A stretch of 64,000 nucleotides of DNA. Origin: Climacium dendroides. Taxonomy: Eukaryota; Streptophyta; Bryopsida; Hypnales; Climaciaceae. The number at the start of each line of letters is the position of its first letter. The stretch's first letter is position 1. A program made the translations under genes and the position numbers. The stretch is taken from the NCBI GenBank assembly GCA_950106755.1, contig OX467092.1, positions 7,564,001-7,628,000 of the forward strand. Reading direction: 5' to 3'. Positions 1 through 64,000 of the stretch are shown here, piece after piece. The notes beneath the pieces are model-generated. The model had not been told where the DNA came from and searched no databases. It saw only the letters and a program-made list of their open reading frames with translations.

Positions 1-2055
1 TGCTACCCTACCATGTAGGTGTGCTGCCTCATGCAAGTAGACATCTCCTATGACAGGGACTGCTTTGAGAAGCACGCATGTGCAAATTCCACATGTCAGA
101 ATGGACATCTCATTCAACATACAAATGTTTCATTTGACATCATAAAAGCCATGCAGATGTCCACAGCGATGTCTCAGGAGACATCCGGAATTGCTAGGAA
201 GACCAGACAAGTGGTCCCAAAAATGCCACATCAGCATCCGCGGATGCCACGTCAGCCGATTCCGTCAGCTCTGACGTGGCATGCCACGTCAGATACACGT
301 CAGACGCCACATCATAGACGGGCAATGGATGAAAAAAATGACACTCTGGCTTTCCCGTGCCTATGTGGAAGCCACATGTCAACTTCCTAAGCCCCCCGTT
401 GACCGAAGTTTTTTTGGACATCACGATGTCCAGCCTGAAAATCTGCGTGGACATAGCATGCAAAATGCATGTCCACGGCAGCGTGGTCTAATTGGACGTC
501 CACCCTGACGTAGACACGTCAAGCGCGATGTCCGGATGTCAAAATTGCGATGTCTCGACGGAGACAGTTTTCTTATAGTGATCATTCATCGCAATGATCA
601 ATGGATCTAGGCCACTGGAGTGATCAACGGATCAGATTTGTCGGCCACGAGCAAAGACCGTTATCGCTTAGGGTTTTTGCGACAAAGCATGTCGACCTGT
701 TTGAACTTGACGTGTTTGAATTTTGAGCTACGGTGCAGTCTATTGTTGGAGATTGCATGCAACTACAGTGTAGTGCAGTCGTTTTGAAGCAAGGGTTTCT
801 GTTCTTGCAAGTAGGATTGTGAACTGAACGCAGCATGTTTCCAAGCTAGGGTTTGAGTTCACATTATTTGAAGAACGAGTGCCGGCTTGAGGGTTTTGGG
901 TACAACGAGCTTGGATCCTGACGTTGAATAACTTTGGAGTTATTTGGAGGGACAGATTAGAGATGTTGGCTTGGTTGTGGGGCCACACTTCCAATGGACT
1001 TCTACAACTTTACTTCTTGAATCAGAGCTCAGGTTCGTTCAATTTTAGGATTCTGTTTGGGTGGCAAGAGTGTCTTTGACTATCCATTCATACGAAAAAG
1101 TGAGCAAAAAATCCTCAAATTAGTTGTATTTGAGAATGAGGTGGTATGCAGTAGACGTTGGTGAGAATTTGAAGAGTTCTGCTCTACTGCACAAAGTTTT
1201 ACATACGCTCGTTTGTAACTAAACCTATCTTTGCTTGTAGTGGATTTTAGCGGCAAGCTGCAACCCTAGTGGACCGAGCTAAAGGGTGTATGGTGGAGTT
1301 CCTTGTCTTAGCAAAAGAGTTTGAAGGTAATTGACTTTTTCAGTACGTCATTTTGAAAAGAACTACAAGTATCAGATTGTGAGGAACTGAGTGTGTGTTT
1401 GGTTCAAACTCTTGAATGATACATCTTTTGTTGACGCCTCTCAATCTCCAGTCTTGCACTCTAGTGGATGAGTAGGCCGATTGTTGTATTGGATTGATTT
1501 TCATTTAAGTGGGAATCAGTAAGTGTGATCGTAAGAGATGGAGGTTTTGGCGTTTGGAGGGTTAGGGTTTAGAGATGTCTGACAGAGATCATTTCGGTGA
1601 TCTGCATAGGGAAATTAGGTTATGCCGGTGAGTGGATACACACCGGTTTTGTTGCCTTGCTTCTTGGTATTAGTAATTAGAAGGAATGTTGTTAGGGTTT
1701 AGATTGCATTCTGTGTGTGTGTTTGGGCCCGACTTAGAAATGATACATCTTCTAGTTGCACCTGCCAATCTCCAATTTTGCACCCTAGTGGATCTGTAGC
1801 AAATCCTTGCGTTGGATTCTTGCATTTAAGTGGGAATCACTAAGTGTGAGCGTAAGAGGTGGAGGTTTGGTGTTTGGAGGGTTAGGGTTTAGGGATGGCT
1901 GAGATCATTTCTGTGATCTATGTGGGAGGATTGTAGTTATATATTGGCTTTGTGATATGAGTTTGCAGCATGAAGGTTTTGGGTTTCATTTCTTCGCAAA
2001 TTGTTGTGCGTTGAGAATTCTTTAGCTGCTTCAAATTTATAGTTCTAATGTTGCT
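1..2055. other. Non-coding leader region
   Basis: I see no supported gene here. The first 600 bases are rich in GATGTC/GACATC and ACGTCA/TGACGT words, including a 12-bp inverted repeat (ATGCCACGTCAG, about 245-283). From 1391 to 1919 there is a direct duplication. The stretch ends at the upstream limit of the transposase-like reading frame that opens at 2056, so part of it may be the 5' terminal region of that old element. I could not find its terminus. Confidence 0.5.
1391..1919. repeat. Diverged direct duplication of about 210 bp
   Basis: Copy A (1391-1604) and copy B (1712-1919) share, in order: GTGTGTGTTTGG, AATGATACATCTT, CAATCTCCA, TTTAAGTGGGAATCA, a GTAAGAG-GGAGG block, GGAGGGTTAGGGTTTAG, and a GATCATTT-GTGATCT block. 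They are separated by about 107 bases of unique sequence. The similarity is obvious by eye, with many substitutions, so the duplication is old. Confidence 0.7.
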
Positions 2056-4644
2056 ATGGTGCCTAGCAGAGGGCTGGTTTTCAGGATTTTTGATATGGAT
2101 CCTACTGATACTGCAAGTGAGTTAGCCATTCAACAATATAGATTGAATTATCTAGAGAAGAGAAGAGCTAATACCAAAGAGAGAGTACGGCGATGTTGAG
2201 CTCGGAAGGAAGTTCAATTGGAATCTGAGGATTCTACAATGAGCGCTGAAGGGATCGAAATTCCAACCTCAGGGTTCAGGGAGTATTTTGAACGCAGTGC
2301 TATTTGCACAAGTGCGAGATTGGCAAAAGATATGGGGAAGACAGTTGCACAACGTTTAAGGGGCTATAGTCCAGTTGTTTCTCAATTGACAATTGAGAAG
2401 TTGCTTGGGCAAGAAATACTTGATGGAATGTTGCCTGATTTTTTGATCGACATTGAAAAGATTAAACTTAGGCATTCAGTCTTGGCAGATTTGAAAGGGG
2501 GCATGGTAGACCACCTAATAGGTAATAAACCATCTAAGATTGTTATGGCCAAAGACATTGTGTGCACACTTGCTTCTTCTTCAAGTATGGGAAGTAGGAG
2601 GAGTGTGGCTGACTTGATAGGGGTGGATAGGCAAAATTTGAAGAGAGGCTTAGAAAGAAGGTTGGTACTGGATACTCAGCAAAATGCCTTCTCGCTAAAC
2701 TATCGATCTATACACCGTTCTAATGCATTACCTGATTTAATAACCAAGTTGGTTACAAAATACTAGACTTCAGAAACAACCACCTCTCCAAATCGGAAAG
2801 ACATTGTCCGACGTCGAGTTGGAGTGCATGAATTTGAAGAGCATCCAGTGCATTACCTTCAAGTATCCGAGATTAGTTTCTTTTTACTTGATCATTCTTG
2901 GAGGGTCCTTACACAATCATGTTTTTTGCTGAGGATTCCACTTTCCTGAATCAGGTGTTGTTGTTCATTAGAAAAGTCCTTAGTGTTGAGGACTCATTGG
3001 TTTGGTTGTTTGTATTCGTTAGTGCTAATCAGCTCTTCTGCTAATGACTCATTGGTTCGTTGGTTTGTATTCTTTAGTACTAATCAGCTGCTCTGTTGGT
3101 GACTCATTGGTTTTGTTGATTTGTACTCTTTAGTGCTAATCAACTCTTGGTTGATGACTCCTTGGTTCGTATGTTTGTATTCCTTAGTGTTAATCAGGTC
3201 TTGGTTTGTTTGTTTGTATTCCACTATTCTTTAGTGCTAATCAGGTCTTGGTTTGTTGATTTATATTCCTTAGTGCTAATCAGGTCTTGGTTTGTTTGTT
3301 TGTATTCCACTATTCTTTAGTGCTAATTAGGTCTTGGTTTGTTGATTTGTATTCCTTAGTGCTAATCAGGTCTTGGTTTTCTGGTTTGTATTCTTTAATG
3401 TTAATGAGGTCATGTGCTTATGACTCATTAGTTCATTGGTTCGGATTCCTTAGTGCTAATTAGTCCTTGGTACATTTGATAGAGGTCTTTAGTAAGCAAT
3501 GAGTCATCAGCATTCTGGTAGGAAGGGTCCATTAAGATGATGAGTCCTTAGAACATTGGTGACATGACTCTTGTTGGTTTGTAAGTCCTTAGTGCATTGA
3601 TCAAAATCCTTAGTGTTTAGGGGTCCTTAGAACATCTTTGAGAGGAGTCTTTCTAGTTTGGGAGTCCTTAATGCCAAAGGTGAGAGTCATTAGTGTTGAT
3701 GAGTCCTTAGAACATTGTTGAGAAGAGTCCTTATGGTTTAGGATTACTCAATTCATTGGAGACTTAATTCCTTTGGGTTGATGAGTCATTAGTACAATGT
3801 TCAAAGCATCCATAGGACTGATCGTTATTAAAGACTTTAGTACGGGTTAGTGGTTCAGGGTGCTCAATGCCGAGTCCTTCTTGTTCATGGGTCCTTCGGT
3901 TGCTTAGGCGGAACTTTTTAGTGCTTCCAATTAGCGATGCAAAGACATGTATCAGGCCATCTCCAATACTATGTTGCTTTTGCGGTTTAGGCTGATTATG
4001 ATTGACGACTATTGACATTGAAATGTGACCTTGAATTACAGCTAGAATTTTACACAGTGTTCAAATCAAAGTCACTTAGCATACAGTGTAGCCTCACATC
4101 GTTCCATTTGCTGAAGCCGTGGTGGGTGAGGCGCTTGAAAAACTGGAACACGTATTGCTGTAAGTACCATCAAGAGTTAAGTGACCTGAAAGATGGAATC
4201 AACGATTTGCGAGCAGATCGGCAGGGAGTGCATCTGAATTGCTCCTGTACATGTGATAAGGTTTGTTGTAATGATGTAATAAGTGTATCTAGAGAGTGTT
4301 CTGGGTTTAGGGTGGCTTATGACCGGTTAACCAACTTCTGGAAGTCCATTCTTTGTGCAAAAGAGGACTACTAGATGTGGCACAAATATGAGTGCTTGGT
4401 TGGTGAATGTGGGTCATGCGACATAGGTCTCTTGAAAATCTATCCTAATGAGCATTCTTCAAATGAGCTTGTAAAATGGAAATCCATTGGCTCAGAGGTG
4501 GTAGGGTACAATGAAGATGGACTGCCTAAGAAGGCACCAGTCGTCCAGTTCCGTGAGACGAAGCCTTTAGAGTTGTTTGAATATGTGAAACCTCGGCTCA
4601 CAGCCTTTGTTCTTCACAATTATGTGGCAATGTGGTAAGATTAT
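2056..4644 (+). pseudogene. Transposase-like gene, 5' half (interrupted)
   Basis: N-terminal half of a protein whose C-terminal half lies at 37466-38789. One frame runs from ATG 2056 past an in-frame TGA near 2194, through 2218-2766, and beyond a TAG at 2764 to about 2870. A repeat-filled, probable intron follows. Coding resumes near 4030 and includes PWWVRRLKNWN, a cysteine-rich CSCTCDKVC segment (4230-4290) and CLVGECGSCDIGLLKIYPNE (4396-4455). These cysteine patterns suggest a zinc-binding N-terminal region. In-frame TAG (4372) and TAA (4636) both fit C-to-T decay of glutamine codons. The frame continues exactly across the insertion: GAT TAT at 4639-4644 joins CAA TTC at 37466. I do not have a firm family name; the shared domain order points to an RNase H-like transposase family found across eukaryotes. 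Confidence 0.72.
2960..3760. repeat. Minisatellite in a probable intron
   Basis: Degenerate tandem units contain TTAGTGCTAATCAGGTCTTGG followed by TTTGTTGATTTGTATTCC, or a variant with TTCCACTATTC. They are best preserved at 3000-3400 with a period of roughly 45-60 bases. From 3480 to 3760 the array degrades into GAGTCCTTAG words. It lies between two coding blocks of the transposase-like gene, so it is likely intronic. Confidence 0.75.
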
Positions 4645-4901
4645 TGTTGCAACCTAACTTTTTGATTTTTCTCTCTATCGTGTTTTGTAATACGGAATCC
4701 GGATTAAGTAGACCCGGATTAGTACGGAAGGGAAAGGAAAAGCCAAGAGTTAGGAAGACTAGAAACATAAGCCTTGAATGAACCGGATTATGGAGCGGAA
4801 CGGATATCGGAAACGAATCCGGTCTAATCCTATAACCGGAGGAATGGATCCAGGATTCGTGTCCGGAAAATCAAAAAAAAGTGATGATTAGGTTTCCGGG
4901 G

Positions 4902-4908
4902 TATAAAA
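4902..4908 (+). promoter_or_regulatory. Candidate TATA box of outer element
   Basis: TATAAAA lies 338 bases upstream of the ATG of the gag-like gene at 5240 and 257 bases inside the left end of the element. This is where a U3-type promoter would sit. An analogous TATAAG occurs at the matching place in the related inner element (15098). Confidence 0.45.
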
Positions 4909-5239
4909 GAGACTGTTTTAGGGTTTGACTGTCATTTGCACCTGAGAGTACCAGCGTACTTGGCGCACTCTCAGTGCTTTGTGTTTGTGTCTACAAATTG
5001 AGTATGTTTGCGTGAGAATTGTGCAAAGTCTAAGAGTTATGAGTGAGCATGTTTGTTTTCTTTACATGGGCGTAGGGATTAGAGAGGAATTGGGTGCGCG
5101 AGCGTGGTTGAAATTGAGAGAGAGAGAGCACCGCGAGACTTGTGCATTGAGCGACTCGGTTGAGACCGAGGAGTGTGTGTGAGGAAACGGGACATGTGAC
5201 TAGGAGAGAAGAGAGGTAGCAATCTAAAAGAAGAGACGA

Positions 5240-6988
5240 ATGCCGCAGTTAAAGCGCGGACAAAATCAGGTACAGGCGAGCGCTCAGAGGATAGAAATTA
5301 GAGTGAGGAAGGTGGCTACTTTAGAGCCCAGTAGTGAGCGGGAGAGAGTAGAATTGATGGAAGATCTCTCCGCCATAGGATGTGCAAGATTCATAGAGAA
5401 ACCCTGGGGGTTTCAAAGCGAGGCAATAGTGAGGGAGCTCATCGAAGGAGCCCTTAACTAGTTCGACAACACTATCCGACCGGCTCCGCCTATGTGGACA
5501 AGGGAGATCTGGAGGAAAGTTTACGACTTGGAGGAAGGCGGCGCGGAACAGGCCAGCCGGAAGGGAGACTTCGTGCGCGGAAAGTTCTGGGGAGCGGCTA
5601 ACCTCAAGGACGGGTACGCCATCGAGGACTATGTCAATGCGCAGTACAAACGACTGCTTGAATTCCTGGTCCCGATCCTACATCCGGAAAAACCCACCTG
5701 GGTGACTTCCACGCTCGGAAACGCAATCTTTGGAACCTTGAGCGAAGAGAAGCGGATGGATTGGGCGGCCTTCATTCAGACATTGGTGAATGTCTTGGTC
5801 TCAAATGTAGGAAAGAGTAGGGCTACTCCGGTAGGCCCCTACTTTTTCCACCTATACAAGAATCAGAGTCTCCTGACGTCAGAGGAGAACAGGGAGTGGA
5901 GGGCTCAGATGGCTCTTCGGACGTGCGGTGGATCGGATGAAGAATCCGAGACGGAACCGGAGGAGAAGGGTGAGAATCCTAAGAAGAGGAATTGGGCAGA
6001 AGAGGAAGAGGAGGAAGATGACATTCCTCTCAACTGAAAGAGGAAGAGGATGCCCAGTCTAAGGGGGTCTCCTTCAGAGCTTCGGAAGGACAAGGGACTG
6101 GAACTAGTAGAGCTGGTCATCCCAAAGAAGCAGGAGCCAGTGGAAGTGGTCAAGCCGAGACCCATTCCATCGTCCCAATTGATGGACCTGATGGGTCCAT
6201 ACAATAACCTAATCCGGATTCTCAGTGTAGTGAGAGCGGATTGGGAGGTGAAGACTACGACGCTTCGCGAGGTGGCAGATTTGGTGGGAAGCGCTCTGAC
6301 TAGCTCTCTACCGAAAGCCGTGGCAAACTGCATCAGCAATCCGGACGAAGTGAAGGAGTTGGAGGATAGATTGCTGAAGCAGAATATCAACCAGCGAGAG
6401 ACAGACGAGCAGGTGGGCCGGTTGCAAGGAGAGATCCAAAGCTACCGGAAGGACTTGGATGCTAGTCACGACCAAGTGAAGGCCGCAATGTCTCTATAGG
6501 AGGAGACCAGGACTGCAATCAACCGGATGACGGCAGTAGTAGGGGCATCCGGTGAAGTAATGGCAAAGGCCAAATTGTTTGATGAGGGGGTACATAAGGA
6601 TCAGAAACCTTCAGGTACCCACATCGCTCGCATCTTGGCTGACTTTGCCGGGGAGTTAGAAGAGGCCATGAAGGAATTCCGAAAGGATGCAAAGGGGTTG
6701 GAGGATACCGTCCGGAAATTCCAGAGTGGGTTAGTCTCTTTATCCGGGATTTCAATCCCGGATGAGTTCGATGAGGTAGAGATATTGGAGGGGAAGTTCG
6801 AAACCCCAATATCGAAGGAGAAGGAGGTTGGAAGGACTTCCACTTCAGAAGCCCCACGAATGATGACAGGAGTAACTTCTCTTGTAGAACTGGAACGAGT
6901 TCCGAAAGGGGGAGATAAGAGTAGAAATTTGAGTGAGCTCTCCCCCATAGCTACTTCAGATAGTGGTGGACCCCCTCAGGAGGGATAG
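5240..6988 (+). pseudogene. Gag-like element protein 1 (three in-frame stops)
   Basis: A single frame of 583 codons is broken by TAG (5459), TGA (6035) and TAG (6497). Order of parts: an N-terminal block with KPWGFQSEAIVRELI; a WRKVYDL motif; a conserved stretch with LLEFLVPILHPEKP, LGNAIFGTLSEEKRMDWAAF and PYFFHLYKNQSLLTSEE; an acidic run; a coiled-coil region; then AKAKLFDEG and a Ser/Pro-rich tail. The same order occurs in the products at 12953-14774, 15286-17253 and 34111-36185. The layout resembles plant gag-like or putative plant transposon proteins, but I cannot name the family. No polymerase follows. TGA for CGA and TAG for CAG fit cytosine deamination. Confidence 0.7.
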
Positions 6989-8548
6989 GTAGTTAGAAAT
7001 TAGAGAGTAGGAAATTTTGTTAGATTGGACCTTATTCCAGGAAATTAGAAAAAGTTCAAATCCGAAAATCTCGGCCGGATCAATGCTGGATTTCCAGGGA
7101 GACCTTTTTGTAAAATTATGTATATAATTCAAGTCTCAAGACTGAGACTAGGGAGTTTTTCCTTTTTGCATATGCTGTCTCTTGTGTATTTTCTATTATT
7201 TTCCTTGTCTTCCCAAAGATTGGTCAGATAAGGGAGGGAGAGATTGAGTATAGATGAGTAGAGTGTAAGAAAATCTTCTCCCCTTATTGTCTTTTTGTGA
7301 TTGCAGGTGCATGTGAACAGGTTGTGAGTGTTGGGAGTAAGTCAAGACACCTCAGTAGGTTTAGAGTTCATAATTTCGGATGAGATAGCTAGTGCTAGGC
7401 TAAACAGCAAAAGAAAGGATTCTCAAACTGTGCTAGAGCTACCAGACGGAATGTCTGGGTTAGCCTCCGAACACTTGAGAAGTCTCACCATCTGAAGAAG
7501 TAAACGAAAGAGCGCTAGATTGTACTGGTACGGGCAGACGCACTTGTAGCCACCTTAGTTTCACACGGATTTCAAAAGATAGGAAGGTCATTGTAGTGAG
7601 TGAGGATCGTACGGGGGATTTTTGTGTGAACTACTATCGTAGCACAGGAAAGCAAAAATCCTTCTCTAAGGCTCAATATTTCTTAAAAGAGGCCTTAAAG
7701 TGACTCGAGTATCGTTCCCACGAAGATTGAATTCCTAGGTTCACAATTACCGGAAAATGGTAGAGTGATGGTCACAAAACACAAAAACCCAAGAAAAACA
7801 ATAGACCGGAACTTCCTCTTGGTCTCCTTGATTTCTTGGACAAACACGACCGGATCCCTCCGGTCCAACAATTATTAGTACACGTTAGACCGGATCTTCC
7901 CGATCTAACAACACTGACTGGATTGATTCCGATTTAACACCCACTTGTTTATCATACAGACTCTCTAACTGGTTAGTTTACTATCCCACAACTTTACACT
8001 ACCCTATAACTCTCCCAACACTTCTATTCACATACCTTTAGTGGTTGCCTGTATTTACGTTTTACAGACCATAACCGGGATCCGCGTTTCCACAGATCTA
8101 ACCTTGACCTCTAGTATTCACATCCGGTCCAGATCTCTACTCATAACCATGTCGAGTTTAACCTCTGAACGAAGAGGGATCTCCTAATTGGGATTCAAGA
8201 AGGAAGCTTAACTCCTACCCTCCGATTTTAAAGTGTCAGAAGTTTCACTATGTGATCAAACTTTCAAAAATAAACTTTCAAATCCTACAAATGAGAAACA
8301 GACCGTCCTCACAACTACAAAGGAAATGCAGTCGTGTCGAGCAAGTCACGCAAGCCGGTCTAATTCCTCCTAACCAATGCTACAACGACAACCTACTGAG
8401 TTAGTCCTAAATCCGGTCTGAACTAGCGGGGACAATAAGGAGAAACGAGCGCTGCAGAGGCATGCTAACCCTTACTCTTTCCGGAGAGTACCCCTCCTCC
8501 GTACTCCTTCCGAGTCCATTCCTAGTCCACACTAGAGATCCCTTCTGC
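6989..8548. other. Non-coding part of outer element
   Basis: No supported gene. From about 7620 the sequence resembles, loosely and in the same direction, the left end of the inner inverted element (11580-11760): a serine-codon-like TCGTTCCCAC word followed by CCGG-rich DNA. It therefore probably marks the 3' flank of the minus-strand gag-like gene that begins across the nested insertion. TCCGGA/CCGGAT words are frequent. Confidence 0.45.
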
Positions 8549-8553
8549 CTCTG

Positions 8554-10120
8554 TGTGAACTACCATATTGGTTCACTTTTAATATAATAGAAAATAATTA
8601 AAATATATATATGAGTTTTAGATTCAAAAGTGTTAGTATCCTAAATTAAACTATAACCATTAGTTAGAAGACTTTTGGTACATAGGACAAGAAACTAGAT
8701 CAAAATTTCAACCCAAAAATATTTAAAAAGATAAAAAATACAAAAAGGAATTAAAAACAAGGATTAGAAGTTGAAAATGGACCTAAATATAAATCAAAAA
8801 CCAACAAAAAAGAAGAAATATGAAAAGCACAAAAGAAGTTATCAAACTTAAAACTACTATGAGAAAACTAACCTAGTGGTAGAAACTTCAATTTAGGCAA
8901 TTAGTAATGATTTAATGAAATTTCAATAAATTAGCTTGGATGAAAGTGATTTAGGATGTTAATTAGTTAGTTAGTTGGTTTTAGGGTTAGGAGTCTTTTA
9001 TCCTCTCTCTTCTCTCTTGTGGTGCTTGTTTTTTGGCTCTCTTGTGTGTTGAGTGTGTATGTCTTTTGGGGGAGAAAACAATGAGTGCAAGAGGTTGATT
9101 GAGGATCTTAGGGTAATTAGTCGAGTAAGTTTTCACCTTGGGAGGAAAAATGGGTGAAAAGAGGAGTGGTGTAAGGTTAGATGGGAAATTGGAAGAAAAA
9201 ACATGAAGGAGAGTTAAGGTTTCGGAGCCTTGCACCAAACTGCCATCTTTGAAGAGCTACCAAGGCCGGACAGTAGCTTTGATGGGGCTGAAAATTGTAG
9301 GGGAGGGGCGCATTCAAGTTAGCTTTCCATGAAGACAATTTTCATACAATTTGAAGCAAATTTCAAGAAATGGCGGCCGTTTTTATGAGGAGAGGTCTAC
9401 TGCCGCGGCGAATGGACAACACCGACTTTGGCGAGACACTTTGGACGATTGAAGAACGGTATGGAGCTGAATTTTGGGGATGACAAGGAGAATCAAGTTA
9501 GCTTTCCAAAAAGTCAAAACTCAAGCCAATTGGAGATGGTGTGAAGAAATGGCGGCCGTTTTTGTGAGGAGAGGTCTATTGCCGCGGCGAATGGACAACA
9601 CCGACTTTGGCGAGGCACTTTGGACGATTGAAGAATGGGATGGAGCTGAATTTTGGGGAGGACAAGGATGATCAAGTTGGCTTTCCAAAAAGTTAAAATT
9701 CAAGCCAATTAGAGATAGTGTGAAGAAATGGTGACTGTTTTTGTGAAGGCTAGTCTGCTACCTCTAGAAAGGGGAACAATTGGAGGTTTGGATGGGTTTT
9801 TTCCTTCTCAATTGTGGTTAAACAATTGCAATTTTAATTGCACATTGCTATAAAACTTGTGATGAACCAAGTGTATGTGGAGTGAATGGGTGCATGTGAT
9901 GCTATGGGAGAGTGAGTGCTGGAATTTTCACTTAAACCTTACTTAGAGTCACATTGAGTGTCCTAATGGTAATTTTTAGGGCAAAATCACATACTAAAGT
10001 TAATCTACTAAATTGAGGATGAATGACCATTGCTTGGAAGGCTAGGTAGTTAGGGGTCCATACCCTCTTCACGGACCAATTTTGTGGATGGATTTTGCTT
10101 CATAGTGAAATTCACTCACA
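8554..10120 (+). repeat. 5' LTR
   Basis: This 1567-bp copy matches 31975-33541 almost base for base. It begins with a near-palindrome (GTGAAC ... GTTCAC). An internal tandem repeat of about 178 bp (9312-9745, 2.4 copies) contains the block GAAATGGCGGCCGTTTTT. Short open frames inside it are not genes. Confidence 0.95.
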
Positions 10121-10124
10121 TATT

Positions 10125-10142
10125 TGGTGCATCTGTCGGGAG
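10125..10142 (+). promoter_or_regulatory. Putative primer-binding site
   Basis: TGGTGCATCTGTCGGGAG starts four bases after the left LTR. It has the TGG start expected of a sequence complementary to a tRNA 3' CCA end and resembles the TGGCGCCGTTGCCGGG sites of plant Gypsy elements, with several differences. The tRNA has not been identified. Confidence 0.4.
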
Positions 10143-11560
10143 GGAGTGTGATTCTCACTTGTGGTACAAGGAGGTTGATGCATTTTGCAGGTACTTGGAG
10201 CACGTTTGGACCATATGGAGTAATTGTGTTTTTTCTCTTTCTTTATTTTGATTTGTTTGTTTTATCGCATTTGTGTGGGTGTTGTTGTCCTTGTGTGTAG
10301 TTCATGTACTCACATGTACATGAACGCCAAGAGAAATATCCCCCATTGTTGGGCGGGACCCTCTTGAGTGTTGTTTAGTGCATTCTTTATTAGGCGTTTT
10401 TGTATCACGGTGAGGCCGGAGTAATGACCGGTGGGACCGTGTATGTCGTTTGAAATCGGGTGTGGCGGGAGTGATGCCCCAAAGCCCCGAGAGCTTGTGG
10501 TTGCAGGTTGAACTACTGGTTGCCCGTCATACCCTCATCAAACCCGACTTTTGTGGTCCAAACCCTGTGTATAACCATTAAAATTTCTTAAAAAAGGAAC
10601 CTTGTACACTCTCGTTGGTCGGAAGCCCAAGGGAAATTGGAAGTGAACGGGTGATGCCGCCCATCTAGGAACCGGCACGGGGTTTCCTAGGTGGAATTTC
10701 ACTTCCAAGACGTGCACCGAACGGTAAGGGGTGGATGGCTATTGTGTTTACATGTAGTAATCCATTAGCTTGTAATTTTCTAACCCACCCAAAAAGGAAT
10801 TGTTTGGAGTGATGTTGGTTGCTGTTTTTTCATTTTTTTCCTTCAAAAGTCCCTTAGGATCATCTAAATCCTCAAAATCACCCCCAAAAATGAGTTTCCT
10901 CTTCTTAGGACTTTCTACCTATGAATTTCAGCAACTTTGAGTGCTGTTTTCTATTTCTATACTCCAAATTAGATGCTTAGGACCACCCAAATCCATAAAA
11001 TCACCCAAAAAATTAGTTTTTCACCACATAGTACTATTCACCTTTGAATTTCAGCAATTTTGTATGCTATTTTCTACTTCTTTACCCCAAAATAGGCCTT
11101 TGGACCCTTGTAAATTGTCAAAAACTACCAAAAATCAACTTTCTATAGATAGTAGTCTCCATCTATGAATTTCAGCAACTCCATGTGCTGATTTTTTCTT
11201 TCTTAGTCTTAGTTAGACCCTTCGAATCATGCAAAAAACACAAAATCACAAAAAAAATTAACCTTTTCTTAGTTTAGGGACGTTGAACTAAAAATTTCAG
11301 CACAAATCACGCTAGAATTAAGGGTTGGGATGAAATAGAGGGCAAAAGTGACTAAAGTCGCAAATCAAAGTGTTATGGTTTGGTTTTAGGCAAAAGGAAG
11401 CTTGGTGGAACCAAAAGACTTTTTAATTCCAAGGATTCTTTTTCCATGTGGAGAAGTGAAGGTGTGAGGGTTCACCCCGACCCGGCATGAGGGTGCACTC
11501 CCTTGTGTTGGTGATCACTTCATTTTTCCGTGCTTACCATGCAAGAGAGCAAGGCTAGCG
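10143..11560 (+). other. Retrotransposon leader, non-coding
   Basis: Untranslated leader between primer site and gag. From about 10850 to 11290 there are four degenerate tandem units of roughly 100-120 bp built on GAATTTCAGCAACT and TGCTGTTTTCTA. The leader continues after the nested elements at 18953-19169 and 27940-28295. No gene seen. Confidence 0.6.
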
Positions 11561-12952
11561 AAAGGTGTAGCAATTAGTCGGACCAGTATTCCTCCAGTTA
11601 GCCCTTAATTCACACCAAAGGCCTTCTTAGAGTAAACCGCTCCGGAATCGTTCCCACAAGGACTTGTGGATTACAGTTTTATAGGTTATCCTGGTCTAAG
11701 CATTCACTTTTCTCTCCGTCAAACTGCTCCGGACTATAGGTCCAGTCCGACCTCTAGTGCCGGATGGGTTCCGGAAGAAACCGGAAACCGTTCAGTGTCC
11801 CCTTCCGGGATCCCTGGGTTTTGATGACGAGTGGCCAGATCCACCGTCTGGATGTTTACCGTGTCCGGAAACACGCTCTCTCTCACTCTCTCTCTCTAAT
11901 GCTAATACTAAACTAACTCTTCAGGGACCGGAAATGTCCTCTTGTTCCGTCGCCTCACAAATCCAGAAAGATCCGGATTAGGTCACACAAGGACGGTCAA
12001 GAACTACAACAACATTCTAACCTTTAACCGAACACTGAGCCTCCTATCGACCGGGTGGTTTTTTCCTGTACTTTCTTGGGCTTGCGCCGGGGCTTGACTC
12101 TGTTCTATGGGGAATTCCGGCAATCCGGAATTCAGGCACTTCCGGCAATACTTCTGTACACAAAAGTTGCTAGCAGCCTCTTAGATACCCCTTTCACCTA
12201 GGGCTGTATCCTACACGCAGGCTATACCGGCATTCGAGCAGTACTACACTAACCCTACTGCCGGAACCATCCGGTTGATCTCCCCCTCAAGTTAATACAT
12301 CCGGATATTCTCACAAAATCGACTCTTGCCACACAAGGTAAGTTCTCAGTTCCGAAAACGCAAGAACGGACCCACACCTCTCACAAACATATACCGTACA
12401 CAAGAAAAATAAGAGATTGGATACTCCAAACAATTTAGAATTAAGCTCAGAAAAAGATACAATGCTGAAACTATGAGATGGCTGTGAATGACCAGAAAGG
12501 CCATTAAAAGTCCTATTTATACTAAGACTAACATCATCCTAAAAATCCTACAAAACATTCCTATTGGTCCACTAGATTTTTGGAAAATCTCAGATCCTAT
12601 TTTTCCGGCTTGACGGCCGGACTCCGGTATTGCCGCTATACTACACTACTGCATACTATTCTTTGGAATCCGGATCTTTGGGAGGAACATAGTCCTTCAG
12701 AAGATCCAGCTTTACCTCCTTCCAGCTACCCTCTGGAGAAAACAGATTCGGACCCCTGGGCCCCATCTTTGGACTTCCACAATATTGGTGTCCCTGTCTA
12801 CACACATGGTCCCGACTACCTGAGTGTCCGGACTCCCCCGAGAATCCTTCTGGGTCTTCTTATGATGCGGAGAAGATTGCACCGTCCGTCCGGCGTGAAC
12901 TTCCGGAGAAGCACCTGTCAGATCAATGGTCGGAGTCACCAGCAGCAGGTCT

Positions 12953-14774
12953 TCACTTCCCGGAGGTACCACTGCTCCCCAGTCCACTCGATCCTTCTGG
13001 CCTTCCGACTGGTGGTAAAAGTTCCGGATTCACCGGTACCACCGGTGAGACCTCCGTAACCATAGGTTCCGGATTGCTGCTTTCCGGAACCACCAAAGTC
13101 TGCGCTGACGGGGGAGATTGAGGTGCCGGATCCGACTCCGTGGAAATAAAGTACTCCATCATCTCCCTCATCGCGGCCCAGGATGTATCCATTCGTCTTG
13201 CCTGCTCTAGTAAGCATTTGACGATAGAAACCCGACTTGAGCTGGCGGCTGCATCGAGGTTAGTTTCAAACAGCCGGGCCTTATTGATATAATCCGCCGG
13301 CACATCCAGAGAGCTCCGGAGCTGAACTACACTTTGGCACAATGCCGCTATCTGCCGGCGATGGTCTTCTTCTGTGAGCCGGGCCATCTCCTAGGCTGTG
13401 CGGAGGGTGCTCTCAAAATCCACACAACGGGATTCCAAGTTCCGGACTTGGTCTCGCAACGTCCGGTTTTCTACGCGCAGCGTCCCCAGCTCCGTCACCA
13501 AAGTCTTCCGTTCTTCTATGAGGGAGGCCGTTCTGCTACTCCGCTGCCACCAATGCATCTGTCCTCCGGAAAATGGCGTTCCGGTCGGTTAGCGCCATCT
13601 TCCGGCACACTCGTTTGAGGGCTCCATCATAGTTCTCGCAGATTTGGGTGAGATCGTCTGCCCGCCACACCAGGTGCTGAGCCATCTCCTAGATGTCTTC
13701 TAGAGGCGTCCCTCCTAGTCGCATGGTGGTCCGGTCCCTCTCCTCCGTCTCTATCATCCGGGTCCGGGAGGGTCCGGCCTCGGCCTGAGTGGCAATGGTG
13801 TGTGATCGTACCGGCCCAACCAGTTGCATGGATGGTTGGACTTCCTTCAGAACAGGTCCGGTCTCCGTCTTTACCTCCTGAACCTCTTCCTATGGTTCCG
13901 GTGTGGGAGGCTCCTCTGACGGACTTACCGGCGGTGTCCTATTCCGCCTTTTCCTCTTCCTTAGCGGAGAGATCGGCTCCTCTTCTTCTGTGTCCTCATC
14001 GTCCGGTCCGTCTCGAGGCGAGGGCTCCTCTCCTCCGTACTGTTGGAGTTGGACTAGGTCGTGATACGCACTCTCCTCGTTCGCCTTGAGCAGAGAGTGG
14101 TGGGCGTACAAATGAGACAAATACGCCGGAAGAGGACTCTGGCTCTTCTTTCCGGATCGGAGGGCACGCACCAAGTCTCCGACTAGCTCATGGATGATGG
14201 CTGCCCAATCCATCATCTTTCTCTAGAGGCTCCCCAAGATGGTGGAGGCCACCTTCGCTACTACTCGCCGCGGCTTGGTGGGATGGATGATAGGGTTGAG
14301 AAACGCTATCACATCCCGGTACTCCGGATTCACCAGGTCAAAAACCTAGTGACCTTCTTTCGGGTTGGCGGGTGCCTGGAGTTCACCCTCCATCACCTCC
14401 TGGTTCTTCTCCATGACCTTGTCCGGTGCCTCCCGGAACTTGTAGACGGCCCTCCAAGTGTTCACCGTCCACAAGTCTGGCTTCGCCCGAATGGTGGTAT
14501 CCAAGATACCACTTTCTGGACGAAGTATGTCCGAAACCAGATTCTCCTCTCGGATCCCCCACGGCACTTTTAGGAGTCCATCACACCCCATGTTGTGAAG
14601 ATGCTCCCGTAGGCGCGCCAGCCGGTCCTCCTCCGTTGGAACCTCCGGAACCACCTTCATCACCGGGATGGTCTTTGGTCGAGGTGCCGGTGCTGGCGCC
14701 TCATCCTCCGAATCCTCAGGCAAGTCCTTCAAATTTTGCTGGCTTGCCCTAGAAGCCATTGTGTTCACGAACAA
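12953..14774 (-). pseudogene. Gag-like element protein 2 (left arm)
   Basis: The reading runs leftward from about 14760 (MASRASQQNLKDLPED). It shows the GCDGLLKVPWGIREENLVSDI block and a WRAVYKFREAP motif (to 14346), then MMDWAAIIHELVGDLVRA with LPAYLSHLYAHHSLLKANEE and an acidic tail (14216-13890). It ends with a coiled-coil block and DYINKARLFETNLDAAASS followed by a Pro/Ser-rich tail (13387-12953). Stops and frameshifts break it. It is a near-identical, inverted copy of the gene at 15286-17253, and a more distant relative of those at 5240-6988 and 34111-36185. No catalytic domain is visible. A capsid-like role is inferred from element context only. Confidence 0.68.
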
Positions 14775-14816
14775 TCCTCACACAATCTCTCCCTAAATCT
14801 TTGCTCACAAACTTTC

Positions 14817-15244
14817 TGTGGGAATGCGATCCCACATGCTAGACCCATAATACTAGCATAGGACGGAAAAATTCAAAAATTGTCTCTTTCAGAGGGAAAG
14901 TTTTTGAGTTCTCCTAGGAAGTTAGGGCAAATTAGGAAAACCGGATTTCCGGATCCGGAAAAATTTCATTAGGGTTAAAAACCTAAAATCCGGAACCCTA
15001 GAAAGATCCGGAAATCGGATGATGGCGCCGGCTCTAAACCGGATCCGTACTAGGGATAGGGTTTTGCCGCCAAAACCTGTCCCGTACATCGGGCCAGTAT
15101 AAGAAGGGGACTGTAGCCGGCCGCGGGCACACTTATCTTCTTTCTTTTGTTCTTCCGCCAGCGTATTCCGTTTTCCTCGCTTTGTTAGAATTCCGGTAGA
15201 CTGAGGGACTGTATGAGTTGCGATCGTATAGGGGTTACCGGAGT
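14817..15244 (+). repeat. Segment L, LTR-like promoter segment
   Basis: This 428-bp segment starts TGTGGGAATGCGATCCCACA, itself an imperfect palindrome, and ends GGTTACCGGAGT. Its reverse complement recurs at 18512-18947 with scattered differences. TATAAG lies at 15098-15103, followed by a pyrimidine-rich leader, so it probably drives the plus-strand gag-like gene at 15286. TCCGGA words are dense. Confidence 0.8.
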
Positions 15245-15285
15245 GAAAGTGGTGAGTAGAGATTTAGGGAGAGATTGTGTGAGGA

Positions 15286-17253
15286 TTGTTCGTGAACACA
15301 ATGGCTTCTAGGGCAAGTCGGCGGAAGTTGAAGGATCTGCCTGAGGATTCGGAGGATGAAATGCCGGCACCAGCAACTCGATCAAGGACCATCCCGGTGA
15401 TGAAGGTGGTTTCGGAGGTTCCGACGGAGGAGGACCGGCTGGCGCGCCTACGGGAGCATCTCCACAACCTAGGGTGTGATGGACTCCTAGAAGTGCCGTG
15501 GGGGATCCGAGAGGAGAATCTAGTTTCGGACATACTTCGTCCGGAAAGTGGTATCTTGGATACCACCATTCGGGCGAAGCCAGACCTGTGGACGGTGAAT
15601 ACTTGGCGGGCCGTCTACAAGTTCCGGGAGGCGCCGGACAAGGTCATGGAGAAGAACCAGGAGGTGATGGAGGGTGAACTCCAGGCACCCGCCAACCTGA
15701 AGGAAGGTCACCAGGTTTCTGACCTGGTGAATCCGGAGTATCGGGATGTGATAGCGTTTCTCAACCCTATCCTCCATCCCACCAAGCCGCGGCGAGTAGT
15801 AGCGAAGGTGGCCTCCACCATCTTGGGGAGCCTCTAGGGAAAGATGATGGTGGACTGGTCAGCCATCATTCATGAGCTAGTCGGAGACTTAGTACGTGCC
15901 CCCTGGTCCGGAAAGAAGAGCCAGAGTCCTCTTCCGGCATATTTGTTTCATTTGTACGCCCACCACTCTCTGCTCAAGGCGAACGAGGAGAGTGCGTATC
16001 ACGACCTAGTCCAACTCCAACAGTACGGAGGAAAGGAGCCCTCGCCTCGAGACGGACCGGACGATGAGGACACAAAAGAAGAGGAGCCGGTCTCTCCACT
16101 AAGGAAGAAGAAAAGGCGGAATAGGACGCCACTGGTAAGTCCGTCAGAGGAGCCTCCCACACCGGAACCATAGGAAGAGGTTCAGGAAGTAAAGACGGAG
16201 ACCGGACCTGTTCTGAAGGAAGTCCACCATCCATGCAACTAGTTGGGCCGGTACGACCGCACACCGTCGCCACTCAGGCCGAGGCCGGACCCTCCTGGAC
16301 CCGGATGATAGAGACGGAGGAGAGGGACCGGACCACCATGCGATTGGGAGGGTCGCCCCTAGAAGACATCTAGGAGATGGCTCAGCATCTGGTGTGGCGG
16401 GTAGACGATCTCACCCAAATCTGCGAGAACTATGATGGAGCCCTCAAACGAGTGTGCCGGAAGATGGCGCTAACCGACCGGAATGCCTTTTTCCGGAGGA
16501 CGGATGCATTGGTGGTAGCGGAGCAGCAGAACGACCTCCCTCATAGTAGAATGGAAGAATTTGGTAACAGAGCTGGGGACGTTGCGCGTAGAAAATCGGA
16601 CGTTGCGAGACCAAGTCCGGAACTCGAAATCCTGTTGTGTGGATTAAGAGAGCACCCTCCGCACCGCTCAGGAGACAGCCCAGCTCACAGAAGAAGACCA
16701 TCGCCGGTAGATAGCGGCCTTGTGCCAAAGTGTAGTTCAGCTCCGGAACTCTCTAGATGTGCCGACAGACTATATCAACAAGGCCTGGCTGTTTGAAACT
16801 AACCTCGATGCAGCCGCCAGCTCAAGTCGGGTTCCTATCGCCAAATGCTTACTAGAGCAGGCAAGACGAATGGATACATCCTGGGCCGCGATGAGGGAGA
16901 TGATGGAGTACTTTATGTCCTCGGAGTCGGATCCGGCACCTCAATCTCCCCCGTCAGCGCAGACTTTGGTGGTTCCGGAAAGCAGCGATCTGGAACCTAT
17001 GGTTACGGAGGTCTCATCGGTGGTACCGGTGAATCCGGAACTTTCACCACCAACCGGAAGACCAGAAGGAGTGGACTGGGGAGCAGTGGTACCTCCGGGA
17101 AGTGAAGACTTGCTGCCGGTGACTCCGACCATTGACTTGACAAGTGCTTCTCCGGAAGTTCACGCCGGACGGACGGTGCAATCTTCTCCGCATCATAAGA
17201 AGACTCAGAAGGATGCTAGAGGGAGTCCGGACACTCAGGTAGTCGGGACCTAG
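15286..17253 (+). pseudogene. Gag-like element protein 3 (right arm)
   Basis: Starts just downstream of segment L; the likely ATG is the MASRASRRKLKDLPED methionine near 15301. One frame runs through TAG at 15835 and on to TAG at 16171. It contains GCDGLLEVPWGIREENLVSDI, VIAFLNPILHPTKPRRV, VDWSAIIHELVGDLVRA and LPAYLFHLYAHHSLLKANEE, then an acidic-basic stretch. Later blocks in shifted frames hold a coiled coil (16377-16540) and DYINKAWLFETNLDAAASS with a Pro/Ser-rich tail (16720-17253). Same domain order as the other three gag-like copies, with no pol domain. Confidence 0.7.
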
Positions 17254-18511
17254 AGTGTAGACAGGGACACCAATATTGTGGAAGTCCCAAGATGGGGCCA
17301 AAGGGGTCCGAATCTGTTTTCTCCGGAGGGTAGCCGGAAAGAGGTAAAGCTGGATCTTCTGAAGGACTATGTTCCTTCTAAAGATCCGGATTCCAAAGAA
17401 TAGAATGCAGTAGTGTAGTATAGCGACAATACCGGAGTCCGGCAGTCAAAGCCGGAAAAATAGGATCTGGAATTTTCCGGAAATCTAGCGAACCAATAGG
17501 AATGCTTTGTAGGATTTTTAGGATGATATTAGTCTTAGTATAAGTAGGACTTTTAATGGCCTTTCTGGTCATTCACAGCCATCTCATAGTTTCAGCATTG
17601 TATCCTTTTCTAAGCTTAAATCTAAAGTGTGTTGGAGTATCCTATTTCTTATCTTTCTTGTGTACGGTATATGTTTGTGAGAGGTGTGAGTCCGTTCTTG
17701 CGTTTCCGGGACTGAGAACTTACCTTGTGTGGCAAGAGTCGATTTTGTGAGAGTATCCGGATGTATTAACTTGAGGGGGAGATCAACCGGATGGTTCCGG
17801 CAGTAGGGTTAGTGTAGTACTGCTCGAATGCCGGTATAGCCTGCGTGTAGGATATAGCCCTAAGTGAAAGGGGTATCTGAGAGGCTGCTAGCAATTTCCG
17901 TGTACGGAGGTATTGCTGGACGTGCCCGAATTCCGGATTGCCGGAATTCCCCGTAGAACAGAGTCAAGCCCCGACACAAGCCCAAGAAAGTACAGGAGAA
18001 ACCACCCGGTCGACAGGAGGCTCAGTGTTCGGTTAAAGGTTAGAATGTCGTTGTAGTTTCTGACCGTCCCTGTGTGACCTAATTTGGAAGAACTTCCGGA
18101 TTTGTGAGGCGACGGAACAGGAGGACACTTCCGGTCCTTGAAGAATTAGGTTACTGTTAGTATTAGAGAGAGAGAGAAAGAGAGAGTGAAAGAGAGCGTG
18201 TTTCCGGACACAGTAAGCATCCGGACGGTGGATCTGACCACTTGTCATCCAAACCCAGGGATCCCGAAAGGGACACTGAAATGGTTTCCGGATCCTTCCA
18301 GAACCCATCCGGCACTAGTGTCTGGACCGGACCTATAGTCCGGAGCAGTTTGACAGAGAAAAAAGTGAATGCCTAGACCGGAATAGCCTATAAAACTGTA
18401 ATCCACAAGTCCTCGTGGGAACGATTCCGGAGCGGTTTACTCTAAGAAGGCCTTTGGTGTGAATTAAGGGCTAATTGGAGGAATACTGGTCCGACTAATC
18501 GCCACACTTTC
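17254..18511. other. 3' non-coding part of right arm
   Basis: No gene. It pairs as reverse complement with 11566-12900 of the left arm. It includes a GA-rich AGAGAGAGAGAAAG run near 18164 that matches the CTCTCTCTCTC run near 11890. Confidence 0.7.
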
Positions 18512-18947
18512 ACTCTGGTAACCCCTACACGATCGCAACTCACACAATCTCTCAGTCTACTGGAATTCTAACAAAGCGAGGAAAACGGAATACGCCGGCG
18601 GAAGAACAAAAGAAAGAAGATAAGTGTGCCCGCGGCTGGCTACAGTCCCCCTCTTATACTGGCTTGATGTACGGGACAGGTTTTGGCGGCAAAACCCTAT
18701 CCCTAGTACAGATCCGGTTTCCGGTTTTTAGGGTCGGCGCCGTCATCCGATTTCCGGAACTTTCTAAGGTTCCGGATTTTAGGTTTTAGCCCTAATGAAA
18801 TTTTTCTGGATCCGGAAATCCGGTTTTCCTAATTTGCCCTAACTTCCTAGGAGAACTCAAAAACTTTCCCTTTGAAGGAGACAATTTTTGAAGTTTTCCG
18901 TCATATGCTAGTATTATGGGTCTAGCATGTGGGACCGCATTCCCACA
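18512..18947 (-). repeat. Segment L', inverted copy of segment L
   Basis: Reverse complement of 14817-15244 with about 10% visible differences. It forms the right end of the inverted element and ends CCGCATTCCCACA. The TATAAG of L appears here as CTTATA at 18653-18658, so any promoter would point leftward into the arm, antisense to the right-hand gag-like gene. Confidence 0.8.
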
Positions 18948-19439
18948 AAAGGCTTCAGCCCTCCCATGCCTTTGGGTAGTGAGTTAGCCTTGACTCGAGG
19001 GAACTTGGTAAACGGCCGGGTATGGGACAAGGCTACCGTTTCCTTCCTTGCTTGTATGGGCACATGGTATGAATTGCTTGGATTGGAGGACCTTTGAGCC
19101 CATAGAGCTACTTGGTGTCTAATCGTCAAATTGTGACCCTTATATCACCGACTTAATCGCATTGTGAGTCACTAGAAGAAAAAGCAGGGTTTTGCGACTA
19201 CGGTTTGCGACTGGTTTTTAGTCGTATCGGACGTTTGCGACTTGGTGATATTCTGGAGTCCGTAGTCGCAGTGGATAAGTCGCATGAGTTGCACTAAAGT
19301 CGCGAGGTTGTTTGTCATTCGATAGGCAATGGAGAACTTCGTCGATGAACTATTGTGACGTGGTTGCTGATGTGGTATTTACTGCCACGTAACTACATTT
19401 CACTCACTTGTGACTTGTTTTCAACTTGTATGCGACTTG

Positions 19440-20720
19440 ATTGTAATTCATCTATAACTTCAATGCCACTGCTATGCAACTTCATTTGAACTTCTGTTAG
19501 ACTTCATGCAACTTCTTTGCAACTTTTGTGCAACTAGAATGCAACTTGTTTGCAACTTTAGTGCAACTGAAATGCAACTTATTTGCAACTGGAATGCAAC
19601 TGGAATGTAATTTTTTTCACTCCTATGTTCCAACTCTTGTGCAACTAAAATGCAACTTATTTCTAACTTTCGGAGAACTAGAATGCAACTCATTTGCAAC
19701 TCCTATGCAACTAGGATGCGACTAGTTTGCAACTCCCGTGCAACTAGAATGCAACTTCAATGCAACTTATTTGCAACTCTTGTTCAACTAGAATGCAACT
19801 TTAGTGCAACTAGAAAGCAACTCATTTGTAACTCCTATTCAACTATAATGCAACTCATTTGCAACTTCTGGGCAGCTTATTTCCAACTAAAATGCGACTT
19901 ATTTCCAACTTCTGTGCAACTAAAATGCAACTCATTTGCAACTCCTATTCAACTATAATGGAACTCATTTGCAACTTTCGGGCAACTTATTTCCAACTAA
20001 AATGCAACTTATTTCCAACTAAAATGCAACTTATTTCCAACTTCTATGCAACTAAAATGCAACTCATTTGCAACTCTTGTACAACTAGAATGCAACTTAT
20101 TTCCAACTTTTATTGCAACTCCTGTACAACTAGAATGCAACTTATTTTCAACTTTTATGCAACTCCTGTACAACTAGAATGCAACTTATTTCCAACTTTT
20201 GTGCAACTAGAATGCAACTTACTAGAATGCAACTTAATTCCAACTTTTATGCAACTCCATGCAACTTATTTTCAACTTTTGTGCAACTAGAATGCAACTT
20301 ATTTCCAACTTCTATGCCACTAAAATGCCACTTATTTGCAACTCTTATTCAATTGGATTGCAACTTACTTGCAACTAATTTGTAACTCTTATTCAACTAG
20401 AATGCAACTTATTTGCAACGTTTTTGCAACTGGAATGCAACTTTTGTGCAACTGGAATACAACTTCTGTGCTACTGGAATGCAACTTCTGTGCTACTGGA
20501 ATGCAACTTCTCTGCTACTAGAATGCAACTTCTCTGCTACTAGAATGCAACTTTTGTGCTACTGGAATGCAACTTTTGTGCAACTAGAATGCAACTTCTG
20601 TGCAACTTTTGTACAATTGGAAAGCAACTTATTTTCAACTTGTGTGCAACTATTATTTGCGACTACATTGAAACTTATTTGCGACTACATTGTAACTTAT
20701 TTGCAACTTCAAAATGATGC
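19440..20720 (+). repeat. 5' subterminal repeat array of the CACTA element
   Basis: More than 80 copies of TGCAACT or close variants, mostly in the context ATGCAACTTATTTGCAACT and TGCAACTAGAATGCAACT, give a period near 10-20 bases. Such arrays bind the TNPA-type accessory protein in En/Spm elements. Open frames reading MQLECN-like peptides are products of the array, not genes. Confidence 0.9.
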
Positions 20721-22185
20721 AGTTCGAGAGACGAATCTATGTTTTACAATTCTTCTGTGCTCACGTTTGTACAAAGCTCAATTATTCAACTCAAGAAGGC
20801 GATGAACGCGACTTCAGCTACAAGCTCTGAAGCTCGCAAAATTTGACAACGAATGGCTGCAAAGGTTGTCCTCCCTTGTACAGACACAAATGAAAGAGTA
20901 CCCAAGATCATACGTTACTAAAGAGGTAGATAAGGTACCTGTGAAAGAACCCTAGTCTAATGCAAGAAACACGATCGATATTACTCTCTCTGGAAACGAA
21001 ATTTACTAAAGCTCCATCATCACCCGTAAGCTTATTCCAGTTCTTTCAGCATAACTTTCCAATTCCTCTGGGAGGTGTGATTCTAAACCTAGTACCTCAT
21101 ACCTTCGAATAGAACCCTGGAATTTCCAATTGAAAGTAAAATTAGAACTCACAGTCACCACAGATGCCATGCAACTTCACGCAACTTGCACCGCTGTTCG
21201 CGCAGATCAAAAGCCGAGTGCTACACCCCAAATCTAGCGCATGAACCATACAAAATCAATTTTAGGGTGAATTCCAAACGGGTCTTATGCAACTGAAGCA
21301 CAAGAGGACGCCTCGTAACAATTCCTAGCTCCATAAAAATGACAGCTAAAAACCATATCTGTGGCAATATAATTTCAAAGTATTCCACATTACTTTGCGG
21401 CAATACAAGGTGAAGTTCAAATTAATGTATGTAACTTATTTGAACCACGGAACAAAAAGTCTCTCCCAACGATGCTCTCCAATACAGAGCACTTGCTAGA
21501 GCTCGGTTTCAATATGTATAACACCACTAGTTATTTGGAATAAGGTTTCCCTCGAACAAATGGTCCGATGTCAAATTAAACAGAGCTCAACAATGAGATG
21601 TGGAATCAACTCTTTTATAACGAAGGAGACGAGGGCGCTCACCGATCTATAGCAGAAATCAAATACAAGCAGAAACCCTAGAAAATAGAGAACTCCCTGA
21701 TATGCTGAGAAAGTAAGAACTCTAATTCATAAGCGAGAACTCCCTGAAGCTTTGGAAACCGAGAACTCCCTGAAGCTTTGGAAACCGAGAACTCCCTGAA
21801 GCTTTGAAAACCGAGAACTCCCTGAAGCTTTGGAAACCGAGAACTCCCTGAAGCTTTGGAAAAGCAACACAAAAACCCAACAAAAGCAGATAACGATGCA
21901 ACTGCAACCCAAAGAAAGTGGCGGCAAAACTAGGGTTCCGACTCGAATTCCAGGCCTGTATCGTTGACACGTCACCTCGTACCTTTGACCGTGGCCTCGC
22001 TCGTAAGACCGCGTCACCTAAATCTCTCACTGCGGCTCTTAGACTTACAACCATGATATTGTACGTTTTCCACCTACCCTACACTACCCGAGAGTCCAAG
22101 CCAAAATGAAAATACATGCTCAGCTGGGCAAACACCTTACTGTTCATATGACCCTAAACCCTGAACTTAACTTATTCTTGGCAAG
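20721..22185. other. CACTA interior without recognised gene
   Basis: No supported coding region. A TNPA-type second gene might be expected in this interval, but I cannot recognise one. Holds the 26-bp minisatellite at 21728-21862. Confidence 0.4.
21728..21862. repeat. 26-bp minisatellite, five copies
   Basis: Unit CGAGAACTCCCTGAAGCTTT plus GGAAAC is repeated five times almost perfectly, with one G-to-A change in the third copy. Open reading through it gives EFSVSKASGSSRFPKLQGVL-type repeats on the minus strand, which I treat as chance. Confidence 0.9.
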
Positions 22186-22189
22186 TGTA

Positions 22190-22612
22190 GGCTAGACGAG
22201 GAGGCTAGCAGCAATCTAGAAGCATCATTGACTGCGAAGGAGAAGATCATCTCTGAGCTCCACCATGAATTGCACCTTATGGAAACCACTTTGGGAAGTG
22301 AATGTGAGCAGCATACTGTTGAAGTGAAGAAACTGAAAGCGCTTCTGAGTAAGAAGGTATGAAAATCGTTTTTGAGCAGTTGCTACCGTATTTTCAGCCT
22401 ACAGTCCTACAACAGAGGGTTAACCCCTGAGCGCCCAGGAGGAAATCACCAAAATAAGCATGTTGCAGACATTGACAGAAATAAGAGGCTCCCGCAGATG
22501 CAATACTTTCATCCGACGAACTTCACCATTGGAACTTTGAGAGGGGTAGAGTTCGAAGGTCTGCTAAGAATCTGTAGAGACTTGACTATTTGGATGCAGA
22601 GATTATAGCAAT
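22190..22612 (+). pseudogene. Coiled-coil gene fragment inside the CACTA element
   Basis: Three exon-like blocks read SSNLEASLTAKEKIISELHH and KKLKALLSKK up to a possible donor at 22357, then LSAQEEITKISMLQTLTEI after 22421, then LSSDELHHWNFERGRVRRSA (about 22509 onward) with a TAG stop. The heptad-like Leu/Ile spacing suggests a coiled coil. It is not part of any CACTA domain I know. It may be a captured host gene fragment or a degenerate accessory protein exon. Confidence 0.4.
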
Positions 22613-22658
22613 CAATTCTGCGTTGACTGCCTCGTTTTAGGCGATTTTTGAGAGGTCC

Positions 22659-25600
22659 GTGCTATTCGGAGGCCTCCCCCACCCTAAAGAAGTGTCCAAT
22701 GCTGTCACAGATGAGAAGCGAAAGCAACTACGTGATGACAGACTTTGGGTGAGAGAATATCGCCGAGCTAGGTTTTTAAATTTGCATAGAATGAGTTGTC
22801 CTTGTTGTAAATGTCAAGGTCGCAGGAAGTGGATAGTTCCCACTATGAGGGAACATCTAATCCGAAATGGCAGAGATTCAAAATTTCGAGTGTGGCGAGG
22901 ACCTGGGAGTCCGGAGACATCAGATGAAGAATGGGAGGCTGGTTTCTGGAGTTCAACAGAAGGTTAAGCAATGCAAGTCAATAATGAAGTGGACACTAGG
23001 AATATGCTGGACAATTTGCTTCAAGACGTTGAAAACTCAGAGCCCATGGAAGAACGGCTCCAGTACCATAGAGGCCATGGAAGAACACTTGCATGACACA
23101 GTAGTGGAAGCCTTTACAGTAGCAGACAATGTAACCAACGCATGCAACTCTAGACCAACTGTAGGTGATGACTTGGAGGTCGAAAATGCATTGCTACAGG
23201 AAGAACCGGTAGGTGATACAGATGAGCAACCAGAAGTTCAAGGTCAAAACAATTTTGACACCGACATTTTGGAAGCTTTGCATGAATTATATGAAGGTGC
23301 TCAATGTACCAAGTTGGCAGCCACCATCCTTATCATGAATGTGTGCACAGTCCATGGGGTGAGTAACAATTTTGCTGATGAATTATTCACTCTTCTCCAA
23401 GGACACATTTTGCCACAGAATAATACGTTGCCTAGGAATTTTTATGCAGCTCAAAGACTAACAGGAAAATTAGGATTGGCTTACAATAGCATCCATGTAT
23501 GCAAAAAAGGATGTGTACTGTTTAGAGGAGAACTTGAAGGTGCTATAAGTTGTCCAAAGTGCAATCATCCAAGGTATAGGGATCAGATTAGAAAGAAGTT
23601 TCCGGTGAAAGTTTTGAGGCATTTTCCTATCATTCCAAGATTGCAACGCATGTTTCGTAGCCCAGCACTCTCAAAATTGTTGCTATGGCATTTGGAGAAT
23701 GGAAGCAATCGTCCAGGAGGAGACAATCTAGTGCGTCACCCATGCGATTCAAAAGCGTGGCGCCACTTCCATGAAAATGTGGATCCAACCTTCGGTGAAG
23801 ACTCGAGAAATGTCCATTTTGCTCTTGCTGCAGATGGAGTAAATCCTTTCAAGCAGACTTGTTCGAGTTGGTCTACTTGGCCAGTGACCTTGCTAAATTA
23901 TAATTTGCCGCCTTGGTTGTGCACCAAATTTTTTTTTATGATGTTAGCTTTGTTGATTCCTGGAAAGCAATCTGTAACTGCAGAAGTATTTGATGTGTAT
24001 CTGGAACCCTTGGTGGATGAATTGTTGGAATTGTGGAAAGGAGTGCCAGCATATGATGTTGTACAAGAAGTTGGTGCCCGCTCTTTCAACCTCAGAGCAG
24101 TTCTTATGTGGACAATTCATGACTATCCAGGATATGGCATGGTAGGAGGATTTGCGCACCAAGGCTATGCAAGGTGTCCATGGTGCGGTTCTCATTTAGG
24201 AGCAGAGCATTCAATGGAGCTATGTAAGGAAATTTATCAAGGGACTCACAAATGGGTGCCTACTAATCATCCTTACCGCTCGGAGGGTATGAAGGATCAC
24301 TTTGATGGAAAAGTGGAAGTACGAGGAAGACCCAAAATTGTATCTATAGAAGAACAGTTGGAATATGCAAAGTAGTATAAGACTTGGAAAGTAGCAGGAA
24401 ATAGAGACGGAGCTCTAGGGAATCCGTCCAAATTGCATGGAGTGAAGCGGTCTAGCATTCTTTTCAGGTTGCCTTACTGGAAGGTGAGTTGCTGTAGTCT
24501 TTCAAGTCGAACGACTAAGTAGAAAATTAGTAGTATCATTAAAGTGTCAAGAAGAATGACAATGGATTACTTGCATTTCAGTTGTATTATAGTCGCTTAT
24601 CAGTCGTATCTTAGTTGCACGTCAGTTGTATTGTAGTCGCATATCAGTTGTGTTTTAGTCGCATATTAGTTGTGATTTAGTTGCATACCAGTTGTATTTT
24701 AGTCGCAAACCAGATGTATTTTAGTCGCATGTCAATTGTGTCATATTCGTTTTGAGATGCTTATAAAGAGCGTTTGCAGTGAACACTAAAGTGCCTACAT
24801 TGTGTTAGAGTCTTGTAGCATGCTTTTTGAGAGAGATGAAGTGATAATAAAAGCATTTGGTAGGGAGATGTACAAGTAAATGTGTCTTTCCATGTTCGTT
24901 GTCAATCCCATACTAACTACTCAAAGGCTATTCATGTGACCAGAGGCTTCTCATCCGCTATACACTAGATGTCATGCACTACGAGATGAATCTTGCCAAG
25001 AATTTCTTAAAAACAATAAGTGGAAAAAAAGATACGGTGAAGGTGTGACGAGATCTTCAAAGGAGAGGTATACGAAAACATTTGTGGTTGATACCAAATC
25101 CTCGTAGAGTTGGTAAAATGTTGAAACCTGTTGCTGGATATGTGCTCTTTGAGAAAGAATACGAGCAATTTGCAAACATTATTGCCTCTGTGAAGCTTCC
25201 TTCAGGATACTCCTCATCATTTGGGAAGTATATAAAGGCTAAAAAATTTGGAAGCCTCAAATCGCATGATTATCATGTGTTAATGCAGTAATTGATGCCA
25301 TTGGCATTGAGGGGTCTATTGAAACCCGGACCGCATATGGCCGTCATGCGGATTTGTAAAGTATTCAGGAGAATATGTACGAAGGTTTATAACCCAGCAG
25401 ACTTTGAGTCTCTTCAATTGGATGTGGCTGAAAGTATGGCACTACTAGAGATGGAGTTCCCACCGTCATTTTTTGACATTATGATACACCTTCCATATCA
25501 CCTAGTCCAAGAATTAGACTTGTGTGGGCCTGTTGGCACAAGGTGGATGTATCCAGTTGAAAGGTATATGAAAACATTGAAGAATTATGTTCGGAGTATG

Positions 25601-26930
25601 GCTAGACCAGAGGCTTGCATGGCAGAAGGGTACTTTAAGGAAGAATGCCTTGGCTTTGTTACAGAGTATTTGCAAGGATTTGATGTTGTCAAGAGGCGTG
25701 TCTGGGATGTAGAGGAGGAATTTGGTGATGCTGAAGAAGTTCTAGAGGGTGCGGGTCGACAGTTTGTAATGTCTACTGCACTGCGGGACGCAGCACATAA
25801 TTATGTACTGAATAATGTTGCCATTTTGGAGTCACTTGTGAAGTAAGTTGCACTAGCTTGTTCATCTTTTATAATCTAATTAGTAAAACAAAGATATGCA
25901 AGTTCAATGCAATTGGTTGCAGTAGCAAAGATGGAACTAGAATGCAATTGGTTTTAATAATCTTGTGCAACTGAAATGCAACTATCATGCGACTATAATG
26001 CAACTGAAATGCAACTATCATGCGACTATAATGCAACTAAAATGCAACTAAAATGCAACTAAAATGCAACTAATATGCAACAATAGTGACTGTGAGGTGT
26101 CCAAGGATGTCTTAGGTGAGCATTTGCAGTTGTTGCTAATTAGGCTACAACAAATTGTAACAGTGTTAGTTTTAACTTCTTTCATGTACTTGCAGTAAGT
26201 GGAAGGAGGATTGTCAAATGGATTCAAGCACCGCACCACTTGATGTGTAAATAAAAACGGTTGTTCGCAATAGTGACATTGATGCACATAGTCCTGAAGA
26301 TAGAGATAGGATATTATTATCCACAAAACCATCGCAAAAGGCACTTCGATATTCTCGTATGAAAGCTTTTGGAAACCATTTCAGGGTGGATGACGACGCA
26401 TCCAACCAATTGCAAACATACGACTGCGGGGTTGCATCTGTGTTCCAAATTCCAGCTTCTGATCTTCAAGATGTATCAGGGCACTATGTTGGAGTACTAA
26501 AAGATATATTGAAATTAGACTATGGCATGGGTCTCTTAGCACCCCTGTGATACTAATGCGATGTGAATGGGTGAAGAAAACAGACAATCGACGAAATGCA
26601 ACATACATTCGAGATGAGGCTGGTTTTCTTGTAGTAAACTTCCGCCACAAAATGCGTATGATGCTGGATCCTTTCATATTTTCAAGCCAGGCAACCCAAG
26701 TGTTCTTTGCTGATGATGTAAGGAAAGAAGGTTGGAAAGTAGTATTGCATAAAGAAGCTCGTGCTCGACGACAATTTGTAGACACATCAGATGTATTCGT
26801 AAGTACCAATATACAAGCTTCTAGTTTAGCTACTCCAGAGAATGTGCCTCCTCTACCTACTGTTCCATCTTTGGTTGGAGCTATAGAGTTATCTGCAGAG
26901 GATAGTCTCTTAGCATGTGCAAGATATTGA
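22659..26930 (+). pseudogene. CACTA transposase, TNP2 type (decayed, multi-exon)
   Basis: Catalyses excision and insertion of CACTA elements in the nucleus when intact. Blocks in order: a transposase-associated zinc region with CPCCKCQGRRKW (22790-22840); the TNP2 core (about 23270-24380) with ADGVNPFKQTCSSWSTWPVT at 23830 and PWCGSHLGAEHS; a donor GTGAGT at 24483; DUF4218 (24955-25845) with LDVMH, PSGYSS and GPVGTRWMYPVERYMKTLKN; donor GTAAGT near 25845; DUF4216 (26359-26930) with YDCGVASVF and FFADDVRKEGWKVV. In-frame stops at 24373 (TAG) and 25289 (TAA) fit CAG/CAA decay, and a 1-base loss near 26535 shifts the frame in DUF4216. The product is certainly inactive as written. Confidence 0.92.
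24540..24760 (+). repeat. Internal cluster of subterminal-type repeats
   Basis: About ten GTCGCAT/AGTTGTATT words at a 20-base period lie in the intron between the TNP2 and DUF4218 blocks. A second cluster of ATGCAACTA words lies at 25960-26080 in the next intron. These words normally belong to the element ends. Confidence 0.65.
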
Positions 26931-27329
26931 CACCATTTATTTCCAAGAAAATGGTGATTTTTAAGTTTGAAAGTTTCTTTGTATGTTGTATCCTTCATTT
27001 CAAATAGACTTAATGCATTAACGCATGCAATTGTCTGTCCTCTATTAAAGAAAAAGGCGAGTAGAAATGAAGTGAACCTTTAAAAATTATAGATGAATAA
27101 TATCACAGAGGCATACTTATTTGGTCTTATGAAGTGTGCAGCTTGAATGGCTCTAAACCAGCTTCAAATACAAAAATCATAGGTTGCATCTCATAGTGAA
27201 CTCATAGTAAACTTACAATCACAATTGTCTAACAAAGTAAGGATGCAACTACAACTCATATGAAATAAGTACTATAGCATTTTGACTAAGAACTCTAACT
27301 GCCTTTGTTTTGTAATCAAACTATAGTCA

Positions 27330-27936
27330 TTATGTTATTGAATTTTAGTCAAATTGTAGCCAAAGTCTACTTGTTCTGTAGTGGAACCATAGTTGTTTTT
27401 TAGTTGCATTGCAGTCTTCTTCTAGTTGCACTGTAGTCATTTTCTAGTTGTATTGCAATTGTTCTCTAGTTGCATTTCAATCGTTTTTTAGTTGCACTAT
27501 AGTCGATTTTCAGTCATGTTCTAGTTGCATTTGCATCGTTTTTTAGTTGCACTGTAGTCGGGTTCTAGTTGTAGTATAGTTGATTCCTAGTTGCATTTGA
27601 GTCATTTTTGAGTTGCAATGTTGCCATTTTTAGTTGCAGCGTAGTAATTAGTTTGTTTTCTGTAATTGGAGTGACTACATTTTTCCACGCTGGCCTCTAT
27701 TTCGTGGATAGCTGTCTACATGGACAACTGCGATGAATATTGGATGTAGAATACCTCCTGTCTGTTCTTCTGTTACAGTATCGTAACCCTACTCTTCATT
27801 TTCCAACTACTTTGCGACTACAACTACATACACGTCAAATTTGGTGCAAATACAGAGGGCTACAGTCGCAATACAGTTGTATAGGACACATAGTCGCATC
27901 TCAGTCGGTTACAACGGACACGTTTTTCTTCTAGTG
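27330..27936 (+). repeat. 3' subterminal repeat array of the CACTA element
   Basis: Repeated TTTTTAGTTGCACTGTAGTCG-type words, the reverse complement of the TGCAACT words at the left end, run up to the CTTCTAGTG terminus. Copies are less regular than on the left. Confidence 0.8.
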
Positions 27937-28295
27937 AGTCTAGGTGTTTCACATGTTAGGATCGAGATCTTTACTGTGAGCGGAAGATAGTACCATTTGG
28001 TTCTCCAAATTCTTTCTTGTCAAACTAGCAAGAATACGGGACTATAGGAATGAACAAATGCAATATGTGCCGGTAGTATATGTAGAACCTACTTCCATTT
28101 CGTAGAAGTGGAGGGATGGGGGAAACCTTGAAACTATGAGTATCAATGACAAATTGGAGTTAGGGTAGGAATCCATATGCCTCATTAGAACGTCTTCATC
28201 TCAAAGATGGAGAAATTGGCTAGCTATAAATCTTGTTGCCAAACTTGAGGGTAACAAAAATTGCACCCCAAGGATGACTGTGGAGTACACCCTCA

Positions 28296-31200
28296 ATGGT
28301 GACTACTCGATCAAAGTCACATAGCCGCCAATCCTCCACTAGTGGAGAAGGAAGAACTAGTAGAGGTAGAGGGAGACCACCGACACCACCACCAATTGTA
28401 GAACCTCAACCGGTAGAGGAAGAACTTAGAATAGAAGAACCACCGATAGTTGAAGAACCACAAGTAGTAGTAGGAGTTGGAGACAACAACTTCACCCTTG
28501 AAGTGCAAATAGAAGACGGTTTTGATAGGATAGAGGAGGTGGAGCCACCTACCCCCATGGCTGATTTAGATCCGGCAGATGCCATGATGGCACCTCGGGG
28601 ACTACCAATAGTTATGCCCCCTAGCATGGCACCTTGAGCTATGCCTACACATCTCCCGAAATTTTCGGTATTGGCCCACGAAGATCCCTCGGAACACATT
28701 GAGCGGTACATTGAAATACTTGTAACCAATGTGATCCCCAAGGAGACCTATAGATTGGTGTGGTTTTCAACCACGATTGAGGAGCAAGCATATGAGTGGT
28801 ATCGATCACATGCCCCCAACACTTTTGCTACATGGCCGGCATTACAAACGGCCTTTTTACGACAATTTCGGCCCGAAACCGAGTAACAAAGTGCCTTGGT
28901 AGCCCTCACAGGAATGCGCCAAGGTCCCACCGAGGAAATCTCGGAGTACATTCGCCATTTTAACACGGTAATCACCCGGTTTGTAGGAAACCACCTCACC
29001 GATGAAACCATTAGGTTTTACTTCATCCAAGGATTCAACCAACAAACCATAATGCGGGAGATCTTGAACACAAGTCCTTGAACGCTAGATGAGGCCCAAG
29101 TAGCGGCCCGGCACGTGGAGCAGATCGAGAAAGAAAACGCTAGGATGTGGAACCGGACCGTAGCACCGGTGCTGGCGTTTATCCCCGCCCATTATGTGCC
29201 ATCCACATCAGTGGCACCTTCTCATGGACATCCATACCCTCTCATTCCAAGTCATCCGGCACCCTTAGATTCTAGGCCATCGGCTCCTCCACTTCCATGG
29301 CAATTGCAATCGGAAACATCCCAGTTAGCGGAATTAGAGGCCAAATTTCAAAAGGCCAATGATGATCTCAAAGGAGACGTCATGAGGTCAATCAAAGGCC
29401 TTGAAGATCAAATTGCCATGGCCATTGGTGCAAAATCAGCCCATGCGCCACCCCCTCTAAATGAGACCGGGAACTTCCCCACCAACATTTGATGTCGAAA
29501 TTGCAATCAATATGGTCATAGTGACCAATTTTGCCCCCTTCTAAGGAACCATGGGCCATACATACCTCCCCAACCTCGTCCACATCCACCTATCCAACCG
29601 GGAGGTGGTCAATCCCAACCAAAAGGCATCCCATGCCCTACTTGTGGCCGGGTGCATCCTCTCGATCCCGGAATTTGTTGGGTAGAGACCGGCGTAGTTT
29701 GTGGGGAATGCGGACGCAACCACCCCACCGAAAAGTGTAGGAGGCCTAAAAAAGGGTTTGGAATGGATGCAAGTACTACCAAACAACCCCCCTTGAACTT
29801 GTTTTACAATGGAGCACCTTAAGGAGCTCAAGGATACTACATGAGTCCACAACCCGGGCAATGGTATCCTCAGTATGGGGTACCACCAATTGCATCACAA
29901 CCGGTAACACAACCCCCATATCTCCCACCGGTACAACCGGTGGCACCACCACTACATCCATTGCAACCGGTTTATACATCTCCATCTCCAATACCACGAC
30001 CTCCTATTTATCCTCCTCCGGGAATTTCGCAAGATGCTCGAAATGAGGAAGTAGTTTATCCCGAAGGTGTCCCACTACCGGGTCATACACCTTCTTCTAA
30101 CTCGAGTGCTACCACAACCCAAACTACCCATCTCATTATTCATGAGGATGAGGATCACACCAAGGCATCCACTAGCCAAAGGGCTATGGAACATAGGGTG
30201 GCGGTTATGACACGCCAACAACATCGAGATAATCCTCTTATAGGGCCAATCCCCAAGGAGGGTAGTAGTTCGGATGAGGAACCTGATATCCAAGCCACAA
30301 GGGAGTTTTTGAAAAATCATACTCATAAGAACCTTGGTGAGCCCCCATTGAATGATCCAACCATAGAGGATGTGCCTCTCGATGAACATTTGAGTGATGA
30401 AGAAGAAAACCTCAACCGGTTTGTAGAGAATATGGACATTGACAACCAACATGATGTGGTGTCAAAAGACCCTTCTTCCCGAGTTTTCAACATGGCGGAG
30501 AAATATGACTTATGGACCGACCTAAACAACCTCCGTGCTAATATTTCTATAGCCCAACTTATCCAAGTGGCTCCTTCTTTGAGAAAGGAGTTCAAAGAGG
30601 GAGCTACAATACCTCACAAGTCTCGAAAGATTATGGTGACCACTAGGATATATTCTAGTACCTTGATGGATGATGGGGCATTAGAAATTGATGTGTCTAT
30701 CTTAGACAAGGTCATCCCAAGAACCTTGATAGATGGAGGAAGTGACATCAACATCATGCCACTTTCAACCATGGAAGCCTTAGGATTAAAGGTCACCGGT
30801 CCATCACCTTATGTGGTGAATGTGGCCGATCAATGCCCCGTCACCCCTCTTGGTCAAATTGTGAATTGTCAAGTAGAGGCCGGGGGTGAGATTTATACTT
30901 TGACATTTCATGTGTTGAAGTTGATGACAAACAAGACCGCCTACCCTCTTCTTTTAGGCCGTGATTGGTTGAGGAGGGCAAATGCTTCCGAACAATGGTC
31001 CATTGGCAAATCCACCCTAGCATTTGGTCCAATGGATAATCGGACCGAGATCACCATTGGATCCCACAATACCCCTATAAATTCACCGGATAGGACAAAA
31101 CGTAAAGTTGCAGTAGACCCTTGCGTTGAGAATGTAGGAGTCTTGCACCCTACATTGATTCTAGTGAAGGATCCCATCGATTTAGGGCCGATAAAAAATT

Positions 31201-31811
31201 TAGACCCTGGCCTTTATGATTGGGAGGATGATGGAGAATTCACCGCATGGCTTCGGGAACATCCCGAGGATCTTGAGACCCCAAGGACCCAAATGGTCAA
31301 TTGTACTACTACCACAAGTGTGGTGGATGAGCCACCGGATCCCTATCCTAGTTTCGAGACATTCTTAGATACCATGGAATATGAGGTTATGTATAACCTT
31401 GAGCTAGATGGTATACAACCCCACGGTTTGGAGGGACTATTGGATGAAGACAATATTCTCCCACCACCCCTTCATATCCAGAAAGCCTCCATAAATTTAG
31501 AGGAGGGGAATGACCTTCTCCATTATTCCATGGTACCTTGTAATTGGTCTCATGGAACCAAAAGACCGGCCATAACCCTAGATAATGAGCACCATTATTG
31601 AGATGTGGTCGTAGATGGCAAAGAGTGTCAACCTATTAGGATGGACACTAAATTAACACCGGTAGAGGTAGCTAGCATGAGAATAGCTCAAAAATCTCAA
31701 GATGCTTTTGCATGGTCCTACAAGCACAACAAAGGCATCTCACCCAACGTAGTCCAACCACCTATACCATGTTATAAGATTATGGATGATTATCCAAATG
31801 ATCCATTCTAA
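28296..31811 (+). pseudogene. Gag-protease of the LTR retrotransposon
   Basis: One frame from ATG 28296 with six internal stops: TGA 28635, TAA 28884, TGA 29079, TGA 29490, TAA 29820 and TGA 31599. Gag shows the Retrotrans_gag-like region (WFSTTIEEQAYEWYRS to 28886, then GFNQQTIMREIL). A CCHC zinc knuckle at 29493-29534 (CRNCNQYGHSDQFC) is followed by a second Cys-rich stretch. The retropepsin region has LIDGGSDINIMP (30726) and PLLLGRDWL (30945); its active site reads DGGS rather than DTGS or DSG. The frame ends after DAFAWSYKHNKGI, the linker that normally leads into reverse transcriptase. Every internal stop is one C-to-T step from CGA or CAA. Gag would form the particle and protease would cleave it; neither can be made intact from this copy. 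Confidence 0.9.
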
Positions 31812-31974
31812 TGGCCATGTTGAATAGGACTTAGTTTCCCTTTTCCACAACTTGCAACCAAGCAAGTTCTGTTGTGTATGACCGTGTAGGCCCAACGGAA
31901 AGGCATATTACCTACGTGCTTCGAGACTCTAGGTCCGTAGCATTCTCACAAATGTCCCGCAGATGGTCGACATC
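31812..31974 (+). other. Tail of the retrotransposon before the 3' LTR
   Basis: Only 163 bases separate the truncated pol linker from the 3' LTR, so the entire RT-RNase H-integrase region is deleted. I see no clear purine-rich tract directly before 31975. Confidence 0.6.
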
Positions 31975-33541
31975 TGTGAACCACCATACTAGTTCACTTT
32001 TAATATAATAGAAAATAATTAAAATATATATATGAGTTTTAGATTCAAAAGTGTTAGTATCCTAAATTAAACTATAACCATTAGTTAGAAGACTTTTGGT
32101 ACATAGGACAAGAAACTAGATCAAAATTTCAACCCAAAAATATTTAAAAAGATAAAAAATACAAAAAGGAATTAAAAACAAGGATTAGAAGTTGAAAATG
32201 GACCTAAATATAAATCAAAAACCAACAAAAAAGAAGAAATATGAAAAGCACAAAAGAAGTTATCAAACTTAAAACTACTATGAGAAAACTAACCTAGTGG
32301 TAGAAACTTCAATTTAGGCAATTAGTAATGATTTAATGAAATTTCAATAAATTAGCTTGGATGAAAGTGATTTAGGATGTTAATTAGTTAGTTAGTTGGT
32401 TTTAGGGTTAGGAGTCTTTTATCCTCTCTCTTCTCTCTTGTGGTGCTTGTTTTTTGGCTCTCTTGTGTGTTGAGTGTGTATGTCTTTTGGGGGAGAAAAC
32501 AATGAGTGCAAGAGGTTGATTGAGGATCTTAGGGTAATTAGTCGAGTAAGTTTTCACCTTGGGAGGAAAAATGGGTGAAAAGAGGAGTGGTGTAAGGTTA
32601 GATGGGAAATTGGAAGAAAAAACATGAAGGAGAGTTAAGGTTTCGGAGCCTTGCACCAAACTGCCATCTTTGAAGAGCTACCAAGGCCGGACAGTAGCTT
32701 TGATGGGGCTGAAAATTGTAGGGGAGGGGCGCATTCAAGTTAGCTTTCCATGAAGACAATTTTCATACAATTTGAAGCAAATTTCAAGAAATGGCGGCCG
32801 TTTTTATGAGGAGAGGTCTACTGCCGCGGCGAATGGACAACACCGACTTTGGCGAGACACTTTGGACGATTGAAGAACGGTATGGAGCTGAATTTTGGGG
32901 ATGACAAGGAGAATCAAGTTAGCTTTCCAAAAAGTCAAAACTCAAGCCAATTGGAGATGGTGTGAAGAAATGGCGGCCGTTTTTGTGAGGAGAGGTCTAC
33001 TGCCGCGGCGAATGGACAACACCGACTTTGGCGAGGCACTTTGGACGATTGAAGAATGGGATGGAGCTGAATTTTGGGGAGGACAAGGATGATCAAGTTG
33101 GCTTTCCAAAAAGTTAAAATTCAAGCCAATTGGAGATAGTGTGAAGAAATGGTGACTGTTTTTGTGAAGGCTAGTCTGCTACCTCTAGAAAGGGGAACAA
33201 TTGGAGGTTTGGATGGGTTTTTTCCTTCTCAATTGTGGTTAAACAATTGCAATTTTAATTGCACATTGCTATAAAACTTGTGATGAACCAAGTGTATGTG
33301 GAGTGAATGGGTGCATGTGATGCTATGGGAGAGTGAGTGCTGGAATTTTCACTTAAACCTTACTTAGAGTCACATTGAGTGTCCTAATGGTAATTTTTAG
33401 GGCAAAATCACATACTAAAGTTAATCTACTAAATTGAGGATGAATGACCATTGCTTGGAAGGCTAGGTAGTTAGGGGTCCATACCCTCCACACGGACCAA
33501 TTTTGTGGATGGATTTTGCTTCATAGTGAAATCCACTCATA
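31975..33541 (+). repeat. 3' LTR
   Basis: Same length as the 5' LTR (1567 bp). Visible differences include ATACTAG for ATATTGG near the start, ACT for ATT in the second 178-bp unit, CCACACGG for CTTCACGG, and CACTCATA for CACTCACA at the end. The changed last dinucleotide (TA for CA) would impair re-integration of this end. Confidence 0.95.
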
Positions 33542-33546
33542 CTCTG

Positions 33547-34110
33547 CCCACACGCACTAATTCAATACTGGACCGGATAAACTCAGCATCCGGGTACACC
33601 TTGTATCCACTTACACTCACTTTCCAGCCTGGACTTCCAAAACACAGACAAGTGTCAAGTACACACAACTATGATTTGTTTCAATCACGCCAAGAGCGAA
33701 CTCCCAGGTACTCATGAATATAAGAAAATAAGATAAAGATGCACACCGGGACCAATGAAGTCCCGGATTTAAATACTAAACTACTCCCTCAAAATCCTAA
33801 CCTAAAAGTAACCTACCAACTAATCAGGGCCAAACACGTTTCATTCCCTTACTATTTTCTAGCCTTGTTGACTTTCACTCAAACTCCCACTACTTCCGCT
33901 AAAAGTGGATCTCAGATCCTATAATTACGGACCCGGTCATTTTCCAACTGCTAGTGGCTGTGTCACTCAAAAAGTAAACTTCCTAATTATGTACAGCTAT
34001 CCCAAAACTTTAGATTTTCACCACCCTATCCTCAGAAATTTACCCTAAGTAACTTCCTAAGTTCTTAACTTCTTCGCGGCCTGCTTCTTTCCGTTTCCAG
34101 TCTTCTATCC
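33547..34110. other. Non-coding 3' flank of gag-like gene 4
   Basis: Continues the outer element after the nested retrotransposon. No gene seen. Confidence 0.5.
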
Positions 34111-36185
34111 CTAGCGTACCTTACCCCGAGTAGCAAGCTTCTTCTTCTTGGATGCTGCAGCCTTAGTTGCCCGAGTCTCTGCCAGTGCTTGATCCGGGTT
34201 AGAATACGGCTCTGAGTCTTCCTCAGTACCAGATTCTTCATCCTTGTCCTCTTCTTCTTCTTCTTCTTCCTCCTCGTCATCGGCCTCTAGAATCGGCCTC
34301 CTCTTCTGTGATGACATAATTTGAGGCTTCTTCTTCTGCGTGGTTGGTGTGGGCGGAACATTGGCCCTAGCACTCTGAGGAGTGGTTTCCTCAATCGTTC
34401 TACCCTTCCTAGATCCTTGCCCTTGTGATCCGGTCTTCCTTTCTTCCATTGACCCAGTTTCGCTTCCCAAAGCTAAGTTGAGTGGGGTGGAAGGAAATAC
34501 CTTTTCTGTCTTTGCAGGAGGAGTTGGAGAAACTGGAGATAACTCACTTAGGTCGATAAACTTGTTGCTCAGCCCTGGTTTGGGCACGTTCTTCTTCTCG
34601 GATGGTTCCGGTCTAGATCTCGTCTTTTCTTCAGCTACGGCCTTCACCTCCTCTGATGGTTCCTTCGCCTTACTTGCTGTCTCCACTTCTTCGGTCTTCT
34701 CTTCCTCAACAGCCTCTACCGCTCGCGCTGCATTGAGAGCAACGTCTGTTACTTCCTTCAATAGGGAAGTCATTTCTCCCTTAGGCTCCGACCGGATGGA
34801 AGAGCTTGCCACATCCTCTACCTTGTCCTTCGCCTGAACTTCTTCTGCGGTGACAGGAGGGGGTGTTGGTGCGAGTTCCGGTCCCATTTCCGGTTCTTGC
34901 TCCCGCTCTCTTCATTCTTCTACCTCCTTCATCACCTTGCGCAGTGGCTCCACTATTGCCTCCATCTTGCGGTGGTAGGACACTAGCGCCATCATCAGAT
35001 TGGCTGGAATTTGTTTTCCGGTCTCCATCACCTTCTCGTCAAACAACATTGTTTTGTTGATAACTTCGCCCGGATTGCCGATGAACTCCCGGATCGCCTG
35101 AAGATTCTTTGCAGCTGTTTTGGAGAACTTCTTCTGCTGGTCCAGTTCTTCTCTCTCCTTTTCCAACTCCTTCGTTAGCTGGTCCACCTTACGCGTAGCT
35201 TCGCTCAGTTCTTTCTTCACCGCCTCTTTCATCTTCCGGTCCAGTTGGGAAACGAGCTACTGTGGTTGACTAATCTTCAACAGTTGGCATAGTTCTTGAA
35301 TGGTCTCCTGGTTCTTCCCGTACTGGACTCGGAACTCACTGAGTTCCTTCACAATTCAACCTAGGGGATCCTAGTTCTAGCCCGGATCGACTCCCTTACT
35401 ACCCTCTCCTATTTCTGAGTCTTTATCCTTTCGGTCCTGCCTCCTCCACTGTGACTTAGCTTCTCGACCGGTATAGTATCCGCCTCTGAATCTTCCTCTT
35501 CCTGCCTGGCTTCCTCATCCAAGTCTTCTATCTCGAATTCTGACATGGCTTTGGCCGTATCGTATGAATCTAACTCTCTATTTGTAAGCCAGCCATGTGC
35601 TTGATACAAGTGGTAGAGAAAAGGGGTTATAGGGGAAGGCTTAGACTTCTCTATACCTCCTACCAATCTCTTGATCTGATCTCTCATTACTACGCCCCAA
35701 TCTACTTTCCGGTCACCCAACAGTGCACCGAAAATAGTGTTCGCTAGGGTGACCGTAATCCTGTTTGGCCGCTCTAGACTAAGGATGGCTGCTAGATACT
35801 TCATTAAACGTTTCTCCCTACCATTTATACATTCTACCACAGGAAAACCATCCTTCTTCGTTGGGGGATTCTGGAACTTACCTACATAGAAGCAATCCGT
35901 CCGGGAAGCCGGTCCCTTGTCCATCTTCTTAAAATCGTACGTCTCCCTCCACAGTGCTGGAGTCCAGTCTTTGGGCCGGCTCCTCGACGTCCCCTTCCAC
36001 TTCCTTAATGGCGCGCCGATTACCTCCCTCACAATCTCCTCGTCTTTCAAATTCCAAGGCCGGGCTAGAAACCCCTCACACCCCATCTGCCGGAGGTCTT
36101 CTTCTAGCTCCGCTTTCTCTTGTGGATCAGCTGGTACCACCGGCTTCAACATGCGCAAGGATACAGCTACCTCTTCTCTCACCAT
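34111..36185 (-). pseudogene. Gag-like element protein 4
   Basis: Starts at 36185 (MVREEVAVSLRMLKPVVPAD). The first block, to 35409, has LEEDLRQMGCEGFLARPWNL, WRETYDFKKMDKGPASR, ITVTLANTIFGALLGDRKVD and SPITPFLYHLYQAHGWLTNR. After a frame change come a coiled coil and PGEVINKTMLFDEKV (35232-34912). One TGA (34912) precedes an acidic and Ser/Pro-rich tail with a run of glutamates (34887-34111). The same architecture as genes 1-3 but clearly diverged in sequence, so the outer element holds two non-identical relatives facing each other. No enzyme motif seen. Confidence 0.72.
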
Positions 36186-37460
36186 CGTGGGCTGTTCTCT
36201 CTAACCCTCTTAGTGACCGGAATCACTCTTTGGAGTCTCACAATCACTAGCGCTCTAGTCTTCTTAGTCCGCTCAAGGATTCTCCTCAAAAGTCGCCTCA
36301 CCAGTACACTTCTAACTCTACACTCATACGTGAACTTCTAAGCGAACTCTCTTCTTGAGACCCGTCTGTCCTTAATCCGGTCCGTAAACTGAGCCCGTAA
36401 CTCTTCTCTTTGGTTGACATATAAGTACACTGCGAATGCTCCTCACCAATCCCTTCTCAAGGTAGTTTCCCCGCAAAAGGAGGTCTCAGCCACCTGCCCC
36501 TCCTATTTCTAGGGCTTCACTCATTGGGGATCGTTACAAGTGACCATTTTCCTCAAAATAGACCTGCTCTCAAGTGTGGTCTAGAACTAGGTAGGCACCC
36601 GTTACACCCGGATTGCCTGCCCTTCGTTTCCGGTCTCCAGTACTTTATTTTCTTCCGGTTTCCGGTTTCTAAAAAAAATCACTCTGACCTACTCTTGACC
36701 TTTCTATGCCGTATCCGGGCTTTCGGTTTCCGGTTTCCGGTTACTTTTGTTAACACTATTATCTATTCTAAAGTAACCCTATTCCGGTATCCAGTTTCTA
36801 ACTACTTACGGTCTACTTTTCTAACGAAAAACGAAAAAAAATAGGGAGTAAGAAGCTCTATTTCCCTTATTTCCCTTCTAAACCTAAAGACTGGATTCCC
36901 GTACTCCCACACCTACAGACTAGGATTACTTCTAGTTTGCTGTGAAAGATCAAACCGGATCTTGTTAGAATAGGAGGATAGATTAGCTGAGTGAATTTTC
37001 CATCACTATAAAGACCGGAAAGAGAGGAGTGCCTACCTCTCTAAAAATAGCGGCAGATCCCTCTGAAGTGCCAACAGAGGCTAAGCAAAATCGGAATAGA
37101 AACTAAGGAAAGGAAGTCTTCGGTTAAAGTAGTACGAGATCCGGTCGGAAGTGTGAGTTTGGTTCTTGTGGGTTGTCAATCGATTTTGATTCGGGTCAAT
37201 GTTATTCTGGACCGGATCCGTCTATAGAAAGAGGAGGAAATTATCCGATATTTGGAAAAAAGGGTGAAGAGGGATAAAGAAGAGGGATAAAGAAGAGGGA
37301 TAAAGAAGAGTAATGGAATTGAGAAACTTTCCTCAAATCATCTAGTAACACGAAACACTTCACAAAGTCTCTTGGGTTTGATCTTTAGAGTCACTTTATT
37401 ATGCTTTAAAGAGGTTTTTGTGAGCATAATAGGGAATTTCACTTACCCTATGTTGCGACA
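36186..37460. other. Right flank of outer element
   Basis: Non-coding and CCGG-rich. On the minus strand this would hold the promoter and leader of gag-like gene 4; a TATAT-containing word lies near 36420. Plus-strand TATAAAG is present at 37012. A 13-bp unit (GAAGAGGGATAAA) is repeated three times at 37266-37310. The element ends GTTGCGACA at 37460. Confidence 0.5.
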
Positions 37461-37465
37461 ATTAT

Positions 37466-38789
37466 CAATTCAAGGAGCTATTCAGTTCTGTCCCAAGGGG
37501 CACAGTCATATCATGTGTTGATTTTTCAGAGAATTATTCCATGAAGATACAGAATGAAACACAGAGCATGCATTGGCGTAGTGTCTAGGTGTCCATTTTG
37601 GTACGCATCACTTATCGATTGAATCCCAACTAATGTACTACAAATAATGAGCCTCTCCTGTTGAAAGAGGTTCATTACTATGTGTCGGATGATAGGGTCC
37701 ATGATTCTTTATATGTTCAACATTGCTTTCTTCTGCATTGGGATTTTATGAAGGGGCAGGGTTTGCTACCAAAGCATCACATTGTTTGGTCGGATGGCTG
37801 TAGTGGCCAGTTCAAATCGGCTAGGGCTTGGTATTTCATTACTAGGTATCCTAGTTTAACTGCCACAGATGTTACACTACCAGAGGGATGCTAGATGTTA
37901 TGGAATTATTTTGCATCCGGGCATGGGAAAGGGGAGGTGGATGGTGCAGGTGCCCTTCTGAAGCGGGAAGTGCGAAAGGAGCAGCTTAAAGTCAATGGGA
38001 GCCAAATTCAAAATGCAGAGCAGATGGTAAGGTTTTTGAAAGAAGAAAGCCTGAAACAACATGGTGGGCCACCTTCTTCAAGAAAATACAATAACAAAAT
38101 TTTTCTAGCTGATTGAAGAAGGGGCCATCTGCCGTGTGCATGATCTGCAATGTGAGACAGTACCAGGTAGCAGGAAGCAATACCAAGTGCATTTTTGCTC
38201 AAGTAAAGATCCTACCTTAATTCAATTTCGTAAACTTTCTTACTTTTGTTGGGCATGCTCAGAATTGGACACCGATTTCCCTTACCATAACGGTTTGCAC
38301 GTGGGGCCTTGGAGATTGCGGAGGCTAAAACCACAGTGCAGTGCCCAAGTGAGACTGCTATTTGATCATGATGAAGAGGTAGAGGCAGGCTCGGGTAGTG
38401 AGTTGATAGCAGAGGATGTTTTTATTGGAAACAATATAGCGGTAAGGGCAGATTCTAGTGAGGACGAGTCTTTCTGGATAATATTGGTAGATAAAGGGTT
38501 GCATGTGGTGGAGAATTCCTTTACTGATCCTGATGGTAGCACATATGTGCCTAGTGATCAAGTCATTCGAGGCTATTGGTATGAACGTTTGAGGACCAGA
38601 TCTCGTACTTACTGATTGCGAGACGATAAGCCGCAATCATTTGTGTTTTCACACATTGTGGTAGCATCTAAGTTCTCCATGGCACCAATTGCTCATGCAG
38701 TGAAGGGCTCTTTTGGAAGCTACAAACTGAAGGAGGATGTACTGAACATCATTTTGAATGCTGTATTAGAAGCTGAGGCCCTTGATTAG
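37466..38789 (+). pseudogene. Transposase-like gene, 3' half
   Basis: Continues the frame broken at 4644. Motifs in order: CVDFSENYSMKIQNETQSMHW (37512-37575), HHIVWSDGCSGQFKSARAW (37775-37835), FASGHGKGEVDGAGALLKRE (37909-37970), then a C-terminal region with FCWACSE, PWRLRRLKP and IRGYWYERL. The acidic residues in DFSENY, SDGC and GEVDG are the expected metal-binding set of an RNase H-like core; that assignment is inference. Breaks: TAG about 37593, TAA about 37632, TAG 37892, a 1-base shift near 38116, TGA 38613; final TAG 38787. All stops fit C-to-T changes. Confidence 0.75.
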
Positions 38790-40497
38790 AGTCGGTGTTA
38801 TGGTTTTCTCTCTGGGTGGTATGTTTTGCTTCTTGTGTAGGTTTTAAGGAACAAGGGTGGCGGCTTTGTGCTTGTGCGGCTTTCGGAATAGTAGCAGAGA
38901 AGGTGCTGTTGGAGTTTGATGTGGCAGTAGAGATTTCAGCTTATTGTGGCGCTTGATAGGTGACACTTTGGTAAGTGTACAGTTCTTTCTAATTTCAGCA
39001 TCTGCAGCTTCATGATTCTACAACATTTTCCCAATTTTAGATCGGATTTGGAACTAATTTTGTTTGTGGTTTTCATGCATTGGTGATATAGGTACAAAGC
39101 CATCTCCATTCTCCAATATTATTTTCGGCAGCTTTTAGTTTATAGGGGTAGGGATTAGAGTGGACGGATCCTATAGTGTTTTTTGAACACTAGAACATGT
39201 TGCCATACCAGGCAATTGTACCCCATTTTTTTCATATATATGTACATGAAGCTGAGGCTTCTATTGATTTTGAGATTTTATTATTCTTGTACTACAAATG
39301 GTTGTTTGGCTAAATTTGATTTCTATGCGTACCACATGGTTCTCTGCTTGTTTGATCATGGCTGTATATCCTTCATGCATACTAGAAAGTCTATGCGCTG
39401 CCTTGTTAATTATGTGATTTGGAACAGCTGGCATATATTCTCATTGTAATGGCTCTTCCATTAAAGTTGGCATTTGCTGTCACTGTGTTGTCTCGGAGAG
39501 GCTTAAGCTCTATGAACTGTCACTATAATGGTCCGATATTGTATACTAGCTTGGAGAGGCTTAAGCTCCATGAGCTGTCATTGTAATGTCTTGATACTGT
39601 ATACAAGGGCTTCAGAGTTGTAATGGCTTGTACTGTAATACGAAGGCATCTAGAACCCACTGTAAATGTCCTGCTGTATAATGCAATGGTGAACTTTAAA
39701 TAAATAAGGAATTCTGGCAAGATAGTATCTTGGAGTTTGCAAGATTGCTTGTTAGCTACAATTACTAAATACTTGCCCTCTCAACATATATATTTTGATG
39801 GGAATGTTCAAAATAAAATGTTACTCATCTTCTCACACAAGTAGTAGTTAAATTAGTGGAATTAATACCATTCACAACATTTTGACAATCCAACATAATA
39901 TTTTGCATTGTATTTAGAAAACTACCTAGGGCTATATAACTTTTTATATTAGTTGTGACGCTTGACTAAAGGTTTTTGGGGGCCCCCTATTTTTTAGTGC
40001 AATGATGTTGGTGCGAGGAATTTTGAATCAATATCATATAAAATTTTCTAAGATTTTGGAAAAATACAAAATCTTGTTTAATTGTCAGTATATCAATATG
40101 GTTTAGGACTCAAGTTACATGTATAAGAATTGTAGCTAAAGACCATCCCTCACTTGATAGTTGGAGGATGCAATAAAGTACATCATGCACTATTACAACC
40201 ATTAGGAAAAATTTGAATCCTAGGAGGGTTGTTTTAAGCTTTCATTTTTGGGCACCTTATAGTACAAGTATAGCAAAAAAAAAATTTTAAAAACACCTAA
40301 ACTTGACTTGTTATTGATGTAGCACCAACAATACCATATTGTAAGATAATTTAAAAAATAATAAGGACTAAAATTTTAAATAATGTAAACTTCATAATGG
40401 CTAAAAAATTTTGTAATGTATATTCCACTATTTTTTAGTGTTTTTTTTATGAAACATAGTCAAAGAACCACGTGGGGTTAGCATAACTATTAGACAA
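38790..40497. other. Non-coding flank between two elements
   Basis: AT-rich. A roughly 55-base direct duplication around GAGAGGCTTAAGCTC occurs at 39496-39540 and 39551-39600. May include the 3' end of the old transposase-like element, whose terminus I could not locate. No gene seen. Confidence 0.5.
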
Positions 40498-40506
40498 CAT
40501 ATAGTG

Positions 40507-40675
40507 CAACGATGCTAGTAGGCGAGCTTGGAGCGGGGAGCTTGCGAGCCACGAGCGTGAAGTTTGTGAGCGGTGAGCACCAAAAGTATATTTTTGGAAA
40601 TTTTTTTCATCCAATTTTTTTTCATCCAAAAACTTACTATTTATAGTAAATTTTGTGACCTATGACCGTGGCTCC
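40507..40675 (+). repeat. Left terminal inverted repeat of the MULE
   Basis: Begins CAACGATGCTAGTAGGCGAG, followed by GAGCTTGCGAGC-like units and, near 40656-40672, TGACCTATGACCGTGG. Pairs imperfectly with the reverse complement of 55399-55514. Confidence 0.72.
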
Positions 40676-41354
40676 TATTACCGTGGTCTACATTGAATTT
40701 ATAATTTCAAGCTTGGGTTTCTCATTTGCTGACTTCTCGGACTTGTAAAATTATGTATATATTTGAAACTCTTATTCATCCTACTACACAAAAGTAGGGG
40801 TATAACACTTTTTATAAAATAGACCATCATGAGTTTCGGAGAACACTACAGTGTTTGAAGGGGATAAATTGAGCACGGAGAACTAGGGCTTCTAACTATC
40901 CCATAATGATTGCTATTTCTAACAAGTGCTAGTATAAGAGGAATGGTATAGAAGAGTTAGCCAAGCTAAAGGTCAAGGTTTGTTGACTACTACAAACAAA
41001 TGTGGTAGATTTCTAATTTTGACCGTAAAGTGATTTACTTCATGTATTTTAAATTTCTAATTTTTTGCCTTCCAACCTGACAAGAACTAAGATTGTAGGG
41101 AAGAGGTGGAAAAGCAAAAAATCTATATGAGTTTAGTCTTCGTATGTGTAGGGTAGCACGAGAGTATAGGATTAGGGTTCTAGCCATGCATTGGTATTTC
41201 ATTTCACACAATTTAGTAATGACACTTCTGAAACATACTCCCACACTTTGCAAATGAAGGAACATTTTGATTGGTACATGCTTGAAATCATTTCTATTGC
41301 CAGATACACTAACGAATACAATATGCATGAATTTATCAAAAATTGCAATTGTGC
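40676..41354. other. Subterminal non-coding DNA of the MULE
   Basis: No gene recognised. Lies between the left terminus and the 3' end of the transposase gene. Confidence 0.5.
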
Positions 41355-44300
41355 CTACTCAAGGATAGTGATGAGTCCCGCTCGAAGTAGAAGTAGCTTC
41401 AACTCATTGAAGCTATAACTAGGTGCATGAATGAACTTGTCATCATGGATATCCATCTTGCAAAAATACCTATACAAATAATATAGATGTTTACAATTCA
41501 CATACTGCTGCCTTCCTCCAATTGCCGAGACGGCCATATTCACAAAATCCGGGCAAGTGCACGAGGGGAACATACCCACCGTAATTCGATATACGTTTTT
41601 GGTAGGGTTAGATCCCGTCTCCAATTCCACTATTGCGCCAAGGCCTGGAAAAGGGAGTAGGGTCACTCCTAGAATTTGTCCTTTAATGTTCCCAGCACTC
41701 TCCTACTTGTTCCGTTGTTCCGTACTTGGAGCATTTGCAATTCTTCTGATGGTTCGGTTGTTCCTGATTGTTGGATAAGCATCCGGATTCTTGGGTGATG
41801 GTTGGTTATACAAAACACTTTCAAAAATCTTGGACATGGTGAACAATCAACGAGGCGACAGGGTGGGTCGTTCTTGGAGGTGGAAGCCCGCATGTTGTAG
41901 CAATAAAGTTTCGTCTCGATTGAGATTTGTCCCAATCAATACGGGCCAAACCTCCGGCACCTCCGGCCAATCAATGACCCATTTCCGCTCTAAGCCTTTC
42001 ACGCACCTTTCAATGTCGTCCCAACAGAACCAGAAGTCTGAGACCACCTCGCGCCTACTCCCATATTCTTCTTTCCTCCCGCGATAAGTGGGAGCTGGGG
42101 TTCCCTTCCTCCCCTTCGCAATTTTTGTGTTACACTTGATGTTTGACGTCCGTTGTTGAGCTTGACATCTGGCATTTGACTTGTGGCTAATCCTTGCAAT
42201 GTACCACTTCGATGTGTCACAGTCACTTTCAAATGCAACGGTCACATACTGCAAGGGGCGACCCTCAATTGTATTGCCCTTGCCATCCATCAATTCTTCT
42301 GAAGCCTTCGTTGACCTAGTCCGGACACGTGGTTGAGAGAAATTGATCTTATCTGGTCTATGGGAGTCTCCAACATCACCAATAGGTACGTCCAACTTCC
42401 TCTTTGTGCTTCCAAATACTTCCTCTCCTTCCAAATGTGGTACACGACTTCCCACACCATGTGCTTCAGGTAATGTGTTCAAGGCCTCGGCAATTTTCTT
42501 TGGGCAACCACTACGTCTTGCAGCTCTCAGCTTTAGTTCCCCCTTAGATGGGCCGGACCCACTTGCATGACCTCTGAGGTAGGCGCGATACTTTGTCATT
42601 TGCATCCAAGCACGAATACTGTCATCACAAGTGGCGTCAAATAAATTGTTCCCTCTATTTCTGGACATTTGAAGCCACTTATTGTGCATTGTTTCAGACA
42701 AGTTACACGAAGGCAAGTCTGCCATCTCCTCCAAACTCAAGCCCTGCAAATGCACCCATTACAATACTTCAGTCTCCAATTATGGATTTGTACCTTTGAC
42801 TAAAATTTACATATTCTCATGCAAGGTATCCAAAATAGTAGCATTTGAAGTGAGCACTCCAACTTCCGTCGGATCCGACGGATGTCCAAATGTTCTCTAT
42901 TGGTACTCCCTTTTGTAGTCCCTGAACGTCACAGGGAAAAAAATGGAAGGACTACCTTCCACTAGTTCCAATGAATTTTGGAAATTGGAAATGAAAGATA
43001 CATTCTGTGAGGTCAGTAGAGAGTTTCCTTCGAAGATAGCACTTATATGAGAAGGGTAAAGAAATCGACTTCCAACAAAATATTAAATGGATTAAAAAAA
43101 TGGAGTGTTTAGAAGACCAGTAAACTACCCAAGAAATACTTTGCTGAAAAAAGCTCTATATTCAAAAGAATATTACATTGACAAAAAATTAGGAGTGAAC
43201 AAATGACTAGCACACTACCAAAAAATACTAGGCTAAGAACATTCGTCCAAAACAAAAAAAGTAGACTACCAATAAAAGGAATAAAGGAAATCAAGCCAAA
43301 AAAAAACACTATCCTAAAAAGAAGTCTAGACTAACAAAATACTATTCAAATAAGAGAAAAAATAAAAAAAATCTAGGCTGCAACCAATAATTCATTACAA
43401 AAACAGTAGTGCACTAGAACAGAATTGTGCCCTAAGAATACGTGGATTTCAAAAAACTACTTGAATAAAAAAAATTCTACACTACCAAAAACACCCATAT
43501 ACACGTATGTTCATATACATGTAAACGTTTAGGTGTTTGCATATGTGTATGTCATGAAGCCTCCCCATGCATATAGATAGAGGGATGACACGGTCACTTA
43601 CCATTGTCATGAAGCCTCCCCACTGCAGGTATCGAAAGTGCCAGAATGCAAGCCAATGATCTAAATGATGAAGTGCTTCTTCATTCGCGACTCCAGATGA
43701 CAACCACCATGACCGGATTGCCAAGTATCGAAGCTCAGCTTCATCTATGGTCTTCGATTCCTTGTATTGCTTGCATAGCGTAAGATGTTGGTGCTGAAAG
43801 TTCTGTTTGATGTGTTTCTGTGTGTGCTTATGAAGGGAAGTGCTCCAATGTAGCAAACATGTTCTCTCCCGGTTCTCCATGACCTCGTTCGCAGAACCAC
43901 TCCCATATACTATACGGACCGCATTCCAATTAGCCATCGCACTATCTACCATGAATCCTTTGAAGTTCGGGTCAGGCACGCCATGTCGTGCCATAACAGC
44001 ATTCAAACTCCTCCAAAATTGTACTTGGACCTGGGTATCTTCAGACTGCATATCGCATACTGCGATGGTCATCACCTTCTTGTACTGAGAGTCGTACACG
44101 TGGCAGGCCATGGTGGTCCACTCTTTCACGCGCTTCACGTGGTCGAACATCATCCACGCGTTTTCAAGGTCCTTTCCTGGTTGCATACGCTTCACCATAT
44201 CCACTCCACTTCCTGGTCCTTCAGTTAGCATTTTAAAAACGTATACTTTTTCTTTGCCCTGTCCTGGAAAGACGCTATCGTGTATGAATTCGAACTTCGA

Positions 44301-45834
44301 CTCTCTCTTCATAGTCATAATGTTGTCAATAACCCCTCCTCGGTTATTTGAGCGGAAGGAGGAAATTACGTTGCGTATACTAGGGCTACTTAGATATTGG
44401 AATCGATCCATCACCTCATCCACTTCTTCTCCCTTCAACATTCTCTTCTCTCCCTCTCCATGGTGAAATAAGTAGTTCGACAGGAAATCTTTGCTAACGG
44501 ACAATGCTATAGCAGAGTTAGTGGCTGTCGGTGTTTTCGCAACCTGCTCCGCTAGGAGTTCGCTAATTTCTTTTTTAGAATCTCTATACATGCCCTTTCC
44601 TACTGGATGAGTATGGGCTCCAAAGTGAATAGATGCCCTTGTCATATTTGGATTGTCGCTATAACAATAGTAGATCCTAGCATCGCATGTGTGAAGGCAA
44701 GTGGGTGTCACTTTGCAGACTTTACACACTAGGGTACAGTCTTTGGGTGGACCATCCCCTACTGCAAACGGGAAGACTGTGGATCCATTCCACTCTGTCT
44801 CATTCCTTTTTCCAGCCCTCTTCAAGTACTCGCACTCATGGTTCTTACAAGCAAGGTGACCAGCACAGAAAGACTTACGGAACTTTAGGTTGTCGACGTT
44901 GTGGATGTTTGTAGTCACGAGTTTGCACCATGTATGTCCATCATAGCGCTTGTCCATTCCCTCCAAATTCTTCGCTGCGGATGATGAAGAGGACGAGCGA
45001 CACGAGGTAACTCAAATAACACATCTCCATTGTAGGAAGGGGGAAGGTACTGCACCCGATGGTGCTTTATAACATCAAAGTTTGTTGTGGACAATTCACT
45101 TCTAGAGCGACGAATACTGGACAATCTCTTCAAGCAATCTATAATACTCACTTGGGTACCAAGATTTGCTGTCAGTGGAGGGCATGGAAACACAGGAGAC
45201 TGTAAAATATTGGATGGGGTGGTTGATGTGACTTTTGTATCTGACATACTGTGGACCGCAAACGTGGCGTTTTGAAGTGCAACTTGCGGGGACTCTCCCT
45301 CAGATTCACTAGACAACTCTACAATGGTATCCATTTTCTCCCTCTTCACCTTCGTAAGAATCGTATTGTTCGGGAGTATAGGAAAGCAGTCACTTGGTAG
45401 ACTAGTTGGAAGTCTTGGAGACATGTAAGGCATGTCCACTGTAGAATTGTCTGATTGCCGACTACCTAGCTCAGTGGCTGCCCCAAGAAGACTAAGAGGA
45501 AGCCCAAAAGCTCTATAGTTTCCTGCCCGCAAATACCAACAGTGGCCTTCTTCTTCTGGAATGGAATGGAATGCTCTAATTCCCCTGATTCCGACTTTCT
45601 CTCTTCTTCGACATAGATTGAAGACTCTAGGAACTTGAATCTGACATGCAAAAGGTGATTGAGTACTCTAGCATGTCCTTCGTGATTCACTGGAAACACC
45701 AAAGGTATTTCATGACCGTCTACTCTAATACAAGCCATAGTGTAAGTAGGATGACTGCAGGAATTTGAAATGAGAGAACTGGCTTTTAAAAAGGGTGTTG
45801 AGGATTTTATACTTTGTTGAGGAGTTCCTTGCAA
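41355..45834 (-). pseudogene. Mutator-like transposase with SWIM zinc finger
   Basis: Reads leftward. The N-terminal region (from 45834, or more likely the Met at 45738) is MACIRVDGHEIPLVFPVNHE. A frameshift lies near 45530, then YLPPSYNGDVLFELP and another shift near 44990. Next comes a zinc-binding GCM/WRKY-like block (CKVCKVTPTCLHTCDARIYY, FGAHTHPVGKG, 44740-44600). The catalytic region follows: VCDMQSEDTQVQVQFW, FKGFMVDSAMANWNAVRIVY and CLLHWSTSLHKH, with Asp residues placed as in MULE DDE cores. A GT donor ends this exon at 43602. The next exon starts at 42743 in matching phase (GLSLEEMADLP) and runs to 41847. The C-terminal SWIM finger CTCPDF...VNCKHLYYLY lies at 41570-41470; the last stop is at 41355. 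Stops near 41847 and 41706 plus the frameshifts show decay. It would cut and insert this element. Confidence 0.82.
42865..42882. repeat. 18-bp palindrome with GTCGGATCCGAC core in transposase intron
   Basis: A perfect dyad around CGTCGGATCCGACG in the only clear intron of the transposase gene. The same core forms the centre of the three long palindromes in the first intron of the methyltransferase gene. Here the arms do not extend. Confidence 0.75.
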
Positions 45835-48143
45835 TCATTGTGATCATCACTTTTCACAGAGACAGCGAGGTCCAGGTTAGTACAAATTTCTATTGCCACT
45901 CAATTAAGTTACTTTCCGTATTGCCGCCAGTAAAAGTTAGAATTTTGAAATTAAGAGTAGTTTAATAACCTTAGCCGTCAAGCAATGATACCGAATTTTT
46001 GCAATGATGTATTAGGTATCCAAACTCATTGCCAATACATGTACGCCTTGCAGGAGCTCTGTCATTGTTAGGAGTGCCCAACTCCGCCGTCATTTTCAAA
46101 AATAAATTGCTGGAGGCGGAGGAAATATTGTGCCGACATTGGAGGATTTGGAGCGTGGCAAACTCAACTGACAGCATGACAGTTTTGTCAAAACGAGACG
46201 GACTTCAAAGTCATTAGGGCTGCCAGTACTTCAAGAGCATAGTATGCCGATTTCAAAGCAAACTAAATGCATGGCGCTTTCATGGAGCCGCCAATACTCA
46301 CGTGTCAGTTGATCTTAGGAGATTAATTACATCTTGGCCAGTTAGGAGAATGCAGTAATTTCGAGCATGCGAACCTCGTTCAAGAGCAACTATAAACTGT
46401 ACCTTGGACCTGCTCAAAGCCTTTTCATTTTGCAACTCCAATTGTGGTAGTAGCGTTGCATCTTAGTAATCACGTAGTTTTTGTTGTCTCATGCTTGTAG
46501 GCAATCCAAACTCGGCCATCTTAGCTCCGTCACATCGTACAAAAAGGAAGAGACGTAGAACTTTCTTCTTTTCCACAGCAAAGGCTTTGAGGGTATCCAG
46601 GATGACGAGAGCGAAGAAAACAGTTTCAAGGACGAGGCAGGGTGTAGAGAGAGAGGTACCAAGAGACATCCAGTTCCAAGAGGGTGATGCACCTCCAGTA
46701 GATGAAGTGGGTCTCCCATTGCACACTGTGCATGACGGGATCAGAGAGAGTGCAGGACTTAGCAAATTTGGAGGAGACGACACGGTGAATGTAAGTTTCG
46801 ATTTGAACTCCTCTCATATATTGCAGTCATGGCGTCAACCTAGATTATAGTGACAGAGGACCTTAGCTTGGTTATGATACCTAATTGTAGTGGATTGTGC
46901 ACTACATTGCTTAGAGACTAACCATTATCATATCGAAGACTTACCCTGAATACACACCTCTGCATGGCACAGACGTGCTTTCAGTAGGCCATTTTAAGAC
47001 TATGTCAAAGTAGAGTTGTACACTTTGAGTTCCAGACATTGAGTTGTAGACCTTCAGTTTTAGACTTTTAGTGAGTCATGGACAAGCATTGAGAGAACTT
47101 GCGTTTAGTTGCATTTCTGGACACGCAAAGTTTGCATTCCTGTTGTTGTTGTACAATTTTTAGTACTGACAAATAAGATCATATGAAAGTGATAAGTACT
47201 CTCATTTGGAGTGAAGGCCTTGAAGGCTCTGGTGTTGCTCTAAAAAGACAAGTAGAACATCCCTTATTTTAGAAGTACTTTTCTGTAATTTGGAAAGGGT
47301 GTTTAAGGTCAAGGCCAGACATTTGTATGAACAAGAACAATTCGTCTGCGGTGTTCACATGAAGCTTGCAAACATTCATAGGCTTTGAAGGCTTGTAGAC
47401 ATTCTAATGTCACTAAGAAAGAAAATGTTTTTTTTTTAAAGTTCTATAATACCAAAGCTATTTAATCACCAGCAGGGGTGCTTTGGAGTTTTCAAAATGA
47501 ATGAGCGCTCAGAAGTTAGTCGTCCTTTGAACTAGCAATCCAGAAGCCAGTCGTGGGAGTCCTCAGTCTCCAACTGTGAGTCTAAAACTGGAAATCGGGG
47601 AAGATGAATAAGAGCTTCGAATCGGTCGAGCGCCCTGAGCCACAATTCGAAGTTGGAGCACCGCTTGCTCCAGGAAGTTGGTTCCTGATTTCCGAGCGTC
47701 CAAAATGCCTCCGAACAGGTACTTCTGTTCCAAGTTCACGGTGTTCACAGATCCGACGGTGTTCACGAATCCGACGGTGTTCACGGTGTTCACGGTGTTC
47801 CAAGTTCACTTTGTTCACGGTGTTCACGAATGCCGCCCAGGTGAGCCCTGGATGCCGCGAAAGTGAATCTATATCGAGATAGACTCGCGGATATCTCTCT
47901 ACGCCGTCCAACGATTAAGCTTCCAGGGATTCCTCCTGTGGACGTAGGCGGCAAACATTCAAACTCGCGCAACGCTCACGATACGCGCTGGACGATGGAG
48001 GACCTTGCATTGAGAAGCTGGTGCTTGACGATATCACATGCCACAAACGGCCGCGTGTGCTGGAATGAGAACTTGTGGGATTTTCATTTTGTGAATCGAT
48101 TATTAACAGCTTGGCACTCCTTGATCTACAAGACGAAGCTGCA
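45835..48143. other. Divergent intergenic region of the MULE
   Basis: Lies between the start of the transposase (minus) and of the methyltransferase gene (plus), so both promoters should be here. Short open frames (for example 46491-46850) show no recognisable domain. Contains the GGTGTTCACG repeat cluster at 47733-47830 and GC-rich DNA near 47900-48140. Confidence 0.5.
47733..47830. repeat. Cluster of TCCGACGGTGTTCACG half-cores
   Basis: GGTGTTCAC is repeated six times and ATCCGACGGTGTTCACG twice. These equal one half of the palindrome core found at 48583-49338, but no complete dyad is formed here. Confidence 0.75.
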
Positions 48144-48270
48144 ATGGCCCGCAGTACTCGTAGTCGTTCCAAGATGGCAGATGCCCAGCCGGACGACGCG
48201 CTTCAGGTCAGTCTCTAGTTTTTCGTCGATCGTGTGAGTCCAATGCGCCAGGAGTCCAATCTAGTACAGC

Positions 48271-48400
48271 GCCACTCGCGCAGTCCAAGCTTCAGCAGCG
48301 CCACTCGCGTAGTCCAAGCATCACCCGCGCCACTCGCGCAGTCCAAGCATCACCCGCGCCACTCGCGCAGTCCAAGCATCGTCCGCGCCACTCGCGCCAC
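48271..48400. repeat. 29-bp GC-rich minisatellite in intron 1
   Basis: GCCACTCGCG recurs at 48271, 48300, 48329, 48358 and 48387, with AGTCCAAGCATCACCCGC between copies. CpG-rich (CGCG in every unit), unlike the surrounding AT-rich DNA. Confidence 0.9.
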
Positions 48401-48582
48401 GCGCGGCGCACGACAGTCGCGTCAAGCGCGTTACGCGGGTGATGCTTGTTTTCATGAGTGCCCGATTCAGTTAGAATCTGTATTGCTCGATCGATTGCTC
48501 TGGCTTCCACTGCTGAGTTTCCAATCTGGGATTCAAGAAGGGGCGGCAACATCAGAAGAGTGAGAAGGGAGATGTCACGTCA

Positions 48583-48682
48583 GCCTCAAGAAAACATGAT
48601 CAGCCCGGGGGTGCTGCTTGAACACCGTCGGATCCGACGGTGTTCAAGCAGCACCCCCGGGCTGATCATGTTTTCTTGAGGC
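48583..48682. repeat. Perfect 100-bp palindrome P1
   Basis: Two 50-base arms are exact reverse complements with no spacer; the centre is GGATCC at 48630-48635 within CCGTCGGATCCGACGG. Arms start GCCTCAAGAAAACATGATCA. Lies in intron 1 of the methyltransferase gene. RNA from either strand would fold into one uninterrupted hairpin. Confidence 0.97.
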
Positions 48683-48995
48683 CGACGACTCCAGCGACCA
48701 CCCTGACCCGGTATTGAGCGGAAGTCTTATGGGGGAGATGCGATAATCCGAGATGAAGCTTATATTGAGAGCTAGTGGCTCGATTTAGCTTCCGAATTCT
48801 ATTTTGCTACTGAAATTTGTCACCGTAGCACGTAGTATCCTCAGTCCCAGTAAGGTGTTCTAGATTCAGTATAAACACAAGAATGAGAAATGTTGAATCT
48901 AGCTCGTGGACTTGCCTTGATCGAATAACCTTCAAATCTTCTGCGTGGACTGGCTTGGATTTCATTTTGAGAGAAATCTAATTTTGAGAGAGAAC

Positions 48996-49103
48996 TTGGG
49001 CACGTCAAAAATGCCATCAGGCTGGGGTGTCACCGTGAACACTGTCGGATCCGACGGTGTTCACGGTGACACCCCAGCCTGATGGCATTTTTTACGTGCC
49101 CAA
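48996..49103. repeat. 108-bp palindrome P2
   Basis: Arms of 54 bases begin TTGGGCACGTC and pair with two mismatches only (49043/49056 in the core, one in the arm near 49006). The centre CTGTCGGATCCGACGG is shared with P1 and P3. Same intron as P1. Confidence 0.97.
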
Positions 49104-49230
49104 ATCTCCCACGTGGACTGGCGTGGATCTAATTGGAATGTGGATGTGGGTTGGCCTTTATCTTGTATTAATTTAATGTCGCCTTGGACTGGTCATATCT
49201 CATTAGAATGAGGCTGCAAGAATTAGAGAT

Positions 49231-49338
49231 TTGGGCATGTGAATAATTCCATCAAGCTGGGATGTCACCGTGAACACTGTCGGATCCGATGGTGTTCACG
49301 GTGACACCCCAGCTTGATGGAATTATTCACATGCCCAA
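49231..49338. repeat. 108-bp palindrome P3
   Basis: Arms of 54 bases begin TTGGGCATGTG and pair with three mismatches. Same length and same outer TTGGG/CCCAA as P2, but several arm bases differ from P2 and most of those differences are matched on the opposite arm. Ends 80 bases before exon 2. Confidence 0.97.
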
Positions 49339-52300
49339 GTTGTTTTTACTCAATTTGTTCTCCAAAATTGCTGTATGGGTCCATCTTCAATTCTGACGTG
49401 TGCATTTGCTTTCTTCAGACATGTGATCGTCATGGGGAGTTGTTCGATGGCACACAATCAATCTCTGATGAGGTATTAGTATCTGCCTTTTTTTTGTTTA
49501 TATTTAAGTAATGAAATAGAGGGAATTCGGATTTGGGATTGAGGCTTACTGTTCTCAATGTCGTTAGGAACTCGTCCCCAAGCTCTGATTGTCTTAGGGA
49601 ACTCGTTCTCAAGTTCCCAATTTTTTTTGCTTACATTATTCGTTAGGACTCGTCCTTCAGTTCTCTATGTCTTTGGCTTTGGCTTGGATTTTGAATTGCT
49701 ATTGGACTGTGTTCTTTGCAAATGCATGTTTTGTTGTTCTAAAAGAGTTATAACATATTCTTAGAGAGAATTACCTTGCCAAGACATATGCGTCTTGATT
49801 TTACACTTCAATGTAGGTATAGAACTCATGTAGGGGAATGAATCCTACATGTACAGGAAGTTCGGTTACGGAGACCTTTGGTATTTATAGTACATGTTGA
49901 GATTTGTAAATTGAAGTTTCCTTGCTTACAGTTGCATTCAATGTCTCTTAGACCTTGTCTTCAATCTCAACTCTAATTTCATTGTATTCATTCCTCCAGG
50001 CTGGCCAACGCAAAGGCAAGCGCCCAAGGGTGACATCTAAAGAGAAGCAGGCCCCAATTGACCAGACTTTGACGTCGTTGCAGATAGGAGGGCCTTCTCA
50101 ACCACAGAAGGGGCCTCAAGCACGCCAAGTGCTTTCAAGTGACTCTAGTGATGATGAAGAGAACTTGGTGAGTTTTGCAGACATCATGGACGCTGCAGAG
50201 CGTGCTGTAAATGACTTCGAGGGAGATAGGCTTACTTGGAACCAAGGGCCTGGGCCATGGTTCTCCTCTGAGAGCTCGGAGACGGAGTATTCCTCCGCCA
50301 TTGAGCTCTCAAATGCTAGCTCTAGCCCCTCATTTGAGGAAGTGAGTGAGAGTATTGGGATTGGGAGAGTTTACACATATGAAGTCATCATCCTTAGCTC
50401 AGACTCAGATGAGGATGATGACGTGGACATCATCCAATAGGGTTTCATGACCCCAATTACATACCTTCTGCGGTTTTAGACATGCAAGCCATGTGCAGGC
50501 TGTTTTTCTTTCATATATTTACCACTCTTCCATTTTATAAGTGTAATTTTTTTTATTGAAGTAAAGAATTTTCAACTGCGTCTCAATATAAATTCTTCGC
50601 ACGGACTTGGCCTCTTTTTTAATTTGCGAGTGCAATCTTCTCTGACTGGAATTGTACATGCAGATGGATGTTTCACCCACTGGAGTAACTCAAGAAGAGA
50701 CCATCTTCGAGACTCCGGGAACAGATGAAACGACACAGCCGCATATTGGAGACGAAGAAGAAGAAGATGAAGAAGAGGATGAAGAAGGAGGAGGACAAGA
50801 TCCCATACAAATAGATGACCTAGAAGACAAAGATCAAGGACTCATGGAGGATGAATTGCGGCGCATACAAAAAGGCGACTCAGTAGATATCCTCTCCACT
50901 CTACGAATGAAGCCCGAAGAACTCTTCCGACTACACATCCCGCTTTGCAGACTTGTCGTTATGCCCATGGTGAGGCCCACACTCGCTTGTGACATTACGA
51001 AGTTGGAGCAAGAATTCGCAGGTGGATATTGTGATGGAGCGGTAGTGTTCTATGTCTCTACCACTAATGAGGAAGGAGAAAGCCAAGAGTTCGCAGAGGA
51101 CGAGATGAACAAGTGGGATCCAATCTGGAGAGAGAAAAATGAAGTGTTCACACGCTACCTCGACTCCAGACCTGAACTTCAGTTCCTCAAGAACTTGAAG
51201 TTCTTCATTTGCGACGGCAACCATCGCCGCATTGCATGGATGAACCTCATTGACAGGTACTACACATTGCTCCCAAAATGGCACTGTGTCGTAGACTGCA
51301 TTGTACTGGAAACCAAAGGGAAGACCGAGCTTGTCATGCAAGTGATGCATGACATCAACAAGTGAGTTCTTCCTTCTTGAGTTGCTTTTCTGGTCTTTGG
51401 TTTTTATGTGCTCTAGTTGTGAAATCATGGAGGCTTATTGGATTTCCTAAAATAGTCATCTACTTCCAAGTCAATGGAAGATTCACACGTGAAGACGAAC
51501 TTGGTACACACTCTGTACTAGGTGCAGAAGTATGGTCTTCTCCCAATCAACCGATTTGCTGATCTCCTCAAGCCTGGGGAGAAGAAAAGGTGTTTGCAAT
51601 TCAAGGTTTCAAGGAAATGGTATAGCATACCTGTGGAGGTCTTCACATCGTTCATTTTCAGGGTAAGACACTATGTGTTATACAAATTTGGAATCCTTCA
51701 GTTTGCTGCAGTCTGCTCCCAAAACTCTTTATATGCCTAACTTATAATTCAATGTTATCGTCTGAATGTGCAGCAAGAGATTTCCCAAGCTGCGGATGCT
51801 GCAGTGAGAAAGTATACCGATGCTACACCAGAAGAGGAGAGGACCCCTGAAGAAGTCGCTCTTGCCATGAAGGCGGGAGCAAAGGAGAAAACCAAAACTC
51901 TGATGGTGAAAATGGGGAAGTTGTTGGCAGTGGCTCAACCATCTAACGGGCCAGGCTTCTTACAAGAGGTCAGTCTAATTCGAAAAACTTACACAACTAC
52001 GAATTTACTTCTTCTGTTTTCAAACGCCAAGAGTTATTGAATGTGTTGCTGTCATAGGTGGAGAGGCACTGGAGCACTAATGAAGTGCCTGAAATGACAT
52101 TGGAGAAGTTGCAAATGGTGGCCACGTGCAACATGGCGCCTGCACACAAGATCAAGATCTTGAAGTGGTGGAACTCCTCCGCGCCATCTCGCGAAGCAAG
52201 GAAGTTCCCACCAAAGCCCATCTCCGAAAATCTCCTGCCCCATTTCCTTGCCAAATGCGTCTGGTATACTAGGGTAAGGGAATTGATTCCTATAGTCAAG

Positions 52301-55300
52301 TAACTATACCAAGCGATACTTGGTTTTCAAATTGTAACTCACAAGTTCAAAATGGGACCATGAACGTCTTCAATTGTACATTTTTAGCATGCATTGTACT
52401 CTGCAGATCGAAGATGCAGCAGTGGAGTACTTCGACTCGATGGTGAAGCAGGACAACATCACTATGAACTACAGCATTCCAACACAACCACAATACTTAG
52501 TAGAGTACATAGAAGGGTAGAGGCGCACAATTTGGGAGCACGGGTTTCAGACATATTTCAAAGGGCACAATTACTTCAAAAAGGGGGACTCGTTCATGGC
52601 TCACGAAGCGTCAGCCGCTGCTGTGCGTAGAGTTTTGTACCGGTGAGTTCCACTATCTCAATACTGGAATATGTCTACTAACTTGGTGGACAGCAAGTTA
52701 TTGTAAAAATCACTATACTATTTGGAGTCCATTATAATGAGGTTTCAAATGTTCACTTCAACTCTAACTCCTTATTTTAGAACCTTTCGGTATACAATTG
52801 TATGATAATTCTCTTCTGCAATGTCTCCATTAGGCCCTTATACTGGAAATGCATTCATTTTTCACAAGTTCGTTGGTCTTACCATCCGGAATTGCTCACA
52901 GATGTATGTTGTAGAGATTCCATGATCATCATTTACATTCTCCTGAATGCAAAATCATGCTTGTGCTGTAGATATTTCAAATTTGAGCTCAAAGGAAAAG
53001 GAGCCATCAATCGCTCAGACCTTCCCCCCTTCCTATCATCATATCTGGATCGCACATCCAATTCTTGTATGTTCACCGCACACCAGCTCCGCACCTACAC
53101 CACAGCTCATCTCAGCGGTGGAGGATGGTACCTGGATTGTCTCCTCGAGTTCACTCCTCCTTCCGAGGTTGAATTCAGGAGATCTTTGGACGGGAAAGGG
53201 GTCCTGGACTTAGAGATCAATGAGTTTACAGGCCTGGATGACAAAGCGAGAAAGAAGGCCATTGCAAGGAGGGATTTTCTGGACCGGAAGAAAGAGGCGC
53301 GGGTCCAAGTCCACCTTGAAGCGAAGGAGATGAAGGCATCCGAGCTTGTTGACAAAAAGGTGGCAAAAGAAAAGGAAGAGAAGGGGAAAGGCAAGGGAAA
53401 GGGAAAGAAGAAGGAGGAAGCGGGAGGCGAGGTGGTACCATCTTCCACCGCAAATGAAGATTCACAGGCGCAAAGTGCAGTACAGAAGAAGGCTACTCTC
53501 CTACAGCTCACCGAGGAAGTTATCACTTGTATGACACAAGCCATGGTCATTACAGAAGGTGATGTTTCTAAGACGGAGGATTTGATCCTCAACATCTCCA
53601 TCGAAGTCCTGGCAAAAGACATGGTCGAGGAGAAGCCCACGTGGTACAACGAGGTGCTGCATTTCTTGAAAAAGGTATGCATATGCATCTTTGTACTCAA
53701 AAGCGCATTTTTTACTTTCATATCTCATGAATGTTTTCTGTGCTTATTTTTAACTTCACCATGTTCTACATGTTTGCAGATGTCGGCCGGAAAGACTCGC
53801 ATGTTCGAGGGAGTGCCAAATGCTCAACCGGGGGTGGATGTCATATTCATTGACTGTCCGGAGAACTTACTCGTGCCTGGGCTCTCTACACCGCCCCATG
53901 AGGTGCCAATGTGAAATGCAGATGCTGATGATGAGGCTCTCCAGTTGGCATGTAGCTTCGCCGCAGAGCATCTACAAGATGATGGGTGCATCATTCTATT
54001 TCACTCCTACAGCATCAAATCCAAAGAAAACATTGCTGGGGTATGTGAGGCGTATGACTTGCTGATGAAGAAGGACTGGATGGGGATGAACCGCATGCAC
54101 ATCACCTCGGCTATAGACAACACAAAGACGGTAATTTTCATAGAATTTTGTTGAATATATTGAACAAGTTGCAATGCACTCCATTCAATGCATTCTTACG
54201 TACATTTGCTATGGACGTTGCAGACACAAAAGTTTGGAATCACCCTCCTCGTGAAGGACCTCGGCTCTAAAGGGAAATCCAAATTTTCCTTCAAAAAGAC
54301 TAACACCACAATGAAGGCTGGTGTGGACTTGGCTATCGATGACATGCTGATCAATTACACCCATGCAGATGACGTGGCTATGAATGGAAACAAACCTTGG
54401 CGAGGCGGACGCGAAAAAGATCCAAGGTTCTTCACTATCCTCTTGGAAGCAACAAGCGTTCCAAGAGACTTGATTCTGGATTGTACCGCATCTACAGGTA
54501 ATGATTCCATTCAGAAGTTTACTCCTCCAAATGTGTTCTTTCAATTCTTTCATGGAACTAAGTCATTTTGATTTCACTGCCTCCAGGTGCATGTATTACG
54601 GCTTGCCGTGGCACCGGCCACCACATTGTGGCTTTGGAAGGGAATAAAGACATTTATGATGCCATTCTGAAACCCATGAGGAAGTCACCAACACCCGTAG
54701 TGGTGACACCAACTGTGCCACCAATAGTTCACCTTTCACAAGATCCGGAGGATATGCCAGTGGTGCCTTGCAAATTCGTTCGCAAGGGAAAATCCAGTAA
54801 GTAAGTTGGCATTTTCTTTCATCTTTGCTTGGATGAAAACTTTCATGTTCTACAATATTGACAACATCTCTTTTTCTGTTGCAGAGATGGGAGATTGATG
54901 GCAAGGAATGACACCCTACCCCAACTAAGTCTTCTCATCAGTCCGGAGAAGTCTTTTGAGCTCCCAATCTATGCCGAGCAAATGGCGAGTGCCTTCGCGG
55001 AGTTTGGTTGCTCCAAACCCAAACGCCGTAAAGACACTTACGCTCTAAATGTCTTACAGTATATAGATGTTTCAGCATCCAAAGGTAGAGAGTCCTCGGA
55101 GTCATCTCCGAGTTCTGATTCTTTGAGAGAGTCCTAAACAACTTAGATTCATGAGATTGACAAATCTCTTTAATGGGTCAAACTATTATGTGTTGATTTT
55201 CATTGTAGATGGATTTGTGTGTTTATGGATACTTCTTCCATGTGTTCAATTTTCTTGCATGTTTTTTACTTGCTTCATTTTCTTCAATTGATAGTATTTT

Positions 55301-55398
55301 GTCTTTGCCTATAAGAAAGATTGAAAAATAATAACAGGACACTAAACCGACTTTCAAAAATAGATCTCACATTAACCACTCTGTACACGGCACAATAC

Positions 55399-55514
55399 CC
55401 ACGGTCATAGGTCAACTCTACAAGATTCTAAATTTTTTCAATTCATTTTTTTCATGCTTACAAGCTCGCAGGCTCATAGGCTCAGGCTCATAGGCTCGCC
55501 AAATAGCAACCCTG
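55399..55514 (-). repeat. Right terminal inverted repeat of the MULE
   Basis: Contains CCACGGTCATAGGTCA, then GCTCGCAGGCTCATAGGCTC-type repeats, and ends GCCAAATAGCAACCCTG just before the CATATAGTG duplication. Confidence 0.72.
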
Positions 55515-55523
55515 CATATAGTG

Positions 55524-57712
55524 TTCTTGAATTTGAAGAATTCATAGTACGTGATCATTTAAACTTTGCAAAATTCAAACCTCCTTGATTCCAACTTGCT
55601 CATGAATTGTGGATCACTTATATATGGAATACAAAATTCATAAATTATGCATAAAAATCTAGCCTCCTAAAGATCAAATTACTATTGAGTTACCAGTCAA
55701 AGTTGTTATTTGACCTCTCCCAGATTAGGTTGCTCAAAAGATTGTATATAAATCCAATCTCTTGCAAAAGAAACTCCCACCTAGTTTGAACAAACAATCC
55801 CACTAGACAATCGAATAGAATATTTTGCATTGTATTTAGAAAATGAATTGAAAACTAATGAAACCTTCTATTTACATTGTACGAAATGGATATCAAAATG
55901 ATTCCAATGATTCATTTATAAAGTATGGCTTATGTCAAATATTTGGTATATATCCAATTGAAATATTGGGAATATTTCCAATTAAAATTTATGGCTATAC
56001 TTTAAAGTGCCAAAGCCTAAAATTCAAAACATCCATATATTCACATGTGTCAACCTTCAATATAAATTGCATCTAGATAAGTTTTAAATTCATTTAATAG
56101 ATACAAAATTGAGGTGCAATTTCTTTAAATTTTTACAATGAACCAAACCCAAAATGAAATTCAAACAAAAGGATTCAAAGGGGGAAGGAGAACAAAAATG
56201 AATGCAATAATTAACTTAATTTTTTTGCATTGGAACCTTGTGAAAATGAATTTGTCTAGAAGGGGGGGTGCTGTACCTTCTAAATGGGGAGAAAAGAATC
56301 AAAGATAATAATTCAAGGCAATTTGAAGGGAATCCAAGGGCCGGATCCAATGTAAGGCCCTACAAATTTAAAAAAAAAAGTTGGGGCCGTAAACCAATAA
56401 GAAAAATGTTTCATGCCTATTTTCATTTTGGGGGGCTCATAATTCCTAAATGCCCCAAGGACTATAGATAAATGGTTATGATTTATCTACACAAGATTCA
56501 ATGCAAAGGAGGTATATCAATTTATTTTAAAGTGAGCATTATATTTACAGAAGTGGTAAACCGGGATAAATAAATTTACCTTAAGAAGGATTGTAATTCT
56601 ATTTGAAAGTTAGAATGAGGGATCCCAACATTTAGAATGGGGAATGGATGAAAAATGGGTAAGATTGATAATGGGAAATTTAAGAAATACATTTGGAAAG
56701 AGACAAAAACGGGCAACAAATCCAAATGAACCCAAAAGAATGGGTCCAATCAAGTGAAAAAATGGGGAAAAGAACTAAAATAAAACCAAAATCAAGGAAA
56801 TGATATACAAAAAAATAAGTGGAATTGAGTTGGGATCGAACAATTTTGCAAATCAAGTTAAAAAAAAAAGGAGGAAGGATTTGAGGTATACAAAAACTAA
56901 ATGGCATTTATATTTGAACATATAAAATTATAAACAAGTCATGTCATTAAGAATTAAGAATATATAAAAGGTTACATTTTTTGAGACTAGAGCTACTTAA
57001 TGTGAGGGTCTTTTCAATTCTAAGCTAGTCAAAATTGAATTTGCACATAGAAGTGCTATTGTTATCATTTTGCAAGGTCTCTAAAATTGATTGACTTTGG
57101 AGCCTTTAGTAAGCATGAACTTGTCAAATTATATAAAAAATTGGGAACCAAAACAATATGAGGCTAAGAAGAATGAAATCAAATGACCAAAAAAAAATGG
57201 GGACAGAAGTACTCCATCTGAAGCCCAAATAATTTGAATGAAAGGGAAAAAATTGGGGAAAGGACCCCAAGTTGTTTATTTGAATGAAATCAAATGAACC
57301 CCCAAAAAATGAGACCAAGTACTACACCTCAACCAAAAATACATTCAAGAATGAAAGAAAAAGAAACGGGAATTCTTAATAATTTGAATGATTTGAATGA
57401 AAGAAAAATGAAACACATAGGTATTATGTCAATACATGTAACTTTTGTAGAACTTAGGCTCAATTAGCACTTGTTACATTTCCAAATATGGAAAATGCTC
57501 AAATTAAATTCCAACCATTCTAAAATTGTTGTGATGTACATAGGAAAAATTAAATGAAAATGGAAACATTTCAAATGAAAAAGGATTTTTTATTTGATTG
57601 ATTTGAATGAAAGAAAAATGAATTATAGATGTCAATTCAATACATGTTATTTATCTAGAACTTTTATTTTTTAAAGCACTTGTTACATTTCCAAATATGG
57701 AAAATGCTCAAA
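55524..57712. other. AT-rich intergenic DNA
   Basis: No gene recognised. A block around 57425-57590 is repeated at 57635-57712 plus 58298-58385, the second copy being split by the MITE at 57716. Confidence 0.6.
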
Positions 57713-57715
57713 TTA

Positions 57716-58294
57716 GCCCCTAAAGGACCGTTTGTCCCCTCGAGGGACAAATTGGGTCCAGATAGGTTCCTATTGTCTCAAGTTCCAGAGTAAGTTTATT
57801 AAATTTTTTGAGGTTGTGCGGCTCAACAAGAGCTTCAAGGATATATCATTTTTATTTCAATTGGTGATCAAGAGTACAAGTTATGGCATCATAAGTGAAA
57901 AACAAATTTTGGTGGGCAGCACAAAAAAATTACAAAAAGTCGGAATAATTTTTTTAGATATTTTTTCCTAAAATATTATATTTTCGTGCACATGTGAAGC
58001 TTTGATTCATCCAATTTGGACTAAATAAGAGAAAGTTATGGACAATCAAAGTTTTTAAGAAATCTAAGCATCTTCTTGGAAAAAAACTTTTTGCCCAACT
58101 TTGAATGCAAATTTCTTTCAATCCGTACGGTCAAATTGGATGAAATTTTCACCACATGATCTCAAACAAGTTAACTATAAGATCCTATGGTTAGATTCCA
58201 AAAAACATAATTATTTTATATTAAATGGATGAACACAGCAGTAGGGGCAGTTTTGAGTATTGATTGGCACAAAATGGCCTTGGTCATTTAGGGG
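57716..58294. mobile_element. 579-bp MITE
   Basis: Ends GCCCCTAAAGGACC and GGTCATTTAGGGG are near inverted repeats, flanked by TTA at 57713-57715 and 58295-58297 (TA is also possible). A paralogous flank copy near 57495-57512 reads CAAATTAAATTCC without the insert, giving the empty site. No coding capacity, so it is non-autonomous. A three-base TTA/TAA duplication would suit the PIF/Harbinger group, which is inference. Confidence 0.8.
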
Positions 58295-58297
58295 TTA

Positions 58298-59530
58298 AAT
58301 TCCAACCACTCTAAAATTGTTGAGATGTATATAGAAAATTTTTAATGAAAATGACAACATTTCAAATCAAAAAGTATTTTCAACAAAAGGATTCCTAGGG
58401 GCCAATCTTTAGTTTAATTCAACCATGAGTTTTAGCTCCTGTTACATCCATTGACCCCAGGCACGTTAAACCATCACGAACTATGTCCTCATATAGTGGT
58501 CTAGGGTGACTAATGAAAACTTTATGGGATAATGAATTGGAGTAGGCAAAGCAAAGCACACAAGGACTCCAGAGTTGACTAACCATGTAATTTTTACCAT
58601 TCTATCATGTCATTTGAAGCACTATTTTTTTTTGGCATTTGGCACTATTTGAGTATGTACAACAAAGATAAAATGTCATGATGTTTTTAATTAGCCATAG
58701 TGACTTGGCTTTTTGTATTTAATTAATTTACTTTATTTGGGAGGTCAACGGTCATGCCAGAGCATGTGAATGGTTGCCATGGGGGTAATATTTTGTTTCT
58801 TAGATGTACTCCAACCTAAAATTGGCCTTTACTAATTGTCAATTTTTGTCAAATTCTTCTAGATACTCCCTTTCAAAGATTTTTAAATTTGTAGACTAGT
58901 ATGGTCTACAAATAAACTAGTTCATGGACACAATGAATAAATAGTAGGAGGTAGGCAAAGCAAAGCATTAAAAAAAAGCTCAAATTTGTAAATCATCTCA
59001 TATGAGACTAAAGGATCCTAGCTACCATTACATGTGTTTGAGGTTGTTTAGTGGTTCAATGATTTTTTATTATCATCTCTAATGTACCTCTAATTTAAAT
59101 TTAGAGAAATGAAGTCAAAAATCACCCATTTTATATTATCATCTCTAATGTACCTCTAATTTAAACATAGAAAATGAAGCCAAAAATCACCCACCCAAAT
59201 GGAAATCACCATTATTACAATGAATTGCGATAATCCCATTACCACAAGGCTGGGTGCTTGTTAACTAAATACAACACCTTCCTCTTATAGGAGAACATTA
59301 ACCATATACCAATCCTTACAGGATTGAGGGGCAGTTTTATTGTGTTTCTGTAATGTTTGTGACTAGAATTTGTAAGTCATAACCACTAAACATGTTATGC
59401 AATATGTACACTCTCAATGGCTCTAAATATGTAATTCCATTCAACAAACACATTTCTGTAAAGCCTAGATAGTATTCTAGTAAATAATGAGAACCAACAA
59501 CACAATGAATACTCTGAATATCAACAAGAG
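58298..59530. other. AT-rich intergenic DNA
   Basis: No gene. A direct duplication of about 50 bases (ATTATCATCTCTAATGTACC) occurs at 59078-59130 and 59138-59190. Confidence 0.55.
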
Positions 59531-59534
59531 TCAA

Positions 59535-59910
59535 AGCCTTGAAGCACTCAATAATCAGTAAGCAACACAGCCCGAATATCGGTCAATAATCAAAAAGCTC
59601 AAAAAGGCGTAGTACCAGTCACTAATCAAGAATCAACACAAATCACCCTAAGCGCAATACCGCACCATAATCAGAAAGCTCAAAACAGCCCATGACCTGT
59701 CAATAATCAGAAACCAACACAAAGCAACACAACCCAGTACCGCTAAAAATTCAGAAAGCAAAAAAACGACCAACACTGGTCAATAATTAGGAAGCAATAC
59801 ACTGAGCACTCAGTTTGGCAAGCACTACTACCCTCAGCAAGCATGAGTTTTCTCTCTTAATCAGCAAGCACCACAGCCCAGTTTAGTCAACAAGCAGCAG
59901 TATATAAAGC
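59535..59910. repeat. Degenerate minisatellite
   Basis: Units with GTCAATAATCAGAAAGC, AACACAGCCCA and AGTACC recur about seven to eight times with a period near 45-55 bases. Confidence 0.7.
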
Positions 59911-60029
59911 CTAGTGGATGCTCTTGAAATTGGTTGGATCCAACCAAAAACCAAATAAATTAACCACTATTAGTAAATAGTGGGTCTCTTCATGTTCAAA
60001 CTAAGAGCTCATCATAAAACTACTATGAA

Positions 60030-62210
60030 CTAAGAACTTTTACCTGGCTTCATACTACTCCGAGTGGTCACCCTACCCCTACTAGTTTCTATTGCCATCT
60101 CTATGGCTTCTGATTCCACTTTCTTAGTACCATTTCTCCTTGGATGAGGCTTCTGACTAACATCTTCTGGTTTTTGCGTCCTCTGCTGTGTGTTTCGGAT
60201 GACATCCACTTCAGGTTTATGAGCAGACTTCCTTTTTGGCCCCTTAGTGGTCAAGGAACCTGTTCCTGTTGGGGAAACAACCAAGCAAACCTCTGCAAGA
60301 CTGATGGTTTTTGCAGTAGGGGCATTTGCAGCTACAGGTCCCAATTCTCTCCTGCTGCTAAAAGAATATCTTTAGACCCCCCTCTTGGCGCAGTTTGTAA
60401 CTTCTCGATCGGTGGCTCGTCAGGAACCATGTCTGCCACATCTAGCAAGTTCAAATCACCTTCTCCACCTAACCATAAGCCAAACCAACAGCACCTTCAA
60501 ATTTTTGCATGCCATCATTGATCATAAACAAACATGTACGTCCATCAGGTAAACAACTTCCAATTTCCTGAAATGCATAGTAGGAGTTCTAGGTAATGAA
60601 TCTCACCTTTATTAATCTTACACGAAGTCACAGCATCGACCAAGAGATGGAGTGGCTGTATATCTTTGCTCACGCAAATTTCAAGGCCAGACTCGCCAAT
60701 TTCAGGTTGCAACTGGTTTTGTATTTTGACAGGTGATTGAACTTTGTCTTCTACGATATTCTCTGGAACTTGATTTTCTAGTTTCTCACAAATGGATGCC
60801 ATCGCTGAAACAGGAGGTTCAATCTCACCCAAGGTGCCATCTTGTCGTGTTGACCCAGATGAGTCCAGGTCGCTATGTTTTTGAGACCATGTACCCACTC
60901 GAAACAGCCAAATGCAACCATGAATTCATAACCTGATTGTAAGCAACAACAAATACCAGTAATTATTGAAATGACCATAGTGCAAAAGCATTGAAAGCAC
61001 TTCAATTAGAGCACTCTAAGCACATTAACATTAGAAGCAAAGCTTAAACACCTCCCAAAGCACTGAAAGCACAGTAGCACTTGGAGCAACGTAGCACTCA
61101 AACTCTCAAAGTACAGTAGCACTGGAAGCACTCGAATATCAAATGGAGTACTCTAATTAATTACAGTAGCACTCGAAGTACTCCAAGCATAGCAACACTC
61201 TAAGCACACTAGCACTATAATACCTTAAGCACATTAGCACCCTAAGCACAATAACGATAGCACTCCAAGCATAGTAGCACCCTAAGCACGATAGCAATAG
61301 CACTCCAAGCACAATAGCACCCTAAGCATGATAACAGTAGCACTCCAAACACAGCAGCACCCTAAGCACAAAAACAATAGCACTCTAAATACAATAGCAA
61401 TCTAAGCATAATGGTTGTTGTTGCCTTGCCCTTCAGTCCTACACAAGGAGTTGCCAAAGCAACTTGAGGAGATGGACTACTTAACAACAATAAAATACAA
61501 TTACTAAGTGCAAAGCAATGGCTTCCTTGCTTCTGCCTAAGCAAGTCCAACTACTTTAGAAGTACTCACTAGCTCTAAGCAACAAGAATGAACACACTTA
61601 GAAAGTCAGTAGAACACCATAAGCAATTAATAGCTTCCAAAGCAATGCCTAGCTACATAAGCTAATAAGAAAATAACCAAGGAAGTAAGGAATTGGATAA
61701 ACAAGTAAGCAAGATATACTCACAATCTGTTACTTGGACTCCACTATCTTCTGGCATGCTCTCCTTTGTGTTGTTCATCACATGCTTGAGATCCAGAGGA
61801 ATTGCCTTATCTTGTAACTCTGCATCCAAATCTCTGAAACCAAATGACCGCCACCAATTCGGGTGAAATAATTCATCACATGTCACACATTTATTCTCCT
61901 TGCCACAAAGACTGGTAATACAAAAGGGATGATACATATGCCTACAAGAAGCAACTACAATATCATAAGAAGAAAAACATCTGTTACAAAACGAGCAAGG
62001 CTAGAGCTCAAGCTCCAACAGAGTATCGTCCCCAGAGCCCTGAGCGTGTACAACAGGTTGTGGCCACAAAGACACTCCTGCACCTGTCTTCATTGAACCA
62101 ATCTGTTCCTCAATTGCTTCTCTATGATGCTTCAATTTGATGATTTCTCTCTCTAAAACTTTGAGATCTGAATTCGACTTCCAAAGATTAAGCTCAACAT
62201 TCTGGTACAT
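60030..62210 (-). pseudogene. RING-like zinc-finger and coiled-coil protein (decayed)
   Basis: Reads leftward from 62210 (MYQNVELNLWKSNSDLKVLE), a coiled-coil start ending LLELEL and a TAG at about 62001. In the same frame follow CSFCNRCF, SCRHMYHPFC and NKCVTCDELFHPNWW (61990-61850), a Cys/His order like a RING finger ending in WWRSFGF. A donor GTGAGT lies near 61724. Further exon-like blocks are 60898-60608 (MGTWSQKHSDLDSSGS, donor GTGAGA) and 60480-60030, where a frameshift precedes a basic tail RGRVTTRSSMKPGKSS. Function unknown. The context is transposon-rich and it may itself belong to an element. Confidence 0.5.
61000..61410. repeat. AGCAC-rich minisatellite in intron
   Basis: About 17-20 units of AGTAGCACTC-AAGCAC and AATAGCACCCTAAGCAC, period about 20-24 bases, lie inside the probable intron of the RING-like gene. 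Confidence 0.8.
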
Positions 62211-63440
62211 GTCTTCTCCTTGTACAACCCTTCTATTGTTTTCTTCTAATGAAAATTGGGTAATTTCTAACTTCCTGGCATACTAATCTCTCTCAACTTT
62301 TAGGCTTCCAACCTGCACAAGAAGAACGTTAGCTTCAACGGAATGGCTGGCCCCCAAACCTTGTAGTGTGATAATTTGCAAAGAGAGAGTGCAATTAATG
62401 CATTAGTATCGTCACTTGAATTCTGTGAATGGCACGCCTTTCAGCCCTAAATCACAGGTACACCGGATATGTCTCTGCAAATCCCTAATCTGCTTACTCA
62501 AATTTGCTAGGCTTCATCTGTAATCAATAGAACTAGAACTGATAATGAATTTGGTCCTTCAAAGAATACCTTGAAAAAGCCAAACAAAATCTACACTACA
62601 ACAGGACACAGATTTCATTTTCAAAGCTTCATTTACTCTTTAAATTTCAAATCACTATTGCACCCTAAATCCAATCATTTGCAAGACTAATGTCAAGGCA
62701 GACCTCAGCAGGTTTGTTGTGCGCATACACTTGTACTAGCAATGAGGTGTTGATCGATGTGCACTCACTCGTTCATCACCAAAATGAACAACTTTGAAGT
62801 GTGCTAATCCTAAAATCACCAAGATATTCTTCGAAACAGTACTTCAATGAAAAATAATTATCGGTCTGCTACTGATCTAGATTGAATTCTTTTCATTCAA
62901 AACTGGCATCCATATCAATTGCAAAGTTTATACACTACTAGGATTTAAGTGTTTTATGACTGCAAAAATATGCCTGAGGATGACTGGCAACTGCTCGCAA
63001 TCATATTTTTGGATCCCACAATATTAGGAAAAAAAACATGACTGCAAATGTGATTGCCAGTCATATTTTGCCTTTGTACTTCATGGGTGTATAGTATACA
63101 TGCATGGGGAATGGCAAAATACTTTTTAGGGAACCGTAGGGAACGTATTATGGGAACACCAATCATATTTGTCAATCATATTTTTCCATATATGACAACA
63201 TGCAGTCATATTCTATAGTCACATTTTTGTAAGTTTACATTTTTTTTGAATTTTTTTTCCCGGACAGCCCCCTAAAAATTTGGGCAACCTAAAAAAATGT
63301 AAATAAATTATTGCTCAAAATTGTAAAATCGTAGCCGTTGTTTTGGGGGGATCTTGAAATCCTAGCTGTCATTTTTTAGGGTTTAAAAACCCTAGCTGCC
63401 ACTTTTTAGGGTTTCAAAACCCTAGCCACCACTTCATATG
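62211..63440. other. Non-coding DNA with candidate CACTA terminus
   Basis: No gene. At 62933 the sequence CACTACTAGGATTTAAG begins a stretch with repeated GACTGCAAA and AGTCATATTT words (62956-63225), which looks like a CACTA terminus with subterminal repeats. The other end is not visible in the window. Confidence 0.35.
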
Positions 63441-64000
63441 CTTCATCTTCTTGCTTTTCAACTCTTGTTTCTTCTTCCTCCTTTTGTTTTTTGAAGTTCT
63501 AATTGTTGTGTTGTGTTTTAGTTGTTGTTTAGTTGTTGCTTTCTAACTCTTGTTTCTTCCTTCTCCTTTTGTTTTTTGAAATTCTAATTGTTGTATTGTT
63601 GTGTTTTAGTTGTTGTTTAGTTGTTGCTTTCTAACTCTTGTTTCTTCTTCCTTCTCTTGTTTTTTGAAGTTCTAATTGTTGTGTTGTTGTGCTTTAATTG
63701 TTGTTGTTTAGTTGTTGCTTTCTAACTCTTGTTTCTTCTTCCTTTTTTGTTTTTTGATGTACTAATTGTTGTGTTGTTGTGCTTTGGTTGTTGTATTGTT
63801 GCTTTCTAACTCTTGTTTCTTTTTCCTTTTGTTTTTTGAAGTACTAATTGTTGTGTTGTTGCTTTTTAACTCTTGTTTTTTCTTCTTTTTGTTTTTTGAA
63901 GTACTAATTGTTGTGTTGTTGTGCTTTGGTTGTTGTGTTGTTGCTTTCTAACTCTTGTTTCTTTTTCCTCCTTTTGTTTTTTAAAGTACTAATTGTTGTG
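63440..64000. repeat. Minisatellite of about 60-100 bp units, cut by the window end
   Basis: Six to seven units contain TTTCTAACTCTTGTTTCTT, a TTTTGTTTTTTGAAGT block and CTAATTGTTGTGTTGTTG. Units differ by small indels. Hydrophobic open frames across it are repeat artefacts. Confidence 0.85.

What the first reader, a model, noticed from the sequence alone, without database searches (positions are those of the whole stretch)
40507..55514. A 15-kb Mutator-like transposon that carries a ParB-methyltransferase gene
Seen: a perfect 9-bp duplication (CATATAGTG) and imperfect inverted ends enclose exactly two large genes, a MULE-type transposase and a 13-exon gene with ParB-like and beta-order amino-methyltransferase-like motifs. 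Known: MULEs make 9-bp duplications and can carry non-transposase genes, but a large dedicated DNA-methyltransferase-like cargo is not one I know to be described. Inference: the element may encode its own chromatin or DNA-modification factor, to mark its ends, evade silencing or license transposition.
Basis: partly seen in the sequence, partly recalled or inferred. Interest (0 to 1): 0.95.

Follow-up and report, generated by a model that had tools for sequence, protein, structure and literature searches.

The report
Mutator transposon carrying ParB-methyltransferase-like gene
A 15-kb jumping-gene family, whose left end occurs at 40 or more places in this genome, carries beside its transposase a second gene that selection has preserved, and that gene's product is predicted to bind the element's own DNA and likely helps it resist silencing by its host.

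Summary
The element's left end (40507-) occurs at 40 scored places in a 413-Mb genome. Of ten further copies read, nine are full length, carry both genes and sit between perfect 10-bp duplications; the window copy keeps 9 of 10 bp. A divergent relative (11.1 kb; transposase 59-73%, cargo 36-58% identical) has the same genes, arrangement, matching ends and a 10-bp duplication, so the pair is old, not chance nesting. Variants shared between copies show purifying selection on the cargo (pN/pS 0.24; ParB part 0.08, methyltransferase part 0.14) and the transposase (0.08-0.16). The window copy is decayed in both genes. The cargo has a predicted ParB/sulfiredoxin-like fold and a beta-order amino-methyltransferase-like domain, but none of nine copies read has DPPY (seven have D[C/I]PEN), so methylation activity is doubtful. 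Copies decayed by C-to-T at CG and CHG, which points to plant-type methylation. The fastest-evolving part is a repeat- and palindrome-rich noncoding island around the start of the cargo gene. Best reading: a VANC-like, self-targeting anti-silencing or licensing factor. ParB-methyltransferase accessory genes are already reported in algal transposons, so this is a new variant.

The parts
40497..40506 (.). left target-site duplication (ACATATAGTG; 9 of its 10 bases recur on the right)
   Evidence: 9 of 9 other full-length copies read have a perfect 10-bp duplication
40507..40720 (+). left terminal inverted repeat and subterminal region
   Evidence: query: 40 places scored of 272 candidates, 93-100% identity over 213-214 bp
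41355..42743 (-). transposase exon 2, with a SWIM-type zinc-finger reading (CTC..CKH); interrupted by stops in the window copy
43602..45738 (-). transposase exon 1 (WRKY/GCM-like region and catalytic core by weak structural match); frame changes in the window copy
47734..47828 (+). 9-bp period tandem array (GTTCACGGT) upstream of the cargo gene
48144..48206 (+). cargo gene exon 1
48269..48397 (+). 29-bp period tandem array in intron 1
48574..48691 (.). near-perfect loopless palindrome in intron 1 (59-bp arms, centre GTCGGATCCGAC)
48990..49109 (.). near-perfect loopless palindrome in intron 1 (60-bp arms)
49231..49338. third, less perfect palindrome in intron 1 (not called by the scan in this copy)
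49419..50167 (+). cargo exons 2 (49419-49472) and 3 (50000-50167)
50664..51361 (+). cargo exon 4: acidic stretch and ParB/sulfiredoxin-like domain (CDGNHRRIA)
51470..52642 (+). cargo exons 5 (51470-51662, acceptor altered in this copy), 6 (51774-51968), 7 (52058-52273), 8 (52407-52642)
52972..53674 (+). cargo exon 9
53780..54800 (+). cargo exons 10 (53780-54130), 11 (54224-54497), 12 (54587-54800): beta-order amino-methyltransferase-like domain
54885..55137 (+). cargo exon 13 with stop codon
55301..55514 (-). right terminal inverted repeat and subterminal region
55515..55523 (.). right target-site duplication (CATATAGTG)

Best explanation
This is a degraded copy of a multicopy and likely once self-mobile Mutator-like transposon family whose second gene, coding for a ParB-like and methyltransferase-like protein and kept under purifying selection, is predicted to bind the element's own repeat-rich noncoding island and likely counters host silencing or licenses transposition, much as VANC proteins do for VANDAL elements. 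Shown: two genes between inverted ends and 10-bp duplications, co-inheritance in two deeply diverged subfamilies, selection on both genes, and a C-to-T decay pattern at CG and CHG. Inferred: host methylation as its cause, ParB-type DNA binding, targeting of the hypervariable tandem-repeat and palindrome island (about 47000-49500), use of the altered methyltransferase domain as a non-catalytic (for example SAM-binding or structural) module, and the anti-silencing outcome.
For: Left end at 40 scored places, 93-100% identical; 9 of 10 copies read are full length with both genes and perfect 10-bp duplications. Divergent element at C34:4367088-4378221: both genes, end motifs alike, 10-bp duplication. 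Selection: variants shared by two or more copies, pN/pS 0.24 for the cargo against 0.59 and 1.37 off frame; transposase exons 0.16 and 0.08 against 0.81-2.87 off frame; singletons 0.45-0.57, like their off-frame values of 0.42-0.69; NG86 omega 0.25 (ParB), 0.23 (methyltransferase), 0.33 overall. ParB/Srx fold: all 15 entries listed by VIA-align are Noc, PadC, sulfiredoxin, SbnI or Atu1540 (that the last two belong to this superfamily is recalled). Beta-order methyltransferase: DpnA aligned at motif IV and then motif I, five PHROG methyltransferase models at E 0.01-0.22. Decay: 749 of 900 singletons are C>T or G>A; 0.20 at CG, 0.24 at CHG, 0.065 at CHH. Island: between-group divergence 6-15% in five 500-bp windows from 47007, 1.4-5.2% in the others; 10% and no gaps in 47831-48143, next to the array. 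VANC targets are tandem repeats in introns and upstream regions that turn over quickly (PMC5735166, passages; PMC10398659, abstract).
Confidence: 0.5

Rival explanations
1. The cargo is an active N6-adenine or N4-cytosine methyltransferase, aimed by its ParB domain at the element's own ends or island, and its mark protects or licenses the element.
For: Beta-order methyltransferase motifs and purifying selection on that domain; the authors of PMC12477816 suggest it for related proteins (passage).
Against: Motif IV reads DCPEN in 4, DIPEN in 3, DCLEN in 1 and DCPKN in 1 of nine copies read, and DMPEG in the divergent element, so the second proline and the aromatic residue of DPPY are gone; motif I is DCTASTG in 8 of 9 copies, DCTTSTG in 1, DCTAATG in the divergent element, not DPFxGSG (motif forms recalled; DpnA shows DPPY and DPFMGSG).
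Confidence: 0.2
2. The cargo is a transposition co-factor without an epigenetic role, like MURB of MuDR: it bridges or pairs ends, or assists integration.
For: Two-gene MULEs are known; mudrB is apparently required for integration (PMC6446971, passage); selection on the cargo is comparable to that on the transposase.
Against: The most divergent part of the element is the mid-element island, not the ends; this is only suggestive.
Confidence: 0.24
3. Chance capture of a host gene (Pack-MULE style) or chance nesting of two unrelated features.
For: MULEs often carry host sequence (PMC6446971, passage).
Against: Both genes in 10 of 11 copies of this family seen, window included, and in a subfamily with transposase 59-73% identical; seven contig lengths occur in both best-120 homolog lists (compared by eye); exon structure and selection conserved.
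Confidence: 0.02
4. The cargo gene comes from a large DNA virus or a bacterium and is only passing through the element.
For: Both domain types are typical of prokaryotes and viruses (general knowledge).
Against: No relative of the ParB exon was confirmed in IMG/VR (10 pattern matches) or GTDB genomes (17 pattern matches) (a pattern-filtered scan, so a distant relative can be missed); 12 introns with largely conserved borders. An ancient origin of this kind stays possible, but says nothing on present function.
Confidence: 0.04

Closest known systems
ParB + DNA-methyltransferase accessory protein of Sola1-1_Ec32 (Ectocarpus) and the green and red algal cases cited with it (PMC12477816, passage read; Iyer et al. 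2011 and Petroll et al. 2025 seen only as reference entries)
   Same: One large protein with a ParB-like and an amino-methyltransferase-like domain, on the strand opposite to the transposase, in a large DNA transposon.
   Different: There the transposase is Sola; here the element is Mutator-like, in a genome with CG/CHG-type decay, and the methyltransferase lacks DPPY. Whether the two cargo proteins are orthologous was not tested: I did not have that sequence.
VANDAL21 (Hiun) with VANC, Arabidopsis (PMC5735166 passages, PMC10398659 abstract)
   Same: MULE with an extra gene; noncoding tandem repeats in introns and upstream regions that vary strongly between related copies.
   Different: VANC was not compared with this cargo by sequence here; VANC function is measured, this one is inferred; arrays upstream of and within several genes there, one mid-element island here.
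MuDR (mudrA/mudrB), maize
   Same: Two-gene MULE whose second protein is apparently required for integration (PMC6446971, passage).
   Different: MURB has no ParB or methyltransferase domain (recalled).
DIRS-type retrotransposons with a methyltransferase domain, and rotifer N4CMT (both recalled, no call)
   Same: Eukaryotic mobile element or genome with a bacterial-type amino-methyltransferase domain.
   Different: Different element class or none, no ParB domain, and N4CMT keeps its catalytic motif (recalled).

Membership tests
Mutator-like elements (MULEs) | target-site duplication of 8-11 bp (PMC6446971 passage) | tested here: met
   10 bp perfect in 9 of 9 full-length copies read, 9 of 10 bp in the window copy (flanks read by eye); 10 bp in the divergent element
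Mutator-like elements (MULEs) | terminal inverted repeats | tested here: met
   imperfect inverted ends, same end motifs in 9 of 9 full-length copies and in the divergent element
Mutator-like elements (MULEs) | transposase related to IS256 with WRKY-GCM-type zinc finger, D..D..CxxH core and SWIM finger (recalled, except that SWIM and the distant link to IS256 are in the PMC6446971 passages) | tested here: inconclusive
   [not shown]
Mutator-like elements (MULEs) | match to a Pfam MULE transposase model | tested here: inconclusive
   no such match at E up to 1 in the table for the 15 relatives nor for the window's pieces; a missing profile hit does not exclude membership
ParB/sulfiredoxin superfamily | ParB/Srx fold | tested here: inconclusive
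   [not shown]
ParB/sulfiredoxin superfamily | GxxRxxA-type box (recalled) | tested here: met
   CDGNHR invariant in the 30 rows aligned, 29 chosen of 120 listed relatives plus the window; the divergent element reads CDSNHRLLAW, without the G
beta-class amino-methyltransferases (6mA/4mC) | motif IV before motif I | tested here: met
   DpnA aligned at both places in that order, weakly (3.1 and 7.3 bits); methyltransferase models at E 0.01-0.25 mostly at the motif I end
beta-class amino-methyltransferases (6mA/4mC) | catalytic (D/N/S)PP(Y/F/W) (recalled) | tested here: not met
   0 of 9 copies read and not the divergent element
VANC anti-silencing proteins | sequence-specific binding of own noncoding repeats with loss of methylation | not testable with these tools
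   only the parallel in repeat layout and divergence was seen
transposon ParB-methyltransferase accessory proteins | both domains in one protein beside a transposase gene | tested here: met
   with the reservations above on each domain

The most novel reading that the evidence does not exclude
A transposon-borne ParB clamp fused to a conserved pseudo-methyltransferase loads on the element's own palindromes and tandem repeats, spreads along its copies and shields them from host CG/CHG methylation: a self-recognising, self-targeted anti-silencing machine assembled from bacterial chromosome-segregation and DNA-modification parts, with its DNA targets and the protein evolving together as in VANDAL elements.
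Probability: 0.2. Interest if true: 0.88.

Novelty: new variant of a known kind. Interest (0 to 1): 0.68.

Why it matters
ParB + methyltransferase genes now appear in DNA transposons of unrelated classes (Sola in a brown alga by report, Mutator-like here), which suggests a repeatedly used transposon accessory. Here the gene shows measurable selection in a multicopy family with a C-to-T scar at CG and CHG and a mapped, fast-changing candidate target, so the open question of what these proteins do to their own element becomes directly testable. The loss of the canonical catalytic motif warns against assuming that they write 6mA or 4mC.

Full report
Observation. The two CATATAGTG copies stand exactly outside inverted ends at 40507 and 55514. 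In the window's own genome (412.6 Mb, 123 contigs, unnamed) the left 214 bp were scored at 40 places out of 272 candidates, all 93-100% identical, the window's own included. I read ten further copies, 20 kb each, the ten that matched the left end best. Nine of ten are full length, 14.7-16.5 kb, and hold the whole interior; one (c07) keeps only the left 5.8 kb within the stretch read. All nine full-length copies have a perfect 10-bp duplication, each of a different sequence, read from the flanks printed. The window copy shows 9 of 10 bp. The family thus inserts with 10-bp duplications, within the 8-11 bp given for MULEs in PMC6446971 (passage).

Stable partnership. On C34, 2.6 kb beyond copy c09, lies another element (4367088-4378221, 11,134 bp) with ends CAACGGTGCTAG../CAGGGTTGCTAT.., a perfect 10-bp duplication, a minus-strand transposase 59-73% identical and a plus-strand cargo 36-58% identical, piece by piece. 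The ends were found by a scan for repeated 10-mers with inverted 20-bp ends: this pair agrees at 14 of 20, the next best at 12 of 20; that its ends are also those of the window's family is the stronger argument. In addition, seven contig lengths occur in both best-120 homolog lists, including one of 15,646 bp, about the size of one element (compared by eye; same length is taken as same contig, which I could not open). Copy c04 appears to sit inside the transposase intron of yet another relative about 80% identical, whose cargo region I could not read.

Selection and decay. Variants found in two or more copies are poor in amino-acid changes in the true frame: cargo 41 silent to 34 replacement (pN/pS 0.24; 8 copies), its ParB part 7 to 2 (0.08), its methyltransferase part 17 to 8 (0.14), transposase exon 1 22 to 12 (0.16; 7 copies), exon 2 19 to 5 (0.08; 10 copies). 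Off-frame controls give 0.59 and 1.37 (cargo), 0.81 and 2.17, 0.93 and 2.87 (transposase). Singleton variants give 0.45, 0.49 and 0.57 in frame and 0.42-0.69 off frame. NG86 over all pairs of eight copies gives omega 0.33 overall, 0.25 ParB, 0.23 methyltransferase, 0.34 middle, 0.44 C-terminus, 0.86 N-terminus. So the cargo was constrained, comparably to the transposase, while the family spread, and copies decay after insertion. That decay is 749 of 900 singletons C>T or G>A, with rates 0.20 at CG (201/986), 0.24 at CHG (243/1016) and 0.065 at CHH (305/4673): the footprint expected from plant-type CG and CHG methylation of silenced copies (inference).

The island. Two groups of copies (c01, c02, c04, c08; c00, c05, c06, c09, c10; c03 left out) differ by 1.4-5.2% in 25 of 30 windows of 500 bp, introns and ends included, but by 6-15% with up to 47% gaps in the five windows from 47007. 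The stretch 47831-48143, just beyond the array, differs by 10% without gaps. The island holds a 9-bp and a 29-bp tandem array in the window copy and in c10, and a 22-bp array in c01. Two to three loopless palindromes, arms of 53-63 bp but for two of 25 bp, lie there in 10 of 10 copies; none was found in the rest of the window, nor between transposase and ParB exon of the divergent element. VANC targets in VANDAL elements are likewise tandem repeats in introns and upstream regions that turn over quickly between related copies (PMC5735166, passages). Repeats may of course diverge fast for mechanical reasons.

Mechanism. I commit to a VANC-like role: the protein recognises the island of its own family and counters silencing or licenses transposition. 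Shown: element structure, co-inheritance, selection, decay pattern, island divergence. Inferred: DNA binding, its target, the outcome. Rivals: an active 6mA/4mC writer (weakened by the motif), a MURB-like co-factor, chance capture (practically excluded), viral or bacterial passenger (no support found).

Novelty. [quoted passage not shown] reference list part; the rest of that paper not read beyond the abstract). My searches with ParB and transposon, Mutator, MULE, plant or algal terms listed no other paper that I recognised as reporting such a gene in a MULE; some listings were cut (15 of 114, 10 of 16), only titles and abstract starts were seen, and most subscription papers are outside that library. 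This is therefore a new variant of a known kind: new element class, plant-like host, evidence of selection, altered catalytic motif, and a candidate target.

Noticed in passing
window 22861-24375 (+): Open frame matching Pfam Transposase_21 (tnp2, E 7.6e-64), so a CACTA/En-Spm-type element (class recalled) lies in the same window.
   Followed up: no
window 29823-31601 (+): 592-aa open frame with weak aspartyl-protease matches (E 0.0025), possibly part of an LTR retrotransposon.
   Followed up: no
window 48574-49338, and the same region in the nine other aligned copies: Two to three near-perfect loopless palindromes, most with arms of 53-63 bp, in intron 1 of the cargo gene; those of the window copy share the centre GTCGGATCCGAC or one base from it. 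They may be nested MITE-like elements, extruding hairpins or binding sites; genome-wide frequency not tested.
   Followed up: partly
L029-L030 (C34:4369227-4386226) with L026: A divergent 11.1-kb relative with both genes, 10-bp duplication ACTTAGGGTA and a transposase exon 1 without stops over 717 residues.
   Followed up: yes
L015-L016 (C34:34699128-34719127): Copy c04 seems inserted in the transposase intron of another family member about 80% identical: nested insertion of relatives.
   Followed up: partly
[not shown]
   Followed up: no
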